From: Shewanella cutis
Lineage (GTDB): Bacteria; Pseudomonadota; Gammaproteobacteria; Enterobacterales; Shewanellaceae
NCBI RefSeq assembly: GCF_022410515.1
Contig: NZ_JACSDI010000005.1
Span: 62,001-126,000 of the forward strand
Length of the DNA: 64,000 nt
Direction: 5' to 3'
The notes under the pieces were generated by a model. It did not search any database. It saw nothing but the letters and a program-made list of their open reading frames with translations, and had not been told where the DNA came from. How positions within the stretch are numbered: position 1 is the stretch's first letter; every line of letters begins with the position of its first letter. Positions 1 through 64,000 of the stretch are shown piece by piece. Made by a program: the position numbers and the translations under genes.

Positions 1-2
1 GT

Positions 3-1040
3 TTTGGCGCAGCGAATATCAGTTTTTTAGATGTGCTGCATGTGTTTATCAATCAATTTAATCAGTTTTTTGCTAATGACGATGCGCCAACTTCTGCCGC
101 GATGACGGAGCGGATTGTGATGGAATTAAGGCTGCCACGGATATTGCTTGCCTTTGTGGCGGGAGCAGGGCTGTCTTTGGCGGGGAGTGTGTTGCAAACC
201 GTGACTCGTAATCCCCTTGCCGATCCTTATTTGTTTGGGATTAGCTCAGGAGCCTCCTTTGGTGCAGTGGTGATGCTGACCTTGTTTACGGGGTCAGGCC
301 TATTTGGCAATGCTGGGGTGATTGCCAACTCGGCGATGTTGGGGGGCTCGGGCCTATTGGGTGGGACGAAAATATTGGCGGGGCTTCTCTGGTTTAGCTT
401 ACCTTTAGGCGCTTTTATTGGTGCCAGTTTATCCGTGCTGATTGTGCTCGCGTTGGCAGGTTTAGGGTTAAAGAGCCAAGTTGAACGCATGCTGCTCTCT
501 GGGGTGGCAACTTCCTTTATGTTTGGCGCATTAACCAGTTTACTGCTGTATTTTGCCAGCCCGCAGGCTACAGCATCCGTGCTTTTTTGGAGTTTGGGCA
601 GTTTTGCTAAGGCCAGTTGGTCGCTATTAATTTTGCCGTCCATCGTTGTGCTGGTGAGTTTTTTTATCATCCTCGGTTGGAAGCGGCAGATTATGGCCCT
701 GCAAGCAGGAGATGAAACCGCCCACACCTTAGGGGTGAATGTGCCCAAATTACGCCTCAATATGTTGCTGCTGTGCTCGTTAATTACGGCCATTTTAGTG
801 GCGACCTGCGGCGGCATCGGTTTTGTTGGATTAATGATCCCCCATACGGTGCGCTTGTTATTTCCTGGTCGCCAGCCAATCCTGCTCACTGCGTTAGTGG
901 GCGGCCTGTTTATGGTGTGGATTGATGTGCTAGCGAGATGTTTGCTGGACAATCAAGAGCTGCCCGTGGGGATTATCACCGCTTCGATAGGCAGTTTTTT
1001 CTTTTTGCTTATTCTGCGTCGGCGAAAGGTTGCCAGTTAA
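3..1040 (+). CDS. btuC: Cobalamin/iron-type ABC transporter permease, BtuC-like (5' partial)
   Basis: Inner-membrane permease of the FecCD/BtuC family, which with an ATPase and BtuF would import vitamin B12. The frame is open to the left edge (codons before the GTG at 33 read FGAANISFLDVLHV), so the true start lies outside the window. Family landmarks are visible: RLPRILLAFVAGAGLSLAG near the start, NPLADPYLFGISSGASFG, and the cytoplasmic coupling region GGIGFVGLMIPHTVRLL near the C-terminus; most of the rest is hydrophobic helices. The role as a B12 rather than siderophore permease is inferred from the cob genes directly downstream and btuF at 9671. The matching ATPase is not in the window. 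Confidence 0.85.
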   Translation, partial: FGAANISFLDVLHVFINQFNQFFANDDAPTSAAMTERIVMELRLPRILLAFVAGAGLSLAGSVLQTVTRNPLADPYLFGISSGASFGAVVMLTLFTGSGLFGNAGVIANSAMLGGSGLLGGTKILAGLLWFSLPLGAFIGASLSVLIVLALAGLGLKSQVERMLLSGVATSFMFGALTSLLLYFASPQATASVLFWSLGSFAKASWSLLILPSIVVLVSFFIILGWKRQIMALQAGDETAHTLGVNVPKLRLNMLLLCSLITAILVATCGGIGFVGLMIPHTVRLLFPGRQPILLTALVGGLFMVWIDVLARCLLDNQELPVGIITASIGSFFFLLILRRRKVAS

Positions 1041-1118
1041 TTTAATGCTTAAGATGTATGGAAAATAGGCGTGGGATGCGCCTTAGTTATTCAATTTGGA
1101 TTAGCGAGTGGAGTGTGA

Positions 1119-2171
1119 ATGTCTCAATCAAGTCTGTCATTTCAAATCGAGCCTGTAAGTAAAGCGCAGGATCACGTTATTCAACAGAAAATCGATCTTA
1201 AGACTAAGCCGCCCGGTGCCTTAGGGATGCTCGAATCCTTAGCTCTGCAAATCGCTCGCATCCAAGGGCCGCAGCAATTACAGATAGTCAAACCGACCAT
1301 GTTGGTATTTGCAGGGGATCATGGCATTGCCGCTGAAGGGGTGTCCATAGCCCCAAGTGAAGTGACCCACCAAATGGTGCAAAACTTTGCCCACGGCGGC
1401 GCGGCCATCAATGTGTTTTGTCGCCAATTAGGTTTTACGCTCGAAGTGATTGATTGCGGTATTTTGACTCCGGTTGAGGGAGTTGAAGGGATTATCGATC
1501 AACGCCTTGGTGCGGGTACGGGGGCCATTCACTTAGAACCCGCTATGTCTTTGGATAGCGTGGATAAGGGTTTTGCCATGGCACGGGAGTTAATTGAGCG
1601 TCACCATCAAGCGGGTTGTAATCTGGTTGCGTTTGGCGAAATGGGTATAGGCAATACTTCCTCTGCCGCGGCGATTATGGCGGCGATGATGCAATTAGAA
1701 GTGGCCGATTGTGTGGGCCGAGGTACGGGCATTAATAGCGAGACCTTAGCGCGTAAGTTAACGCTGGTCGAGTTGGCGCTGCTGTCGCATCAAAGTGCCA
1801 TGACGGGGCCAAAACAAGTGCTGGCGTGTCTTGGCGGATTTGAAATTGTGCAAATGACTGGCGCTATGCTGGCTGCTGCCGAGCGGAAAATGTTGGTGGT
1901 TGTGGATGGTTTTATCGCGACTGCCGCTGCGTTAGTGGCGGTGACTATCAATGCTAATGTGCGGGATTATCTGATTTTTGCCCATCGCTCAGAGGAGCAA
2001 GGTCATCAACGTATGCTGGCACACTTACAGGCTAAGCCATTGTTATCTTTGGGGCTAAGACTAGGTGAGGGCACGGGCGCAGCCTTAGCATTGCCGTTAA
2101 TTCAAGCTGCAGCAAATTTTTACAATCAAATGGCGAGTTTTAGTGATGCTGGGATTGAGGCTGTTGTATGA
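1119..2171 (+). CDS. cobT: Nicotinate-nucleotide--dimethylbenzimidazole phosphoribosyltransferase
   Basis: CobT makes alpha-ribazole 5'-phosphate from nicotinate mononucleotide and dimethylbenzimidazole, the lower-ligand branch of cobalamin assembly. The 350-residue length is normal. Seen in the sequence: [10 protein letters not shown] near the N-terminus, [13 protein letters not shown], the [14 protein letters not shown] segment, and the C-terminal [12 protein letters not shown], whose glutamate is the catalytic base in characterised CobT. The ATG at 1119 gives a protein aligned with the family start. Same strand as the upstream permease (78 bp gap) and cobS downstream (107 bp gap). Confidence 0.95.
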
Positions 2172-2278
2172 TGTAGCCCTGCTAAGTTATTTATTTAACT
2201 TAATTTAAAATAATAACTTTTAGCTAACCGTTTTAACTTTAAACCTTGCTGCAAGTGTGTATTCACTAAGGATGCTTT

Positions 2279-3067
2279 ATGTCAGAACGCGAAAGCTGGC
2301 ACAAAGAGATAGATTTGTTTTTTGTGGCCATGGGCTATTTTACCCGCATTCCTATGCCCAAATGGGTCGAAGTTGATGCCGATAAACTCAATAAAGCCAG
2401 TCGTTACTTTGGCCTAGTGGGTCTGTTGGTGGGACTGTTAAGCGCCATTATCTTTTGGCTCACCCAAAACTGGTTGCCTGCAGGGGTGTCGGTATTGCTG
2501 TCGATGTTAACGGGTATCCTGTTGACCGGTGGCTTCCACGAAGATGGCTTAGCCGATACCTTCGATGGCTTTGGTGGCGGTTGGACGGCCGAAGACAAGC
2601 TGCGAATTATGAAGGATTCTCGCCTTGGCAGTTACGGTGCTTTAGCCTTGATTATGGTGCTGCTGCTTAAATGGCAATTATTAGTAGAATTAGCACTTTA
2701 TGACCCCGTGGTTGCCGGTTCGGCGATGATAGTCGCCCATACAGTGAGCCGTGTGGTGGCCGCGAGTCTTATCTTTACCGAGACATACGTGCGTGATGAT
2801 GAGACCAGTAAGTCCAAGCCATTAGCCCAGCATCAAGGCATTAATGAGCTATTTATTTTGATCGCAAGCGGTGTGTTGGTGCTGCTGGTGCTTAAAGGAA
2901 TTGCCGCACTGTCGCTGCTGTTGGTGATGATAGGTTTACGCCGTTTGATTGTAATGATCTTTAGACGTCAAATTGGTGGTTACACTGGCGATACCTTAGG
3001 CGCTGCGCAGCAAATCTGTGAAATCGTGTGTTATTTCGTACTGCTGGTTGTGGGTGGCATATTGTGA
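2279..3067 (+). CDS. cobS: Adenosylcobinamide-GDP ribazoletransferase
   Basis: Integral membrane cobalamin synthase that joins adenosylcobinamide-GDP to alpha-ribazole(-phosphate). The 262-residue protein shows the family FVAMGYFTRIPMP opening, the metal-binding acidic motif GGFHEDGLADTFDGF around residue 85, and several hydrophobic helices (for example LSMLTGILL and the C-terminal ICEIVCYFVLLVVGG). The stop codon overlaps the GTG start of cobU by 4 nt (GTGA), so the two are very likely translationally coupled. Confidence 0.95.
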   Translation: MSERESWHKEIDLFFVAMGYFTRIPMPKWVEVDADKLNKASRYFGLVGLLVGLLSAIIFWLTQNWLPAGVSVLLSMLTGILLTGGFHEDGLADTFDGFGGGWTAEDKLRIMKDSRLGSYGALALIMVLLLKWQLLVELALYDPVVAGSAMIVAHTVSRVVAASLIFTETYVRDDETSKSKPLAQHQGINELFILIASGVLVLLVLKGIAALSLLLVMIGLRRLIVMIFRRQIGGYTGDTLGAAQQICEIVCYFVLLVVGGIL

Positions 3068-3669
3068 TCCATTTAGTGCTAGGCGGCGCACGTAGCGGCA
3101 AGAGTCGGTACGGCGAAACCTTAGTGCGCCAGTATACGGCCTTAGGATTCGATGCTTGCTATGTCGCAACTGCGCAGGCACTCGATGCTGAAATGGCCAG
3201 CCGGATCCGTTTGCATCAAGATGGTCGAGCCATGGATGACATCGACTGGCAGCTAGTCGAAGAATCTTTGGCATTAACCGCCAGGCTTAAGCATTTAGCT
3301 AAACCTGGGCGAGTGATTTTGGTGGATTGCTTAACACTTTGGTTAACCAATCAATTACTTGCAGCTAATTCTGCGGATGAACCCGCCTCGACCGATTCCG
3401 ATTTTGCCATAACGGTTGCTACATCCTCTAAAGATGATGCGCTAGCCCACTGGCGACAGGCAAAAGCGGAATTTGTGGGGGCGTTAAACTCGCTTGAAGG
3501 TGCGGTGATTTTAATCAGTAATGAGGTTGGCTCTGGCATTGTGCCCATGGGGGAACTCAGTCGCCAATTTGTGGATGAGGCGGGCTGGTTAAATCAAGCC
3601 GTTGCGGCAGTTGCGGACAATGTGACCTTAGTGGTGGCAGGTTTACCGTTGGTGCTGAAATCGAGCTAA
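3064..3669 (+). CDS. cobU: Adenosylcobinamide kinase / guanylyltransferase
   Basis: Bifunctional cytoplasmic enzyme that phosphorylates adenosylcobinamide and then adds GMP, supplying the substrate of CobS. I place the start at GTG 3064 rather than at an upstream start inside cobS, because it gives the canonical N-terminus MIHLVLGGARSGKS with the P-loop at residues 7-14, and it creates the usual 4-nt overlap with cobS. Other marks are IRLHQDGR, holding the histidine that accepts GMP in studied CobU, VDCLTLWLTN and LISNEVGSGIVPM. 201 residues, slightly longer than the enterobacterial protein because of an insert around residues 100-130. Confidence 0.93.
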   Translation: MIHLVLGGARSGKSRYGETLVRQYTALGFDACYVATAQALDAEMASRIRLHQDGRAMDDIDWQLVEESLALTARLKHLAKPGRVILVDCLTLWLTNQLLAANSADEPASTDSDFAITVATSSKDDALAHWRQAKAEFVGALNSLEGAVILISNEVGSGIVPMGELSRQFVDEAGWLNQAVAAVADNVTLVVAGLPLVLKSS

Positions 3670-3788
3670 TGCTTAGATTGAGCTAATGTTTGAGCGAGTG
3701 AATGTTATTCTGAGCTGCTTTCGCGTTTCGTTCGTATTAAAAGATGCGCCTTTTATCTAATTTCCTCTATTGAGTCATATTCCTACCC

Positions 3789-5414
3789 ATGCATGTAAAT
3801 AAAACGCCCGCATCCACGGTAACCGATATAGCGTCAACCTCTAGCTTATCGCAAACGCAGCCCCAAGGTGTACAGGTGTTAATGGTGCAGGGCACCACCT
3901 CAGATGCGGGTAAAAGTACATTGGTGGCGGGAATATGTCGATTGCTGGCCCGTCAGGGCGTCAACGTCGCGCCTTTTAAACCGCAGAATATGGCGCTCAA
4001 TAGTGCCGTGACGGTTGATGGTGGCGAGATTGGCCGCGCACAGGCGCTGCAAGCCGCGGCCTGTTATTTAGCACCTCATACTGATTTCAACCCGATTTTA
4101 CTCAAACCCAGTTCAGATACGGGCGCGCAAATTATTGTGCAGGGTAAAGCGTTAACGACACTCGAAGCCTCGGCTTTTTTTGGTGAAAAATCGAAAGATT
4201 ATAAAGCCATGGCCCTTAATGCCGTGCTGGAATCCTTTGCGCGTTTAGGTCAGCAATACCAAACGATTGTGGTTGAAGGAGCGGGGAGCCCAGCTGAAAT
4301 CAACCTGCGTGCTGGGGATATTGCCAATATGGGCTTTGCCGAAGCGGTTGATTGCCCCGTGATTATTATTGCCGATATCGACAAAGGCGGCGTGTTTGCC
4401 CATTTGGTCGGGACCTTGGCGCTGTTATCTGAGTCAGAACAGGCACGGGTAAAGGGTTTTGTGATCAATCGCTTTCGCGGCGATATCAGCCTGTTGCAGT
4501 CTGGTATCGACTGGCTTGAGGCGCATACGCAAAAGCCTGTATTGGGCGTGCTGCCCTATTTGCATGATTTGCACTTAGATGCCGAAGATGCGCTGATTGA
4601 CTCGCCAACTAAGCAGGCAAAGAGTCGTTTTAAGGTGCGGGTACTGGTGTATCCACGCACCAGCAATCACACGGATGTTGATCCGCTGAGGCTGCATCCC
4701 GAGATCGATTTTGATTATGTGTCACTCCAGACGCAAGCCTCTGCTCAGACACAAGATATTGTCGCCGATCTACTTATTTTGCCTGGCAGTAAAAATGTCC
4801 GAGCCGATCTGGCTTTTTTACGGGAGCAAGGCTGGGATAAGCAAATTGCCAAGCATTTGCGCTACGGCGGTAAAGTGCTGGGAATTTGCGGTGGTTATCA
4901 AATGCTGGGTGAGCGCATTGCCGATCCGTTAGCGATTGAAGATGTGTTCGGGACTAGCCAAGGGTTGGGTTATTTACCCATAACCACCGAATTTAAAGCC
5001 GAAAAGCAGTTACGTAGCGTCGCAGGCGAGTTGACATTGCTAGGGCAGACTGTGGCTGTCAAAGGTTATGAGATCCACTGCGGAGAGTCCCAATATCTCA
5101 CCTACAGTGATGCCGCCAAGGGCGCGCCATTACGCTTGAACAATGAGCTAGCTTGCGATGAACAGGCGGAAAAGTCTTTTGCCGACGGCTGCTTAAGTGA
5201 AGACGGGCAAGTGCTAGGCACTTATTTACACGGGCTATTCGATAGCCCTGCAGCGTGCCAGTTAATTCTGCGTTGGGCGGGATTAGAAGACGCACAAGCA
5301 ATTGATATCAATGAAATTCGCGAACAACAGTTGAATCGTTTGGCTGATGTGCTAGCCGAACATCTAGACTTACCACAATTACAGGCAATCTTAACCGCAT
5401 CAGTTAAGCCGTAG
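3789..5414 (+). CDS. cobQ: Cobyric acid synthase (glutamine-hydrolysing)
   Basis: ATP-dependent amidotransferase that amidates four side chains of the corrin ring to give adenosylcobyric acid. The N-terminal dethiobiotin-synthetase-like ATPase domain shows [16 protein letters not shown] (about residues 34-49) followed by [12 protein letters not shown]. The C-terminal class I glutaminase domain has the nucleophile in [12 protein letters not shown] (about residue 363) and the histidine in YLHGLFDSP. 541 residues; the first 30 or so are a Ser/Thr-rich extension and a later start is possible. In a partial cluster this enzyme may work on salvaged or de novo corrinoid; no ring-forming cbi genes are in the window. 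Confidence 0.93.
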
Positions 5415-5429
5415 GATGAACATTAAACC

Positions 5430-6053
5430 ATGACAACAGCAAACGATAATAACCAAGAACAATTAAAGGCTGAACGCCACAAGGCGCGCCAACAAAAACT
5501 CAAAGCGGGTGTTGATGCAAAAATTGCCGCCGCTCAGGATGAAAAGGGCATTTTGTTAGTTCTAACGGGCAATGGCAAAGGTAAGTCGACCTCAGGTTTT
5601 GGCACCGTTGCCCGCGCCGTTGGCCATGGCAAAAAAGCCGCCGTAGTGCAATTTATCAAGGGCACTTGGGAATGCGGTGAGCGTAATCTACTTGAAGGTG
5701 CAGGCGTGACTTTTCATGTAATGGGCACAGGCTTTACTTGGGAAACCCAAGATAAAGAAAAGGATACCGCTGCCGCCCTAGTCGCTTGGGAAGCCGCTGA
5801 AGCTTTACTGCAAGACGAGAGCATTGATTGCCTGATGCTCGATGAGCTGACCTATATGGTCAGTTATCACTATCTTGATGTCGAGCGGGTTCTGGCGGCA
5901 CTTAAAAATCGCCCGCCGATGCAACATGTGATTATCACTGGCCGCGCCTGCCACCGCGCGATTATTGAGCTTGCCGATACGGTGAGCGAGGTTCAACCGA
6001 TAAAACATGCCTTTGAGGCTGGCATAAAAGCACAACCGGGGTTTGATTATTAA
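5430..6053 (+). CDS. cobO: Cob(I)yrinic acid a,c-diamide adenosyltransferase
   Basis: CobO/BtuR-type corrinoid adenosyltransferase, which attaches the 5'-deoxyadenosyl ligand to cob(I)alamin or its precursors using ATP. The inverted P-loop GNGKGKSTSGFG lies around residues 47-58, followed by VVQFIKGTWECGERN, the Walker-B-like LMLDELTYMVSYHYL and VIITGRACHRAIIELAD. Length 207 residues is typical, including the N-terminal charged segment rich in K/R/Q. It starts 15 bp after cobQ and closes the cob run. Symbols cobO and btuR are both used for this family. Confidence 0.93.
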   Translation: MTTANDNNQEQLKAERHKARQQKLKAGVDAKIAAAQDEKGILLVLTGNGKGKSTSGFGTVARAVGHGKKAAVVQFIKGTWECGERNLLEGAGVTFHVMGTGFTWETQDKEKDTAAALVAWEAAEALLQDESIDCLMLDELTYMVSYHYLDVERVLAALKNRPPMQHVIITGRACHRAIIELADTVSEVQPIKHAFEAGIKAQPGFDY

Positions 6054-6117
6054 ACTGAGCGTGTGTCGCTATAGCCATAAAGCTACATTTCCTATACCCA
6101 TATGGGGCAGAGATAAA

Positions 6118-6213
6118 ATGGCGGCCATGCCGCCACGATCACTGTTGCAACAATGTCATCTTAACGACTATTGAACTGATCATCAGGATAAATGCTTTTG
6201 CCCCAAAACAAGT
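6118..6213 (+). repeat. Palindromic intergenic repeat, partial copy 1
   Basis: Carries the palindrome GGCGGCcatGCCGCC, then GATCACTGTTGCAACAATG and a tail ending in ATGCTTTTGCCCCAAA. The tail recurs with about 80 % identity at 6307-6392. It looks like a partial member of the same family as 6240-6392 and 8199-8293. Confidence 0.6.
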
Positions 6214-6239
6214 CGGCTGAATCGGATATTGCGATATAT

Positions 6240-6392
6240 GCATTGCCACTGTTTCCCCAGTGACACGCCGTGAATATATCCCTATAGGCTCGACGACGGC
6301 ATCCATGCCGCCAACGGTCACTGTTGCAACAATGGCAATTTTAATGACCATTGAACTGTTCATCTGGCTAAAAGCTTTTGTCCCAAAGCTGG
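6240..6392 (+). repeat. Palindromic intergenic repeat, copy 2
   Basis: Begins with GTTTCCCCAGTGAC, then CGTGAATATATCCCTATAGG, a central GGCATccATGCC palindrome, and GGTCACTGTTGC. The outer arms CAGTGAC and GTCACTG are inverted, so the element can fold into a nested hairpin. A copy in opposite orientation lies at 8199-8293 on the far side of the cassettes. Confidence 0.7.
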
Positions 6393-6623
6393 CTAGCATT
6401 CATTTAGTGAATTGAAAAATAAAGAATTAATTGCCCTGCAAAATCTCATCTATTTACCCAATGTTTGGCCCTACCGTAAAGCGACTAATAATATATGGGT
6501 ATAAAGTCGTATTTAAATTTAGATGCTTTTGAGTGTTTTTAAACTCATTAGTTTGCGCGTTTTTCCGGATGGTGTATTAGATAAAAAGCTGATAAGTTCT
6601 TTGCAATACAAGCAGTTAATGAT

Positions 6624-6665
6624 GTGCGTTTTTACTGGTCTAATGAAGTAAACGCGCATGCGCAC
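6624..6665. repeat. Imperfect inverted repeat before first cassette
   Basis: GTGCGTTTTTACT and AGTAAACGCGCATGCGCAC form an imperfect hairpin about 10 bp before the GTTATAAG at 6675. Possibly a decayed recombination site; its box architecture does not match the three clear attC-like sites downstream. Confidence 0.4.
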
Positions 6666-6700
6666 TAATAAAATGTTATAAGCCATAGGATAGATCGGTG

Positions 6701-7048
6701 ATGAAATCGTTAGTCGGGAAACTTGATGTACTCAGCGTTTTTATTTCATGGTTGCTTCTTATCGCTTTTTTTCTAGCACTAGGTTACGTTAAGTTTTTCT
6801 CTCCGCCGGAGTCTAGTGCGAGTCATTTGATATACATCTTCGGTGCGTTTTTTGGCGCCGTAGTTGTACATATTGTTTTGGCATTTTTTAATCGTTGCCC
6901 TCACTGCAATAAGTGTTTAACTATTCAAGGGTTTAAATCGCCACATCCAGCATCAAGTGGAGATTGGTCTAAAGTTGTTTGGCATTGGTTTTCAGGCTCA
7001 ATCGTTTGTATTCATTGCGGTAACAGGGTCAACACAAATGGCTTATAA
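6701..7048 (+). CDS. Cassette gene A: small membrane protein with a zinc-ribbon-like pair
   Basis: Unrecognised 115-residue protein. Two hydrophobic helices (VFISWLLLIAFFLALGYV, about residues 12-29, and LIYIFGAFFGAVVVHIVLAFF, about 43-63) are followed by a cytoplasmic-looking tail with CPHCNKC and CIHCG, which would fit a zinc ribbon. ATG 6701 is preferred to GTG 6698 because an AGGA lies about 10 bp before it. The stop codon sits inside the attC-like site that starts at 7043, which is typical for integron cassettes. No function can be assigned; the composition is more AT-rich than that of the cob genes. Confidence 0.7.
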   Translation: MKSLVGKLDVLSVFISWLLLIAFFLALGYVKFFSPPESSASHLIYIFGAFFGAVVVHIVLAFFNRCPHCNKCLTIQGFKSPHPASSGDWSKVVWHWFSGSIVCIHCGNRVNTNGL

Positions 7049-7141
7049 CAAGTTGCTTAATTTCGTTCCGGCCACAAACAGCGTGGCCTACACTGGACTG
7101 CCTACGCTGCGCTGCGGCAGCCTATTAGCAAAGCGTTATGC
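7043..7141 (+). repeat. attC-like recombination site 1
   Basis: A 99-bp site that opens with TTATAACAAGTTGC and closes with TTAGCAAAGCGTTATGC. The ends are imperfectly complementary (TAAC/GTTA core and TTGCT/AGCAA second box), the arrangement of R and L boxes in integron attC sites. The crossover would be at the G of GTTATGC (7135). About 85 % identical to the site at 8004-8102, while the genes between are unrelated. Confidence 0.85.
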
Positions 7142-7153
7142 ATTAAGGATGTC

Positions 7154-7534
7154 ATGAGTACGAATCCAATCTCAGCGGCCATTCCATTATGGTATGCCCA
7201 GATGAGCTGGGCGAAAGAGCTAATTCGACTTGGATTCGGTCTATCGAAAGCTGAAGACATTCTTTCTAGCGAAAATCGTGGCTGCAAATTAGTGCCAGGA
7301 ACAGTTTGGTATATTCGAACTCACGGTATCGGTGTAGATGTTTTTAAAACTCCTGATGTTGGAGGGATCGATTTTGATTTTGACAAACCCGACCCAGATC
7401 CGTGGCGAATGCAGATCTTTGTTGTGAGGCAAGTAAACGATGGAAACTTGCCTTACGAAAACTACCGTGAATTACTTGATGATGAAGAATTAATGAAAAA
7501 GGCCATTTCAGAGGCATTGTCGCAAAATGCATAA
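7154..7534 (+). CDS. Cassette gene B: soluble hypothetical protein
   Basis: A 126-residue soluble protein starting 19 bp after the crossover point of the first attC-like site. The middle shows HGIGVDV, then GGIDFDFDKPDPDPWRMQIFV, an acid-and-aromatic pattern that resembles the DUF6896 type of small proteins; this is a memory-based resemblance and not secure. The C-terminus is acidic and helical (YRELLDDEELMKKAISEAL). Its stop lies in the next attC-like site. Lone cassette genes of this kind are often immunity or toxin-antitoxin related, but nothing here shows that directly. Confidence 0.7.
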   Translation: MSTNPISAAIPLWYAQMSWAKELIRLGFGLSKAEDILSSENRGCKLVPGTVWYIRTHGIGVDVFKTPDVGGIDFDFDKPDPDPWRMQIFVVRQVNDGNLPYENYRELLDDEELMKKAISEALSQNA

Positions 7535-7606
7535 CAAACGCCAGCACACCGCGCCTGTGGCGCTGGACTCGCAACAAGTTGCTCGCCTGTGTGGCGGTAG
7601 TTATAC
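7529..7606 (+). repeat. attC-like recombination site 2
   Basis: A 78-bp site opening with GCATAACAAACGCC and closing with GGTAGTTATACG. The ends pair through TAAC/GTTA and GCC/GGC boxes, and the centre (GCGCCTGTGGCGC) is itself hairpin-forming. It differs in sequence and length from sites 1 and 3, as is usual for cassettes of separate origin. Confidence 0.75.
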
Positions 7607-7621
7607 GTCAAGGAGAGTATC

Positions 7622-7996
7622 TTGGCCACGATATTAATCACTATTTTCTTACTTCTTTTCGCGGCTGCTGAATTGATTTTTAGGTTACGAATTAGAATGG
7701 GAGCAATTCCTGTCTGTTTTATAGTATTGTTTGTAGTAATTCTGCTTGGTGCATATGGGTATTTCTTCGAAAGTTCTCCCTATGGAATAGTGCAGCCCCC
7801 AATTAAGTATGCTTTGAGCAACATTATTGTGTATGGGAGTCCGATTATATTAATGCTTGTTGCAACCAGCTTTTTTAAGAAACCTTCATCACTCTTTATT
7901 CATTGGTTTGCAGGTGTTTTCTCAGCTATTTATACGGCGTTTTTCCCTTTAATTGGCATATACACAGTATGTTCCTTAGGAATTGATTGCCTTTGA
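7622..7996 (+). CDS. Cassette gene C: small multi-spanning membrane protein
   Basis: A 124-residue hydrophobic protein with about four predicted helices (ILITIFLLLFAAAELIF; VCFIVLFVVILLGAYGYFF; LSNIIVYGSPIILMLVAT; a last one around WFAGVFSAIYTAFFPLIGIY). The start is TTG at 7622, supported by AAGGAG about 8 bp upstream and by the 22-bp distance from the GTTATAC crossover. It ends 8 bp before attC-like site 3. No family recognised. Confidence 0.65.
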   Translation: MATILITIFLLLFAAAELIFRLRIRMGAIPVCFIVLFVVILLGAYGYFFESSPYGIVQPPIKYALSNIIVYGSPIILMLVATSFFKKPSSLFIHWFAGVFSAIYTAFFPLIGIYTVCSLGIDCL

Positions 7997-8003
7997 AAAT
8001 GAC

Positions 8004-8102
8004 GTATAACAAGTTGCTAAATTTCGTTCCGGCCACAAAAAGCGTGGCCTCCACGGGACAGCCTACACTGCGTTTCGGCTGCCCATTAGCAAAGCGTTAA
8101 CC
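8004..8102 (+). repeat. attC-like recombination site 3
   Basis: A 99-bp near-copy of site 1: GTATAACAAGTTGCTAA at the left pairs with TTAGCAAAGCGTTAACC at the right; the central region CGGCCACAAAAAGCGTGGCC also forms a stem. Crossover at the G of GTTAACC (8096). This is the right-hand limit of the cassette run. Confidence 0.85.
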
Positions 8103-8198
8103 CATAGAAATTTTTATCCGAAATTCACCTGATACAGTCGACGTGCTGACACGCTTTTGTCCATTTGCTTTTAACGTACATATCGCAAATGGGTAGTT

Positions 8199-8293
8199 AA
8201 AATTGGCATTGGGGCACCAGTGACCGTTGGCGACATGGATGTCGCCGTCGAGCCTATAGGGATATATTCACGGCGAGTCACTGGGGAAACAAT
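8199..8293 (-). repeat. Palindromic intergenic repeat, copy 3 (inverted)
   Basis: Reverse complement of the 6240-6345 element with close to 90 % identity by eye. The centre is a perfect palindrome, GGCGACATggATGTCGCC, within outer arms CAGTGAC and GTCACTG. Together with the 6.2-kb copy it brackets the cassette island. Confidence 0.7.
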
Positions 8294-8617
8294 GACAATA
8301 AACTCCATAAATAGATAAAAAGATTAATCGCTTTTGTTCAATACCTTGTTAAAGGCTGCATTAATCTTGCTTTCGTATGAAGGTTGCACATGCAAACTGT
8401 CGCTGCATTTTATTGTTCCAATTTGTTAGCTTAGGGTTTTATGTCAGTATAGGTTTTTTGCTGCGACGTGAGCATGTAAAGCAAGGTCAGTTTTTCCGTC
8501 TTAGATCGCCCGTAAACAAGGCTATCGAGGCGGTGATCCCTTGGTAAAACCCGTTAGCGTCTGTATCGACAGCTTTTTACCTGCTAGATTGGGCATCAGT
8601 GCCTCAAGGATGATGCG
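8294..8617. other. Intergenic region upstream of the DUF2235 gene
   Basis: About 320 bp without a supported gene. I see no clear hairpin or operator; the promoter for the DUF2235-btuF pair should lie here. Confidence 0.5.
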
Positions 8618-9655
8618 ATGAATAAACGTATTGTGATTTGTGCCGACGGCACGTGGAATCGACCCGAGAAAGATCTTAAGGTGGATTTTCCCACCAATGT
8701 GCTACGTTTGGCGCGGGCCATTAGCCCGATGGCGGCCGATGGTAAACCTCAGCAGGTATTTTATGACTGGGGTGTCGGCTCCTATTACGATGAAGTGATT
8801 GGCGGCGCCACGGGGCGTGGGCTGCATAAAAACATCATGGATGGTTATCGCTATATTGTGCAAAACTACTCGCCCGGTGATGAGATTTATCTCTTTGGTT
8901 TTAGCCGCGGTGCCTATACAGTGCGCTGTCTGTGCGGCCTTATTAATAACTGCGGTATTCTTAAGCGTCCTGAAGCTCGGCTTATCCAGCAAGCCTTTGA
9001 CCATTATAAAAAAAGCAGTGCGCCCTTTGCCCCAAGCGGCGATAAATCCGTTGAGTTTAGGCATGAACATTGCCACGAATCGCGGGAGATTAAGTTTGTC
9101 GGCGTGTGGGATACGGTGGGCGCCATGGGGATCCCGATTTCCTTCCTCGGCTTATTTGAAGATAAAGACGAGTTTTACGACACTAAAATTGGCCGCAATG
9201 TGCGTGTTGCCCGCCATGCCTTGGCGATAGACGAGCATCGCAGCGACTTTGAGCCGACCATTTGGCAATTGCGCGACAATATGGATATGCAGCAAGTGTG
9301 GTTTGCTGGCGCCCATAGCAATATTGGCGGCAGTTATCAGCCGGATAAAGATGGCTCTTTATTGTCGGATAATGCCCTTGCGTGGATGATGGCAGAGGCT
9401 GAGCGGTTTAATTTGAGCATAGAGCCGCACTTAGCAGCGAGTTTGCAGCCAAATCCCTTGGCGACGCTGCACGATTCTCGCCGCAGTTTTTATCGGATTA
9501 AGCAGCCGTATTTGCGACCGCTTGATCCCGATGTTGCACCGGTATTGTTGCATCGCTCGGTCAAAGTGCGTTGGGAGCAAGATCCCAAGTATCGGCCTAA
9601 AAACCTGCAGGCTTACCTTGAAAAATTCGGCTGGCCACAAGAGTTAATTGATTAA
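8618..9655 (+). CDS. DUF2235 alpha/beta-hydrolase (Tle1-like phospholipase fold)
   Basis: 345-residue soluble protein of the DUF2235 family, whose best-known members are the Tle1-type phospholipases. Seen: the N-terminal CADGTWNRPEKD, the nucleophile elbow GFSRGAYTVRCL (GxSxG, about residues 97-101), VGVWDTVGAMGIP, and the late HSNIGGSY segment that holds the catalytic histidine in this fold. Strong start: AAGGATG lies just before ATG 8618. There is no signal peptide, and no type VI secretion gene (VgrG, PAAR, immunity lipoprotein) is nearby, so a housekeeping or cytoplasmic role is as likely as an effector role. It precedes btuF by 15 bp, so they may be co-transcribed. Confidence 0.85.
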   Translation: MNKRIVICADGTWNRPEKDLKVDFPTNVLRLARAISPMAADGKPQQVFYDWGVGSYYDEVIGGATGRGLHKNIMDGYRYIVQNYSPGDEIYLFGFSRGAYTVRCLCGLINNCGILKRPEARLIQQAFDHYKKSSAPFAPSGDKSVEFRHEHCHESREIKFVGVWDTVGAMGIPISFLGLFEDKDEFYDTKIGRNVRVARHALAIDEHRSDFEPTIWQLRDNMDMQQVWFAGAHSNIGGSYQPDKDGSLLSDNALAWMMAEAERFNLSIEPHLAASLQPNPLATLHDSRRSFYRIKQPYLRPLDPDVAPVLLHRSVKVRWEQDPKYRPKNLQAYLEKFGWPQELID

Positions 9656-9670
9656 ATAATAAGGAATTTA

Positions 9671-10495
9671 ATGTTAATGCGCCGCTTTATTGTCCTCAGT
9701 TTGAGCCTTGCCCTATTACCCATTACTGCCATGGCAGAGCCAGCAAAACGGATTATTGCGTTGTCTCCCCACGCGGTTGAAATGCTCTATGCCATTGGCG
9801 CGGGGGAGGCGATTGTAGCCGCGACAGATTATGCGGATTATCCCGAAGCGGCGAAAAAAATCCCCAGTATTGGTGGTTATTACGGGATCCAAATTGAGCG
9901 GGTATTAGAGCTTAATCCCGATCTGGTTGTCGTGTGGGATACGGGTAATAAAGCTGAAGATATTAATCAACTCAAAAACTTAGGGTTTAAACTGTACAGC
10001 AGTTCCCCACAAACGCTTGAAGATGTCGCCAAAGAAATGGAAGAATTAGGCCAATTAACGGGGCATGTGGAGCAGGCTAATCAAGTGGCAACGGATTATC
10101 GCCGCGAACTGCTTCGGCTTCGCAATGAAAACGCCGCTAAATCTGAGCCAAAAGTGTTTTATCAGCTGTGGTCAACGCCCTTAATGACGGTTGCTAAAAA
10201 CAGTTGGATCCAGCAGATTATTGGCGTGTGCCATGGGCAAAATGTCTTTTACGATGCGGCGAGTGATTATCCGCAGGTGAGTCTTGAGAATGTGTTACTG
10301 ACCTTGCCTGAGGTGATTTTACAAAGCGAAGAAGAAGGTAATGTAAAAGGGATTGATTGGCGCAAATGGACCGAAATCCCCGCCGTTAAAAACCAGCATA
10401 TTTATCAATTAAATGCCGATTTATTGCACCGCGCGACGCCTAGAGCTTTACTTGGCGTAAAGGCTGTTTGCGATGCCTTAGATAAGGCGCGTTAA
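9671..10495 (+). CDS. btuF: Cobalamin-binding periplasmic protein BtuF
   Basis: Substrate-binding protein of the B12 ABC transporter, 274 residues. An N-terminal signal peptide (about residues 1-22, ending AMA) is followed by the class III binding-protein fold: RIIALSPHAVEMLYAIGAGEAIVAATDYADYP, then LNPDLVVVWDTG, and a long linking helix around residues 120-150. The match to the BtuF family and the cob genes 3.6 kb upstream support a corrinoid substrate over a siderophore. The DUF2235 gene ends 15 bp upstream. Confidence 0.88.
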   Translation: MLMRRFIVLSLSLALLPITAMAEPAKRIIALSPHAVEMLYAIGAGEAIVAATDYADYPEAAKKIPSIGGYYGIQIERVLELNPDLVVVWDTGNKAEDINQLKNLGFKLYSSSPQTLEDVAKEMEELGQLTGHVEQANQVATDYRRELLRLRNENAAKSEPKVFYQLWSTPLMTVAKNSWIQQIIGVCHGQNVFYDAASDYPQVSLENVLLTLPEVILQSEEEGNVKGIDWRKWTEIPAVKNQHIYQLNADLLHRATPRALLGVKAVCDALDKAR

Positions 10496-10593
10496 TCGCT
10501 CGCCTCTTGCTGTTAAATTTAACGTGGTGAGCACAGCAATGTACTGTTTAATATATATTTATTCCATTATGTGAGATTGGCTAAGGAAGCCCT

Positions 10594-10977
10594 ATGAATA
10601 CATTACTGACTTGTTTGTTTATCGCCATGTTATTGCCGTATTTAGCCAAAGGTCCTGTCGCGTGGGCGATGGCCAAAACGGGGGGCTATGATAACCATCA
10701 TCCTCGCAGCCAGCAGGCGCAGTTAACTGGATTTGGTGCGAGGGCTTTAGCGGGGCATCAAAATGCCTTTGAATCACTGCTGATATTTGGCTTGGCGGTG
10801 CTGACTGTCATCGCAACTGGCAAGGTGACACCCATGGCCGAATGGTTAGCCATTGTGCATATTGTGGCGCGCTTTGCGTATCAGATTTTATATCTATTAA
10901 ATAAAGGCACCTTACGCTCCCTCTCTTGGTTTGTGGCGATTTTCAGTGCCTTTGGGATTTTCTTTCAAGCTTTTTAA
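10594..10977 (+). CDS. MAPEG-family membrane protein
   Basis: 127-residue inner-membrane protein of the MAPEG family (membrane-associated proteins in eicosanoid and glutathione metabolism). Four helices can be traced; the diagnostic stretch is RALAGHQNAFESLLIFGLAVL around residues 50-70, with RFAYQILYLLN in the third helix. The bacterial substrate is unknown. Monocistronic in appearance: 98 bp follow btuF and a hairpin follows downstream. Confidence 0.88.
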   Translation: MNTLLTCLFIAMLLPYLAKGPVAWAMAKTGGYDNHHPRSQQAQLTGFGARALAGHQNAFESLLIFGLAVLTVIATGKVTPMAEWLAIVHIVARFAYQILYLLNKGTLRSLSWFVAIFSAFGIFFQAF

Positions 10978-11009
10978 TGCTCGCCATTTTACAAATAAGT
11001 ACTGGACAC

Positions 11010-11032
11010 TGCTGAGCATTAACAGCTCAGCA
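11010..11032. terminator. Hairpin downstream of the MAPEG gene
   Basis: TGCTGAGC and GCTCAGCA form an 8-bp stem with a 7-nt loop 33 bp after the MAPEG stop. A short tandem repeat (CTCAGCATCAACAT twice) follows. No T-run, so termination is only inferred. Confidence 0.45.
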
Positions 11033-11136
11033 TCAACATCTCAGCATCAACATCTCAAAGGTAATTGGTTGACAAGCGTTTGTTGATTAGTGCTCGATTT
11101 CGCCCTATCTGCCTAGTCTTGGTCTCGAGGCCATTT

Positions 11137-11175
11137 GGCATCAATGCGGCAGCTAGGGCCGCCGCATTGATGGCC
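11137..11175 (-). terminator. Strong hairpin at the end of nupC
   Basis: CATCAATGCGGC (11139-11150) and GCCGCATTGATG (11161-11172) make a perfect 12-bp stem with a 10-nt loop, 4 bp beyond the nupC stop. It lacks a U-tract and may serve as an RNA-stabilising end. Confidence 0.55.
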
Positions 11176-11178
11176 GCG

Positions 11179-12447
11179 TTAGCTTAAGCTCATAAATAAT
11201 CCTGCGATAGTCGCCGCCATAAGATTAGATAAAATCCCCGCAGCCAAGGCCTTTAGCCCGAGGGAGGCGATTTCGGCGCGGCGCTCTGGCACTAGGCCGC
11301 CAATCCCTGCAATTGCGATAGCCACAGTACCAATATTGGCAAAACCACACAGCGCAAAAGATAAAATCACTTGGGTGCGCTCAGACATTGGCTGCCCAGT
11401 GGTTGCGACTAGGGCGTCCCCTGACAGGTAAGGCGCTAAGTTGATGTAGGCAAAAAATTCATTGATCACAATCTTTTGGCCAATAAAAGAGCCCGCCAGC
11501 ATGGCTTCATTCCAAGAGACGCCCATTAACCAAGCCAGTGGTGCAAATAGGTAGCCAAGGATCTGTTGCAGCGTAAGGCCCTCGAGGCCAAACCAAGCGC
11601 CAATACCACCGAGCATCCCATTGAATAAGGCAACTAAACTGATAAATGAAAACAACATTGCGCCTACCGCGAGGGCGAGTGAAAGTCCGCTCATGGTGCC
11701 AGTGGTGGCGGCATCAAGCAGATTGCGAGGTTGATTTTCCTCTGTGAGCTGTAGATGCGCATCGTTGATTGTTTCTGTTTGTGGGATCAAAAGCTTTGCA
11801 AACAGAAGGCCGCCGGGGGCCGCCATAAACGAGGCCGCGAGCAGGTACTCCATCTTTATACCTAATTGGGCGTAGCCCGCGAGCATAGTGCCCGCGATGG
11901 AGGCTAAACCGCCGCACATTACTGCAAATAACTCTGAGCGAGTCATACGCGGCATATAGGGTTTAATGAGTAGTGGCGCTTCAGTTACCCCTAAAAAGAT
12001 GTTGGCACTGGCTGACATGGATTCTGCCTTACTGGTGTTGAGCAGTTTTTGCAGCGCCCCGCCAACGGCTTTGACCACCAGTTGCATTATCCCCAGATAA
12101 TAAAGCACCGCCGACAATGCTGAGAAAAACACAATAATTGGCAATACCTTAAAAGCGATGACAAAACCGCCTGCGCCAAATAGCTCATACATTTTATCGC
12201 TAACAAGGCCGCCAAACATAAAAGACATGCCGTCATTACTGTAGCTGATGACGTTGGAGACGGCTGCAGCCATCGAGAAGATCATCGATTGCCCCAGCGC
12301 GGAGTACATCACAAATGCCCCAAGGGCCAATTGCAGTAAAAAGGCGAGGCCGACAGTGCGGTAGTTAATGGCTCGACGGTTTTCCGAGGCCAGGTATGCA
12401 ACAGCAAGTAAGGTGATGATGCCTAAGAGACTAACTAAGATTTGCAT
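11179..12447 (-). CDS. nupC: Concentrative nucleoside transporter NupC
   Basis: Inner-membrane cation-coupled nucleoside importer of the CNT family, 422 residues, about the usual length. Family landmarks: GGFVIAFKVLPIIVFFSALSAVLYYLGIMQ, the substrate-site segment FLGVTEAPLLIKPYM around residues 151-165, and the second-repeat SWNEAMLAGSFIGQKIVINEF with CGFANIGTVAI. The gene follows the nucleosidase gene at 12564 on the same strand after 116 bp, which fits nucleoside and purine salvage as a theme. Confidence 0.93.
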   Translation of the reverse strand: MQILVSLLGIITLLAVAYLASENRRAINYRTVGLAFLLQLALGAFVMYSALGQSMIFSMAAAVSNVISYSNDGMSFMFGGLVSDKMYELFGAGGFVIAFKVLPIIVFFSALSAVLYYLGIMQLVVKAVGGALQKLLNTSKAESMSASANIFLGVTEAPLLIKPYMPRMTRSELFAVMCGGLASIAGTMLAGYAQLGIKMEYLLAASFMAAPGGLLFAKLLIPQTETINDAHLQLTEENQPRNLLDAATTGTMSGLSLALAVGAMLFSFISLVALFNGMLGGIGAWFGLEGLTLQQILGYLFAPLAWLMGVSWNEAMLAGSFIGQKIVINEFFAYINLAPYLSGDALVATTGQPMSERTQVILSFALCGFANIGTVAIAIAGIGGLVPERRAEIASLGLKALAAGILSNLMAATIAGLFMSLS

Positions 12448-12563
12448 GGATTTAATCTACATTGGAATAGCGAAACAATCGCAGGCTTGGCAGTGCAAAG
12501 TGCAGGCCAAGCTCACTGTGGATGGGGGGGGAAGCTAGATCGCTTTTATCCCGCCCGAGTCAC

Positions 12564-13349
12564 TCATTTAGTGGTGCCTATCAGTTGCTGGATGATGTTC
12601 AGCACAAATTGCTGGCAATCCACTGCGGTCTGCGGGTCAAAGTCCTGATTGTGTTGATCGGTATTTGACAATATGCGAATGCTGACAAAGGGGAGTTTAT
12701 AAGCCTCTGCAACTAACGCCGCCGCTGACGTTTCCATTTCTTCGACTGCGGTGCCGAAGGTGTGGTGTAGCCAATTGATACGGTCGAGCTCGCGATTCCA
12801 TTCATCACCAGTACCTATTATTCCCTTCACAACTTTTCCCTTGGTGTATTGATGTGCTTGGGATAATGCCACCTCCACTAAGGCTGGATCTGCTTTAAAG
12901 TGGTTATGCTTGACCACTTCGCCGTGTTCACGCAGGTACATGGTCATATCGAAGTTTTGCCATTGGGTAGGGTGAATACCCTGACCCTTTGGCGTTAACT
13001 TGGTGAGATACGAACCCATATTAAAACTAGTTTCACCGATGACGATATCACCGCGATACAGCTTAGGATCATGGCCGCCAGCGGTGCCCTGATTGATGAT
13101 TAGCTTGGGTCGATAGTGGGCAATGGCCAGAGTGGTCGCCGCCGCTGCATTTGCTAAGCCTATTTCAGTGCGGGAGACCACGACAGGGTGGCCACTCAGT
13201 TCACCCTCCCAGAACGTCCATGATCCAAACGTGTTGATAGTGACCTTGCCAAGAGCGGCAATTAAGGTCTCAACTTCAATGTCCATCGCTCCTTGAACCA
13301 AAATAGGGGAAAGTGTATTGCTGGCTGATACTTGTAGGGGATTTTGCAT
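12564..13349 (-). CDS. 5'-methylthioadenosine/S-adenosylhomocysteine nucleosidase-like protein
   Basis: Phosphorylase-superfamily (PNP/UDP type) protein of 261 residues, expected to cleave the N-glycosidic bond of MTA, SAH or a related nucleoside. Seen: [17 protein letters not shown] at the start, [39 protein letters not shown], and the substrate site [30 protein letters not shown] with the catalytic aspartate. It is longer than E. coli MtnN (about 230) because of an insert around residues 115-150, so it may be a distinct subgroup. No good Shine-Dalgarno is visible at ATG 13349. Confidence 0.85.
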
Positions 13350-14181
13350 ATTGATGTTTTAAAAAGGGGCGGTGCGGGAATGTTAGCAATCCTCACTTTG
13401 TGGAACAAACAAGGGGACTGTGAGTAAATTGTTATGTTCAAGATGATGAGTCGATTGAAATATAAGCATATTTTGATGTTAAAGGCCGTTGCAGTTGTTT
13501 TTTAAGAAGATTCAGTAGCGCGCGTCTTAAGGCTAAAAAACGATAAATTAACAAACTAAATAATTCAAAAAACTGTTTTTAGAATATTAGGTTAGTTAAT
13601 TACGCGAGTGAGTAAGCTTTAATCAGTCGATCATTTTGGTGCTGAGGCTTTTTAAGCCTTTGAGTAGCAATTGATGGTGTTATTCGCCACAGTAAATCGA
13701 GATGAATTGCTCAATCATTAAGCTATAAATGCCGCGCAAAGCTACTTTTCCTGTTTTTAAAAAGTGCCAATAAGCAAGGGGGAGCTCAGGTTATTTAGCT
13801 TTGGTTATTGGCGCAAAGGCTATTACCGCAATGAAGCCGAGAGAGGATCTCTTTGGCGTTAGCGTGTTATGTCAAAAATATGAGTTGATGATTTTATCGC
13901 CGATTTTCTGACGTTAGTTAAGTGAGTTGTGATTTTTTGTCACCTAAGGGCTCTTGTCAAATAATCGATCATTCTTCTTGGTAAATTGTTAATTTTGACA
14001 GCTTAGAGCAAACTTTTATCTTAAACAGCTAAAACTATGTAATTTAAGGTGTTTGTGTTTTTGTATCCTATTGATTAATGGTGTTTATTTGACTGTTTTT
14101 GGTCATTAATTTGACAGTTTTCTTTATCAAAAACCTCAGCTATATTGCAGAAGTCGATACCATTTTTGAGGTTTAAATACC
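13350..14181. other. Long gene-free region
   Basis: About 830 AT-rich bases with no supported gene between the nucleosidase and a small ORF. The most structured part is 13766-13860 (annotated separately). Several TTGACA-like hexamers occur near 13990-14115, but none has a convincing -10 at 16-18 bp. Confidence 0.5.
13766..13860 (+). other. Candidate structured intergenic RNA or regulatory segment
   Basis: GCCAATAA (13766-13773) pairs perfectly with TTATTGGC (13805-13812). The following GCGCAAAGGC ... GAAGCC and AGAGgatCTCT can form further short stems. It resembles no riboswitch class I can confirm; the GCAAAGGC is only loosely like the GEMM core. Confidence 0.3.
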
Positions 14182-14406
14182 ATGTTACGTCTACTGACCT
14201 ATTGCCTAGTTGCCTTTGGCGCTTGGTTTATTTATCAGGATGCTTCCGAGTATTTTGGCATGGAGACCTTTGATAAGGCTTTAGCCGAGGATGTACAGCA
14301 TAAGGTGGAAGCGTGAAAGGCAAAAGCGGCGGCAGAGCAATATGCACAGCAACTTAAGCAGCAGGCAGCCGTAGATTGCCAAGCAACAAAGACATGTTCT
14401 CAATAG
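14182..14406 (+). pseudogene. Small membrane-protein ORF interrupted by in-frame TGA
   Basis: From ATG 14182 the frame encodes MLRLLTYCLVAFGAWFIY, an N-terminal helix, then DASEYFGMETFDKALAEDVQ and stops at TGA 14314-14316 after 44 codons. The same frame continues for another 29 sense codons with a coherent charged helix (KAKAAAEQYAQQLKQQ) and ends at TAG 14404, just ahead of a strong terminator. The likely ancestral protein is about 74 residues with Trp (TGG) at the TGA position. Either a recent nonsense mutation, a real 44-residue product, or readthrough. GAGG lies 11 bp before the start. Confidence 0.6.
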
Positions 14407-14472
14407 TGGCGATGTATTGCGTTTGTTCTTGCAGCGCTATGTAAGAAACGGTTTCGCTACTGTGTCACCACA

Positions 14473-14511
14473 TCAGAGGGGCAAATAGGATTATTTGCCC
14501 CTCTTTGAGTT
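14473..14511 (+). terminator. Rho-independent terminator after the small ORF
   Basis: AGAGGGGCAAATA (14473-14485) and TATTTGCCCCTCT (14490-14502) form a perfect 13-bp stem with a 4-nt loop, followed by TTGAGTTT. It supports real transcription of the 14182-14406 ORF. Confidence 0.8.
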
Positions 14512-14814
14512 TCTGATGTCTTATCCTTGGTCGTGGTTGGTAAAACCCAGAGGTTAGTTAGGTTTAAACTCATCCCATTGTTTATAAGTGCCACTCAAGT
14601 GCGTTTGCACACTCCAAACGTTAACATAGCCTAGCCTCATTCCTCGTTTCGCGAGCACTTGCTTGCCAGAACGAACAAAATTCAATCTCTACACATCAAC
14701 ACGCCCTAGATAAATTGCCTATCTATTAAGCAAATTGTCAGGTTTTTCTTGTTACCTTTCCCCCCTTGTATTTTGGCTAGTCGGATTGCGATTGATTTAC
14801 TCCAGAGAGATTCC
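14512..14814. other. Intergenic region upstream of the glucosaminidase gene
   Basis: About 300 bp with no supported gene or hairpin. The promoter of the glucosaminidase gene should lie here. Confidence 0.5.
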
Positions 14815-15957
14815 ATGTTGATAAAGTGTAAATTGCCCTTAGCAATGCTCATGTCGATGGTATTGTCTATATTGTCGCCTCAACTGGCGGCAACCGATTT
14901 TGGCAGCAACAATCTGAAAATTAATAAGATATTAACCAGTGGATTAGCTAGCCACTCTGATGCTGTTTGCTACCCCTTGGCAAATTGTCAGGCAACAATG
15001 CCGGCTATTATGGGATTATCTTCTTTAATTCAGCCTTCACATATGCAAGCGAATACTCAAGGAATAGTCGGTTCTCACTGGGGGAATGGTGTTGGATTTC
15101 AATTGGCACCTGAGCCGCAATCTTTGCAGCCTGCGGAGCTTAAACCTGTCACTGTGAGTATTAATTCAATTGATGAACTGATGCTCTTTTTTGAATCTCT
15201 TAATTACACACCAGAAAATTTTCATGGCGGAAATAAATCGGTACCGAGAATTACCTTTGATGCCGTGGGTGAGGGATGGCGGTCAGTATCAGACCAACTT
15301 CCTGTAAAGCAAAAGAAAATGGTATTTTTTAGATTGATGACCCCCTTAGTGTTGTTAGCGAATGAGAGAGTGTTACAAGAGCGGCAACAGGTGATGTCAG
15401 CCCCCTTAGATGACTCAGGGTTGATTGCTTTAGCTATTAAATACAAGGTCATCAGCAATCCAACACAGTCGTTATTACCATCCCATAGACAAGCCTTGTT
15501 GGAACGGGTCGATATTTTGCCTCCTTCTTTAGTATTGGCTCAAGCGGCAAAGGAGAGTGGTTGGGGAACATCGCGCTTTACGCTTGAAGGTAATGCTTTG
15601 TTTGGTCAGTGGGATTTTAATGGCAATGGTATGGAGCCTAAGCATAAGCGCGAAGGGATGGGGCGCTACGGACTTGCGCGATTCGAGACACCCTTGGCCT
15701 CCGTTGAAGGATACTTACTGAATTTAAATACCCATAGCGCCTATTACAAAATGCGTCAGCTTCGCGCTCAATCAAGGCAAGCAAATCAAATGATTACGGG
15801 GACTGCACTCGCTGGCACCTTAGATCGCTATTCAGAGCGCGGCCAGGCCTATGTTGAGATGATCCGGAAGATGATCCGCACCAATAAGCTGTATTTGGCG
15901 GATGATGCCTATCTAAATGATGATATACCATTGCATTTGCTTACAAGAACAAACTAA
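14815..15957 (+). CDS. Bax-like exported glucosaminidase-domain protein
   Basis: 380-residue exported protein with a C-terminal glucosaminidase (GH73-type) domain like E. coli Bax; it should cleave peptidoglycan glycan strands in the periplasm or outer envelope. ATG 14815 is chosen over the TTG at 14749 because it gives a clean signal peptide (K-rich start, LPLAMLMSMVLSILS, cleavage after QLAA) and has AGAGAGA upstream. The domain covers about residues 220-370: LVLAQAAKESGWGTSRF carries the catalytic glutamate, then GNALFGQWDF and YSERGQAYVEMIRKMIRTNKL. The middle region (residues 30-200) has no recognised domain. Confidence 0.85.
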   Translation: MLIKCKLPLAMLMSMVLSILSPQLAATDFGSNNLKINKILTSGLASHSDAVCYPLANCQATMPAIMGLSSLIQPSHMQANTQGIVGSHWGNGVGFQLAPEPQSLQPAELKPVTVSINSIDELMLFFESLNYTPENFHGGNKSVPRITFDAVGEGWRSVSDQLPVKQKKMVFFRLMTPLVLLANERVLQERQQVMSAPLDDSGLIALAIKYKVISNPTQSLLPSHRQALLERVDILPPSLVLAQAAKESGWGTSRFTLEGNALFGQWDFNGNGMEPKHKREGMGRYGLARFETPLASVEGYLLNLNTHSAYYKMRQLRAQSRQANQMITGTALAGTLDRYSERGQAYVEMIRKMIRTNKLYLADDAYLNDDIPLHLLTRTN

Positions 15958-16116
15958 CAATTAGGGGTTAACATTTTATCAAGTTGAGTTGCTCTGCTTA
16001 CACCTTATCAAGAAATTAGGCTTTTGGATTTTCTCCTTGATGTAATGCCGTTGATTATGCGTTTGCCGGTAAAAATATCTCTTACCTTGAATGTTTAGCA
16101 TATGCTTGTGCTTGAT

Positions 16117-16385
16117 TTATACCAATCACATTAAATATCTAATCAGTTCAGAGCCTCACAGGCATCTCAATCCAAGGCGCATTGACGAAGAAATGGTTAT
16201 TCCCTTTTAAGTCAATGTAACACGGGAGTGAGATGCCTGTGAGGCTCCCGAAGGGCGGGGTTAAACGGGCTTTATACTGCGTTTAAGGCTTTCGACAGAG
16301 CGCCACTATGCCTTCAAGCCTTCGCCTTGTCTAAAGCCCGTTTAACTCCCGCTGAATGAACAGATATTTAATACGATTGGTATTA
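16117..16385. mobile_element. MITE-like element with 30-bp terminal inverted repeats
   Basis: A non-coding 269-bp element. The left end ATACCAATCACATTAAATAT and the right end ATATTTAATACGATTGGTAT are inverted copies extending about 30 bp. Inside are two further perfect inverted repeats: a 19-bp pair (16151-16169 with 16229-16247, GCCTCACAGGCATCTCA arms) and a 14-bp pair (16261-16274 with 16332-16345, TTAAACGGGCTTTA arms), plus CATTGAC/GTCAATG. No transposase frame. Sequences with ACCAATC/GATTGGT ends are common in Shewanella and related genera (recalled, not checked). Confidence 0.75.
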
Positions 16386-16478
16386 GGATTATTTAGTACA
16401 GCTGTTTGATAAAAGTGCAGATAAGGAAAACCTAACTATACTTTGACATAAACTCAAACGTAAATCAGGACAGTTAAC

Positions 16479-18032
16479 ATGGCGCACAAGGATGTAATGA
16501 CTAAAGAGAGTGAAGTCAAATTTTCTGAAGATCTACAGCTCGTATCCACAACCGATCTGAATGGCGTCATTACCTACGCCAACCCAGGTTTTTGTCAAGT
16601 TGCTGGATATCAACTAGATGAAATGATTGGCCAGCCTCATAATTTAGTCAGACATCCTGATATGCCCAAAGCGGCTTTTGCCGATTTATGGAAACATTTA
16701 AAGCAAGGTAAACCTTGGCGTGGCATGGTCAAAAATCGCTGCAAAAATGGTAGCTATTATTGGGTTGATGCCTATGTTACTCCCATCTATGAAGATGGAA
16801 GGATTTCTGGCTATCAATCTGTCCGCTGTTGCCCTACACCTGAGCATAAAGCGCGCGCTAGTGTGATGTATAAGGAGTTGAGAGCGCTTGAAAACAAGAA
16901 AAATATATTCTGGGGTAATAAGTTACTATCAAATCACTTAATCAGTTTTCTTCTATTATCAATAGTCATTATTTGTTGTGTTTGGTGGCTAACCTTGCCT
17001 CAATCACTCTTAGTTATCTTGCCCTTACTCGCTATTATTGCCTTAAATCGGCAGCAATTATTCCTGACTCCTAGATACTTGCAGCGTTTAGAGAATGACT
17101 ACGATAGCATTAGCCGGCTGATTTTTTCTGGCGATGCTCCCCATAGTATCGCTGATTTCCATATCAAACTTGGTCAGGCACGGATAAGAACTGTGTTAGG
17201 GAGAGTCGATGATGCCACCCTTTCATTAAAATCTATTGCGGATCAGATCAGTACGTCTATGTCTACCACTAGTAGTGACATCACCTCACAAGATTCGCAG
17301 ATCCAACAAGTCGCTACTGCGGTGACTGAAATGGCATCCGCTGCGGAAGAAATTAATCGTAATATCCAAGCGAGTAATTTGCAGATTGAAGAAGCCCGTC
17401 ATCACTGCCTTGTGACGAGTCAACAACTAAAAAGTGTTGAAACTGAAGTGGCCTCTTTAGCCAGTCAAGCCGGAAAAGCTTTCGATTCTGCAGTGGCCTT
17501 GTCTAATGAGTCAGAACGAATAGACACTATTATGTCCGAAATACAAGGCATTGCTAATCAAACGAATTTGTTAGCACTTAATGCTGCTATTGAAGCGGCT
17601 CGCGCTGGAGAGCAAGGTCGCGGATTTGCAGTTGTTGCTGATGAAGTGCGTAATCTTTCGACCCGCACTCATATTGCGACTGAGCAGATTCAAACGAGTA
17701 TAGGGCATATTCAGCAAACACTAAATGAGTGGAAAGAGTTAATGCACCAGAATGTGGGCAAAACGAATACATGCCTTTCTAGTACTCGGGTTGGTGCAGA
17801 ATATTTAAATCAAATTGTGGTTGAAATTGATAAAGTTTCAGCATTTTCCATTCAAATATCTTCTGCTGCAAATGAGCAGCAAGCAGTTATTGAGGATATC
17901 AATAAAAATATCAATCTTATTTCATCCCTGTCCCATGACAATAGTATTAAAGTTGAAGGTGTTAATGCTACGAGTAAAAATTTATTGAATAGAGCAGAGC
18001 AGCTTAAGAATTTAAGTCAAACTTTTGGTTAG
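16479..18032 (+). CDS. PAS-domain methyl-accepting chemotaxis protein (Aer-type)
   Basis: 517-residue chemoreceptor. An N-terminal cytoplasmic PAS domain (about residues 15-125: [56 protein letters not shown]) matches the Aer energy-taxis type that can bind FAD. Two closely spaced hydrophobic helices (about residues 150-190) follow, then the signalling domain with the conserved hairpin tip [35 protein letters not shown] around residues 350-385. There is no periplasmic sensor domain and no C-terminal CheR-binding pentapeptide. AGGA sits 9 bp before ATG 16479. The HD-GYP gene follows after 79 bp on the same strand. Confidence 0.93.
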
Positions 18033-18111
18033 ATTGATTTTAAAATGGTTGATTAATAGCTGTTCATTTCTAAATTTTAATCATTTGTCATTTAAACTAG
18101 AGGATAGGGCT

Positions 18112-19191
18112 ATGGATAGGACCATTAACGAACGAATAAATTATGTTCATGAGCGACTACGTAAAAATTTTGATAAATTAACCAGAATTGCCATTGCTAT
18201 CTATGACCAACACACAGATAAAATTAAAACCTTTGTTCACAGTACTGATGGTAAGCCACCTTTGAGCCTGTATGAGGCAAAGTTGAGTGAGACTCCATCT
18301 CTTCAACATATCGTTGAAACTCGTCAGGCTAGGGTATTAGATAATTTATGTGATCAACTTTTGAATCATTCCGAACATAGTCGAAAAGTACTTGAGGCAG
18401 GTTATGAGTCTAGCTATACCGAACCTCTTTATTTTAATGAACATTTTATTGGTTTTTTATTTTGCAATTCAAAAGAAATTGGCTATTTTGATGAGGCAAT
18501 TCGTGCGGAGCTTTCTGCATATGCACAAATTCTTGCGGGTATTATTGCGGTTGAATTTATTTCTATTCAAACTTTCAATGGTGCACTTATTACGGCCAGG
18601 ACTTTTGGTCGCTATCGAGATGAAGAAACCGCAAATCATTTACACCGTATGTCATCATATTCGCGAGTTATAGCTAAATTACTAGCGGCAGATTTTGGAT
18701 TAAGTGATGAAAAAGTTGAGTTTATTTATCTGTTTTCTGAGTTGCATGATATAGGTAAAATTGCAGTGCCAGATTCAATACTATTAAAACCTGGGAAATT
18801 AACCATTGAAGAATTTGAGGTGATGAAAACTCATACAGTCAAAGGCAGAGATATGATTAATCTTATGATTAATGAGTTCAGCTTAGATGGACTTTATCAT
18901 ATAGAAATGTTGAAAAATATCATCAACTATCATCATGAACGTTTTGATGGCAAAGGATACCCTGAGGGATTAAAGGGAGATGAAATTCCTTTAGAGGCTA
19001 GAATAGTTACTGTTGCGGATGTTTTGGATGCCTTAACAAGTAAACGTCCATATAAGGATGCATGGTCATTTGAAGATGCATTTACTTATCTAGAAAATAA
19101 TGCGGGTCATCAGTTTGATCCCCAATGCGTTATGGCTGTGCTAAATAATAAATCTGAATTCTTTACTATCCATAATAAATATATTGATTAA
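18112..19191 (+). CDS. GAF-HD-GYP cyclic-di-GMP phosphodiesterase
   Basis: 359-residue cytoplasmic protein, start set at ATG 18112 (AGAGGATAGGG just upstream) rather than the GTG at 18025, which would add an unrelated leader. The N-terminal half (about residues 20-180) is GAF-like: LTRIAIAIYDQHTDKIKTF and LYFNEHFIGFLFCNSKE. The C-terminal HD-GYP domain has ELHDIGKIAVPDSILLKPGKL, MKTHTVKGRDMI, INYHHERFDGKGYPEGLKGDEIPLEARI and VADVLDALTSKRPYKDAW, all metal and c-di-GMP contact motifs intact, so it should hydrolyse c-di-GMP. Its neighbours are a chemoreceptor and a GGDEF protein. Confidence 0.92.
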   Translation: MDRTINERINYVHERLRKNFDKLTRIAIAIYDQHTDKIKTFVHSTDGKPPLSLYEAKLSETPSLQHIVETRQARVLDNLCDQLLNHSEHSRKVLEAGYESSYTEPLYFNEHFIGFLFCNSKEIGYFDEAIRAELSAYAQILAGIIAVEFISIQTFNGALITARTFGRYRDEETANHLHRMSSYSRVIAKLLAADFGLSDEKVEFIYLFSELHDIGKIAVPDSILLKPGKLTIEEFEVMKTHTVKGRDMINLMINEFSLDGLYHIEMLKNIINYHHERFDGKGYPEGLKGDEIPLEARIVTVADVLDALTSKRPYKDAWSFEDAFTYLENNAGHQFDPQCVMAVLNNKSEFFTIHNKYID

Positions 19192-19362
19192 AGTATTATA
19201 GTTGTGTTTTTTTGAGTTGTATAAATTTTAATTCGCCTTACCTTTGAATGTTTTTGTAATCATTCAGTCGCTATTTTATATAAATCACTTGTTTAGATAT
19301 GTTGAAGGTGGTTTTGTTGATTGCGCTAAATTAGCGTATTGTAAATCGATGCATTTTATCCA

Positions 19363-20748
19363 TTACCAGAACTCTCTAAAAACAACTTGGTTTTTCCCTT
19401 TGTGCTTCGCTTCATACATCAGACTATCTGCGGTATTAAGAGTGAATGGATTGTCTGGCGTAGGATAAAAGGCACATCCCAAGCTTACCGTTAATGAAAT
19501 GACTGTATTTGAGGTTAACGGCAGTTTTTTTTGTGCTATTTGCTGACAAATATGTTCAGCCAGTTGCTGTGAAGCTTGTGCCGATTGGCCTCGGGTTAAA
19601 ATGGCAAATTCTTCACCTCCAATTCTGGCAAACTGCATATCAGGCTCAAGGACTTCGCGTACACAAGTAGTAATAAGGCAAATTGCCCTATCCCCTGCAC
19701 TGTGTCCGTAAGTGTCATTAATCGACTTAAAATCATCAATATCAAATACGATTAACGTTAAGCTGCTAGCCAGATCTTGAGTGTCATTTAACTGGTTAAA
19801 AAAGTAATGGCGATTATGGATGCCCGTTAAGCTATCGGTCTGGGCGAGCAGCGTCAATTGACGGTTTGCATCTTCAAGCTGACGTGTTCGTATTCTTACC
19901 GTGCGACGTAATTGCAGGGTATAAAATAATCCTGCACTCAACATTCCTGCAGCCAAAGCAGGAATAAGATAGCGAGGATAAACGGTTTCAATATGGATCC
20001 AGCGGCTTAGAATACGATTCTTCTCTTGTGATTTGAGTTTTTTAAACCCCTGATTGATTTGACTTAGTAATGCTTGATTGCCTTTTTGAACGGCGGGGCG
20101 AAGAGGCTCTGAATAGAGAAATTGTGCAGGCATAAACTCTTTCGCGCCATTAGCAACCAGAATATAAAAGTTGCCGACTTGTGCATCTGCGATAAAGGCG
20201 TCGAGTTCACCGCGTTTTGCGGCTTGCATCATTAAGTCATTATCAATGTATTCGATCAAAGACAACTGAGGAAAATGTTGCTGTGCAAATTCTTGTTCAA
20301 ATCCGCCTTTTACGACCCCGACGGCAATATTCAATCGTCCGGTGAGAAGATCTTGTAATTTGTCGCCAAGCAGCGTTTGGTGCACGTAAAGCTGTGTGTC
20401 GATTTCCATAAGAGGCTCATCGAAATCAAGATATTCTAACCTTGCGGGTGAGCGGATTAATCCTGCATGGATATCTGCTTTTCCAGACTTAACAGCTAGC
20501 AGAGAGTCATTCCAATCCATAAGCTGAAATTCGATATCAACATTATTTGCTTGGCCGTAAGCGATCCATAGGTCGATTAATATACCTGATGGTTTGCCTT
20601 GCTCGTCGATGTAGGAATAGGGTTTCCATGCTTTTGAGTTGGCAATGATCAACTTTTGTCTTTCGGCTGCAATGCCGATTGAACTCGTCAGCAGCGTGCA
20701 CAGCATGAGCAGTATGCATGACAAGCATTGAGCAAAGCGATAATTCAT
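19363..20748 (-). CDS. Solute-binding-domain diguanylate cyclase
   Basis: 461-residue membrane protein. Signal peptide (residues 1-27), a periplasmic SBP_bac_3 (PBPb) sensor domain about residues 31-250 (KLIIANSKAWKPYSYIDEQGKPSGILIDLW), one transmembrane helix about 253-275 (YLIPALAAGMLSAGLFY), a short coiled segment, and a GGDEF domain from LAQTDSLTGIHNRHYFF to the end. The active site reads FARIGGEEFAIL (GGEEF), so it should make c-di-GMP. The RxxD product-inhibition site expected just upstream is EPDM here, so feedback inhibition may be lost. Convergent with the HD-GYP gene. Periplasmic ligand unknown, possibly an amino acid. Confidence 0.92.
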   Translation of the reverse strand: MNYRFAQCLSCILLMLCTLLTSSIGIAAERQKLIIANSKAWKPYSYIDEQGKPSGILIDLWIAYGQANNVDIEFQLMDWNDSLLAVKSGKADIHAGLIRSPARLEYLDFDEPLMEIDTQLYVHQTLLGDKLQDLLTGRLNIAVGVVKGGFEQEFAQQHFPQLSLIEYIDNDLMMQAAKRGELDAFIADAQVGNFYILVANGAKEFMPAQFLYSEPLRPAVQKGNQALLSQINQGFKKLKSQEKNRILSRWIHIETVYPRYLIPALAAGMLSAGLFYTLQLRRTVRIRTRQLEDANRQLTLLAQTDSLTGIHNRHYFFNQLNDTQDLASSLTLIVFDIDDFKSINDTYGHSAGDRAICLITTCVREVLEPDMQFARIGGEEFAILTRGQSAQASQQLAEHICQQIAQKKLPLTSNTVISLTVSLGCAFYPTPDNPFTLNTADSLMYEAKHKGKNQVVFREFW

Positions 20749-20847
20749 CCGTAGCTATCCTTGATAGGCCTCATCCGATATGAGAGAGGTTATTTTTCCA
20801 TGAATACTGTTGAATAGAAAGTATGGAGTTGAGCTGGAATGAATACA

Positions 20848-20875
20848 AATAACCTCGCAACATTGTGAGGTTATT
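20848..20875 (-). terminator. Terminator of the DUF3144 gene at 20956
   Basis: AATAACCTC and GAGGTTATT form a 9-bp stem with a 10-nt loop. On the minus strand it is followed by TTGTATT. Confidence 0.6.
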
Positions 20876-20955
20876 GATTTGTAGATTCTGGCAAGGAGTA
20901 TGGCGTAGTTTATCTTTTCAACCATACCTTTTGGGATGCCATGGTGGATGGACTA

Positions 20956-21249
20956 TTACTTTTGCGTTGCGCGGTAGTGGTCGAAGTTCTCGATATAGTC
21001 TTCCAGATTGGCATCGAGCATTTCTTTATAACGCTCCATATAGTAGTCCATCATTTCCTGCTTTTTGGCCTGCATTTGCTCTTTGTTTTCAAAGCTGGTG
21101 GAGCCAAACCATGCGTTGTAGCGGGCGAGAGCCCACATAAAGGAAGCACTGACCTCACCGGTTTGGATCTCGGTGTTTTGGTTTTGCTGGTTAGCGAGCT
21201 TAATCAACTCAGTGGCGCGGGCGTAAAAGGCGTTTTCGTTATTAGACAT
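20956..21249 (-). CDS. DUF3144 family protein, copy 1
   Basis: 97-residue acidic cytoplasmic protein of unknown function, family DUF3144. Start at ATG 21249 (CAGGA upstream) rather than the TTG two codons earlier. Features: FYARATELIKLANQQNQ, then ASFMWALARYNAWFGS, and the C-terminal YYMERYKEMLDANLEDYIENFDHY, which is the family signature. A paralogue lies at 61940-62257. Confidence 0.85.
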   Translation of the reverse strand: MSNNENAFYARATELIKLANQQNQNTEIQTGEVSASFMWALARYNAWFGSTSFENKEQMQAKKQEMMDYYMERYKEMLDANLEDYIENFDHYRATQK

Positions 21250-21563
21250 CAGCAAGTCCTGTTGTTAGGCAAAGTGGCTAAAGAAAAAGGGCGCTTGGCT
21301 GTTACCCTTTTGGCAATTGCTACTAACCCTAAGGCATTTTGCGGCCAAGGGACAGTCATCCACCTCACAGAATCCGTTGATTTCACGTTAAAATGAGTCG
21401 TTGAAAGTAAATATGGGATAGGTGTAACACTTTTCTGATAAACATTGGCAGGTTAACCATTCTAGTAAAGTGAATCCTAACTGGATTAACCAGCCTGTGT
21501 AAGCATCAAAGGTAAATGTTAAGAGCCCCTGATGGACTCATGCTGTAAAGTGCGCTTTGAGGT

Positions 21564-21745
21564 TCAGGGATGTGAAGTGTCATTTCCCACTTCCGTTGGT
21601 GGCAAACGCTTTATAGATTGAATGAGCCCATTGGATACTTGCAAAACGACCATGGTATTAAAGGGCTCATCGCATATGTTGGCGAACATTTATGTTCTAC
21701 AAGGAAATGCTTCCCCATTATGGTTGCGGGATGACGAGTGAAGGC
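21564..21745 (-). pseudogene. Decayed SnoaL-like gene fragment
   Basis: Read on the minus strand, two frames together resemble the C-terminal half of the intact SnoaL-like protein at 22402-22764. One frame gives MGKHFLVEHKCS (compare VGNKIVDHERIS). After a frameshift the next gives ANICDEPFNTMVVLQVSNGL (compare GIHDEPFEVMVVFEVSDGL), followed by IQSIK and a stop at 21564. The nucleotide alignment is also continuous across the shift. No start or N-terminal half is visible, so this is a remnant of a tandem duplication. Confidence 0.65.
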
Positions 21746-21757
21746 TGCTACCACTCG

Positions 21758-22204
21758 TTACTTGGCGGTAATCGGGCCTTGTGAGCCTGCATCGTTATCA
21801 ATCCACACACTGTCTTTATTCGAGCTGGCATCGGGATAAATGGTGTACTCCACCATACCGTCTTTGAATTTGATCGCTCCACCACTTTGGCTTGATTTTA
21901 CCTGTTTGCCGTTAACCCAAACCTGATGTTTATCATCGATTTGAATCTTGGCAACCGTTGCACCTGAACTGGCAGTTGCAAGCCATTGTTTGGCATTTGG
22001 GATCGTAGCGTCATCGGCGGCTTTGGGTGTCGCCATCGCTTTGGCATTTTCTTCTTTGGTTTTGTGGATATCGCAGCCTTGCATTTCGGATACTTGGGTA
22101 CAGCCTGAACGCTCAAGTAACTTGCGATACTCATCGTTAATGGCGTGGCTATTGGCGGATAGCAATAGTGCAATACTGGCTGTGAAGATGATTTTAGCGT
22201 TCAT
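21758..22204 (-). CDS. Small exported hypothetical protein
   Basis: 148-residue protein with a clear signal peptide (MNAKIIFTASIALLLSANSHA, residues 1-21). The mature part has two cysteines close together (GCTQVSEMQGCDIHK), then a basic-polar linker and a beta-rich tail (KIQIDDKHQVWVNGKQVKSS, GMVEYTIYPDASSN). Expected to be periplasmic. No family recognised. It is a single gene bounded by short intergenic regions. Confidence 0.75.
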   Translation of the reverse strand: MNAKIIFTASIALLLSANSHAINDEYRKLLERSGCTQVSEMQGCDIHKTKEENAKAMATPKAADDATIPNAKQWLATASSGATVAKIQIDDKHQVWVNGKQVKSSQSGGAIKFKDGMVEYTIYPDASSNKDSVWIDNDAGSQGPITAK

Positions 22205-22401
22205 GTGTTCCCTCGTTGCTATTGAAGTGCGCCTTGTTTATGGCGAATTTAGATGGTTAAGTGTAGTGGGTCTTTAGCCATTTTCTACTCGGGCATGTTG
22301 AGGTGTTGAGCATACGATGCTGTTCAGGCCAGGCCTTACTCGGATGATGTGGAGTGATTTATAGCGGCTCAATCATGCATTAAGTTACGCCCGATAACCC
22401 A

Positions 22402-22764
22402 TCAGCTAGTCGCAAAACTCCACATATTTTGGATTAGCCCATCACTCACCTCAAATACCACCATCACTTCAAAAGGCTCGTCGTGTATGCCGCTGATCCG
22501 TTCGTGATCCACGATCTTATTGCCGACGACCATACGATTGAGGATTTCGGCATGTAAATGCGGCAAGTTAAAGCGTTCATTTTGATAGAAATCGCGAAAT
22601 GCGGCTTTACCCCGAATAACGGGTTCTGTGGCGGGTGGACGATAGATGCAAATATGTTCACTAAATTGTGATACAAAGTTGGCAAGGTCATGTTGGTTGT
22701 AGGCTTCCAACTGGGCTTGCACTAAGGCTTCGGCCGTCACGCTGTTTACAGTTAAATTGCTCAA
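22402..22764 (-). CDS. SnoaL-like / NTF2-fold protein
   Basis: 120-residue protein with the SnoaL-like (NTF2, steroid delta-isomerase type) fold: ALVQAQLEAYNQHDLANFVSQFSEHICIYR at the start, GKAAFRDFYQNERFN in the middle and HDEPFEVMVVFEVSDGLIQNMW at the end. Members range from isomerases to simple binding proteins, so the substrate is unknown. The start is TTG at 22764; no ATG precedes the conserved N-terminus. A decayed second copy of the 3' half lies 0.7 kb downstream. Confidence 0.8.
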   Translation of the reverse strand: MSNLTVNSVTAEALVQAQLEAYNQHDLANFVSQFSEHICIYRPPATEPVIRGKAAFRDFYQNERFNLPHLHAEILNRMVVGNKIVDHERISGIHDEPFEVMVVFEVSDGLIQNMWSFATS

Positions 22765-22891
22765 GGATGATCCCTTACTGAAACGGGTAAGTTTGCAATG
22801 CGTTGCTGTGTTGGTTGGGAAAGCGCTTTTGGTATCATATTTATCACCATTACTGCCACTTTCCCACTAACGTACTTTTGTAATACGTAAT

Positions 22892-23938
22892 TTATTCCAA
22901 TAACTTAAGCTGTGTTTTACCCCATGATGTGGCAAAGGGCATCGCTTCTTGAGGCGTCAAGATAAACTCCTGTTCACAGCCGTCGCCACGGGGAGTTTCC
23001 CAAAATTTAATTCCATTTGCTTCAAGGGTCAGCTGATAATAGCCAGAGCCGTCGGAGGTGGGGCATTCTGCGTTTGGCGTGATATCGGCAAACAGCTTTT
23101 GCTTAAGTGCTTGTGGTAACGGATAACTCATACTTTCCGGCAGAGCTTGAGGCTGTTCATTTTCGATAAACCATTGCCACGGATGGAAAGGTTTTCCATC
23201 TGCAAGCGAGAAGCTGACAAACTCTTGGCTGATCCCATTGGCACCATAACCCGCTGCCCAGCGATACAAGCGCACACTGAGCCAATGCTGGTTGATAAAA
23301 ATCGGTTCAGCAAAGGTTTCGTCAGCCACAAAGCTGCCCATTTGTGCCAGCATTCGGCGGCGAGTTTCAAAGGTATCTGATAATTGGGTTTTATCGGTCA
23401 GTTTGCGTTCAAGGAATTGATTAATCGAAGTGATTCCAGTTTGTGGGCCTTTAAATTCGATACCTATATCAGTGCCAAAGGTCAGTGGACGGTACTCAAT
23501 GGTTTGATAGCTTTGCCACTTTCCACGGCTCAGTGAAGGCGTCGTTTCGAGTGGTAGGTTGTAGGCATCGGCGCTGCAATCATCATTGTTATCTGGGCTT
23601 ATTTGCCGCTCAAGTTGTATTGGCTGTGACTTGCTGGCGCTGTCTTTAAACCAGTGGCCGCTTAGTTTTTGTGGCGTTGTGGTATCAAACTGCCAGTTTC
23701 CGGTGTTGTTTTCTTCTTTCCAGATGCCATCTTGCAGCTCGAGTCGAATTGGAGTGAGATATTTTTGATAGTAATAACTGCCGGTGCCGTATTGGTTAAA
23801 GCAGACTCTTATCTTGCTTTTACCCAGTTGCCCCAGCCAAACGCCTGTGAGTTCATCGGCCGCAAACGTTGTGGAGGGAAGTGTTGCGACAATCATCAGG
23901 CTTGAAGACACAATATTGAATAACATCCTTGTGTACAT
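22892..23938 (-). CDS. Exported hypothetical protein
   Basis: 348-residue protein with a signal peptide (residues 1-26, ending TTFA) and a predicted beta-rich periplasmic body. The N-terminal part reads LTGVWLGQLGKSKIRVCFNQYGTGSYYY, like small lipocalin-like or META-type domains. The C-terminal part (from YRPLTFGTDIG) resembles RsiV/DUF3298-like sensor folds only faintly. Cysteines occur at several places (CFN, DDCSAD, AECPTS, DGCEQE). No function assigned. It sits upstream of the SnoaL-like gene on the same strand, but 127 bp separate them. Confidence 0.75.
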   Translation of the reverse strand: MYTRMLFNIVSSSLMIVATLPSTTFAADELTGVWLGQLGKSKIRVCFNQYGTGSYYYQKYLTPIRLELQDGIWKEENNTGNWQFDTTTPQKLSGHWFKDSASKSQPIQLERQISPDNNDDCSADAYNLPLETTPSLSRGKWQSYQTIEYRPLTFGTDIGIEFKGPQTGITSINQFLERKLTDKTQLSDTFETRRRMLAQMGSFVADETFAEPIFINQHWLSVRLYRWAAGYGANGISQEFVSFSLADGKPFHPWQWFIENEQPQALPESMSYPLPQALKQKLFADITPNAECPTSDGSGYYQLTLEANGIKFWETPRGDGCEQEFILTPQEAMPFATSWGKTQLKLLE

Positions 23939-24034
23939 ACTTTTTCTCCTAAAAAGATAATACGTTAGGGCCTGATGTGCTGTGAAGTGTACTCGCGCAT
24001 CAGGCGATAAAAGGCAAAAATTGTGGTGCCGATA

Positions 24035-24058
24035 AAAAGTCGCCTAGAGGCGACTTTT
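24035..24058 (-). terminator. Terminator of pyrC
   Basis: AAAAGTCGCCT and AGGCGACTTTT form a perfect 11-bp stem with a 2-bp spacer, with flanking A/T runs, about 65 bp after the pyrC stop. Symmetrical, so it could work in both directions. Confidence 0.8.
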
Positions 24059-24121
24059 AGCCGTTCCGATGTTCATTAACTGAAGGTTAACGCATCGATT
24101 GCAACATCTCCGAAAGCAAAT

Positions 24122-25165
24122 TTATTCAACCTGCCAATCAATTTGTTCACCAGCGCGGATGGGGACGACATTGGTGTCGCCAAGCGGGTAGCTTACTGGT
24201 ACGTCCCATGCTTTTTTCACCAAGGTGATGCTATCGCGGTTGCGGGGCAGATTGTAAAAATCTGGGCCGTTGAAACTGGCAAAGGCTTCTAATTTATCCA
24301 GCGCATTGACCGATTCAAAGGCTTCGGCGTAGAGCTCAATGGCGGCATGGGCGGTATAAGAACCCGCACAGCCGCAGGCGGCCTCTTTGCGGTCTTTTGC
24401 GTGTGGCGCCGAGTCAGTACCGAGGAAGAACTTCTTATTGCCACTCGCCGCAGCCGCTAACAGTGCTTGCTGGTGGGTATTGCGCTTTAAAATTGGTAAG
24501 CAATAAAAATGTGGGCGAATACCGCCAGCCAACATGTGGTTGCGGTTATAAAGTAAATGGTGCGCGGTGATCGTGGCGGCCACGTTATCAGACGCCTGAG
24601 TGACAAAATCCACCGCATCCTTAGTGGTGATATGCTCGAGGACGATTTTAAGGTTTGGAAAATCGGCCACGATCTTGCTCAAGATATTCTCAATAAACAC
24701 GCGCTCACGGTCGAAAATATCAATTGATGAGTCAGTCACTTCACCATGCACTAAAAACAACATGCCCACTTCCTGCATCGCTTCAAGGGCGGGGTAGATA
24801 TTTTTTAAATCGGTGACGCCAGAGTCTGAGTTCGTCGTCGCGCCAGCAGGATAGAGCTTAGCGGCAAAGACTTTGCCCGAGGCTTTAGCTTTACGGATTT
24901 CGTCTGGGCTGGTTTTGTCGGTGAGATACAGCACCATTAAGGGTTCGAATTGCGAGCCTGCGGGCACTTGCGCCTTGATGCGATCATAGTAAGCCAAGGC
25001 GGTTTCGGTATCGATCGCGGGGGGCACTAAGTTAGGCATGACGATCGCGCGGCCCATATAGCGGCTGATGTCACGGACGGTATCGGTTAATTGGGCGCCG
25101 TCTCTTAGGTGAATATGCCAGTCGTCAGGACGCGTAATTGTGAGTGTTTTCATAGGGCGATTCAT
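24122..25165 (-). CDS. pyrC: Dihydroorotase
   Basis: Zinc enzyme of pyrimidine biosynthesis that interconverts carbamoyl-aspartate and dihydroorotate; class II, like E. coli PyrC, at 347 residues. Metal and substrate residues are visible: [14 protein letters not shown] (HxH) at the start, the carboxylated lysine in [38 protein letters not shown] and the catalytic aspartate in [15 protein letters not shown]. The second methionine (25153) is an equally good start. Transcribed away from the efflux operon at 25542. Confidence 0.95.
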
Positions 25166-25335
25166 CTTATTGGATATGTCTGCTGCGAGGGTGGCAGGAT
25201 CTTATGTGGCAAGGTTTTAGCTGTAAAGGGAAACTCTGCCATTTGGCGAATAAAAGTGTTAACGCATGTTGAGAGATTAGCTACTTATTCTTTATTGCGT
25301 ACAGCACTCCAAACATCGGGCCATTCTCAACTCGA

Positions 25336-25397
25336 GCGGACACTTTTGTAAAACTAGGCGGACACTTTTAGTTTGCGACCGAGGTGTCCGCGGACAC
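25336..25397 (+). promoter_or_regulatory. Three GCGGACAC sites: candidate enhancer for the sigma-54 activator
   Basis: GCGGACACTTTT occurs at 25336, 25358 and 25390. The third is part of a perfect 14-bp palindrome, GTGTCCGCGGACAC (25384-25397). Spacings are 22 and 32 bp, about 2 and 3 helical turns, so all sites face the same side of the DNA. They lie 50-115 bp upstream of the sigma-54 -24 element. I infer that the NtrC-type regulator at 30643 binds here. Confidence 0.7.
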
Positions 25398-25447
25398 TTT
25401 TATCGATAAGTTAAATTAACTATTTGAAAATTAATGCCTTAGTGTTT

Positions 25448-25465
25448 TTGGCATAGGCGTTGCTA
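25448..25465 (+). promoter_or_regulatory. Sigma-54 promoter of the efflux operon
   Basis: TTGGCATAGGCGTTGCTA fits the sigma-54 consensus (TTGGCAC-N5-TTGCTA): GG at 25450-25451 and GC at 25462-25463 with exactly 10 bp between. Transcription would start near 25475, about 67 bp before the adaptor start codon. Confidence 0.75.
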
Positions 25466-25541
25466 TTACTGGATATCGAATTTTAATAGTGTCCGTTGTG
25501 ATAGGTACACAGCACCACCCGTCAGGGAAGCGAGAAACGCC

Positions 25542-26801
25542 ATGATTAAAGATACCAGCGGCCAAGATACCCTCCTTGTGCCATCAACAGCCAAACGTCT
25601 TAAGCTGCCCTTGATTATTGGCGGCTGCACCTTATTAGTGAGCGCCTTAGTGTGGGCCAGTTTCAGTAGCGATAAAGTGAGTCAATCCATCAGCCGAAGT
25701 GAGCTCACCACAGCCACTTTGCATGTGGGCACCCTTACTCGCGATGTAGCCACTACAGGCAAAATCGTTGCGGCTAATGCGCCTATTTTGTATAGCACCG
25801 AGGAGGGCACCGTTACGCTCCTGAGTAATCCGGGAGATAACGTGGCGCGCGGGGATGTGGTGGCGAAACTCGACAGTCCAAGATTGACTAATGCCCTTGA
25901 GCAAGCTCAATCAGTTTTAGCGGGTATGCAAAGTGCCTTAGAGCGCGCCAAGTTAGATGCGAGACGCAGCCAATTGCAGGCAAATCAAACCTTAGATATG
26001 GCCAAGGTGGATCTTGAGGCGGCAGAGCGTGAACGTCGCCGTGGTGAACTGCTTATTCAAAGTAAGCTCATAGGACAGATTGACTATGAAAAGGGCAAAG
26101 ATGATCTGCATAAGGCCAAATTGAAATTTGAACATGCTTTGCAGGAAGTGGCACTAACCAAGGACACCTTAACCTTTGAGGTAAAAAATAAGGCACTCGA
26201 AGTTGAGCGCCAACAGTTAGCGGTGCGTGAATTAGAACGCCAAGTCGAAGCCTTAAATATCAAAGCACCCGTAAACGGCATCATAGGTAACTGGCTAACG
26301 GAGCAAAAAAACCACCTCAGCGCAAACCAACCTATTTTGACCGTGGTGGATTTAAGTGCCTATGAGGCCGAGCTTGCAGTGCCAGAGTCTTACGCCGATG
26401 AACTCGGGCTCGGTATGGAGGTTGAGCTGAGTTTTGGTGAGGTGAAACTGATTGGCAAATTATCCTCCATTTCTCCCGAGGTGCGTAATCGCGAGGTCAC
26501 TGCACGAGTGCAATTTACCCAGAATGACAGTCTTAAGTTACGCCAAAACCAGCGGATCTCCGCCAGAGTGCTGCTCGAACATCGGGATAATGTGTTGATG
26601 GTCAAACGCGGCGCCTTTATGACCAGCGGTGGTGATGAGGTGTATCAAGTTGAAGGGGATATTGCGACTCGCCGCCAGATTAAACTGGGTAGCACCAGCA
26701 TGAGTCAGGTGGAAGTGGTTGAAGGTGGTAAAGCGGGTGATGTATGGGTGATTTCTAGCGTTGAGCCTTTTAATCATGCTGAACAGGTCAAAATACATTG
26801 A
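25542..26801 (+). CDS. HlyD/MacA-type periplasmic adaptor
   Basis: 419-residue membrane-fusion protein that would link the inner-membrane ABC complex to an outer-membrane channel. One N-terminal helix (LPLIIGGCTLLVSALVWASF, about residues 23-42), then a lipoyl half-domain (TGKIVAANAPILYSTEEGTV, NPGDNVARGDVVAKLDSPRL), a long coiled-coil hairpin (about residues 115-235, rich in Ala/Glu/Arg/Gln), the second lipoyl half (INAPVNGIIG-like: IKAPVNGIIGNWL) and a beta-barrel domain. Preceded by a sigma-54 promoter. Its stop TGATGA overlaps an ATG that opens a short frame (see 26801). Confidence 0.9.
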   Translation: MIKDTSGQDTLLVPSTAKRLKLPLIIGGCTLLVSALVWASFSSDKVSQSISRSELTTATLHVGTLTRDVATTGKIVAANAPILYSTEEGTVTLLSNPGDNVARGDVVAKLDSPRLTNALEQAQSVLAGMQSALERAKLDARRSQLQANQTLDMAKVDLEAAERERRRGELLIQSKLIGQIDYEKGKDDLHKAKLKFEHALQEVALTKDTLTFEVKNKALEVERQQLAVRELERQVEALNIKAPVNGIIGNWLTEQKNHLSANQPILTVVDLSAYEAELAVPESYADELGLGMEVELSFGEVKLIGKLSSISPEVRNREVTARVQFTQNDSLKLRQNQRISARVLLEHRDNVLMVKRGAFMTSGGDEVYQVEGDIATRRQIKLGSTSMSQVEVVEGGKAGDVWVISSVEPFNHAEQVKIH

Positions 26802-26893
26802 TGACAGATAGCCAAAAATTACTTATTAATCAAATTGATGTAATTAGCATCGCCATGGTTAAAAAAACGACGGCGATAAGCAAATAGGAGCCA

Positions 26894-27172
26894 ATGATGC
26901 GCCAAAAAATCCTTGATAAGAGTGTGTTGATGTCCTCCAAGTTGGTTAGCGTCCTCGCCTTAGCGTTATTGGTTGTGGCGGTAGAACTGGGTATTGGTGA
27001 GACCAATAGTTGGTTTTTCCTTGGGTTAAATATTTTGGAATGGACTAATCCCTTAGAGGAGGTGCGTCTAATTGGCGATGTCACTATGGAGAGTATGCAT
27101 TTGCTATTTTCCAGCCTCGATTGGCTGTTTGGTAAGTTGAGTGGGTTCATTATTGGCGCCTTTGTGGGGTGA
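26894..27172 (+). CDS. Possible small membrane protein between adaptor and ATPase
   Basis: 92-residue frame with AGGAG 6 bp before the second of two tandem ATGs and one good transmembrane helix (LVSVLALALLVVAVELGI, about residues 17-34); the C-terminus is also hydrophobic. It fills most of the 480-bp gap between adaptor and ATPase genes. The same frame is open back to ATG 26801 (overlapping the adaptor stop) except for one TAG at 26885-26887. The opposite strand is also open, so coding status is uncertain. No family recognised. Confidence 0.4.
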   Translation: MMRQKILDKSVLMSSKLVSVLALALLVVAVELGIGETNSWFFLGLNILEWTNPLEEVRLIGDVTMESMHLLFSSLDWLFGKLSGFIIGAFVG

Positions 27173-27280
27173 TAAGCGGTTGCCTCTGCTTCGTCTGTTA
27201 CATGCTCAAGATAAATTGAAGTCCCCGCGCGTTTTATCAGTCGTTTACGCGCAAAGATAAAATTAATTAAGGAAATTAAA

Positions 27281-28021
27281 ATGTTATCAATGAAGAATAT
27301 CAGTAAGGTTTTTAAAACGGACTTAGTGGAAACCCATGCGCTGCGGGATTTTAATCTTGAGGTGAGCGAGGGCGAGTTTGTGGCGGTAACCGGGCCCTCA
27401 GGATCGGGCAAAACCACCTTTCTAAATATTGCTGGCTTACTCGAAGGCTTTACCCATGGGGATTACTTTTTAGATGGCATCAATGTCTCAAATCTCAGTG
27501 ATAACAAAAGCGCTGCCGTGCGTAATGAGAAAATTGGCTTTATTTTCCAAGGTTTTAACCTGATCCCCGATCTTAATTTAGCTGAAAACATTGAAGTGCC
27601 TCTGCGTTACCGTGGCTTTAGCGCCAAAGAGCGTAACCGCCGTGTGGAACAGGCGCTGGAGCAAGTCGGTTTAGCTGCCCGCATGAAGCATCTACCTACC
27701 CAATTATCTGGCGGTCAGCAACAAAGGGTGGCGATTGCTCGTGCACTTGCGGGTGAGCCACGGTTTTTACTCGCCGACGAACCAACCGGTAACCTCGACA
27801 GTTTAATGGCACGTCAAGTGATGGAATTACTTGAAAATATTAATCAGGCAGGCACCACCATTATCATGGTAACCCATGACCCTGAACTGGCGCGCCGCGC
27901 CCAGCGCAATATTCAAATCGTCGATGGACAAGTCTGCGACTTTACCATGTATCAAGCCAATGCGGCCCGCAGCGCAAGCCACGGCAGTGTCGATAAACTG
28001 GTTGCTAACGCCCAAGGCTAG
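27281..28021 (+). CDS. ABC transporter ATP-binding protein (MacB/LolD type)
   Basis: 246-residue ATPase of the exporter. Walker A GPSGSGKTTF (about residues 38-47), Q-loop FIFQGFNLIPDLNL, signature LSGGQQQRVAIARAL, Walker B FLLADEPTGNLDS and the H-loop VTHDPELARRA are all present. This subfamily drives MacB-type mechanotransmission export of peptides, lipoproteins or drugs. The first permease gene starts 8 bp downstream. Confidence 0.93.
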   Translation: MLSMKNISKVFKTDLVETHALRDFNLEVSEGEFVAVTGPSGSGKTTFLNIAGLLEGFTHGDYFLDGINVSNLSDNKSAAVRNEKIGFIFQGFNLIPDLNLAENIEVPLRYRGFSAKERNRRVEQALEQVGLAARMKHLPTQLSGGQQQRVAIARALAGEPRFLLADEPTGNLDSLMARQVMELLENINQAGTTIIMVTHDPELARRAQRNIQIVDGQVCDFTMYQANAARSASHGSVDKLVANAQG

Positions 28022-28029
28022 GAGCGGTT

Positions 28030-29334
28030 ATGTTCTTCTATTACTTAGATTTAGCTTGGCGTAGTATCAAAAAAACGCCCATGTTATCGGCACTGATGAT
28101 CATGGCGATTTCTATCGGCATTGGCATCACTATCACTACGCTAAACATCTACAAAATGATGTCTACCAACCCTGCAGGGGATAAATCCAGCCAGTTATTT
28201 GCAGTGCAGTTATGGAGCCAAGGCCCCGATGCTTGGGATGATTTTGATCCTCAGATCACTTATCAGGACGGCTTTAACTTACTTAAGAGTGATATTCCGC
28301 GCCTACAAACCCCCATGTTTCGCACGGGAGGTGCAGTGCAGACTGAAGACCCTAGTTTTTTACCTGTGCTGCAATCTCGGGTGCGCGTCACTAATAATGA
28401 CTTTTTCCCGCTCTTTGGTCTTGAATTTCAATATGGTCAGGCATGGGATGACAGTGTCGACAAAACGGCACGCTATGAAGTTGTGTTGACCAATGAGTTG
28501 AATAAGACCCTGTTTGCGGGCGAAAACAGCGTGGGTAAGACGATTTATTTCAACGCTAAACCTTATCAGGTCGTGGGAGTGCTTAAGCCTTGGGCGCCGA
28601 GTCCTAATTATTATGACCTTAACAATGGCGCCTTTGGTAATGTCGATACCCTGTTTGTACCCTATAGCCTAGCGCCGATTGAGGAATACGGTAGTTGGGG
28701 CAATACCAATGGCTGGAGCCATGAAAGTATCAATACCTATGCTCAGCGTTTGACCTCTGAAAAGCATTGGACGCAATTTTGGGTGCAACTAGATACGCCA
28801 GAGCAAGCAGCTGAGTATCGCCAGTGGGTACGCCAATATATTGAGCAGCAAAAGCAGTTGGGCCGTTTTAGCTCACCTAAGGCCGATGTGCAATTGTCTG
28901 ATGTTGACCAATGGTTAGCCATTAATAAAGTGGTACCTGAAGATAATAAAGTGCTGGTGGGCCTTAGTGCACTGTTCTTAATTGTCTGCTTGGTCAATAT
29001 GTTAGGTTTGTTATTGTCCAAGTTTTTACGCCGTGCCCCCGAGATTGGTGTGCGCCGCGCGATAGGTGCCAGCCAAGGGCAAATTTTTGCCCAACATATG
29101 GTAGAAGTGTCAATGATGGGATTATTCGGTGGATTATTGGGCCTCGCTTGGGCTTGGGGCTCACTTGCGTTGCTCACAAACAAGTTTCAATTAGAGGCTT
29201 CGCTCACTCACCTCGATGCCAGCATGTGGCTCATTGCGCCTATTATTGCGATTTTAGCGGCGATAGTGGCGGGAATTTATCCTGCCTGGCGTGTGTGTAC
29301 CACTAACCCAAGTGTTTATCTTAAGAGCCAATAA
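28030..29334 (+). CDS. ABC transporter permease, MacB/FtsX type (first)
   Basis: 434-residue permease with the four-helix MacB/FtsX topology: an N-terminal helix (LSALMIMAISIGIGITITTL, about residues 19-38), a large periplasmic domain (about residues 45-310, MacB_PCD), then three helices (NKVLVGLSALFLIVCLVNMLGLLL; VEVSMMGLFGGLLGLAWAWGSLALL; MWLIAPIIAILAAIVAGIYPAW). The family loop RRAPEIGVRRAIGASQGQIF is intact. Pairs with the permease at 29346 as a heterodimer, since both are in the same operon but differ in sequence. Confidence 0.92.
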   Translation: MFFYYLDLAWRSIKKTPMLSALMIMAISIGIGITITTLNIYKMMSTNPAGDKSSQLFAVQLWSQGPDAWDDFDPQITYQDGFNLLKSDIPRLQTPMFRTGGAVQTEDPSFLPVLQSRVRVTNNDFFPLFGLEFQYGQAWDDSVDKTARYEVVLTNELNKTLFAGENSVGKTIYFNAKPYQVVGVLKPWAPSPNYYDLNNGAFGNVDTLFVPYSLAPIEEYGSWGNTNGWSHESINTYAQRLTSEKHWTQFWVQLDTPEQAAEYRQWVRQYIEQQKQLGRFSSPKADVQLSDVDQWLAINKVVPEDNKVLVGLSALFLIVCLVNMLGLLLSKFLRRAPEIGVRRAIGASQGQIFAQHMVEVSMMGLFGGLLGLAWAWGSLALLTNKFQLEASLTHLDASMWLIAPIIAILAAIVAGIYPAWRVCTTNPSVYLKSQ

Positions 29335-29345
29335 TCGGGGGCAAT

Positions 29346-30545
29346 ATGTTACATATCAAACCTATCTTTAGCAGTTTATTACACAGTAAAAGTGGCCCTT
29401 TACTCCTGTTATTACAGATTGTGTTGTCAGTGGCGATTGTCGCTAATGCCAGCTTTATTATCGTCGAACGCTTGAGTTTAATGGCGCGTGAGTCTGGGAT
29501 TGTTGAAAATGAAGTCTTCGATTTCAGTATTTATCATTTTGATAAATCAACGGATTTAGTTGTGCAGGATAAACGGGATTTAGAGCTCCTACGTGCTATA
29601 CCTGGGGTTATTGATGTTGCGCCGAGTTCCATGGCTCCCCTGAGCGGTGGCGGTTGGTCGAGTAATTTTACCCTAGGGCCAGAGGAGCGTGCGAAGTCCA
29701 CGCCCAATACCGGCATGTATATGAGTGATGAGCATTTTATCGACTCCTTAGGGCTTAAGTTAGTTGAAGGACGTAACTTCTATCCCCAAGAGATCACCAC
29801 TGAACTGTTAGAGGATGGTGGCAAGATGATCGTCACTAAAGCCTTTGTCGATAAGGTGTGGCCGAATGACTCTGCACTCGGAAAGAGCGTATATATGGGA
29901 GCGCAGCATTTTGTGGTGATTGGTGTGGTTGAGCGTTTACAAACGGCTTGGGTGGATAACAGCAATGTAGAGTTTAGCTCTGTGTTGTCAGTGAATTATC
30001 CCGCTGACTATAAACGTTATTTAGTCAGAGCTAAGGCAAGTGATATTGCGCGCCTAAAAGAGGTCATCCCCGAGATCTTGCATAAAGAGTATCCGAGCCG
30101 GGTGATTGAAGGCTTTACCACCATAAGTGAGCGTCGTATCGAGGCATACCGTGACCATGAGTTAATGGCAACCGTGCTGACCATGATGGTGGTATTGCTG
30201 CTGTTGATTACCTCACTTGGGGTAACGGGGATGGTGATGTTTAATATTCAGCGCCGCACTAAGCAAATTGGTACTCGCCGTGCGCTAGGAGCGAAGAAGC
30301 GCGATATTATCAGCTACTTCTTAGTGGAAAATTATCTACTTTGTCTGTTGGGTGGCACCCTCGGTGTGCTGTTAGCTATTCAGTTAGGCCAGCAATTGAT
30401 GAGTCTGTATAGCTTACCTATGCTGGCGCTTTCCTATCCATTATTAACTGTTGTGGGATTATTTGTGGTGACAACGCTTGCGGTGTACTTACCTGCACGC
30501 AAGGCTGCCAAGATATCTCCGGCGACAGCAACCCGCACGGTGTAG
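29346..30545 (+). CDS. ABC transporter permease, MacB/FtsX type (second)
   Basis: 399-residue partner permease, 11 bp after the first. Same topology: N-terminal helix (LLLLQIVLSVAIVANASFII), periplasmic domain, three C-terminal helices (MMVVLLLLITSLGVTGMVMF; a central pair around YLLCLLGGTLGVLLAIQ; LLTVVGLFVVTTLAVYLPARKAAK). The RRTKQIGTRRALGAKKRDI loop is present. Followed by a terminator-like hairpin, so the regulator genes downstream may be only partly co-transcribed. Confidence 0.92.
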   Translation: MLHIKPIFSSLLHSKSGPLLLLLQIVLSVAIVANASFIIVERLSLMARESGIVENEVFDFSIYHFDKSTDLVVQDKRDLELLRAIPGVIDVAPSSMAPLSGGGWSSNFTLGPEERAKSTPNTGMYMSDEHFIDSLGLKLVEGRNFYPQEITTELLEDGGKMIVTKAFVDKVWPNDSALGKSVYMGAQHFVVIGVVERLQTAWVDNSNVEFSSVLSVNYPADYKRYLVRAKASDIARLKEVIPEILHKEYPSRVIEGFTTISERRIEAYRDHELMATVLTMMVVLLLLITSLGVTGMVMFNIQRRTKQIGTRRALGAKKRDIISYFLVENYLLCLLGGTLGVLLAIQLGQQLMSLYSLPMLALSYPLLTVVGLFVVTTLAVYLPARKAAKISPATATRTV

Positions 30546-30562
30546 CGTAAGGTGAGCGGCAT

Positions 30563-30600
30563 AAAGTGCGATAACAGTAGGATGTTATTGCACTTTTTGT
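30563..30600 (+). terminator. Terminator or attenuator between exporter and regulator genes
   Basis: AAAGTGCGATAAC (30563-30575) pairs with GTTATTGCACTTT (30583-30595), one G-U pair, 7-nt loop, ending in a T-run. It separates the exporter operon from the two-component genes. Confidence 0.7.
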
Positions 30601-30642
30601 TACTTTAAGGTTAATAGATTTACTCGGGATATACTTTTTAAA

Positions 30643-32079
30643 ATGGACACTATTCTGATTGTCGACGATAACCATGCCATCTGCCAGGCGTTGGGATTAA
30701 TGCTGGAGATCAATGGTTATCAGGTGTTGACTTGCCATACACCAGATGATGCCCTTAACCTGATCGCGACCCACGATATTGATCTCGTTATCCAAGATAT
30801 GAACTTCACCCGCGATACCACCTCAGGGGAAGAAGGACGACAGCTGTTTTATGCATTGCGTGAGCGGCAACCGGATCTGCCGATCATTTTAATGACAGCG
30901 TGGACACAGCTCGAAACTGCCGTCGAGTTGGTTAAAGCGGGCGCTGCCGATTATATGGGTAAGCCTTGGGATGATGCTAAGTTACTAAATAGTATTACGA
31001 ATTTAGTTACACTCTATAAACTTGCTCGCACGAATCATCAACTCGAGCGGGTGAATTCACAGCGCCAGGTAGCGATTGCTGATGCGCAACTGTGCGGGAT
31101 TGTTTTTGGTAGCGGCGCGATGCAGCGCTGTATCGACTTAGCTTTACAACTGGCGCGCTCCGATGTATCCGTGTTGATCACTGGCCCAAATGGTGCCGGT
31201 AAAGATAAGCTTGCCGATATTATTCACGCTAATTCTCCCTTAAAAAACAAACCTTTTATTAAGGTTAATGTGGGCGCCTTGCCAATGGAATTGCTTGAGG
31301 CCGAACTCTTTGGTGCCGAGGCTGGAGCGTTTACCGGGGCCAATAAAGCGCGAATAGGCCGTTTTGAGGCCGCCGATGGTGGCACCTTGTTTTTAGATGA
31401 AATAGGCAATTTACCGCTCTCTGGCCAAGTGAAGTTGCTACGGGTATTACAAACGGGGGAGTTTGAACGTTTAGGTAGCCATAAAACCTTAAAGGTGAAG
31501 GTGAGGGTGATCAGTGCGACTAATGCTGACCTTGCCCAAGATATTGCCGAAGGCCGCTTTCGTGAGGACTTGTTTTACCGCCTAAATGTGATTGAGTTGG
31601 CTTTGCCGCCACTCAATCAGCGTATCGACGATATTCTGCCCTTAGTAAAACATTTTGTCGGTGCAGGCTTTAGCCTGAGTAAACCGGCTCAGCAGGCGCT
31701 ATTACAGCACCGTTGGCCGGGCAATGTGCGTGAGTTAGAAAATGCCTGTAAGCGCGCTGCATTATTGGCCCAAAGCCGCGTGTTAACAGAAACGGATTTT
31801 GGTTTACCGCAAGCCTTGGCACGCCAGTTGAGTGCCACAAATGCGTTCGCGTTTGAGCAGAACAAGTATTTATCTTCCGCTTTTGAACGCCAAAGCCATC
31901 TGCCCGCTGCCCATGCAGTTAGCCCGACTGACACCCATGAGGCGCAGGATGTTAGTCGTGAAGACATTGAAGCGGCTTTACAGCAACATAATGGTGTGAT
32001 TGCTCGGGTAGCAAAATCCTTAGGCTTGAGTCGGCAGGCGTTATATCGGCGTATGGATAAGTTTGGTCTCGAGAAATAA
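30643..32079 (+). CDS. NtrC-type sigma-54 response regulator
   Basis: 478-residue activator. Receiver domain residues 1-120 with acidic pocket IVDDN and phospho-acceptor D52 (LVIQDMNF). AAA+ domain about residues 145-375: Walker A is GPNGAGKD rather than the usual GESGTGKE, the sigma-54 contact loop AGAFTGANKARIG is intact, Walker B GGTLFLDEIGNLP, arginine finger region FREDLFYRLNVIELALPPL. C-terminal Fis-type helix-turn-helix, VIARVAKSLGLSRQALYRRM. It should activate the sigma-54 promoter at 25448. Sensor kinase gene follows after 45 bp. Confidence 0.94.
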   Translation: MDTILIVDDNHAICQALGLMLEINGYQVLTCHTPDDALNLIATHDIDLVIQDMNFTRDTTSGEEGRQLFYALRERQPDLPIILMTAWTQLETAVELVKAGAADYMGKPWDDAKLLNSITNLVTLYKLARTNHQLERVNSQRQVAIADAQLCGIVFGSGAMQRCIDLALQLARSDVSVLITGPNGAGKDKLADIIHANSPLKNKPFIKVNVGALPMELLEAELFGAEAGAFTGANKARIGRFEAADGGTLFLDEIGNLPLSGQVKLLRVLQTGEFERLGSHKTLKVKVRVISATNADLAQDIAEGRFREDLFYRLNVIELALPPLNQRIDDILPLVKHFVGAGFSLSKPAQQALLQHRWPGNVRELENACKRAALLAQSRVLTETDFGLPQALARQLSATNAFAFEQNKYLSSAFERQSHLPAAHAVSPTDTHEAQDVSREDIEAALQQHNGVIARVAKSLGLSRQALYRRMDKFGLEK

Positions 32080-32124
32080 CGGCCAAGTGACTTTAGGCGA
32101 GTGGTGAATAAACGTGGCAATTAG

Positions 32125-33804
32125 GTGGAAGTTAAGGTGCAGCTGAGAACAAAATTAGTTATCTATTCAACTGTTTGTTGTGCTTTGGGTGTCTTGCTCA
32201 CCTTTGCTAGCATGAAGTACCTTTTTTCCACATCGTCCCCTGAAGTGGCTACGCCTGCGACACTACCCGATGTCCAGATCCCCGAGCTGGATTTAGCGCA
32301 ATTGCAAGATTCGGTAGCCGCCATCGAATCCGCAATAAAAAATACTGAGCAATTTCAACAGGCGTTTTCATTGCAGGAACGCTTAAGAGCCGATCAAATT
32401 AAGCATGAACTGCAAAAATTAGAACAGCTGAAGCAAGAGCAACTGCAAATTAAGCTCTACAAGCTAGAGCTGCTTAAGCAAGGGCTATTTAACCCTGCTC
32501 CCCATCCTGCCAATATGGTGCCGGCGTTACCTGTGGTGGAGCAGAGTAAATTGCCGCCGTTGTCATTAGAGCCGCAGGCAGAGCATACACCGCCAGTATT
32601 TGAATTGGTGTTGATTATCTTACTTGCCTGTAGTGCCTGCGCTCTGGGAGTTGTGTGGTTTACGCGACATTTAGCCCGAAGTCTTGATGCACTAGAAGTT
32701 GGATTACTTAACTTTAATGATAATGACTTCAGTGTGAGCATTCCTACAAACGGCGAGGGGCAACTTAAGACATTGGCCGAGCTATTTAATCACTCAGCGG
32801 CAAAGTTACGCCAAGAGCGGCAATATATTTATCAGCGGGAGTTATTGCTCGATAAAGTGATCCAAAGCTCCCCCAATGTCATGTTGCTGTTAAATGACCA
32901 TCAGAGGCTGATGTATGCCAATGATGCAGCTCGGCATCTATTTCAGATTAAAGGCAAAATGGAGGGATTGAGCCTTGAGGAGCTGCAGCAAGAATTACCT
33001 GAAGCCCTTGCTTTAGCACTGAAGCAGGAAAAGAGCGGCCTCTTTACCATGGGGGAGGATGATGCCGAGACTTGGTATCTGAGTCGTGGACAGTTTTTAC
33101 TGAATAACCAACAGCATAATTTAATCTTGCTCAAGCAGATGACCCGCGAGCTTAATCGTCAGGAAGTGGCAGTATGGAAAAAAGTCATCCGTATTATCAG
33201 CCATGAACTGAATAACTCAGTGGCGCCTATTGCTTCTATGGTGAATTCGGGGCGTTTGCTAACAAAAGATCTCGATAATCCAAAGCTCAAGCTGATTTTT
33301 GATACCATTGAAAGCCGTACTAATCATCTTAGCCAGTTTATTTACAACTATGCCCGCTTTGCTAAGTTGCCTTTACCACAGCGACGTAAAGTAGCGTGGT
33401 CTCAGCTTATTGAGCAGTTGACACAGCATTATCCCTTTGCGTTAACCCATGAGTTGCCGATAGAAGATGGTTATGTTGACCAGGGACAAATGGAACAAGT
33501 TTTGTTAAACCTACTTAAAAATGCCCATGAATCCGGCTCAAATCCTGAAGAGGTAACACTGTCGATTCGTTATCAGAAAATGGTCGATGGCGGCGGCTTT
33601 AGTATCAAGATAGAGGATCGTGGTAGCGGAATGTCTGAGGAAGTCTTAGAGCAAGCGTTACTGCCTTTTTATTCAACAAAACAATCGGGTACAGGTTTAG
33701 GCTTACCGCTCTGCCGTGAAATTATTGAAGCCCATGACGGTAGCATCAGTATGCACAATCGCACTGAAGGCGGCTTATCGGTACTGCTCTGGTTACCGCA
33801 ATAG
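32125..33804 (+). CDS. Membrane sensor histidine kinase
   Basis: 559 residues (a GTG at 32137, with AGGTGGA just before it, may be the true start). N-terminal helix (LVIYSTVCCALGVLLTF), a periplasmic Gln/Leu-rich coiled coil (about residues 50-150), second helix (FELVLIILLACSACALGVVWF), HAMP-like segment, a PAS domain around residues 250-330, then the HisKA box IISHELNNSVAPIASMV and ATPase motifs NLLKNAHESG, DRGSGMSE and GTGLGLPLCREIIEAHDG. Partner of the regulator at 30643. The HELNN variant of the H box is typical of NtrY/AtoS-like kinases. Signal unknown, presumably envelope or antimicrobial stress. Confidence 0.92.
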   Translation: MEVKVQLRTKLVIYSTVCCALGVLLTFASMKYLFSTSSPEVATPATLPDVQIPELDLAQLQDSVAAIESAIKNTEQFQQAFSLQERLRADQIKHELQKLEQLKQEQLQIKLYKLELLKQGLFNPAPHPANMVPALPVVEQSKLPPLSLEPQAEHTPPVFELVLIILLACSACALGVVWFTRHLARSLDALEVGLLNFNDNDFSVSIPTNGEGQLKTLAELFNHSAAKLRQERQYIYQRELLLDKVIQSSPNVMLLLNDHQRLMYANDAARHLFQIKGKMEGLSLEELQQELPEALALALKQEKSGLFTMGEDDAETWYLSRGQFLLNNQQHNLILLKQMTRELNRQEVAVWKKVIRIISHELNNSVAPIASMVNSGRLLTKDLDNPKLKLIFDTIESRTNHLSQFIYNYARFAKLPLPQRRKVAWSQLIEQLTQHYPFALTHELPIEDGYVDQGQMEQVLLNLLKNAHESGSNPEEVTLSIRYQKMVDGGGFSIKIEDRGSGMSEEVLEQALLPFYSTKQSGTGLGLPLCREIIEAHDGSISMHNRTEGGLSVLLWLPQ

Positions 33805-34057
33805 CGTTGATTTGGGTTTGTATCAATAGTTTTCATTTCTCATTCTAACGTATTACCCAAATGGGCTATTTTGCGGTTTTTACCTTAGCTTTTCGGACTA
33901 ATTTGCTCCTTGGTGTAATGACTAAGGATCTTCAATCCTGTTAACCTTATTTTGTGAAAATGAGTGCTAAATGTTAGGTCTTTTGGCGCAAGTATTAACG
34001 CGTTTGGGCTTAAGGCTGTTGAGTCACGTTTACGCATTAATTCATAAGGAGGGATAG

Positions 34058-34465
34058 GTGAAATCGTTAACGACGCGGTTGTTGTGTATTTTATGCTCGT
34101 TCCTGTTTGTGAGCGCTCCTAGTGCGTTAGCCAATGATGACATTGAAATCAGTGGATTGGTGATAGACCGAACGCTTACCCGTTTTGGTAAGGATTTTGG
34201 CTTTTACTATGCGAGTTATTGGCGAGAACTGCCGTTTACTCAAGGGGTGAATGTGACCTTGTATGAGACTGTGTTTCCGCAGGCAGGCACCGTTTTAACC
34301 TTAGAGGTGAATGGTACCCGCATCTATAGCACGCATTTTGGTCGCCGCGCCAATCCGGTTAAGGAGAGTGCTGAGCAGGCCATTTTGTTGACGATTGATT
34401 ACTTAGCTCTAATCAGAGCGAATGCGATTACAGGTGATTTTTCAGGAACATCGGACGACTTATAG
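34058..34465 (+). CDS. csgE: Curli assembly protein CsgE
   Basis: Periplasmic adaptor that gates the CsgG channel during curli secretion. 135 residues: signal peptide (about 1-25, ending SALA), then the CsgE domain with ISGLVIDRTLTRFGKDFGFYYASYW, NVTLYETVFPQAGTVLTLEVNGTRIY and RANPVKESAEQA. The start is GTG 34058 with a strong AAGGAGG 6 bp upstream. First gene of csgEFG. Confidence 0.93.
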   Translation: MKSLTTRLLCILCSFLFVSAPSALANDDIEISGLVIDRTLTRFGKDFGFYYASYWRELPFTQGVNVTLYETVFPQAGTVLTLEVNGTRIYSTHFGRRANPVKESAEQAILLTIDYLALIRANAITGDFSGTSDDL

Positions 34466-34475
34466 GATAACAATA

Positions 34476-34871
34476 ATGACTTACAGGACGTTACTTACGC
34501 TAGCTATGCTTTGCATAGCGCATACCAGCCAAGCTACCGAATTAATCTATACGCCAGTCAATCCCAGCTTTGGTGGTAATCCGCTCAATGGGACTTTCCT
34601 GCTCAATAAAGCGCAGGCGCAAAACGATAATCAAGCCACCTCGACCGAAAAAGACTTTGTTACCCGCTTTAAAGAATCCTTAGAACGTAACATTATCAAT
34701 GCTATTACCCGTGGTGTGGCCGATGGTGAGATTACCGATGGTGTGTATGACACGGGGGATTTTCGGATTGAAGTGGCCTCCACAGGCACTGGGGTGATGT
34801 TGACTATCACTAACAACGAAACCGGTGAAGTCACTGTGATTGAAATGCCAACTTTTGGAGGCGGAAACTAA
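34476..34871 (+). CDS. csgF: Curli assembly protein CsgF
   Basis: Outer-membrane-associated nucleation factor. Start moved to ATG 34476 (not 34422, which overlaps csgE) because this gives a signal peptide ending TSQA, and a mature N-terminus ATELIYTPVNPSFGGNPLNG, the conserved CsgF segment that lines the CsgG pore. 131 residues. Its TAA shares one base with the csgG ATG (TAATG). Confidence 0.93.
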   Translation: MTYRTLLTLAMLCIAHTSQATELIYTPVNPSFGGNPLNGTFLLNKAQAQNDNQATSTEKDFVTRFKESLERNIINAITRGVADGEITDGVYDTGDFRIEVASTGTGVMLTITNNETGEVTVIEMPTFGGGN

Positions 34872-35677
34872 TGGCACGTTCCATCCTTATCGCTTCTATG
34901 CTGCTGAGTATGTCCGCCTGTAGCTTGATCCCAAAGCCTGACTTAAATATTACTCCAGCTCAAGTTAATCCAATGAGTGAGGTGATGAAGGAGCTACAGA
35001 GTCAGCCCGGGCCTAAGTTTCCTATTCCAGTCGCGGTGTACTCGTTTCGCGACCAAACAGGCCAGTATAAGCCCCAGGCTAACGTGAGTTCATTCTCCAC
35101 CGCGGTCACTCAAGGGGCGACGTCAATGTTAATGCAGACCTTGATTGACTCTAAATGGTTTACGCCTGTTGAGCGTGAAGGCCTGCAAAACTTGCTCACT
35201 GAGCGCAAAATCAGTAATAAGCAAAACGGCACTAAGGGCGAAGATATTCCTGTTTTATCCACTGCGCGGTTATTGTTAGAAGGCGGGATTATCAGCTATG
35301 AGACCAATACCAGTACTGGTGGTACTGGGGTGGAATATTATGGTATTGGCGCGTCAGAAATGTACCGTGAGGATTTAGTCACGATTTATCTGCGTGCTGT
35401 CGACGTGCACTCGGGCAAAGTGATGATGTCGGTTTCTACCAGTAAAAGAGTCTTGTCACAGGAGATGCGTGCGGGCTTGTTCCGCTATACCAGTTTGAAC
35501 CGTTTGGCTGAAGCTGAAGTGGGTTTTACCACAAATGAACCGGTGCAGTTTTGTGTGCTTCAAGCGATTGAGTTAGCGGTCGCTGAGCTTATCGAAAAGG
35601 GCATCAAGCAAGGCTATTGGAGCGCTTCGCAGTTGTCTCAACCTATAGAAAAACAACCTGAATTAAGCCAAAGCTGA
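34871..35677 (+). CDS. csgG: Curli secretion channel lipoprotein CsgG
   Basis: Outer-membrane nonameric pore for curlin subunits. 268 residues, lipobox LLSMSACS with Cys about residue 16, then PVAVYSFRDQTGQYKPQ, SSFSTAVTQGATSMLMQTLIDSKWFTPVEREGLQNLLTERKI and the transmembrane hairpin region LLLEGGIISYETNTSTGGTGVEYYGIGASEMYREDLVTIYLRAVD. Translationally coupled to csgF. Followed by a terminator. No csgA, csgB or csgD lies in the window. Confidence 0.95.
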   Translation: MARSILIASMLLSMSACSLIPKPDLNITPAQVNPMSEVMKELQSQPGPKFPIPVAVYSFRDQTGQYKPQANVSSFSTAVTQGATSMLMQTLIDSKWFTPVEREGLQNLLTERKISNKQNGTKGEDIPVLSTARLLLEGGIISYETNTSTGGTGVEYYGIGASEMYREDLVTIYLRAVDVHSGKVMMSVSTSKRVLSQEMRAGLFRYTSLNRLAEAEVGFTTNEPVQFCVLQAIELAVAELIEKGIKQGYWSASQLSQPIEKQPELSQS

Positions 35678-35690
35678 TTAAATATCCCCA

Positions 35691-35727
35691 CGACCGAGCC
35701 AGATATAAGTCTGGCTCGGTTGTTTTT
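35691..35727 (+). terminator. Terminator of csgEFG
   Basis: ACCGAGCCAGA (35693-35703) and TCTGGCTCGGT (35710-35720) form a perfect 11-bp stem, 6-nt loop, followed by TGTTTTT. Classic rho-independent form. Confidence 0.9.
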
Positions 35728-35731
35728 AGGT

Positions 35732-36340
35732 TTAGTCAGCCCGTAATGCCTTCCAAAACAGCGCAAAGCTAGCATCGCGGTGATGTTTATCTTTGCCCAA
35801 CTCAGGATTATCAATAAAGTATCGAGTGGCAGCCAAGTATTGTCCGTGGCAATTTTCAAGCATTAATTCAATCGGATAGTGGGAAATTAATCCCATTAGC
35901 TGCCCTTTTTGTATTAATTGGGCGATAAATCCTAAGATGCTATTCATCGCTTGCTCGCGGATAGAAGCTGCAATCATAGGAGACATTGAATATTGCTGAA
36001 AAAACAATTGCTTGATTGGATTATCAATCGACCAATCAATCGCGCTCTGCCATAGCTGTTCGGCATGCTCTTTAAGATCGCCCCCTTCTTTAATATTTAA
36101 CAATAACGCATTGGCAAACTCTTGTTTAATCGTGAGAAACAGGCTTTCCATCAACACTTCTTTGGTTGGAAAATGATGAAACAATGTGCCAGTTGCCACG
36201 CCAGCTTGCTTAGCAATCGAAGCGGTTGACGTGCCATGAAAGCCTTGGCTGACAAATAACGATAATGCGGTATCGAGTATCGCCTGACGTTTATCGGTCA
36301 TCGGTTTATGTTCAACATTCGGTGATAACAGTGTTGTCAT
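35732..36340 (-). CDS. TetR-family transcriptional regulator
   Basis: 202-residue repressor. N-terminal TetR helix-turn-helix (about residues 17-60): RQAILDTALSLFVSQGFHGTSTASIAKQAGVATGTLFHHFPTKEVLMESLF. The C-terminal ligand-binding part is helical and unassigned. It is the downstream partner of the aldehyde dehydrogenase gene on the same strand (22-bp gap) and probably controls that operon, including itself, through the palindrome at 37845-37866. Confidence 0.9.
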   Translation of the reverse strand: MTTLLSPNVEHKPMTDKRQAILDTALSLFVSQGFHGTSTASIAKQAGVATGTLFHHFPTKEVLMESLFLTIKQEFANALLLNIKEGGDLKEHAEQLWQSAIDWSIDNPIKQLFFQQYSMSPMIAASIREQAMNSILGFIAQLIQKGQLMGLISHYPIELMLENCHGQYLAATRYFIDNPELGKDKHHRDASFALFWKALRAD

Positions 36341-36362
36341 GAACCCTCCTAATTCGGCCCTA

Positions 36363-37787
36363 TTAGCGTAAAAATAGCTTCATCAACATGCGTTGAATAA
36401 AGCTGCCATAGGGAGGATGGACAAATTTACCGGTATTGAAGCGGCCGCGGCTCAGTACGGTTTTAGCGTGGCTAAAGGTGAGGAACCCCTCTTTGCCGTG
36501 GTAATGCCCCATGCCAGATGGGCCTATGCCGCCAAAGGGCGCATCGTCGGCGGCAACATGGAATACTGTTTCATTGATACAAACACCGCCAGAGTGAGTT
36601 TGCTGGAGAATTTTTTGTTGGTTTGCCTCATCAAAACTCATCACATAGAGTGCTAGGGGTCTGGCGCGAAGATTGATGTAGCTAATCGCTTCATCTAAGG
36701 TATCGTAACCAATAATCGGTAATAACGGTCCGAAGATCTCTTCTTGCATCAATAGCATATCTTCAGTTGTTTGGGTAATCAGCTGAGTGGGGATTTTACG
36801 ATTCTGGCTGTCTATCGCTTCATTTGAGGCTGAAATAATCTTGGCGCCTTTGGTTTTGGCATCCTCAAGCACAGCCATTAACCGATCAAATTGGCGAGCA
36901 TTAATAATGCTGCCGTAGTCCTTATTCTTGGCAACCTCGCCATACATGGCCAGAAATTTGGCTTGATAGGCTTGAATAAAATCACTCACCTTAGCGTTAG
37001 GGCAAAGCACATAGTCTGGGGCTACACAGATTTGCCCAGCATTCAAACACTTACCATAAATCATTCGTTCTACCGCTATCTCTAGTGGCATATCGGGGGC
37101 GATAATCACTGGCGATTTACCACCGAGTTCAAGGGTAACTGGAGTGAGATTATTCGCCGCAGCGCGCATCACGTGACGGCCAACCGTGGTGGAGCCAGTA
37201 AACAACAGATGATCGAAGGGCAGGGCTGAAAACTGCGCGGCAACATCGGCTTCACCTTCGACAACGGCGACATGGGATTCATCAAACACTTCGGCCAGCA
37301 GTTGTTTGATGACTTTGTTGGTCGCTGGAGTAAATTCCGAGAGTTTGAGCATGGCGTGGTTGCCCGCTGCAATGGCCGTGACTAAGGGGCCAATGGATAA
37401 CATCACGGGGAAGTTCCAAGGGACGATAATACCAATAACGCCCAGTGGCTGATAATGCACTTTGACTTGGGCGGGGGCGAGTAAGATGCCCGCATGACGG
37501 CGACTCGGTTTGAGCCATTTTTTGAGGTTTTTCAAACTGTAATTGATGTTGTTGACCACCGGCATAATGTCTGAAATCAGACTGTCGTCGGTCGATCTAT
37601 GGCCATAGTCTTGTGATAGCGCCTCTACTAGCGGTTGCTGATAGTTGAGCAAAGCAGTCTTTAGGCGCGTTAAGCGTTCTTTGCGGATGGCGTAATCAGG
37701 GTTGGGCGCGGCTAAGTAACTTGCACGCTGACGTTGGAGTAACTCGGTTAACGGCGAAATTTTTGCTGGGTCTGTTGCCATGTTCAT
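36363..37787 (-). CDS. Coniferyl-aldehyde-dehydrogenase-type aldehyde dehydrogenase
   Basis: 474-residue NAD(P)-dependent aldehyde dehydrogenase of the short class 3-like group annotated as coniferyl aldehyde dehydrogenase. ATG 37787 is preferred to the ORF's upstream start because GAGGGA precedes it by 6 bp. Seen: GIIVPWNFPVMLSIGPLVTAIAAGN, FTGSTTVGRHV, the catalytic glutamate in TLELGGKSPVII, catalytic cysteine in LNAGQICVAPDY and PFGGIGPSGMGHYHG near the end. A hydrophobic tail (FIQRMLMKLFLR) may bind membranes. The physiological aldehyde is more likely aliphatic or aromatic detoxification than lignin breakdown. Confidence 0.92.
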   Translation of the reverse strand: MNMATDPAKISPLTELLQRQRASYLAAPNPDYAIRKERLTRLKTALLNYQQPLVEALSQDYGHRSTDDSLISDIMPVVNNINYSLKNLKKWLKPSRRHAGILLAPAQVKVHYQPLGVIGIIVPWNFPVMLSIGPLVTAIAAGNHAMLKLSEFTPATNKVIKQLLAEVFDESHVAVVEGEADVAAQFSALPFDHLLFTGSTTVGRHVMRAAANNLTPVTLELGGKSPVIIAPDMPLEIAVERMIYGKCLNAGQICVAPDYVLCPNAKVSDFIQAYQAKFLAMYGEVAKNKDYGSIINARQFDRLMAVLEDAKTKGAKIISASNEAIDSQNRKIPTQLITQTTEDMLLMQEEIFGPLLPIIGYDTLDEAISYINLRARPLALYVMSFDEANQQKILQQTHSGGVCINETVFHVAADDAPFGGIGPSGMGHYHGKEGFLTFSHAKTVLSRGRFNTGKFVHPPYGSFIQRMLMKLFLR

Positions 37788-37844
37788 CGTGATCCCTCGG
37801 GTGCAAGTCTTAAAAAAGAAAGTCGTTTTTTGTTCAAAAAACAT

Positions 37845-37866
37845 AAACAGACTGATTAGTCGGTTT
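37845..37866. promoter_or_regulatory. TetR operator-like palindrome
   Basis: A 22-bp near-palindrome of form AAAC-n-GACT-n-AT-n-AGTC-n-GTTT, 18 of 22 positions symmetrical. It lies 58 bp upstream of the aldehyde dehydrogenase start and 120 bp upstream of the divergent SpoIIAA-like gene. This is the expected place and form for the operator of the TetR regulator at 35732. Confidence 0.7.
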
Positions 37867-37986
37867 ATCCTAGCGGCTCAGGTGATTTTGTGCAAGCATT
37901 CTGGTGCATTTATGAGCAAGATCACGGCCTGTCATAGGCTTTGCTCTTACACTGAAAGCAGGATAGTTGTTAGACAAGGAGGAAGT

Positions 37987-38382
37987 ATGACTTTGTTAAA
38001 GCACGGAATTTCAGTTGGGATAGAGCGTTATGGTGACGATGACTTTTTTGTCGCCTTTAAAGCGATTGGTACACTAACTCATCAAGATTATGAGGTGATG
38101 GTGCCAGTCCTCGAGGCTGCTCTCGTCGGAGTAAAAGATCCCGATATTTATGCCTTAGTCGATGTCACTGAGCTTGATGGCTGGGAGCTTCAAGCCGCTT
38201 GGGACGATCTCAAACTTGGGCTAAAGCATGTTCGCCATTTTGAGCGAATTGCCATTGTGGGAAAAACAACCTTTCAGGAAGTCATGGCAAAGCTGGCAAA
38301 TGGGTTAACGCCAGCCAAGGTTAAGTTTTTTGTCGATAAACTGGATGCTATTACTTGGTTAAAAGAAGAACTTGACGATTAG
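37987..38382 (+). CDS. SpoIIAA-like (STAS-fold) protein
   Basis: 131-residue cytoplasmic protein of the SpoIIAA-like family (CRAL-TRIO/STAS-like fold, sometimes lipid- or stress-related). Start at ATG 37987, with a strong AAGGAGGA just upstream, instead of the long leader back to 37780. Typical segments: FFVAFKAIGTLTHQDYEVMVPVLEAAL, IYALVDVTELDGWELQAAWDDLKLGLKH, FERIAIVG and the C-terminal VKFFVDKLDAITWLKE. Function not established. Next to two universal stress genes. Confidence 0.88.
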   Translation: MTLLKHGISVGIERYGDDDFFVAFKAIGTLTHQDYEVMVPVLEAALVGVKDPDIYALVDVTELDGWELQAAWDDLKLGLKHVRHFERIAIVGKTTFQEVMAKLANGLTPAKVKFFVDKLDAITWLKEELDD

Positions 38383-38490
38383 GCTGTGTTGACGTTCCAA
38401 GGTTAGATTTGTACGTTACTGTTAATTCACGCTCACAAAACACACTGGTATCGATATTTAAACAGCTCTCACACTGAAGGAGAACAGATT

Positions 38491-38922
38491 ATGCGTTCAG
38501 GTCAAATACTCTGGCCCACCGATTTTTCAGAAACGGCGGCCCATGCGCTACGCTATGCTATTGAAATGGCTAATCTATACCATGTAGGGCTAAAAATTTT
38601 ACATGTTGTTGAGCAACCTATTGGTGATCAAAACTTTATGATTTTAGCGATTACCCCTGAGGAACTCGCTAAAAGCATGGAGGAGGCCGCAGCAACTAAA
38701 ATGCAGGCGTTACTTGAGGGACTTAAGACTGATTTGCCAATTACAACGCTTATCCGCCGTGGCGAGCCTGTCGAGCAGATTTTAGAAGAGGCGAATAGTA
38801 AGGACGTCGGTATGGTGGTGATTGCTAGCCATGGACGAACTGGAATTTCGCACTTTTTACATACGAATGTTGCCGAAGCTGTTGCCAATGGCGCGGCATG
38901 CCCTGTATTGGTAGTGAAATAG
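38491..38922 (+). CDS. Universal stress protein, UspA family (first)
   Basis: 143-residue Usp-fold protein. Opens with ILWPTDFSETAAHALRYAIEMANLYHVGLKILHVVE and ends with the nucleotide-binding pattern MVVIASHGRTGISHFLHTNVAEAVANGAACPVLVVK (G-2x-G-9x-G-S/A), so it may bind ATP. AAGGAGAA precedes the ATG. The last six codons plus stop are the first unit of a 21-bp tandem repeat that runs on for four units. Confidence 0.9.
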   Translation: MRSGQILWPTDFSETAAHALRYAIEMANLYHVGLKILHVVEQPIGDQNFMILAITPEELAKSMEEAAATKMQALLEGLKTDLPITTLIRRGEPVEQILEEANSKDVGMVVIASHGRTGISHFLHTNVAEAVANGAACPVLVVK

Positions 38923-38998
38923 CCTGTATTGGTAGTGAAATAGCCTGTATTGGTAGTGAAATAGCCTGTATTGGTAGTGAAATAGCTTGTATTGGGTA
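38902..38998 (+). repeat. 21-bp tandem repeat spanning a stop codon
   Basis: Four perfect copies of a 21-bp unit (38902-38922, 38923-38943, 38944-38964, 38965-38985) and a decayed fifth (from CTTGTATTGGGTAG). Each unit encodes PVLVVK plus TAG in frame with the first UspA gene, so the gene carries at least four successive in-frame stops. A slippage-type expansion of the gene's own 3' end. Confidence 0.95.
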
Positions 38999-39004
38999 GA
39001 TAAC

Positions 39005-39030
39005 AGGGCGCTAAGGCGCCCTTTGTTTTT
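39005..39030 (+). terminator. Terminator of the first UspA gene
   Basis: AGGGCGC (39005-39011) and GCGCCCT (39016-39022) with a 4-nt loop, followed by TTGTTTTT. Confidence 0.85.
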
Positions 39031-39157
39031 GATTGCTAAAGCATAATTAATTTTACGGCCTAGCTGCTTGTCCCGAGTTACTGCGATAAAATACAGATTA
39101 TAAGCAATGCCATTTGCCCTAATATTGGGCACAACAACCTAAGTGATGGATAAAATT

Positions 39158-39595
39158 ATGCGTACTCAAGAAGTGTTATGCCCTACGGATTTTTCGGCAA
39201 CTGCCGCCCATGCGCTTAATTATGCGGTTGAAATGGCTAATCTTTATCATGTGGATATCCGCTTACTGCATGTGGTGAGTCCCGCAAGAAGTGCCCATTG
39301 TTATGGTGTAGCGGTCGACACTCCGGCGACACTTGAGCAACAGCTGGCCGAGTTTGTGGAGACAAAAATGCAGAGTCTACAGCTGCAAATGCAGCAGGGA
39401 TTAGCGGCTGGACTAAAGGTTAAATGTATTGTTCGTCATGGTGATGCGAGCGAAGAGATTTTAGCTGAGTCAGCCGATGCGGGTATGATTGTGATTGCAA
39501 GCCATGGCAGCTGCGGCTTAGTGGATTTTTTAAAGCACCATGTGAGTCAAGATGTTGTTAGATTGGCGAAATGCCCAGTATTAGTAGTTAAGTAG
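39158..39595 (+). CDS. Universal stress protein, UspA family (second)
   Basis: 145-residue paralogue of the gene at 38491: VLCPTDFSATAAHALNYAVEMANLYHVDIRLLHVV at the start, and MIVIASHGSCGLVDFLKHHVSQDVVRLAKCPVLVVK at the end. Start chosen at ATG 39158 to match the paralogue (MRTQ/MRSG); GTG 39143 or ATG 39146 would add up to five residues. Probably an old tandem duplication. There is no repeat expansion at its end. Confidence 0.88.
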   Translation: MRTQEVLCPTDFSATAAHALNYAVEMANLYHVDIRLLHVVSPARSAHCYGVAVDTPATLEQQLAEFVETKMQSLQLQMQQGLAAGLKVKCIVRHGDASEEILAESADAGMIVIASHGSCGLVDFLKHHVSQDVVRLAKCPVLVVK

Positions 39596-39600
39596 TTAAC

Positions 39601-40458
39601 TTATAAAGGATCTTGCTTGAGTTCTGGCTGCTTCATAATGGTATTTGAGGCTTCAGCTTCATTCTCTAGGGACATGAGTTGCCGATATTTTTCATGTAAG
39701 GCGCTAAGTGTCCCATCTTCGGTAATTTGTTTTAACCCAAGGTTAAAGTCGTCACGGATTTGCTCGCTTAAAAACGCAAATTTATACTCAGTCGGTGGAA
39801 AAATGCGATGACATACCGCCACCTGTTTACTCTCTATTTCGGTGAGTTTTCCCTCAATAAATGCCTGTCTAAGATAGTAAGTGAAAATGTTCTTATCCAT
39901 AACCACGACATCAGCCCTGTGTTTCATCAGCATGTAAACCTGCTGTATTTGCCGAGCTTGTTCTTGGTAACTAGGATTAGCTTTAGTCATTTGAGTAAAT
40001 TCATCACCTAAGAAGCTTGCAGCGCGTTGAAAGGAAACGACTTTTTTATTCGTTAAGTCTTTAATGCTATTAATCGAAAAGTTATTTTTCTCTAGGCTGA
40101 TTGCGCAATTTTGATAACGAATCGCCACATTAGAGTAAAAAACGTTTTCGATCATGCCTTCTTTTACGTTGATTATGCCGTCAAGTTTGCCCACCCTAAG
40201 TTCATGGAAAGTGCGTGCTAAAGGCAAATATTCAATATTGGCGGTATGCCCTTTGACTGCAAGTGCTTGATACAGCAAATCGAGTTCTAGGCCGCTATCA
40301 GATTCTTGGATGACATAGGGAGGAATGGAGAGGCTCACGCCAATTTTCAGTTCCGCCGCTTGGATTAATTGGGGATACAATAATGCAATTACTGCTAGTA
40401 ATGGATAGCGAATACAGGTCATTCTAGAGACGCAGGAAATATGGTTAGTTTGTTTCAT
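39601..40458 (-). CDS. Periplasmic amino-acid-type solute-binding protein
   Basis: 285-residue exported protein with an SBP_bac_3 (PBPb) domain: signal peptide to about residue 34 (LLAVIALLYPQLIQAAE), then LKIGVSLSIPPYVIQESDSGLELDLLYQAL, LPLARTFHELRVGKLDGIINV, and EDGTLSALHEKYRQLM near the end. No permease or ATPase gene is adjacent, so it is an orphan binding protein, perhaps with a sensory role, as seen often in Shewanella. Confidence 0.85.
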   Translation of the reverse strand: MKQTNHISCVSRMTCIRYPLLAVIALLYPQLIQAAELKIGVSLSIPPYVIQESDSGLELDLLYQALAVKGHTANIEYLPLARTFHELRVGKLDGIINVKEGMIENVFYSNVAIRYQNCAISLEKNNFSINSIKDLTNKKVVSFQRAASFLGDEFTQMTKANPSYQEQARQIQQVYMLMKHRADVVVMDKNIFTYYLRQAFIEGKLTEIESKQVAVCHRIFPPTEYKFAFLSEQIRDDFNLGLKQITEDGTLSALHEKYRQLMSLENEAEASNTIMKQPELKQDPL

Positions 40459-40588
40459 TACCCACTGTTACCTTTCGCACCATTGGCCATCTCATGATGC
40501 CCAGAGTTGTCCCCTGACATATCACTGTAAGTGTAGTTTGTTAATCTACAGCCACAGTTATTTTTATCTGAATAAAGCTTGTTTATAT

Positions 40589-41155
40589 TCAAAATGACGA
40601 GTCAGGCTGGCATAAAAAAGCGATTTCTTCTGCTGTCGACTCTCTAGCTAATATTTTGTTTCTGTGAGGATAACGACCGAATCTGTCGATAATAGCTTTG
40701 TGTTTTAGTTCAAATTCGAGATTAGCGATAGCAGCCTCTCGATTGAACAATTTTACAGCAACTTGATGAATGACTGGGGATTCGCTATGCATAAAAGGCA
40801 TAAACAAAAAGGGTACTTGTTTGGGAGAAAGCTCCTTATCAATTTGGAGTGCAACAGCCTCTTGTGCAAGGACCAGCGCAATGGTGTCGGCCTCAAACGC
40901 TGCTGGCGTGTCGCGATAGATATTTCGCGAGAATTGATCCAGTACGATGACTTCGGCTAAACGACCTTGAGGTGTCACGCGCCAATGCGCAAGCTCACCG
41001 CGCTTGGCTTGTTTTAATAGGTCTTCAAAGCGAGATTGGATTTGTGCATCAAATGTTGGGTCTTTTATCCACCAAGATTGAGGTGAAATTTCCTCAAACC
41101 AGAAATATAGCACTTGCTGTGCGGTCATCATTTGGCCCATCGTTTGCTCTCCCAT
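40589..41155 (-). CDS. DUF924 family protein
   Basis: 188-residue TPR-like alpha-helical protein of DUF924. Family marks: VLYFWFEEISPQSWWIKDPTFDAQIQSRF at the start, LAEVIVLDQFSRNIYRDTPAAFEAD, FLFMPFMHSESPVIHQVAVKLF and FGRYPHRNKILARESTAEEIAFL. Function unknown across the family. Stands alone between a binding-protein gene and a divergent winged-helix gene. Confidence 0.9.
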   Translation of the reverse strand: MGEQTMGQMMTAQQVLYFWFEEISPQSWWIKDPTFDAQIQSRFEDLLKQAKRGELAHWRVTPQGRLAEVIVLDQFSRNIYRDTPAAFEADTIALVLAQEAVALQIDKELSPKQVPFLFMPFMHSESPVIHQVAVKLFNREAAIANLEFELKHKAIIDRFGRYPHRNKILARESTAEEIAFLCQPDSSF

Positions 41156-41337
41156 TGATTAATCTTTTTACAAATAACAGTGATGGAGAGCTTATACAAG
41201 CAAATGCGAAAATGTATCTACGCGAACAAATGTCAAACGAGTCAATTTGCTTGAATAATTTGAACAGAGACTATTTCTTATTCACTGTATATCCAGTAGT
41301 TTTATATTCACTTGGTCAATATTTGGATTGATTCTTT

Positions 41338-41691
41338 ATGCCCCTTGAACCCGCAACTACTCAGTCAATATCGAAACAACATAAAGCATTTTTACGTAAG
41401 CTATATTTAGCGCATTTAATGGATGATGATCGACATAACTTGTTATCACTCAATAAGTTGACTGGAATGCCGAGGCGAACGTTGCAGGATGCTATCGCCG
41501 CGTTTGAAGATATAGGTATCCGAGTCGAGTTTATCCAAGATGGTAGCCGAAACAATGCAGGTTATTATCGCATTTTGACCTGGGGGCCGATTAGCAGTGC
41601 GTGGGTTGATACACATTTCGAGGAAATTGCCTCAATTATCGGCGTCGCTCCAGTAAGTGAAACCGTGGCATTAAGTGAATCAGTGGCGTGA
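41338..41691 (+). CDS. Winged-helix DNA-binding protein
   Basis: 117-residue protein with a helix-turn-helix: LMDDDRHNLLSLNKLTGMPRRTLQDAIAAFEDIGIRVEFIQDG (about residues 23-65), followed by a wing-like NNAGYYRILTWG. It resembles the small wHTH proteins common in Vibrio and Shewanella (YfeC/DUF-type). The stop overlaps the GTG start of the oxidoreductase by 4 nt, so the two are coupled. Confidence 0.75.
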   Translation: MPLEPATTQSISKQHKAFLRKLYLAHLMDDDRHNLLSLNKLTGMPRRTLQDAIAAFEDIGIRVEFIQDGSRNNAGYYRILTWGPISSAWVDTHFEEIASIIGVAPVSETVALSESVA

Positions 41692-43157
41692 AAGAGCGCG
41701 GATTTTGGTTTGATACTGAAGCTAAGTTAACTCAAAGGACTATGTTACCTGCGCTACAACATGATATTGCCGCTGACATCGCCATTATTGGCGCGGGCTA
41801 TTCAGGATTATGGACGGCCTATTATCTTAAGCAATACCAGCCCAATTTATCCGTGGTGATTCTTGAGGCTGATACCATTGGCCAAGGCGCTTCGGGGCGA
41901 AATGGCGGTTGGTTGATGGGCGGTTTTAGTGGCGATGTAGCCTATCTTAATCAGCTTCAAGGTGAGTCGCGCTTACTAGCAAAAGCCTTGATCCAACAAA
42001 CTATTGCTGAAGTTGCCGCAGTTTGCGCCCAGCATCATATCGACTGTGATTTACACCATGGCGGCAATTTACGGGTAGCCGCGCGTTATCCTGAGCAATT
42101 AGCCAATATTCGAGCCGAATTTGCGCATTGGCGTCGGCAAGGTTTTGGCGAGGCGGATATTCGTTGGCTGGATAAGCCCGAGCTTGATAAGCAAGTGTCT
42201 ATGGCCTACGGCCAAGCGGCGCTTTTTACGCCCCATTGTGCGCGGATCCACCCTGCAAAGTTAGTCAGTGGCCTCGCGGATGTGGTACAAAACTTAGGGG
42301 TTAGGATATTTGAGCAGACTCCTGTGACGCATATCGAGCACTTGGGGGCGGCACAAACCCGATTACATACCCCAAAGGGGAGTGCGCGCGCCGCAATTGT
42401 CGTGCCCGCCGTTGAAGGCTATCTTCGCCAATTGGGGGAGTTGGGGCGATTCACCTTGCCTGTTCAGAGTTTACTGATCGCCACTGAGCCGTTAACGGAC
42501 AGAATGTGGCAGGACATTGGTTTAGCTAATCGCGCAACCTTTAGTGATGCTAGCCGCATCGTTACCTATGGTCAGCGAAGTCCTGATAACCGCTTGATAT
42601 TTGGCGCCCGTGGCGGCTACGGATTTGGTGCTAAAGTGCGGACTGAATTTGGATTTAATCCCGAGTGCTTTAATGCCCAATCTCCCGTTAGTCATCGTCA
42701 ATCGGCGTTAAAAGGTGAATTTGGTTTTCGTTATCAGCTATTGTTGGCGTTATTTCCGCAATTGGCGGATGTGCAAATCACCCATGGTTGGGGCGGTACC
42801 TTAGCTTTAGCGCGGCAGTTTGCGCCCCACGCTATTTACGATAAAAATGTAGGATTGGGGCTTATTGGTGGTTACGGCGGCGAAGGTGTTGGGGCTGCCA
42901 ATCTTTTTGCTCGCACGCTGGTGGACTTGATCTTAGCGCGTGATACGCCGCTTACCACTATGCCTTGGGCGTTTAATGCCCCTGTTCAGCAAGTATTAAC
43001 GCCTTGGGAACCTGAACCTTTGCCGTGGCTCGCTTATCATGGCATGAACAAGATTTTTGCATGGGAAGATAGGCTCTACAGCCAGCCCAAGAGTGCGGCT
43101 TGGCAAAAAGGCTTAGCTAAGCGACTCGCGAATCGATTAGAAGGTTTAATGAGTTAA
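41688..43157 (+). CDS. FAD-dependent oxidoreductase (DAO / PuuB-OrdL type)
   Basis: 489-residue flavoprotein of the D-amino-acid oxidase superfamily. The dinucleotide-binding motif DIAIIGAGYSGLWTAYYL lies about residues 29-46, followed by EADTIGQGASGRNGGWLMGGF, the flavin-contact pattern of gamma-glutamylputrescine/sarcosine oxidases. Later THGWGGTLALARQFAPHAIYDKNVGLGLIGGYGGEGVGAANLF binds FAD at the C-terminal side. Substrate likely an amine or amino acid; no polyamine genes are nearby to narrow it. GTG start overlapping the upstream wHTH gene. Confidence 0.88.
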   Translation: MKERGFWFDTEAKLTQRTMLPALQHDIAADIAIIGAGYSGLWTAYYLKQYQPNLSVVILEADTIGQGASGRNGGWLMGGFSGDVAYLNQLQGESRLLAKALIQQTIAEVAAVCAQHHIDCDLHHGGNLRVAARYPEQLANIRAEFAHWRRQGFGEADIRWLDKPELDKQVSMAYGQAALFTPHCARIHPAKLVSGLADVVQNLGVRIFEQTPVTHIEHLGAAQTRLHTPKGSARAAIVVPAVEGYLRQLGELGRFTLPVQSLLIATEPLTDRMWQDIGLANRATFSDASRIVTYGQRSPDNRLIFGARGGYGFGAKVRTEFGFNPECFNAQSPVSHRQSALKGEFGFRYQLLLALFPQLADVQITHGWGGTLALARQFAPHAIYDKNVGLGLIGGYGGEGVGAANLFARTLVDLILARDTPLTTMPWAFNAPVQQVLTPWEPEPLPWLAYHGMNKIFAWEDRLYSQPKSAAWQKGLAKRLANRLEGLMS

Positions 43158-43271
43158 TCTACTTATAAACCAGAGAGTTAAACAGCAAGCCAGAGAGTTA
43201 ATCAGGCCATTACTGAGTCATTTTTATTCATACACGATTTATTTATACACGATAAGTACTTTGCTGATCCG

Positions 43272-43640
43272 ATGATGTTAACCGAACAGTTTTTCCTACA
43301 GGGCCGCGTTAAGCTTGAGACTATTCCCCACGAAATGCGTATGTCCCATTGGGTGTACGCACCCAGATTAACCGATATGAAAAGCGGGCAAGTGCTGCTC
43401 GATCTTATCGGCCAATGCTGGGATTGTCAGTCTGCGATTGAGCGGGATAACGCGCTTTGCCTAACTCTCGATGGCTACCCCGATAGAGCCAACTGGCTTG
43501 AGTTGGCCTTTTTGCTCGATATGGGGCGAGTCCAGCTAAGGGCTGGCAATATCGACGCTAAAGCACTAACAGTACAAGAGTTTCTACCACAGGAGCTGAC
43601 TGGCTACTTTGATACGATACGCGCGAATTTCATCTGTTAA
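43272..43640 (+). CDS. Conserved-looking hypothetical protein
   Basis: 122-residue soluble protein with mixed alpha/beta character, no signal peptide or helix. Distinctive segment WVYAPRLTDMKSGQVLLDLIGQCWDCQSAIERD, with a CWDC pair and several tryptophans. No family recognised. Converges on the DUF2956 gene, overlapping by 4 nt at the 3' ends. Confidence 0.7.
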   Translation: MMLTEQFFLQGRVKLETIPHEMRMSHWVYAPRLTDMKSGQVLLDLIGQCWDCQSAIERDNALCLTLDGYPDRANWLELAFLLDMGRVQLRAGNIDAKALTVQEFLPQELTGYFDTIRANFIC

Positions 43641-43978
43641 AGGAAGATATATGCCCCAAAACCCAGCCAGCTAAGGACTAACAGGGCGATGGCAGCCCAA
43701 GCAATAGGAGTAAATTGAGTTTGTGGCAGCGAAAAATCTTCGCCGTCATCCATCTCGCCAGCCGCGCTTGCTTGTTGGTTTTTTGCCCTTAACTGTTGTT
43801 TTCTCTGTTTATCCCGCTCGCGAGCTTTGGCTTTTTGCAGTTTTTTATATTCGGCAATGCCCTTTTCAATCCCCTGGGCAATCAGTTTAGTTTGTTCTTT
43901 GGTTTGTCCTGGTTTTTGAGTAGCCTTCGCCATGGCTAAGGCATCTTGCTGGGTTTCTGTTGAGATAGTGGTTTTCAT
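43637..43978 (-). CDS. DUF2956 tail-anchored protein
   Basis: 113-residue protein of the DUF2956 type: a Lys/Arg/Gln-rich coiled region (residues 20-72; KLQKAKARERDKQRKQQLRA) and a single C-terminal helix (IAWAAIALLVLSWLGFGAYIFL), so it is probably tail-anchored in the inner membrane. Function unknown. Sits just beyond hmuV with its own start region. Confidence 0.8.
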   Translation of the reverse strand: MKTTISTETQQDALAMAKATQKPGQTKEQTKLIAQGIEKGIAEYKKLQKAKARERDKQRKQQLRAKNQQASAAGEMDDGEDFSLPQTQFTPIAWAAIALLVLSWLGFGAYIFL

Positions 43979-44063
43979 CTGTTCACACTGTGACTTAGGT
44001 GTCGATTGCAGCGATTATACCCACAACTGTGCCGCTAAAGGCGCTAGTGAAGTCAATTTTGCA

Positions 44064-44882
44064 TTAAAAAATCAATGGATAACCGCCCTGTGGTGCAGGA
44101 ATAAACTCAGGTTCGTAATCCCACACTTGGCGAATTATATCAATCGATAATGCGTCGTTAGGTGTACCTTCACTGACGATTTGCCCCTGTTTGAGGACGA
44201 TAACTCTGTCGCTGTAACGGGCTGCCTGATTGAGATCGTGCAGTACCACAATCACAGTGTAGGCATGCTTGTGGGCGAGATTTTTTGCTAGCGCTAATAC
44301 TTTGTGTTGCTGTGCCAAATCCAGTGCCGAGGTAGGCTCATCTAACAGTAAAATCGGCGGGAAGGGGGATTGGCTTAACTGCGTTAACACCCTCGCCAGT
44401 TGCACCCTTTGTTTTTCTCCCCCAGAAAGCGTGGGGTAACTGCGCCGGGCTAAATGCAATACACCCACTTCGGCAAGCCATTTTGTGACTAACTGCTGGC
44501 CTTCTTTTTGACTCAAGGTTAAGGGATAAAGCCCCATTGCCACCACTTCATCCACGGTAAAGGGGAAGGTTAAGCTGGCATGTTGAGGCAGAACGGCGAG
44601 GGATTTTGCCAGTTCAGCCCTTGGCCAATCCACCAGTTGGCAGTGGCCAAGCTTGATGCTGCCTTGCGCAGTGGGGATCTCTTGGCACAGTGCCTTTAAC
44701 AGTGTGGATTTACCTGCCCCATTAGGCCCTAAAAGTGCGGTGACACTGCCCGGTTTAAATTGCACGCGAATGTTGTTCAACACCGCCTTATCGCCGATAG
44801 CGTAGCTGAGCCTATCCACGGTTAATTGGGTACGTTCAAAATGTTGTTTAGCGACGGGCGCAGCCGATAAGCTCATAGCCAT
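44064..44882 (-). CDS. hmuV: Heme ABC transporter ATP-binding protein
   Basis: 272-residue ATPase, last gene of tonB-exbB-exbD-hmuTUV. Walker [15 protein letters not shown], signature [16 protein letters not shown], Walker [19 protein letters not shown] and H-loop [16 protein letters not shown] are intact. It powers heme import through HmuU. The gene follows hmuU by 11 bp. Confidence 0.94.
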
Positions 44883-44893
44883 GAAGTTCTCGT

Positions 44894-45910
44894 TTAGATT
44901 AATTTGCTGCGTTGTTGCAGGAGTAAAAAGATAAAGAATGGCGCACCGATAAGCGCTGTGACTAAGCCGACGGGTAATTCGGCGGGGGGTAAAAATGCCC
45001 GCGCACCTATGTCAGCTAAGGCTAAAAGCGCAGCGCCCAAGAGGGCGCTCATGGGTAAAAGTCGTTTATGATCTGGCCCCAAAATCATCCGCACTAAATG
45101 GGGAACCACTAGACCAATAAAACCGATAATCCCTGTTGCGGCCACACTCACGCCTACGCCTAATGCACAGAGTAGGATGAGTCTTAACTTAAGACGGTCG
45201 ACATCAATCCCTAAATGTCTGGCTTCAGCTTCACCCAGTAGCAGGGCATTAAGTGCCATGGCATCACGCTGAAACCGCCAACTCAGCAGCACTAATACCA
45301 GTAAACACAGGCCGACATATTGCCATTGAGCTCCCGCAATACTGCCCATTTGCCAAAGGGTTAAGTCACGTAATGCCATATCATTAGCGAGATAAGTTAG
45401 TACGCCTATGCCCGCTCCTGCTAGCGCTGCAATCGCCACGCCGGACAGCAGCAATAACACCACAGATGTGCCTAAACCGTTACTCGCCAGACGATAAACG
45501 ATCAGGGTTGTGGCTAACCCACAGAGAAAGGCGCCAAGGGAAATCATAAAAGATCCCACGTCGGGAAATAACACGATACAGATGGCCGCACCTAATGCGG
45601 CCCCCGATGACACCCCAATAATACCTGGGTCTGCCAGTGGATTGCGGAATAATCCCTGCATCACTGCGCCACATTGAGCAAGGATCGCGCCTACTGTAAG
45701 GGCTAACAAGGTCCTTGGCAGACGCACGTTACTTACCACCAGTTGCTCATGGGGTGCAAGATTGCCAATGCTTTGCTGGGTTGCCCAATTAAATACAGCG
45801 CTGAGGGAGTCCATAAGACTCATGCTTACGGGACCGACACTCACCGAGAGTAAGCTGCTCAGGATGAGGATCATCATCATTGTGGGCCAAAGCCAGCGAT
45901 ACTGTAACAT
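44894..45910 (-). CDS. hmuU: Heme ABC transporter permease
   Basis: 338-residue FecCD-type permease with about ten helices; conserved segments [47 protein letters not shown] and [27 protein letters not shown]. Specificity for heme is inferred from the operon. It starts 2 bp after hmuT. Confidence 0.94.
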
Positions 45911-45912
45911 GG

Positions 45913-46866
45913 TTATTTGCCCGCCGTTTTACCTTGAGTGAGCAGGGTATCTGCAAGCGTTTCGGCAGCACCAATGGCGCTAATGCCTAAGCCTCCTAGT
46001 AAAGCTTGCGGGGCAAGGGTTTGGATATGGCCATTTTGGCCTGCGGGAGTATGCGCTAGCAGCGGCATCTCCTTTAATAGAGCCTGGGTTGTTTGACTGT
46101 TGGTTTGCGAGTCAGTTTTTTCGCTACGGTTAGACACTAAAATCACATCCGGTTGTAAGGCGAGAATGCCCTCTTGGGACAATGTCTTATAGCCTTCAAA
46201 GTCTGCAATATTCTTTGCGCCCGATAGCGCAATAATGGTATCGGCAGCGGTACCTTTGCCACCGACTCTGGCTCCTCGTCCTTCCTGTAATAACATAAAG
46301 AGGATTTTTGGCTGAGCATTATGTTGGCTGAGTTGTTGTTTTTGCTTATTTAATTTATCTAGCCTTTGATGCAACTCCTGCTTTAGCGGGGCCGCTTTGT
46401 CTGTTCGATTAAGCGATTGTGCCAGCGTATCGATATTGCTCATTAATTGTTGCTCATCGGCGCTTGAGGGTAATTGCACTACCTTGATATTGGCTTGTTT
46501 TAGTACGTTGAGGGTGGTTTCTGGGCCCATTACGTCGGACCCCACAACTAGTGTAGGGCTGAGTGCCATAATGCCTTCAGCTGAAAGCATGCGGTGGTAT
46601 CCCAGTTTGGCGACTGAGCTTAATTGTTCAGGCACATAGCTGGTGGCATCGACAGCCACTAACTCATCGGCCGCCCCTAACGCCAGCACTAACTCGGTGA
46701 CACCCGCACCCGCGCTCACCAACTTTATATCCTGAGTTGCACTCCAAGCATTAAATGAAAAGAGTGCTATGACTGCGGGGAGTAGACACAACCATTTATT
46801 GAATGCATTGCTATCGGTCGGTTGACTGAGTTTATTAAATCTATAACGCACAGCTTGAAACAACAT
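45913..46866 (-). CDS. hmuT: Periplasmic heme-binding protein
   Basis: 317-residue binding protein. The first 43 residues carry a long basic leader and a signal helix ending AWSA. The mature start DIKLVSAGAGVTELVLALGAADELVAVDATSYVP and the later LGYHRMLSAEGIMALSPTLVV follow the HmuT pattern, with Tyr in the heme-ligand position. The middle linking helix is rich in K/Q. The gene precedes hmuU and follows exbD by 93 bp. Confidence 0.92.
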   Translation of the reverse strand: MLFQAVRYRFNKLSQPTDSNAFNKWLCLLPAVIALFSFNAWSATQDIKLVSAGAGVTELVLALGAADELVAVDATSYVPEQLSSVAKLGYHRMLSAEGIMALSPTLVVGSDVMGPETTLNVLKQANIKVVQLPSSADEQQLMSNIDTLAQSLNRTDKAAPLKQELHQRLDKLNKQKQQLSQHNAQPKILFMLLQEGRGARVGGKGTAADTIIALSGAKNIADFEGYKTLSQEGILALQPDVILVSNRSEKTDSQTNSQTTQALLKEMPLLAHTPAGQNGHIQTLAPQALLGGLGISAIGAAETLADTLLTQGKTAGK

Positions 46867-46959
46867 GGGTAAACTCCTGATCCATCTAAAAGCAAGGTCG
46901 AGGTGTTATCAACCTTGCAGGGTAAACGGGTTAAAACACGATTGAGTTAAGGTTTAGGG

Positions 46960-47397
46960 TTAATGTTCCATCAAAATTTGGGTTTGATTAATGGCGTTAC
47001 CCTGCAAAAGTGCGAGTAACTGCATTAGTGGTTCAACTGGCGCGGCCTTATCGGCAGCAATAATGACGGTGGCCTGTGGTTGAGCCGTTAACTGCGCTTC
47101 AAAGGCTGTAGTAAACGCGGTTAAATCAGCAAATTTTTCGCCATTAATCGCCCAGTAGGGTGAAGTCGCCATAATATTGATGGCTATCGATTGCTTATGC
47201 TCGAGTGCAGTAATGGCGTTGCTTGGGCTTTGAGGTACATCAACGGGTAAGCTCAGCAAACGGCTATTTGCGGTGAGCAACAGAAACACTAAAACAATAA
47301 AAATAATATCAATCAATGCCGTAAGATCGACGCTGGGCAGTGGCTCTAAGGCACTGATCCCTGCTTGGGGTAACGACGTGTGGTGAGTGCTTATCAT
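46960..47397 (-). CDS. exbD: Biopolymer transport protein ExbD
   Basis: 145-residue inner-membrane protein: short cytoplasmic N-terminus, one helix with the proton-carrying aspartate (VDLTALIDIIFIVLVFLLLTANSRLL) and a periplasmic domain ending in a family-like VIIAADKAAPVEPLMQLLALLQ. Energises the outer-membrane heme receptor with ExbB and TonB. Overlaps exbB by 4 nt. Confidence 0.93.
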   Translation of the reverse strand: MISTHHTSLPQAGISALEPLPSVDLTALIDIIFIVLVFLLLTANSRLLSLPVDVPQSPSNAITALEHKQSIAINIMATSPYWAINGEKFADLTAFTTAFEAQLTAQPQATVIIAADKAAPVEPLMQLLALLQGNAINQTQILMEH

Positions 47398-48137
47398 GGC
47401 TGAGACTCAAGAGATGCTGCGTGTGGAGTGTTAGGTGTTTGATTAGCCTGATTTCCTAGAGCGAATGCCTGATATAAGTCCTGCTCAAGTGGCTGCTTGT
47501 CTACACCGGATAACCATAAGTTAATTTGATTCAGCACATGGCTCGCTTTTAAGCATTGGCTATGTGCCCAGATCCCAAATAAATGGGCGGCGGTAATAGT
47601 CGGCACCGCAATAATAAGGCCTGCTGCGGTAGTATTCATTGCCAGCCCAAGCCCCGCACTGAGTTGCGCGGGTGTGACTGGCCCTTGGGACTGGCCAAGT
47701 TGGGCAAACATGTCAATTAACCCAAGTACTGTGCCGAGTAACCCCAGTAGCGGACTAATAATCCCTATCACTTGCAAAATCTTAAGGCCCGCTTGCAGCT
47801 CCCTTTGTTGTTTATTCAGCCATAGACTGAGTAATTCTTCCCTGAGTGGTTTGGGTTGATGTGCTTGCGCTAACAGCAGTGTTGCGCCACGGGCCAGTAA
47901 ATCTTGCTGGTGGCTGGTTTTAGTGAGTAAGGCTTGAATGTTTTCGTTTGTCGGTTTGGCATCAGAGTGGCGTAGCTCTTTAACCCAAGCTTGTTTTTTT
48001 GGAGAGATTGACGCTGCGGATTGTTGTAAAAACAGTGCGCTACGCTCAAGGCAAATCATCAAGGCAAGGAATGCACATATCAGCAAAGGCCAGGTGAGTG
48101 AACCGAGCTGGCCATGTAGGGGCGAAAAGTCAGTCAT
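47394..48137 (-). CDS. exbB: MotA/TolQ/ExbB proton channel family protein
   Basis: ExbB of the heme TonB system, 247 residues from ATG 48137 (an alternative start at 48176 adds 13 residues but has no Shine-Dalgarno). Three helices: WPLLICAFLALMICLERSALFL, IGIISPLLGLLGTVLGLIDMF and GLAMNTTAAGLIIAVPTITAAHLF. The last two carry the conserved ExbB/TolQ signature. The N-terminal RNSNY-type leader in the longer form is not typical. Confidence 0.92.
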   Translation of the reverse strand: MTDFSPLHGQLGSLTWPLLICAFLALMICLERSALFLQQSAASISPKKQAWVKELRHSDAKPTNENIQALLTKTSHQQDLLARGATLLLAQAHQPKPLREELLSLWLNKQQRELQAGLKILQVIGIISPLLGLLGTVLGLIDMFAQLGQSQGPVTPAQLSAGLGLAMNTTAAGLIIAVPTITAAHLFGIWAHSQCLKASHVLNQINLWLSGVDKQPLEQDLYQAFALGNQANQTPNTPHAASLESQP

Positions 48138-48232
48138 AAGCGGTGAGTCTCTATAGTTAGATCTGTTATCAAGCATTCAGCCAAATGTGTTGCAATAGGA
48201 TTAGCGTGGTTAAGCATTGCATCGCCACAGGA

Positions 48233-49087
48233 TCAATTTAAGGCGAAACGAATCGGTACCCTCACCTTGTAATGGCTTGCCAGTTTTGGGCTTGGCGCCT
48301 CAAACTGCCAAGTCTCTACCGCCTCTAGTGCCGCTTGGTCCAGCAGGCTGACACCAGAGCTTTTGACTAACGTGAGGGCGAGCTGTTGTCCAAATTCGTT
48401 AAACATCACTTCAATTGTTGCGGTTCCTTCCAAGCCTTTTTTGCGCGCCATGCGCGGATATGTTGGCTGGGGAGGTTGACTGGCAAATGTGGGGGATGTG
48501 AGTTCAACCACGGTTTGATGAGGCGCCATATTGCTATCCATTGAATTCTGTTGCTCATTCAAGCTTGGTCTTGGTTTGGTTGGCGCTAACTCAGCGTGTT
48601 CCGTCACTTTTTCTGTGGATTTTAGATTGTCAGTCTTGGCGACGTAGTGATGATCCTGCGACTGTTTAGACTTTGGCTGCGCGATGTTTTTTTTATCAAT
48701 TGATGCAGTAATAGTTTGTTTTTGCTCAGTCTTACTTTGATTTGGCTTTTTAGGTTTGGATGTTGTCAGCTTCGGTTGAGCCACTCGTGTCGATGGTGCG
48801 GTAACAGTGTGTGCCAATGATGCGTGATGGGATTGGGTTTTGTTAACCGCGTTAGGAGCAATATCCGATGCTGCAGCCATTTGAGGCTTAGCAAGGTTTA
48901 AGGTAACCGGGTTTAAGGTAACGAGTTGATGTGATTCACCCTGAATGGTCGGTGAATTGATTATTTTTAGCTGAGCAGGCACAGGTTGCGAAGCAATAAC
49001 CCCCGTTTGAATCGCAACAGTTAATGCGCCAAAAGCTAAATATCGTTTCGGTGTCACGGCAAACCTTCCAGTTCCAAAAGCATTCAC
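48233..49087 (-). CDS. tonB: TonB-family energy transducer
   Basis: 284-residue TonB. One N-terminal helix (YLAFGALTVAIQTGVIASQ, about residues 14-32), a long Lys/Pro/Thr/Gln-rich periplasmic spacer and the C-terminal TonB domain: YPRMARKKGLEGTATIEVMFNEFGQQLALTLVKSSGVSLLDQAALEAVETWQFEAP. First gene of the leftward operon, divergent from the receptor gene. Confidence 0.93.
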   Translation of the reverse strand: MNAFGTGRFAVTPKRYLAFGALTVAIQTGVIASQPVPAQLKIINSPTIQGESHQLVTLNPVTLNLAKPQMAAASDIAPNAVNKTQSHHASLAHTVTAPSTRVAQPKLTTSKPKKPNQSKTEQKQTITASIDKKNIAQPKSKQSQDHHYVAKTDNLKSTEKVTEHAELAPTKPRPSLNEQQNSMDSNMAPHQTVVELTSPTFASQPPQPTYPRMARKKGLEGTATIEVMFNEFGQQLALTLVKSSGVSLLDQAALEAVETWQFEAPSPKLASHYKVRVPIRFALN

Positions 49088-49133
49088 TCATCAATCATTG
49101 CTAATTAAGATACATAAATATAAATAAGATCGC

Positions 49134-49152
49134 AAATGATAATGATTTTTAT
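49134..49152. promoter_or_regulatory. Fur-box-like site in the tonB-hugA divergent region
   Basis: AAATGATAATGATTTTTAT, with AATGAT repeated, fits the hexamer-array form of the Fur box (GATAAT-type). It sits 47 bp upstream of tonB and 150 bp before hugA, the expected place for iron control of both directions. Confidence 0.75.
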
Positions 49153-49302
49153 TTGATCAAATTTGTATTCTCAGTTAGAGTGCCTGCAATTGCTAAAGTG
49201 AATGCTCAAAAAACTAGCAAAATGCCAAGGTAGGCGAATGACAGTTACGGGTCTTTTTAGATACTAATTGATTAATAAAATTAATAATTTGAGGAAGATA
49301 AT

Positions 49303-51396
49303 ATGAACAAAAAGCCGTTAGTGATCGCCGTTGCGATGGCACTAAGTAGTACGGCGCTAAGTTTTGCGTTAGCGGCTGAAGAAGGCGTCAAACCCACCGC
49401 GGTTCAGAAGAGTGCTGAACAGGGCGTTGTCGAAACTGAATTTGATGAAGTGTTAGTGAGTGCGACGCGTTTGAGTGAGAAAGTGTCTGAAACCAGTCGA
49501 AGTGTTGCTGTTGTCGCAGAAGAGCAGCTTAACGTTTCACAGGCCTCATCGGTTGCCGAAGTATTAAAAAACGAAGCGAATATTAACTTAACAAATGGCC
49601 CGAGAGCGACCTCTCAGGGCGTCGAAATTCGCGGTTTAAGCGGTGATCGTGTTTTACAAACGATCGATGGCGCAAGGCAAAATACTAGTTCGGGCCATCG
49701 CGGTTCCTATTTTATGGACCCTGAACTACTTAAATCTATCGAGGTGATCCGTGGCCCTGCCAGTAGTTTGTGGGGCAGTGGTGCCCTCGGCGGTGTTGTT
49801 GCACAAAATACTAAGTCAGCTCAGGATTTTTTAGCGCCAAATGAAACCTTTGGTGGTTATGTCAAGCAAGGCTATGACACCAATGGCGACCGCACTAAAA
49901 CCAGCGGTGCAGTCTATGGCCAGCAAGCGACAGTCGATTGGTTGCTCAATGGTAGTTATTTTGATTCCAATAATATTAATACCGGCAATGATGAAACCTT
50001 AGTCAACAGTGCTTCTTCAGGAAGTAGTGGATTGGCTAAATTCGGCTGGCAGGCTGATGAAGCCTCGCGCTTAGCGTTATCTGCAAGAGTTAACAAGATT
50101 AATGAATTGGTGCCAAGTAACCCTTCTGCTGCGGTGAGTAGTTCGGTGCCTTTAGTGCGCCGCAAAACGGACGATCAAAATATCACCCTCAATTACAGCT
50201 TAGCCCCAGCCAATAATCCTTATTTGGATACTCATGTGCAGGTTTATTGGAATAGCACAGATTACGACGAAGACCGTGTCACTAAAGGCCAATTAGATAG
50301 TACTGAATACCGCACCGTTGGCATTAATTTGAACAATAGTTCTCAACTCGGTAACACTAAGTTGACCTACGGTGTTGATGGCTATCGCGATACCCTTAAA
50401 ACCGTCAGAGACGATAAGGGACAGATTGGACAGCGTCCTGAGGATATTGATGGCGAAACAACGGTATGGGGAGCTTTTACTCGGGCGGATGTGCAACTGA
50501 CACAAACGGTAAACCTCGATGCTGCTTTACGTTATGACAGTTTTAAAAACGAGAGTCATAACCTTAATGCATCTGCTGATGATACTGAGCTATCTCCTTC
50601 ACTTGGATTAAGTTGGCAAACGCAGCCATGGTTGACCTTAAGTGCGCGCTATGATCAGGCCTTCCGAGCACCGACGGTGGAAGAAATGTTCTCTAGCGGC
50701 ACCCATTATTGCATCCCACCGATCCCCGGATTCTTACCCAAAGGGTTATGTAACACCTTTGCGACGAATCCCAACCTAAAGTCTGAAGTGGCGCGTAATA
50801 AAGAGCTTAAAGCTGACTTTCGCTTCAATGAGTTAGCGGGTGATGATGAGTTAGCGATTACCTTAAACATCTTCCGTAACGATGTGGACGATTTTATTGT
50901 TCAGCAAGTCTCTAATCCATATCGTGGGATCCCAGGACTTGAGCAAACAACCTCGTGGAACAACGTGGAAGACGCTCAATTAACGGGCTTTGAGCTCAGC
51001 GGTCGTTATCGCATCGGACAAACGCGTTTAGCGATGAATTATGGTCAAACCCGTGGAGAAGATCGTAACACTGGCGATTATATCGAAGGGATGCCAGCCA
51101 ATAAGTTTAATGTCGACTTATCCCAAGGCATCATGGAAGGCGATATGAAACTCGGCACCCGAGTGACCTATGTCGCCAGCCAAGCGAATACACCTACAGG
51201 CTACAGTGTTGCTAAGTATGACGACTATACCCTGTGGGATGTGTACCTTGCTTGGGAGCCTGCGATGGGCGTGATGTCGGGCCTGAGAGTTGATTTTGCC
51301 ATTGAAAACATTGGTGATGAGAAATATCAGCAGGCATGGCAAACCTTGTATCAGCCCGGCCGTAATATGAAGCTGTCTGCACGCTACATGTTCTAA
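49303..51396 (+). CDS. hugA: TonB-dependent heme/hemoglobin receptor
   Basis: 697-residue outer-membrane receptor. Signal peptide to about residue 24, TonB box-like FDEVLVSATR, plug domain (SVAEVLKNEANINLTNGPRATSQGVEIRGLSGDRVLQTIDGARQ, residues 80-125; EVIRGPASSLWGSGALGGVV) and a beta-barrel that ends in ARYMF with terminal Phe. The pattern matches HugA/HutA/HmuR-type heme receptors. RBS TGAGGAAG precedes ATG 49303. Divergent from tonB; followed by hutX and hutZ. Confidence 0.94.
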   Translation: MNKKPLVIAVAMALSSTALSFALAAEEGVKPTAVQKSAEQGVVETEFDEVLVSATRLSEKVSETSRSVAVVAEEQLNVSQASSVAEVLKNEANINLTNGPRATSQGVEIRGLSGDRVLQTIDGARQNTSSGHRGSYFMDPELLKSIEVIRGPASSLWGSGALGGVVAQNTKSAQDFLAPNETFGGYVKQGYDTNGDRTKTSGAVYGQQATVDWLLNGSYFDSNNINTGNDETLVNSASSGSSGLAKFGWQADEASRLALSARVNKINELVPSNPSAAVSSSVPLVRRKTDDQNITLNYSLAPANNPYLDTHVQVYWNSTDYDEDRVTKGQLDSTEYRTVGINLNNSSQLGNTKLTYGVDGYRDTLKTVRDDKGQIGQRPEDIDGETTVWGAFTRADVQLTQTVNLDAALRYDSFKNESHNLNASADDTELSPSLGLSWQTQPWLTLSARYDQAFRAPTVEEMFSSGTHYCIPPIPGFLPKGLCNTFATNPNLKSEVARNKELKADFRFNELAGDDELAITLNIFRNDVDDFIVQQVSNPYRGIPGLEQTTSWNNVEDAQLTGFELSGRYRIGQTRLAMNYGQTRGEDRNTGDYIEGMPANKFNVDLSQGIMEGDMKLGTRVTYVASQANTPTGYSVAKYDDYTLWDVYLAWEPAMGVMSGLRVDFAIENIGDEKYQQAWQTLYQPGRNMKLSARYMF

Positions 51397-51420
51397 GTCT
51401 TGGGATAGAGGATCTGTGAA

Positions 51421-51981
51421 ATGACCCAAACAGTTGACATTGAAAACACGGATAACGTGCTGAGCCACCGAGATTCAAATGCTGAAACCCTGCAAATGTT
51501 GCGACAACGATTTGAAACTCAACCAGATTTAATGCCTGCACAATTGGCCTGTGAGTTAGGGATTGCTGAGCTTGAGGTGGTTACCGCCTTACCTCAAGCG
51601 CAGCGAGTGTTTTTACCTTTGGCCCATATGGACGAGTTACTACAAAGCTTACCTGAGTGGGGGTCGTTAACCACCATAGTGATGCTTTCGGGCAGTGTAT
51701 TTGAATTTAAAGGCAATTTTCCCCAAGGAAAATTTGCCCATGGCTACTACAACCTCTACGGCAAAGGAGACGGCCTGCATGGTCATCTTAAATTGGATGG
51801 CATGCAGGCGATTGCCTTAATCAGCAGACCTTTTAGGGGCAGCGAGAGCCATTCAATTAACTTTTTTGGGCCTCAGGGAGAGGTGGTATTTAAGGTCTAT
51901 TTAGGGCGTGACAAGCAAAGAGTGCTTTTTCCTGACCAAGTGCGCCGTTTTAAAGCGCTAGTCGCCACCTTTGCTGATTAA
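51421..51981 (+). CDS. hutX: Heme utilisation carrier protein HutX
   Basis: 186-residue cytoplasmic heme carrier (HutX/HugX family). An N-terminal helical part (QRFETQPDLMPAQLACELGIAELEVVTALP) and the C-terminal heme-binding fold with FKGNFPQGKFAHGYYNLYGKGDGLHGHLKLDGMQAIALISRPFRGSESHSINFFGPQGEVVFKVYLGRD. Expected to pass heme to HutZ. 24 bp after hugA, in the same transcript. Confidence 0.92.
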   Translation: MTQTVDIENTDNVLSHRDSNAETLQMLRQRFETQPDLMPAQLACELGIAELEVVTALPQAQRVFLPLAHMDELLQSLPEWGSLTTIVMLSGSVFEFKGNFPQGKFAHGYYNLYGKGDGLHGHLKLDGMQAIALISRPFRGSESHSINFFGPQGEVVFKVYLGRDKQRVLFPDQVRRFKALVATFAD

Positions 51982-52014
51982 CATTGATGAACGTAATTTA
52001 TTGAGGAAACTAAT

Positions 52015-52572
52015 ATGAAGCCTGAAATTTCCGAGCAAGAACAGCGTTTAAGGGACAAATTGTTACCTGAAATTGAGACCTTTAAACAGCAACGTAAAAC
52101 CTTACAACTCGCCACCGTCGATACCGATGGTCAACCTAATGCCAGTTACGCGCCATTTGCATTAGCAGACGATGGTTTTTATATCTTGGTGAGTGATTTA
52201 GCGCGCCACGGCCATAATCTTAAACAGTCGACTAAAGTGTCTGTCATGCTGGTGGAGGATGAAGCTGAAGCAAAATCTGTATTCGCCCGCAAACGATTAA
52301 CCTTTGATGCCATGGCTCAAGCGGTTGCGCGTGATACGCCTTCGTTTAGCAAAGGAGTCAGCCTGTTATCTAAACGTTTTGGCGATATGTCGGATAATTT
52401 GGCGGCACTGACGGACTTTAACCTGTACAAGTTAGCGCCCCATCAAGGATTGTATGTCAAAGGCTTTGGCCAAGCTTTTCGTTTAACAGGTAGCGAACTG
52501 CTTGATGTTAACTGGAAGCGCGATGGTCACCATGGCACGCCTAAAACGCCTGAAGATATGCAGGTGGCCTAA
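52015..52572 (+). CDS. hutZ: Heme utilisation / degrading protein HutZ
   Basis: 185-residue split-barrel (FMN-binding-like) protein of the HugZ/HutZ family, which can cleave heme in studied members. Conserved: LATVDTDGQPNASYAPFALADDGFYILVSDLARHGHNLK, SVMLVEDEAEAKSVFARKRLTFDAMAQ and YKLAPHQGLYVKGFGQAFRLTG. Third gene of the hugA operon; GAGGAAAC just before the ATG. A terminator follows at 52651. Confidence 0.93.
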   Translation: MKPEISEQEQRLRDKLLPEIETFKQQRKTLQLATVDTDGQPNASYAPFALADDGFYILVSDLARHGHNLKQSTKVSVMLVEDEAEAKSVFARKRLTFDAMAQAVARDTPSFSKGVSLLSKRFGDMSDNLAALTDFNLYKLAPHQGLYVKGFGQAFRLTGSELLDVNWKRDGHHGTPKTPEDMQVA

Positions 52573-52650
52573 GTTAGCCTCGTTGATTGAGGTAAAACTG
52601 AATTAGTAGTTAACACCTTAATGCTTACCTAAATAAATACCGTCCATCAT

Positions 52651-52680
52651 AAACCCGCTATCAATGCGGGTTTATTGTTG
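52651..52680 (+). terminator. Terminator of hugA-hutX-hutZ
   Basis: AAACCCGC (52651-52658) and GCGGGTTT (52666-52673) with a 7-nt loop, followed by ATTGTT. Confidence 0.8.
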
Positions 52681-52812
52681 GCTTTGCTGTTCTTAGCCTT
52701 GAATTTTTACTTTGTCACCATAACTTAAGCTATCGTATGCGATTTCTTGTATGCTCAGTTCACTTTTATTTGTGCTAAGTTGAATAACAAATAAAGCCGC
52801 AGGATATCAAGA

Positions 52813-54669
52813 GTGAACAAACCGCTCACAGAGCCCACAGATTCGAGCCCCCAATCCCATCGGCCATTATTGGAGTTAACAGTGTCTCAAAAACCTTCAT
52901 ACACCTCGGTTAACCAGCGAGCGGTGTTACCGTGGATTTGGCAATTTCTTAAGCCCTATCGTTTGCGAGTTGTTGCGGCGATTGTATTTTTATTGATCGG
53001 TTCTTTGGCTTGGTTATCCCTCGGCCAAGGTGTGCGTTTAATGGTGGACGAAGGTTTTATTAAGGATAACGCCCAGCGCCTCAATGAGATCATTCTACTC
53101 GTACTGGTGATTACTGCTGTGAGTGGCACAGCGGTGTTCTGTCGCTTTTATTTGATGACATGGCTTGGAGAGCGTGTCAGCGCCGATATTCGGCTTGCAG
53201 TTTATAATCAATTACTTAAATTATCTCCGGCATTTTATGCCAAGGTGCGCACTGGTGAGGTGATTTCGCGTTTTACCGCCGATTCAACCTTACTGCAAAC
53301 CGTTGTCGGCTCGAGTCTTTCTATGGCACTGCGCTCTGGCGTGACGGTTATTGGTGGGCTGGCGATGATGGGGATCACCAGCGTGAAGATGACGCTGCTC
53401 GTGCTACTGGCCGTGCCTTTGGTGTTGGGGCCTGTCGGTTTCTTTGGCCGAAAAGTGCGTACCTTAGCGCGCGAAAGCCAAGATAGGGTGGCGGATCTCG
53501 GTGCCTATGTGGATGAAACCTTACATGAGATCCACACAGTGCAGGCCTATGGCCACGAAGATAGAGACCGCAGCTTATTTAACGGCCGTGTCGAAGATGT
53601 GATGACCGCCGCCAGCGGCCGCATTCGTTACCGCGCGCTGCTGATTTCTTCAGTGATGTTCCTCAGTATTGCCGCCATTGCGCTAGTGACTTGGGTCGGT
53701 GCCCACGATGTGATGTCGGGTAAGATGACGGGCGGCGAACTCTCTGCCTTTATGTTTTATGCCGTGATGGTCGCTGGCGCGGTTGCGACCATTAGTGAAG
53801 TGGTCGGGGAAATCCAACGTGCCTCGGGCGCTGCAGAACGCTTAATCGAATTAGCCGAAACTGAGGTCGATATTCCGGCGCCGCTGGTGCCTAAAACCCT
53901 GCCTGATAAAGTCCGCGGCGAGCTGCAACTACATCAGCTTAACTTCCATTATCCAGAGCAAACTCAGTTAGTACTCAGCGACTTAGACCTTGTAATAAAT
54001 GCCGGCGAGCGTGTGGCTTTGGTCGGCCCGAGTGGTGCGGGCAAGAGCACGCTATTTCAGTTATTACAGCGGTTTTATGTGCCGTCATCGGGCTGTATCT
54101 TATTGGATGGGATTGATATTGCTGCGCTTTCACCACAGGATTTACGGGCGCAGTTTGCGCTGGTGCCGCAGGACTCAGTGATTTTTGCCACCAGTGTGCT
54201 GGAAAATGTGCGCTATGGCCGCGTCGATGCTAGCGAGCAGGAAGTGATCGATGCCTGTATTGCGGCCCGTGCCCATGAGTTTATCAGTGAATTTAATGAA
54301 GGTTATCAAACCTATTTGGGTGAGCGCGGTGTGCGCTTATCCGGTGGGCAAAAACAACGGATTGCTATTGCTCGGGCCATTTTAGCCGACAGGCCCATCC
54401 TATTACTCGATGAGGCTACCAGTGCACTCGATGCCTTAAGCGAGCAAAAAGTAAAGCAGGCGCTCGATGAGTTAATGGCGGGTAAAACTACGCTGATCAT
54501 CGCCCATCGGCTAGCCACCGTAATTAATGCCGATCGAATTATCGTGTTCGATAAGGGGCGAATTGTTGCCAGTGGTAAGCATCAAACTCTAATGCAAACC
54601 AATGCCTTATATCGAGAGTTTGCCAGTTTGCAGCTGCTAACGGATGAGGTTAGCCCATTGAGCGAGTAA
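52813..54669 (+). CDS. ABC exporter, fused membrane and ATPase domains (MsbA-like)
   Basis: 618-residue half-exporter. Transmembrane part about residues 38-335 with six helices (first VVAAIVFLLIGSLAWLSLG), coupling segment FYAKVRTGEVISRFTADSTLLQTVVGSSLS. Nucleotide domain: Walker A GPSGAGKSTLFQLL, Q-loop VPQDSVIF, signature RLSGGQKQRIAIARAIL, Walker B ILLLDEATSALD and switch AHRLAT. Start is GTG 52813, AGGA 10 bp upstream. Closest to the MsbA/MdlB lipid or drug exporters; substrate unknown. Downstream of the heme genes but beyond a terminator. Confidence 0.93.
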   Translation: MNKPLTEPTDSSPQSHRPLLELTVSQKPSYTSVNQRAVLPWIWQFLKPYRLRVVAAIVFLLIGSLAWLSLGQGVRLMVDEGFIKDNAQRLNEIILLVLVITAVSGTAVFCRFYLMTWLGERVSADIRLAVYNQLLKLSPAFYAKVRTGEVISRFTADSTLLQTVVGSSLSMALRSGVTVIGGLAMMGITSVKMTLLVLLAVPLVLGPVGFFGRKVRTLARESQDRVADLGAYVDETLHEIHTVQAYGHEDRDRSLFNGRVEDVMTAASGRIRYRALLISSVMFLSIAAIALVTWVGAHDVMSGKMTGGELSAFMFYAVMVAGAVATISEVVGEIQRASGAAERLIELAETEVDIPAPLVPKTLPDKVRGELQLHQLNFHYPEQTQLVLSDLDLVINAGERVALVGPSGAGKSTLFQLLQRFYVPSSGCILLDGIDIAALSPQDLRAQFALVPQDSVIFATSVLENVRYGRVDASEQEVIDACIAARAHEFISEFNEGYQTYLGERGVRLSGGQKQRIAIARAILADRPILLLDEATSALDALSEQKVKQALDELMAGKTTLIIAHRLATVINADRIIVFDKGRIVASGKHQTLMQTNALYREFASLQLLTDEVSPLSE

Positions 54670-54697
54670 GGCTTGGATTGGGTAAAGAGGCTCAAAT

Positions 54698-54729
54698 AAA
54701 ACCCCAGAGTGCTACCTGGGGTTTTGTTT
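54698..54729. terminator. Bidirectional terminator
   Basis: AAAACCCCAG (54698-54707) and CTGGGGTTTT (54716-54725) with an 8-nt loop, between the ABC exporter and the convergent ligase gene. Confidence 0.85.
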
Positions 54730-54770
54730 TGGATTTAAGTCTGCTCAAATTAACTGATGTTTAGCCAAGT

Positions 54771-56375
54771 TTAAGCCTGATTTTTGAGTTCTCTACGCAG
54801 AATCTTACCCACAGTACTCTTAGGTAGCTGCGGCATAAATTCAATCTGCTTAGGTAGCTTATAGGCCGTGAGTTGCTCTCGGCAGAAGTTGAGGATGGCC
54901 GTTTTTATTTTCTCATGCTCTTGGCTGTCATCCTTCAGTACGATAAAGGCTTTAACCGCTTCCCCCGAGTGCTCATCTTTTACGCCAACGACGGCGCATT
55001 CAATGATATTTGGGTGGCTAGCAAGCACGTTTTCGACTTCATTAGGATAGACGTTAAAGCCGGAGACAATAATCATATCCTTTTTACGATCAACGATTTG
55101 ATGGAAGCCTTCCTCGTTTAGAATCGCAATATCCCCCGTTTTAAAAAAGCCATCGGGTGTCATCACATTGGCTGTTTCTTGGGGATTATTCCAATAACCT
55201 AGCATCACCTGCGGGCCACGTGCGGCGAGCTCACCGGCTTCCCCTTGCGCGACTTCATTACCGTTTTCGTTTAACAGTTTGACGTCAGTGCCGAGAACGG
55301 GTTTGCCAATCGTGCCAATCTTTTGATATCCCGGCGCATTGAGAGAGATTACAGGCGAGGTTTCTGACAATCCATAACCTTCGCTAATAGTATTACCAGT
55401 GGTTTGTTGCCACAGGTTGGCTGCGGCGGCGGTGAGTGCTGTTCCGCCCGAAATGGTGATTTTTAAATGGCTAAAATCTAGCGCCTTAAATTCGGGTTGA
55501 TGGCAGAGGGCGACAAATAAGGTGTTAAGCCCTGCAAAGCCTGTGAAGGGGTATTTCGCCAGCGTCTTGATTAAGCCATTAATATCACGGGGATTTGGGA
55601 TTAATACCGAGCAACCACCGCATTCAAAATAAAGCACCAAGTTCACCATAAAGGCGTAAATATGGTAAATCGGCAATGGCGCGACAAAAATGTCTTCGCC
55701 TTCGCTGATCACGCTGCCAATACGGGATTTGACCTGCGCCGCATTGGCAAGCATATTGCCGTGGGTTAGCATTGCCCCCTTAGAAAGACCTGTTGTTCCA
55801 CCTGTATATTGCAGTGCCGCCAGATCGCTCAATGTTGGTACAAAGCGAGTGAAGGGTAACAGCGCACCTTGTTGTAACACATGGCAGAATTCAACATTTT
55901 TAAGCCCTGTCTTGGGCTGAACTTGTGGGTCGATAAGATCTAACGGATGAGTCGAAATCACTAGTTCTATGGGGGTGGTAGCAACGACTTTGGCTAATGT
56001 TGGCAGTAAGTCCGATAACACCACCAATGCTTTAGCACCCGAATCATTAAACTGGTGAATGAGCTCACGTTCAGTGTACAGCGGGTTCGTGTTGACAAGG
56101 ATAAGACCCGCTCGCAGCGCCCCATAGGCCGCGATGACAAATTGGGTGATATTGGGTAATTGAATCGCGATGCGATCACCAGGTTTTAAGTTAGTGTTAT
56201 TTTGCAAATAGGCTGCAAAATAACGTGAGTCGCGTTCTACCTCATTGAAACTGCTGTTTTTCCCTAAACAAGCATATGCCGTTTTATCGCCAAAGCGTTG
56301 GCTAGTGCGTTCGATTAAGTCTATGAGTGATGAGTACTTGCCAAGTTCGAGTTGTGACTCTTGATCGTATGCCAT
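54771..56375 (-). CDS. Long-chain-fatty-acid--CoA ligase-like protein
   Basis: 534-residue adenylate-forming enzyme of the FadD type. Motifs: the P-loop LQYTGGTTGLSKGAML (about residues 178-193), YGLSETSPVISLN, FKTGDIAILNEEGFHQIVDRKKDMIIVSGFNVYPNEVE and the catalytic lysine in LPKSTVGKILRREL. It activates a fatty acid or other carboxylate to the CoA ester. Upstream is a PsrA-like palindrome (56422-56435). Another FadD may exist elsewhere, so no symbol is given. Confidence 0.9.
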   Translation of the reverse strand: MAYDQESQLELGKYSSLIDLIERTSQRFGDKTAYACLGKNSSFNEVERDSRYFAAYLQNNTNLKPGDRIAIQLPNITQFVIAAYGALRAGLILVNTNPLYTERELIHQFNDSGAKALVVLSDLLPTLAKVVATTPIELVISTHPLDLIDPQVQPKTGLKNVEFCHVLQQGALLPFTRFVPTLSDLAALQYTGGTTGLSKGAMLTHGNMLANAAQVKSRIGSVISEGEDIFVAPLPIYHIYAFMVNLVLYFECGGCSVLIPNPRDINGLIKTLAKYPFTGFAGLNTLFVALCHQPEFKALDFSHLKITISGGTALTAAAANLWQQTTGNTISEGYGLSETSPVISLNAPGYQKIGTIGKPVLGTDVKLLNENGNEVAQGEAGELAARGPQVMLGYWNNPQETANVMTPDGFFKTGDIAILNEEGFHQIVDRKKDMIIVSGFNVYPNEVENVLASHPNIIECAVVGVKDEHSGEAVKAFIVLKDDSQEHEKIKTAILNFCREQLTAYKLPKQIEFMPQLPKSTVGKILRRELKNQA

Positions 56376-56670
56376 GCCTAACTACCTCAAATAGGTTTAG
56401 TCGTTATTATTATTTTAAAATCAAACGGGTGTTTAGATTAGAAGGATTCAACCTATAAGGTCAATGTTTATCGATAAATAATTCTATCCTGCAACAGGCT
56501 CTATCTTTATGTTAAAAATAGTGTTTTTACTCTATATAGGCGGAGTAAAGTTAAGTCTTTATTAACTTGGGTATATTAGGGCGTGTTGATGTTTTAGGGG
56601 CATTTTTATAGCAATTGCTAGGTGAATAGGGGAAAGAAAAGGGCGCGCAATAGGATGTGGCCATTTTAAA
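56376..56670. other. Intergenic region between the ligase gene and ccoG terminator
   Basis: About 300 bp with only the candidate PsrA site (56422-56435); no gene seen. Confidence 0.5.
56422..56435. promoter_or_regulatory. Possible PsrA-type operator upstream of the ligase gene
   Basis: CAAACGGGTGTTTA fits the C/G-AAAC-N2-4-GTTT pattern known for the fatty-acid regulator PsrA. It lies 47-60 bp before the start codon of the FadD-type gene. Confidence 0.4.
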
Positions 56671-56708
56671 AACCAATAAGACGCTCAATCGATGGCGTCT
56701 TATTGGTT
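56671..56708 (-). terminator. Terminator of ccoG
   Basis: AACCAATAAGACGC (56671-56684) and GCGTCTTATTGGTT (56695-56708) form a perfect 14-bp stem with a 10-nt loop; on the minus strand it is followed by a T-run (GGTTTTTAAAA). 34 bp after the ccoG stop. Confidence 0.9.
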
Positions 56709-56742
56709 GTCTACAGCTAAATGGGAGTGTTGAGGCTATGAA

Positions 56743-58176
56743 TTAAGGGCTAAAAAAACCGGTTTCTTGGCTCACGCTTTGCCTAGGCTCGCTTATATCT
56801 GTTACCGAAAATTCGATAATCTTGCGCCCCGCTGGGATTGCGTCCTTATCGGCTAGTACTGTGACGGGATAATCCGCTTGTTCCCCCGCTGCCAGCGTGA
56901 TAACCGGGGCAGCAATTAAGCTAAAGGGCATTTCGCTATTGACGGCGAGTTGGTATTGCTTAGTTTGCTGAGTCTTATTACGGATCTTCAGCTGATAGGT
57001 ATTTTCAACTCTATTATCAGCGGTTTCACGATATAGGCTCTGCCTATCTCGGATCACATTGAGCTGAATTTCACTGCGATTAGAGAGGTCTATGGCAATT
57101 ACAATCAACATAATGACTACCGCTGTGCCATAACCTAAAAAGCGTGGCGAACGCCAGTTGGAATGGGCTATGCCCTTTAATTCATTCTCGCTAACATAGC
57201 TAATCAGGTTTTGTTGATAGTCGAATTTTTGCATGGTTTCATTACAGGCATCAACACAGGCTCCGCAGTTAATACATTCGTATTGAAGGCCTTGGCGAAT
57301 ATCAATCCCCGTAGGGCAGACTTCGACGCATAAATTGCAATCGACACAATCCCCGAGTTGAGTTTCTTGTTTGCGCTTACGTGGGCCGCGCGTTTCGCCC
57401 CGCGCGACATCATAGGTTACGGTTTTAGTATTGGCATCGAACATCACAGCTTGAAAACGGGCGTAGGGGCAGCAGTGTAAGCACATTTGCTCACGCATCC
57501 AGCCCGCATTCAAATAGGTACAAATCGCGAAAAACCACACCCAGCAGGTGCTCCAAAAGCCAGCATTGCCAGTAAATATCTCCAAATAGAGTTCACGGGC
57601 AGGAATGAAATAACTGATAAAGCCACAACCCGTAATCAAGGCGGCTAATCCCCACAGGCTATGTTTAAGCGTTCTTTTGCCGAGTTTATTGGCAGACCAT
57701 GGTGCCTTATCGAGCAACTTTCGCTTATTGCTGTTGCCTTCAATGCGGTTTTCTAGCCAGACAAACATGAAGGTCCACGCGGTTTGCGGGCAAAGATAGC
57801 CACACCAGACTCGCCCCCAAAACACGGTAATGAAAAATAAGCCGAAGGCAGCGGCGATAAACACCCAAGCGAGTAAGGTGAAATCCTGTGGCCAGAGTGT
57901 GAGGTTAAAAAAGAAGAATTGTTGCTGCTGCACATCCAGCAGTATCGCTTGCCGACCATCAAAGGAGATAAAAGGCAGAGTGAAAAAGAGCAGAATTAAC
58001 AGGCTATTCATCGTGGTTCTTAGGCGTTGAAAATACCCTTTTTGTTCACGGAAATGAATCTGGCCACTGCTTTTTTGTGTAGGCTTATCGCCAGTCGATA
58101 GATTTTTAACGGGGATAAATTGCTCGGCAGAGGGACGCTTTGCGCTCTCACTCTGTAGGGGGTCACTCTTTGGCAT
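56743..58176 (-). CDS. ccoG: Cytochrome oxidase accessory ferredoxin CcoG/RdxA
   Basis: 477-residue polyferredoxin-like membrane protein; CcoG reduces copper for cbb3 oxidase assembly in studied species. About five helices, with FFITVFWGRVWCGYLCPQTAW and MREQMCLHCCPYARFQAVMFD, then two [4Fe-4S] motifs in GDCVDCNLCVEVCPTGIDIRQGLQYECINCGACVDACNE, and a C-terminal Ig-like domain (about residues 360-477). The start ATG 58176 has AGGA 7 bp upstream. A sigma-54 promoter and palindromic enhancer sites lie upstream. The ccoNOQP and ccoHIS genes are not in the window. Confidence 0.93.
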   Translation of the reverse strand: MPKSDPLQSESAKRPSAEQFIPVKNLSTGDKPTQKSSGQIHFREQKGYFQRLRTTMNSLLILLFFTLPFISFDGRQAILLDVQQQQFFFFNLTLWPQDFTLLAWVFIAAAFGLFFITVFWGRVWCGYLCPQTAWTFMFVWLENRIEGNSNKRKLLDKAPWSANKLGKRTLKHSLWGLAALITGCGFISYFIPARELYLEIFTGNAGFWSTCWVWFFAICTYLNAGWMREQMCLHCCPYARFQAVMFDANTKTVTYDVARGETRGPRKRKQETQLGDCVDCNLCVEVCPTGIDIRQGLQYECINCGACVDACNETMQKFDYQQNLISYVSENELKGIAHSNWRSPRFLGYGTAVVIMLIVIAIDLSNRSEIQLNVIRDRQSLYRETADNRVENTYQLKIRNKTQQTKQYQLAVNSEMPFSLIAAPVITLAAGEQADYPVTVLADKDAIPAGRKIIEFSVTDISEPRQSVSQETGFFSP

Positions 58177-58214
58177 ATGCAGTCCTAACGGCTTAAATAA
58201 GATTCGGCTCCTTA

Positions 58215-58232
58215 TAGCAAGCGTTAGGCCAA
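58215..58232 (-). promoter_or_regulatory. Sigma-54 promoter of ccoG
   Basis: Read on the minus strand: TTGGCCTAACGCTTGCTA, with GG (58229-58230) and GC (58217-58218) exactly 10 bp apart, close to TTGGCAC-N5-TTGCTA. Transcription would begin near 58205, 29 bp before ccoG. Confidence 0.7.
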
Positions 58233-58296
58233 TATGGGCTTGTTATTAACGTATTGATATTTAATGGTTAAAATTGATTTGCTGTAAGCTTTATTC

Positions 58297-58326
58297 GCGA
58301 TATATCGCTTATTGGCGATATATCGC
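58297..58326. promoter_or_regulatory. Two GCGATATATCGC palindromes: candidate enhancer of ccoG
   Basis: Perfect 12-bp palindromes at 58297-58308 and 58315-58326, 18 bp apart, 65-97 bp upstream of the ccoG -24 element. A near-copy lies at 59873-59884, upstream of the sigma-54 activator gene. Inferred binding sites of that activator. Confidence 0.7.
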
Positions 58327-58336
58327 GTTTTTGAGA

Positions 58337-59815
58337 CTATTCATTATTAGTGATTTGATTAGTGATTTGACGTGTAATCCCTAGCTTCTTCATCCGCGAT
58401 CTGAGTGTACTGGGCGGGACGCCAAGCACATTGGCCGCACCATTAGGACCCGAAATACGCCAGTTGAGCTGCTTTAATGTTTGTTCTATATGCTGTGCTT
58501 CCGCCTCGGCCAAGGTTTGTAACGTCGATGTCGCGGTCTGAGTCTGCAGATTATTCGTGGGCATGGCATGGATATGTAAAATATCCGTTTGAGATAAAAT
58601 GGCCTCCCGCTCGAGGATATTTTGCAATTCACGTACATTGCCGGGCCAGCTGTAGGCCAGTAGTTTTTGCATACCTTTTTGGCTTACGCCGCGGATTTTT
58701 TTACCGAGTTTGCGGTTAAGAGTGTGAAGAATATGGCTGACTAATTCGTGCATATCCCCAAGTCTTGCTCGCAGAGGCGGCACTTGAATTGGGAACACAT
58801 TCAAGCGGTAATAGAGATCCATCCTGAATAAGCCTTGCTCAACTCGCTTAAGTAAATCATGGTGGCTGGCGGCGACTAAGCGAATATCGACCTTAATGGT
58901 TTCACTGCCACCAAGGCGTTCAAAAGATTGCTCTTGGATCACCCGCAGCAACTTAGATTGCGCCTCTAAACTTAATTCGGCCACCTCATCGAGAAACAGC
59001 GTGCCTTGATGCGCGAGTTCGAAGCGGCCCTTGCGTTGCGAAGTCGCGCCTGTGAATGCCCCTTTTTCATGGCCAAAGAGCTCACTTTCTAATAGAGATG
59101 CTGAAAATGCTGCGCAGTTAACGCTGATCATCGGCTTATCTTTACGACGACTCAGTTGATGTAAGTTGCGGGCAACCAGTTCTTTGCCCGTGCCATTCTC
59201 GCCACAAATCAATACGGTACTGTCGGTATTAGCCACCATATGCAGTTGCTGGATCATATGGCGGGTCACCGCGCTACTGCCCGAAATGTCCACATCGCCG
59301 GTCTTATCGGCTAATTCGGCTTGGAGATAGTGATTCTCGCTCGCCAGCTGTTCCGATAGCGCCTGAACCTGCGCTAAAGCTTGGCGTAGCGACTGCTCGG
59401 TTTGTTTCTGAATACTGATGTCGCGAAATATCGCGACCACACCGATAAGCTTGTTATCCCGATAGACGGGCGTAGAGCTGTAATACACGGGAAAGCTGCT
59501 GCCATCCTTACGCCAAAACACATCGTGGGTAATTTCCCTTGCAATCCCATCCTTTAAGGTGTTGTAAATCGGGCAGTCTTCTTGGGGGTAATGACTACCG
59601 TCCGCATGACTATGGTGATGGCAATTATGGATATTCTTGCCGAGTAACTCTTCATTCTTCCAGCCCGTCATACGCTCGGCAGCGGGATTGATAAATACGG
59701 CATTACCATTTAAATCAAAGCCATAAATACCTTCACCTACGGCATTAAGCAGTAACTGATTTTCTGGCAGAAAATGTTTGTCTAAAGGCATTGTGGCTGG
59801 CTGTATTGATGTCAT
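58337..59815 (-). CDS. PAS-domain sigma-54-dependent activator
   Basis: 492-residue regulator without a receiver domain. PAS domain about residues 18-135 ([60 protein letters not shown], rich in His and Cys, possibly a metal or redox sensor), a coiled linker, then the AAA+ domain: Walker [28 protein letters not shown] (sigma-54 loop), [35 protein letters not shown]-terminal Fis-type helix-turn-helix, [26 protein letters not shown]. Palindromes at both ends of this gene suggest it regulates itself and ccoG. Confidence 0.93.
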
Positions 59816-59872
59816 TCAGTTGATTCCTTAATACGAATGAATAGCCCTGAGTATAACCCGTCGACTCGTGTC

Positions 59873-59884
59873 GCGATATATCGT
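59873..59884. promoter_or_regulatory. Third GCGATATATCG palindrome, upstream of the activator
   Basis: GCGATATATCGT, 11 of 12 match to the two perfect sites in front of ccoG. It is 58 bp before the start codon of the PAS activator, fitting autoregulation. Confidence 0.6.
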
Positions 59885-60237
59885 GAGTGATATCAGACGT
59901 GGATGATATGTATGTGGAAGGTTTTAGAGGTCAGACCATTAACTTGTTGATAATGAAAAGCTTATATTTTAATCGATCGAAAGTTGTATTTAGTGCTGGC
60001 GTAAAGGAATTAATTGTTATAAAAATGTTTCATAAATATCTTTGCTCAGCTTACCTGAACTAAGCAGGCTTGCCCTTAATATTGGGGGGCACGGCAACGC
60101 AGGGATATTTATTGAAGTTAGATGCTAGTGAGCGATTTAAATAGCGTTTTGGGGTTAGACAGCTGTTAAGAGTACAGAGTGATTTTCTGCCCACCTTTCC
60201 GGAAGTTCACTCTCTACTGATTTGAAGTGTGCAAAAA
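59885..60237. other. Intergenic region upstream of the PAS activator
   Basis: About 350 bp without a supported gene. A short GGTCAGACC palindrome at 59929-59937 resembles the centre of a FadR site but lacks the flanks. Confidence 0.5.
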
Positions 60238-60260
60238 GGCTGCGATGCAGCCTTTTTTAT
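60238..60260. terminator. Terminator after the thioredoxin-domain gene
   Basis: GGCTGC (60238-60243) and GCAGCC (60247-60252) with a 3-nt loop, between an A-run on the left and a T-run on the right, so usable on either strand. Confidence 0.8.
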
Positions 60261-60291
60261 TGGCTGTGGTATTGGTGTATATCGAGGCGAT

Positions 60292-60837
60292 TTATAATGC
60301 TTTGGCCTGTGCTAGACCATCGATAACTGCCTCTATAGTGAGTTTAGAAGGAAGCACTATGCCGTTAGGTGCACTAGGACCATAAATTTTATTGTAAGGC
60401 GTACCCAGGATGCCCTCATGCTGCATATAGCCTGCAATGGTGGTATCGGCTTCGCTCCAGTTTCCTTGCATCAAAATAATATTATCGGCCATAAGCGCAT
60501 TGACGACTTGTTCCCTATGGGTGACTTCTGCCTTGTTGGTTTGACAAATACTGCACCAATCAGAAGTGATATCCACAAATACTGTGTAACCTTGGGCAAC
60601 CAGCGGGGCGATTTTTTCAGGTGCCAGCGTGTGCCAACGCAGCTTTTGATAGGCTTGATAATCTTCGCCTTTATGCACAAAACCGATAGCCCCACCCAGA
60701 CCAAGGGCGAAACATCCAAGGACAACAATCACTGCCAGTGGAATACGTTTACCTTTGCTGCGTTGCCAGAGTAACAAGCCAATGGCACCGATGAGCAAAG
60801 CGAGAATAATAAGACTGATAAGCGTGATCGTGCCCAT
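60292..60837 (-). CDS. Membrane-anchored thioredoxin-fold protein (DsbD-gamma-like)
   Basis: 181-residue protein with two N-terminal helices (about residues 4-24 and 34-53) and a periplasmic thioredoxin-like domain: VFVDITSDWCSICQTNKAEVTHREQV (CxxC as CSIC), ILMQGNWSEADTTIAGYMQHEGILGTPYNKIYGP with the cis-Pro loop. It resembles the C-terminal domain of DsbD/ScsB without the eight-helix core, so it probably passes or isomerises disulfides using an unlinked partner. No such partner is in the window. Confidence 0.82.
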   Translation of the reverse strand: MGTITLISLIILALLIGAIGLLLWQRSKGKRIPLAVIVVLGCFALGLGGAIGFVHKGEDYQAYQKLRWHTLAPEKIAPLVAQGYTVFVDITSDWCSICQTNKAEVTHREQVVNALMADNIILMQGNWSEADTTIAGYMQHEGILGTPYNKIYGPSAPNGIVLPSKLTIEAVIDGLAQAKAL

Positions 60838-61238
60838 AAATGCCTACATAAGTTTCAGATAATCCATCCCTATCTTAACGGCTAACAGCTTAAATCTGCG
60901 TGAATTTATGTTTTTGCCTGCAAGCCTTATCGTATAAAAGCTAACGATGGCGCTATGTTTGAGCGTTTGGTCCTGTGTTTATCGATCCAGCGGGATCAAT
61001 CCTCTATTAATGGTATTGAGGTTGATAACATCGATTTTACGTCATTATGTACGGTTACATGACGGGCAGTAAGATGAAAGTGAATCCCGCGTCGTTAGTG
61101 TCATCGAGGGAAATCTATTGGTGCTTTTTATCATCCAAACTCGGCTAAATGAGTGTTACCTCATGGGTTAGCGAGTGTTAAACTGCTACTCCTATGAAGG
61201 CACTCTAGCGGGCCTTTTTATGCGCTGAAGGGGTAAAG
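60838..61238. other. Divergent intergenic region
   Basis: About 400 bp between the thioredoxin-domain gene and the LysE-type gene. It holds an inverted repeat with arms GTCAT (61041) and ATGAC (61059), perhaps an operator. No gene seen. Confidence 0.5.
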
Positions 61239-61853
61239 ATGAGTTTTAGTACATGGTTAGGATTGCTTGCGATTTGTTGTTTGGGGGCCATGTCACCTGG
61301 GCCTAGCTTAGCCATGGTGGTGCGTCATACCTTAGGCGGTGGACGCGGCAAGGGAATTATTTGTGCTTGGGCACACTCGATTGGTATCGGCATTTATGCG
61401 TTGGTGACACTACTCGGGCTTGCGGTGGTGTTGAAAAAGGCGCCCCTGATATTTAATGGTATCGCTATATTAGGTGCCGTTTATTTGGCATGGATGGGCA
61501 TTCAAGCGCTGCGCTCAAACGGTGGCATGCAGGCAAAACTTGCGGCAGGCGAGGCCACAGATGCACTTACAGCGGCGCGCGATGGCATTGCGATTTCCCT
61601 CTTCAACCCCAAGATTATGCTGTTCTTTTTAGCATTATTCAGTCAGTTTGTAATGGTGGCCGATAGTTTTACCGGTCAAGCACTGATCGTGTTAACGCCA
61701 ATGGTGGTGGATGGACTTTGGTACAGCTTAATTGCTTTAGTGTTATCCCACTCGAGTGTATTACCCAAATTGCGGGAAAAAGCAGGGTTGATTGATAAAC
61801 TCTCTGGCGTGGTTTTGATCCTGCTGGCAATAAGAGTGCTGTATACCCTTTAG
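61239..61853 (+). CDS. LysE/RhtB-family amino-acid exporter
   Basis: 204-residue inner-membrane exporter with six predicted helices. Signature CCLGAMSPGPSLAMVVRHTLGGGRGKG near the start, then GAVYLAWMGIQAL and GIAISLFNPKIMLFFLALFSQFV. The family exports homoserine, threonine, lysine or similar; the substrate here is not evident. AAGGGG precedes the ATG. A terminator follows. Confidence 0.92.
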   Translation: MSFSTWLGLLAICCLGAMSPGPSLAMVVRHTLGGGRGKGIICAWAHSIGIGIYALVTLLGLAVVLKKAPLIFNGIAILGAVYLAWMGIQALRSNGGMQAKLAAGEATDALTAARDGIAISLFNPKIMLFFLALFSQFVMVADSFTGQALIVLTPMVVDGLWYSLIALVLSHSSVLPKLREKAGLIDKLSGVVLILLAIRVLYTL

Positions 61854-61866
61854 GTTATCAATGAGA

Positions 61867-61900
61867 TAAAAAAACGCCATCACAAGATGGCGTTTTTTTA
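61867..61900. terminator. Terminator between the LysE-type and DUF3144 genes
   Basis: AACGCCATC (61873-61881) and GATGGCGTT (61886-61894), 4-nt loop, flanked by A- and T-runs. Confidence 0.88.
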
Positions 61901-61939
61901 TGGGATATGGTTTGGCAATGCTTTGCTCTAAATACCAAC

Positions 61940-62257
61940 TCAGCCTTTAAAGATTTGTACCGAATCATCCACTTCTGCAGGTTCTTCCTGCATTACCGGC
62001 GGGTTGGCGATATGGTCGTCTAAATTATCGCTTAGCATTTCGCGGTATTCTGCGCTAAACCATTCGAGAGCATTGTCTTTTTCAGCACCTAAGTCGGCGG
62101 ATTTAATCGCTGCTTCAAAGGCATTAAAACGGGCCGCCGCAAAACGTAGGGCGGTACCTACTTTGCCCACATCACCTTCTTGCTGGCTTAGCTGATTGGC
62201 TAAGGCAATAAATTGATCGGCAAGTTCAAAAATAGTGGTGTTGCTCGTGTCAGTCAT
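61940..62257 (-). CDS. DUF3144 family protein, copy 2
   Basis: 105-residue acidic protein, paralogue of the gene at 20956. Shared pattern: FELADQFIALANQLSQQ, LRFAAARFNAFEAA and the C-terminal WFSAEYREMLSDNLDDHIANPP, followed by an acidic tail. Function unknown. Confidence 0.87.
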   Translation of the reverse strand: MTDTSNTTIFELADQFIALANQLSQQEGDVGKVGTALRFAAARFNAFEAAIKSADLGAEKDNALEWFSAEYREMLSDNLDDHIANPPVMQEEPAEVDDSVQIFKG

Positions 62258-62327
62258 AGCGCTTACTCAAAATAATTTATTGGTGCGCGATTCTATCCTA
62301 ATTTTGATAGGAAAGAATCGCGAAGGC

Positions 62328-62888
62328 TTAACTATTGGGATCTAAGTCTGTTGTGACCGTTCCCGTTCGTGAATCGTAATAAATAGATAATTTATTGTTA
62401 GCCCGATAAAAATATCGGCATTGATTAGGGTTGAGATAACTGGCTTTATAGTCTGTTTCAGTGGCATCAACATTGAGTCGTGAGACACTAGGTTGGGCAT
62501 TTTGGAATAACACTTCCCACACCGAGACACAATCTTCCACATTATCGAGTGAAGGTGACGCCTCATTGCCATAAATATAGTGCTGAGCGGGCCAGCCGTT
62601 AGCATTAAAGTCCACCTGTTCAGACTGTGCTGTGCCAAATACGGGCAAATCTTCCTTGGGGCCTGAGCCGACTTTAACTGCCCAAACTGAACGCGCTAAA
62701 TTTAACCCCGATTTAAAACCCGCGCCCGCGGCTTTGACTGTCGCTATCTGCGCATCTTGTTGTACGTTGATAAATTTGGGCAGAGCTACGATAGCGAGGA
62801 TCCCAAGCACAATAATCACAACAACGAGTTCAATTAAGGTAAAGCCTGCGGATTGTGGACTTAAGCCTTGTAAGCGGTCGCGGATCAT
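62328..62888 (-). CDS. Type IV pilin / MSHA-type pseudopilin
   Basis: 186-residue protein with a prepilin N-terminus. The short leader ends in Gly (SPQSAG), followed by FTLIELVVVIIVLGILAIVALPKF with Glu at +5, so it is cut and methylated by a PilD-type peptidase. The C-terminal part has a cysteine pair (DNVEDCVSV, NPNQCRYFY) that could form the pilin D-region disulfide. Resembles MSHA minor pilins such as MshB; no assembly genes are adjacent, so the exact system is open. Confidence 0.85.
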   Translation of the reverse strand: MIRDRLQGLSPQSAGFTLIELVVVIIVLGILAIVALPKFINVQQDAQIATVKAAGAGFKSGLNLARSVWAVKVGSGPKEDLPVFGTAQSEQVDFNANGWPAQHYIYGNEASPSLDNVEDCVSVWEVLFQNAQPSVSRLNVDATETDYKASYLNPNQCRYFYRANNKLSIYYDSRTGTVTTDLDPNS

Positions 62889-63057
62889 TTATCTGAATGA
62901 ATAGGGAATAAGTGGCGACACTATAGCACTTAATTAGCGGCATTTTAACTTGAACTATCGCTAATTCTGGCGAATTAACCGCACTGTTAGCTTGTCATGG
63001 TTGCTTATCACTTTTAAGCTAACGGCATTGTAACTTAAGCAAGAGAAACTGATTTTG

Positions 63058-63714
63058 GTGACTTGGCAAGCATTTATCGACCATCAACGTACACAGCCTT
63101 ACTATCAACAGCTGATCGCGTTTGTGAATCAAGAGCGACAAGTAGGCAAGGTAATTTATCCTCCCAAAGAGGATGTGTTTAATGCATTTAAGACTACGCC
63201 GCTGGAGCAAGTACGCGTAGTGTTAATTGGCCAAGACCCCTATCATGGCCCTGACCAAGCCCATGGTTTGTGTTTCTCCGTTAAACGCGGCGTTAAACCA
63301 CCGCCTTCGCTTGCCAATATGTATAAAGAATTGGTGAACGATATGCCCGGCTTCCAGATTCCTAATCATGGCGATTTAACCCAATGGGCAGAGCAGGGGA
63401 TTTTAATGCTTAATACCGTGCTGACGGTTGAGCAGGGGCAAGCGCATTCCCATGCCAATGCGGGGTGGGAAATCTTTACGACTGAAGCGCTAAAGCTGCT
63501 TAATGCGCAGGAACGCCCGATAATCTTCGTGCTGTGGGGCAGTCATGCCATCAAAAAAGGCGCGGTGATTACCGCACCACAACACCAAATTCTCTCTGGG
63601 CCGCATCCATCACCGTTATCGGCTTATCGCGGATTTTTTGGCTGTGGGCATTTTTCTAAAGTGAATCAATTGCTAATGGCACGGGGTGAAGCGCCGATTC
63701 AATGGCAGATTTAA
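63058..63714 (+). CDS. ung: Uracil-DNA glycosylase
   Basis: Family 1 UDG, 218 residues, which removes uracil from DNA to begin base-excision repair. Start at GTG 63058 (MTWQAF); the preceding TTG codon is less likely. Active-site water-activating motif [20 protein letters not shown] (catalytic Asp about residue 61), [32 protein letters not shown] and the DNA-intercalating [21 protein letters not shown] are all intact. Confidence 0.96.
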
Positions 63715-63743
63715 GCACTGGGGAGCTCAATGCATAAAAAACA

Positions 63744-63772
63744 AAAGGCCTTACAGAATAAGGCCTTTTTTT
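63744..63772. terminator. Terminator between ung and ispB
   Basis: AAAGGCCTTA (63744-63753) and TAAGGCCTTT (63759-63768) form a perfect 10-bp stem flanked by A- and T-runs; bidirectional between convergent genes. Confidence 0.88.
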
Positions 63773-63786
63773 CATTTAACAGTTAC

Positions 63787-64000
63787 TTAGTGGTTGCGAT
63801 CAACAGAGATTTTTGCCAGCGAAATTAATGCGGTTTTGAAATCACTGTCGGGTAATACCGAGAGCGCTGCAATGGCTTTATTTGATTCTTCAATGGCTTT
63901 TTGCTGAGTGTAGTTGAGGGCGCCGCAATGATGCAGAGCGGCAACTATCTTCTCAATGGCATGAGTACCATCACCTTGCTCAATCGCTTGGCGTATAAGC
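63787..64000 (-). CDS. ispB: Octaprenyl diphosphate synthase, 3' end (partial)
   Basis: The last 71 codons of a minus-strand gene cut by the window edge; stop at 63787-63789. The reading ends ...KAIEESNKAIAALSVLPDS then DFKTALISLAKISVDRNH, matching the C-terminus of IspB, the trans-prenyl transferase for the quinone side chain (E. coli IspB ends in a similar ALIGLAHIAVQR). The catalytic DDxxD motifs lie outside the window. Confidence 0.85.
   Translation of the reverse strand, partial: LIRQAIEQGDGTHAIEKIVAALHHCGALNYTQQKAIEESNKAIAALSVLPDSDFKTALISLAKISVDRNH

Follow-up and report, generated by a model that had tools for sequence, protein, structure and literature searches.

Arrays of integron cassettes that lie without an integrase gene nearby (CALINs) are often regarded as remnants. 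The question raised by the locus studied here is whether one such array is a remnant of this kind, or whether it belongs to a larger unit whose origin can be traced. The array occupies positions 6676-8096 of the window (the whole stretch of 64,000 nucleotides of Shewanella cutis that was analysed), where three cassettes with attC sites, all in one direction, are inserted intergenically in a cobalamin locus, next to cobO. The comparisons made here (Table 1) make an attI-cassette module the likely nature of the region: it would be a copy of a SonIntIA integron platform that lacks intI and belongs to a dispersed and exchanged family.

Table 1. Coordinates of the features of the array region in the window.
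Feature	Position	Strand	Remarks
Junction site 1, core TGCCCC 6199-6204	6186..6215	+	PWM 21.4 bits; outside training set
180-bp module without ORF (Shewanella intergenic repeat)	6199..6378	+	between sites 1 and 2; related copies elsewhere in genome
Junction site 2 (left terminus), core TGTCCC 6379-6384	6366..6395	+	PWM 28.8 bits; in training set
Left end of platform	6379..6553	+	96% to L055 5880-6071; ~80-bp stretch of most copies missing here
attI, SonIntIA type (by homology)	6554..6678	+	87% to attI beside intI in pNi1-3; ends at G/TTA crossover (G 6675)
Cassette 1	6676..7135	+	from crossover in attI to crossover in attC1
ORF 1, 115 aa	6701..7048	+	CxxC pairs; N-terminal part hydrophobic; GTG 6698 as alternative start
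attC1, 99 bp	7043..7141	+	96.8% to L285 4811-4909
Cassette 2	7136..7600	+	
ORF 2, 126 aa, DUF6896	7154..7534	+	PF21837, 29.2 bits (cut-off 27)
attC2, 78 bp	7529..7606	+	91.7% to attC of catB6
Cassette 3	7601..8096	+	
ORF 3, 124 aa	7622..7996	+	hydrophobic; TTG start
attC3, 99 bp	8004..8102	+	88% to attC1; 75% to site in L284
Conserved right end of platform, ~60 bp	8097..8157	+	TAACCCATAGAAATTTTTATCCG...CACGCTTT
Junction site 3, core 8158-8163	8145..8174	+	PWM 24.0; in training set
177-bp module	8158..8334	+	holds inverted copy of part of 180-bp repeat
Junction site 4, core 8335-8340	8322..8351	+	PWM 24.2; outside training set

The cassettes and their attC sites

An earlier reading of the window, made from the sequence alone, had described three small ORFs, each with a site that carries paired TAAC/GTTA cores, and had placed the ORF stops in or just before the sites; this description holds, coordinates included, and the likeness of the first and third sites, put there at about 85%, amounts to 88% identity over 103 bp. 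The three sites are identified as attC sites by homology rather than by folding. Sites 1 and 2 are 96.8% and 91.9% identical to two sites that lie behind other genes, both in one Pseudoalteromonas plasmid array. The attC2 counterpart at catB6 lies directly behind that gene in an integron with intI1, qacEdelta1 and sul1, and the counterpart of attC3 is a Pseudomonas plasmid site located ahead of qacEdelta1-sul1. The bottom-strand folds of sites 1 to 3 have modest z-scores of -0.3, -2.2 and -2.4, and folding alone is weak evidence. A home-made core-box scan for attC had a high background and missed site 1, an Rfam search of the array returned no family matches, and an alignment of 11 foreign attC sites from mixed families yielded no useful structure.

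The DUF6896-like character assigned earlier to the second protein is borne out by PF21837, the sole Pfam family over its cut-off among the three proteins; the ORF 1 and ORF 3 proteins have no family over the cut-off, and no plasmid match at E<=0.001. A homologue of ORF 2, 60% identical, is found on a Pseudoalteromonas megaplasmid with attC-like sequence on both sides, and ORF 2 therefore probably travels as a cassette elsewhere too. The suggestion that the three proteins form a new defence or immunity set received no support from PADLOC, PHROGs or NCBIfam, in which none of them has a match at the E-values used. For a putative Pc promoter there is one weak match on the + strand at 6465-6492, and the region holds three matches against 5.9 in shuffles.

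An attI site and the missing integrase

The sequence-only reading had found no attI. This was wrong, since the segment at 6554-6678, directly upstream of the first cassette, is homologous to an integrase-linked attI and its copies diverge past GTTA. The pNi1-3 stretch to which it is related extends, in this S. decolorationis plasmid, from the annotated integron integrase to the first gene behind it; the integrase is named SonintIA in the part of PMC9229058 available to us. Six loci (L126, L128, L131, L132, L133 and L139), whose intI products are 91-97% identical to the pNi1-3 integrase, have matches to 124-125 of the 125 attI bases at a distance of 174-177 bp from the intI start. The aligned attI copies agree as far as ...AATAAAATGTTA and then differ, a few of them being degenerate.

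The absence of an integrase, which had been noted for the window, extends to the whole draft genome (G000, 50 contigs), where no frame scores over the cut-off of TIGR02249; the best match, at 80 bits against 265, is to a 309-aa frame that is taken for XerC or XerD. Among 129 genomes of the genus, intI is detected at E<=1e-60 in 79, and G000 is not one of these. Of the components of a complete integron, the region thus has an attI, by homology and position, and attC cassettes in the same direction, and lacks intI. With at least two attC sites and no intI it answers to the definition of a CALIN, as had been proposed; the proposal stands as regards an array without IntI, but plain CALIN is an incomplete description of the locus, since the array follows an attI within a unit that has recurring ends.

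Copies of the platform and their ends

The attI site has 12 matches at E<=0.001 in the S. cutis genome, most of which are then followed by different genes. Eleven other genomes have 5, 8, 8, 10, 5, 7, 19, 18, 14, 11 and 11 matches, where the 12 genomes were picked for known hits and some of the matches in this range of 5-19 are partial; the genome with 19 matches (G112) has no intI match in the genus search. A 312-base query composed of the left end and attI matches 67 of the 129 genus genomes, a count that rests on at most five scored candidates per genome and includes weak matches and matches of the left end only; intI is present at E<=1e-60 in 37 of the 67 and in none of the other 30. Named genomes contain an exact 29-base attI pattern in 56 stretches, of which 49 are from Shewanella, 5 from Pseudoalteromonas and 2 from Vibrio. 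A full-length intI in one piece accompanies it in two stretches (L229, L233), pieces or parts of intI are found in six (L234, L246, L255, L250, L262, L243), and 48 show no intI, although some of these do not extend far enough on that side to decide the matter. A related 23-base pattern matches 12 of 394 genomes of the order, and its reversed control has no match among those listed.

The partial intI matches in the attI-bearing stretches L243, L250, L255 and L262 (Pseudoalteromonas) and L246 (Shewanella) are possible intermediates of intI loss. A further attI-like site, 83% identical, lies ahead of a fosG cassette at L054 4001-4622; the sequence belongs to pN069_1, a conjugative plasmid of the IncC type which comes from Enterobacter in a human sample.

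Both ends of the unit recur in these copies. Of 73 copies one was dropped for its short flank, and the left terminus, TGYCCC, was found in 41 of the remaining 72. It lies 372-401 bp before the end of attI in 35 of these 41, against 300 bp in the window; in plasmid copies the homology on the left begins at 6375-6379. The right end was found behind an attC-like end at 32 places, a few of them weak, in 30 of 73 oriented copies. The left terminus was not found in 31 of the 72 copies and the right in 43 of the 73, partly from insufficient flank. Of 24 intI loci, 8 have the same left terminus at a distance of 101-119 bp beyond the intI stop; counted by distinct places these are about 6 of 22, and among the 10 loci closest to SonIntIA the terminus is present in 8. 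The complete integron of pNi1-3 has the right end and both junction sites too. The position of the left terminus beyond intI, together with the right end in pNi1-3, suggests that the solo platforms derive from the SonIntIA integron by loss of intI. A search for empty platforms in the 129 genomes produced a single pattern match, which is a chance match in unrelated sequence and hence a false positive.

Junction sites and other modules

Both ends of the unit coincide with a palindromic site of 11-6-11 bp, TAACACGCTTT-TGYCCC-AAAGCGTGTTA, which is a single consensus derived from the left and right junctions. A matrix scan of the 64-kb window at 17 bits detects exactly four sites, all on the + strand, with cores at 6199, 6379, 8158 and 8335; these are in direct orientation and delimit segments of 180, 1779 and 177 bp. 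An inverted repeat (6242-6349 and 8192-8299, 89%) reflects the presence of a Shewanella intergenic repeat of about 180 bp which flanks the module in opposite orientations.

Conservation confined to the ends of the unit itself would leave the outer arms of the junction sites random. For the comparison, the expected outer arm was taken from the inner arms only. A match at 6 or more of 11 positions is shown by 10 of the 16 distinct outer arms on the left and by 7 of the 13 on the right, against 99 of 1191 arms before other TGYCC words; with the other inner consensus the left count becomes 11 of 16 and the right count 8 of 13, against 102 of 1191. A Markov background contains one site in 687 kb, against 56 in an equal length of loci, which were picked around platforms. 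Consecutive sites less than 6 kb apart have the same orientation in 46 cases and opposite orientations in one, which speaks against terminal inverted repeats. The ratio is flattered by the training of the matrix on oriented platform ends and by the double counting of orthologous sites; it is seen in modules without attI too.

The same junctions also occur at stretches that contain no platform. A near-identical repeat of about 115 bp stands at six places in plasmids, one plasmid having two of these. The sequences behind it part exactly at TGCCCC, and what lies beyond is an attI platform, a PIN/AbiH pair, a TIGR02391 protein, an Imm_superinfect protein or one of two other sequences. The TIGR02391 protein matches PD-Lambda-3_B with 439 bits. 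A scored site is also present behind the PIN/AbiH and Imm_superinfect stretches, and is not present behind the PD-Lambda-3_B stretch (8.8 bits). A DUF2971 protein is encoded in a module with junction sites on both sides. The AbiH and DUF2971 modules share the junctions of the platform. Of six references compared for the cargo, one, L046, is not a module gene and is uninformative. Known defence genes are therefore among the cargo of at least some modules, from which the same does not follow for the cassettes of the window.

The junction-started stretches with PIN/AbiH, PD-Lambda-3_B-like, superinfection-immunity and DUF2971 genes are located at L348 4497-6860, L349 from 3116 onward, L351 3116-3962 and L336 1226-2375. 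The repeat of about 115 bp is AT-rich and lies directly ahead of unrelated accessory sequence in Shewanella plasmids (L057 1681-1795 and before 5489; L348-L351).

Presence and replacement at common positions

At the cobO locus itself, presence and absence of the array among relatives, which had been put forward as a check, are both observed: among those resolved of the 29 best matches, out of 124 other genomes with a hit at this locus, 10 relatives are without the array and 4 have an attI match. In the 10 array-less relatives the next gene begins 125-186 bp behind the matched end of cobO. S. xiamenensis JCM 16212 has the left flank (97-98%) and the attI (99%) as in the window, and its first cassette at cobO has no match in the window's array. 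The gene at 8618-9655, which we take to be DUF2235-like, has cobO on one side and a btuF-like gene on the other, within the cobalamin locus. Elsewhere in the window, at 52578-52679, there is a weak Trp_leader match (27.9 bits against a gathering score of 41).

Replacement can be followed in detail in the two close genomes G112 and G113, which have 13 platform positions with common flanks of about 92-100% identity; at three of these only one flank falls within the 10 kb that were compared. The cassettes differ at 10 of these positions and are the same at 3. In 7 of the 10 pairs with different cassettes the homology stops within 4 bases of the attI end, and in three pairs (L295/L311, L298/L318, L304/L319) the right breaks fall on GTTA or where the right end begins after the last attC, as is expected of exchange mediated by IntI. 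When left end and attI are ranked by likeness, the positional partner comes first of 17 in all three same-cassette pairs and only 8th-16th in 6 of the 10 different-cassette pairs, so that in those 6 pairs replacement is not simple cassette exchange.

The 29 flank breakpoints of 16 comparisons, which cover the paired positions and leave aside the unpaired L293, L297, L313 and L315, include 4 on a scored junction core and 25 elsewhere. Those on a core are the right break of L292/L307 and the left break of L309/L336, in both genomes, and the left break of L292/L307 and the right break of L306/L334, in one. No clean empty site was seen, other sequence being present at six positions for which there was no attI partner; the plasmid flanks that were opened as candidate empty sites likewise led to other sequence or to modules. 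Homologous recombination between copies could explain part of the replacement, and cassette-level exchange, module-level exchange and homologous recombination must all be considered. We read the module as being exchanged cassette by cassette and, probably, also as a whole.

Proposed origin and movement of the module

The attI and attC sites, the recurring ends, the absence of intI from the draft, the many copies with different genes and the differing cassettes at common positions can be regarded as established from the sequence. In the account that we favour, a SonIntIA-type IntI, either plasmid-borne or present in an earlier host, would have inserted the three cassettes at the attI crossover of a platform that had descended from a complete SonIntIA integron by loss of intI. 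We infer that IntI is supplied in trans or was supplied in the past, the present genome showing no intI, and that whole modules are moved by a recombinase acting on the junction sites. The modules, which are bounded by palindromic 11-6-11 sites in direct orientation, would be gained, lost and replaced at intergenic positions, in this case between cobO and the DUF2235-like gene.

The main competing explanations concern the origin of the array, the means by which the copies spread and their replacement at common positions. That the locus is an ordinary CALIN, in which cassettes entered at chance chromosomal sites (attG-like) or are what remains of a degraded integron and the upstream repeat is an unrelated Shewanella repeat, would agree with the frequency of CALINs and single cassettes in Shewanella (reported in the available part of PMC9229058), but it is contradicted by the sequence: the 125-bp site adjoins a SonIntIA-type intI elsewhere, its copies diverge at GTTA, and both ends of the unit recur. 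We consider this explanation very improbable. If the platforms were instead spread as MITE-like or composite elements, in the manner of integron mobilisation units and with a transposase acting in trans, then a dispersed multicopy unit with recurring ends, no transposase inside and a flanking inverted repeat (6242-6349/8192-8299) would be accounted for, and a MITE-flanked integron has been described in Acinetobacter, according to the part of PMC3934969 available to us. The end sites are, however, direct and not inverted in 46 of 47 consecutive pairs, no target duplication was seen by eye in the junctions inspected, and the outer flanks carry a matching arm; we consider transposition an unlikely means of spread.

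The replacement at common positions could also be ascribed to homologous recombination, either among the repeat copies or with DNA from outside, in which case the only site-specific step would be the ancient capture of cassettes. The many copies, the mosaic identities within platforms and the 25 of 29 breakpoints off the scored cores agree with this; the different modules at six plasmid places, which start precisely at TGCCCC behind a near-identical repeat, do not, and as a sufficient explanation we hold it to be doubtful. An extension of the favoured account can be offered tentatively, as something possible: a second-order system in which a recombinase acting on TAACACGCTTT-TGYCCC-AAAGCGTGTTA would excise and insert entire modules, phage-defence genes and complete attI-cassette arrays included, while IntI would serve many solo attI sites in trans. 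If this is true, integron arrays are themselves the cargo of a higher-level exchange system.

No recombinase gene clearly linked to the junction sites was found among the candidates examined. A three-gene recombinase set beside the L054 platform was rejected as the mover: its 634-aa protein occurs in 4 of 129 genus genomes, G000 not being one of them, and the two closest relatives are without such ends. The tyrosine recombinases of G000 found no clear support as movers either. Of eight longer regions inspected, four have no site of 13 bits or more, one has a single 14-bit site, two have sites of 17-18 bits whose arms are poor, and one, on contig C23, has a strong 36-bit site without a partner.

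Comparison with known systems

Cassette capture is known biology. For dispersed solo attI platforms and for the junction site no description was found in the literature searched, which is a weak negative, as some of the search terms were narrow. The closest known relative is the SonIntIA integron (of pNi1-3, and chromosomal), which has the attI in common with the window copy and, in most close loci, the left terminus; it has intI, which the window copy does not. If solo attI sites were served in trans, a single integrase could supply a dozen dispersed sites or more with cassettes, and a related attI with a fosG cassette has already reached a conjugative IncC plasmid of Enterobacter.

Integron mobilisation units are arrays without a working integrase that are moved as a unit. 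The window family resembles these units, and MITE-flanked integrons, in being a unit without a working integrase, but differs from them in its direct-repeat junctions, in the lack of a target duplication seen by eye and in its many chromosomal copies. In dif modules, short modules lie between palindromic 11-6-11 sites of alternating orientation. The sites at both ends of the window's unit are 11-6-11 palindromes too, but are direct and not alternating, and to our knowledge their arms are unlike the dif sequence. Modules of this type with pdif sites are known in Acinetobacter (PMC10132070, in the part available). With the CALINs and SALINs treated in PMC9229058 the window array shares attC cassettes without a nearby intI; it differs from them in its attI and in the recurring ends of the unit, and the available part of that paper makes no mention of attI at CALINs. 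With a proper attI and recurring ends, a CALIN-type array of this sort gives part of the Shewanella CALINs an origin that is concrete and can be tested.
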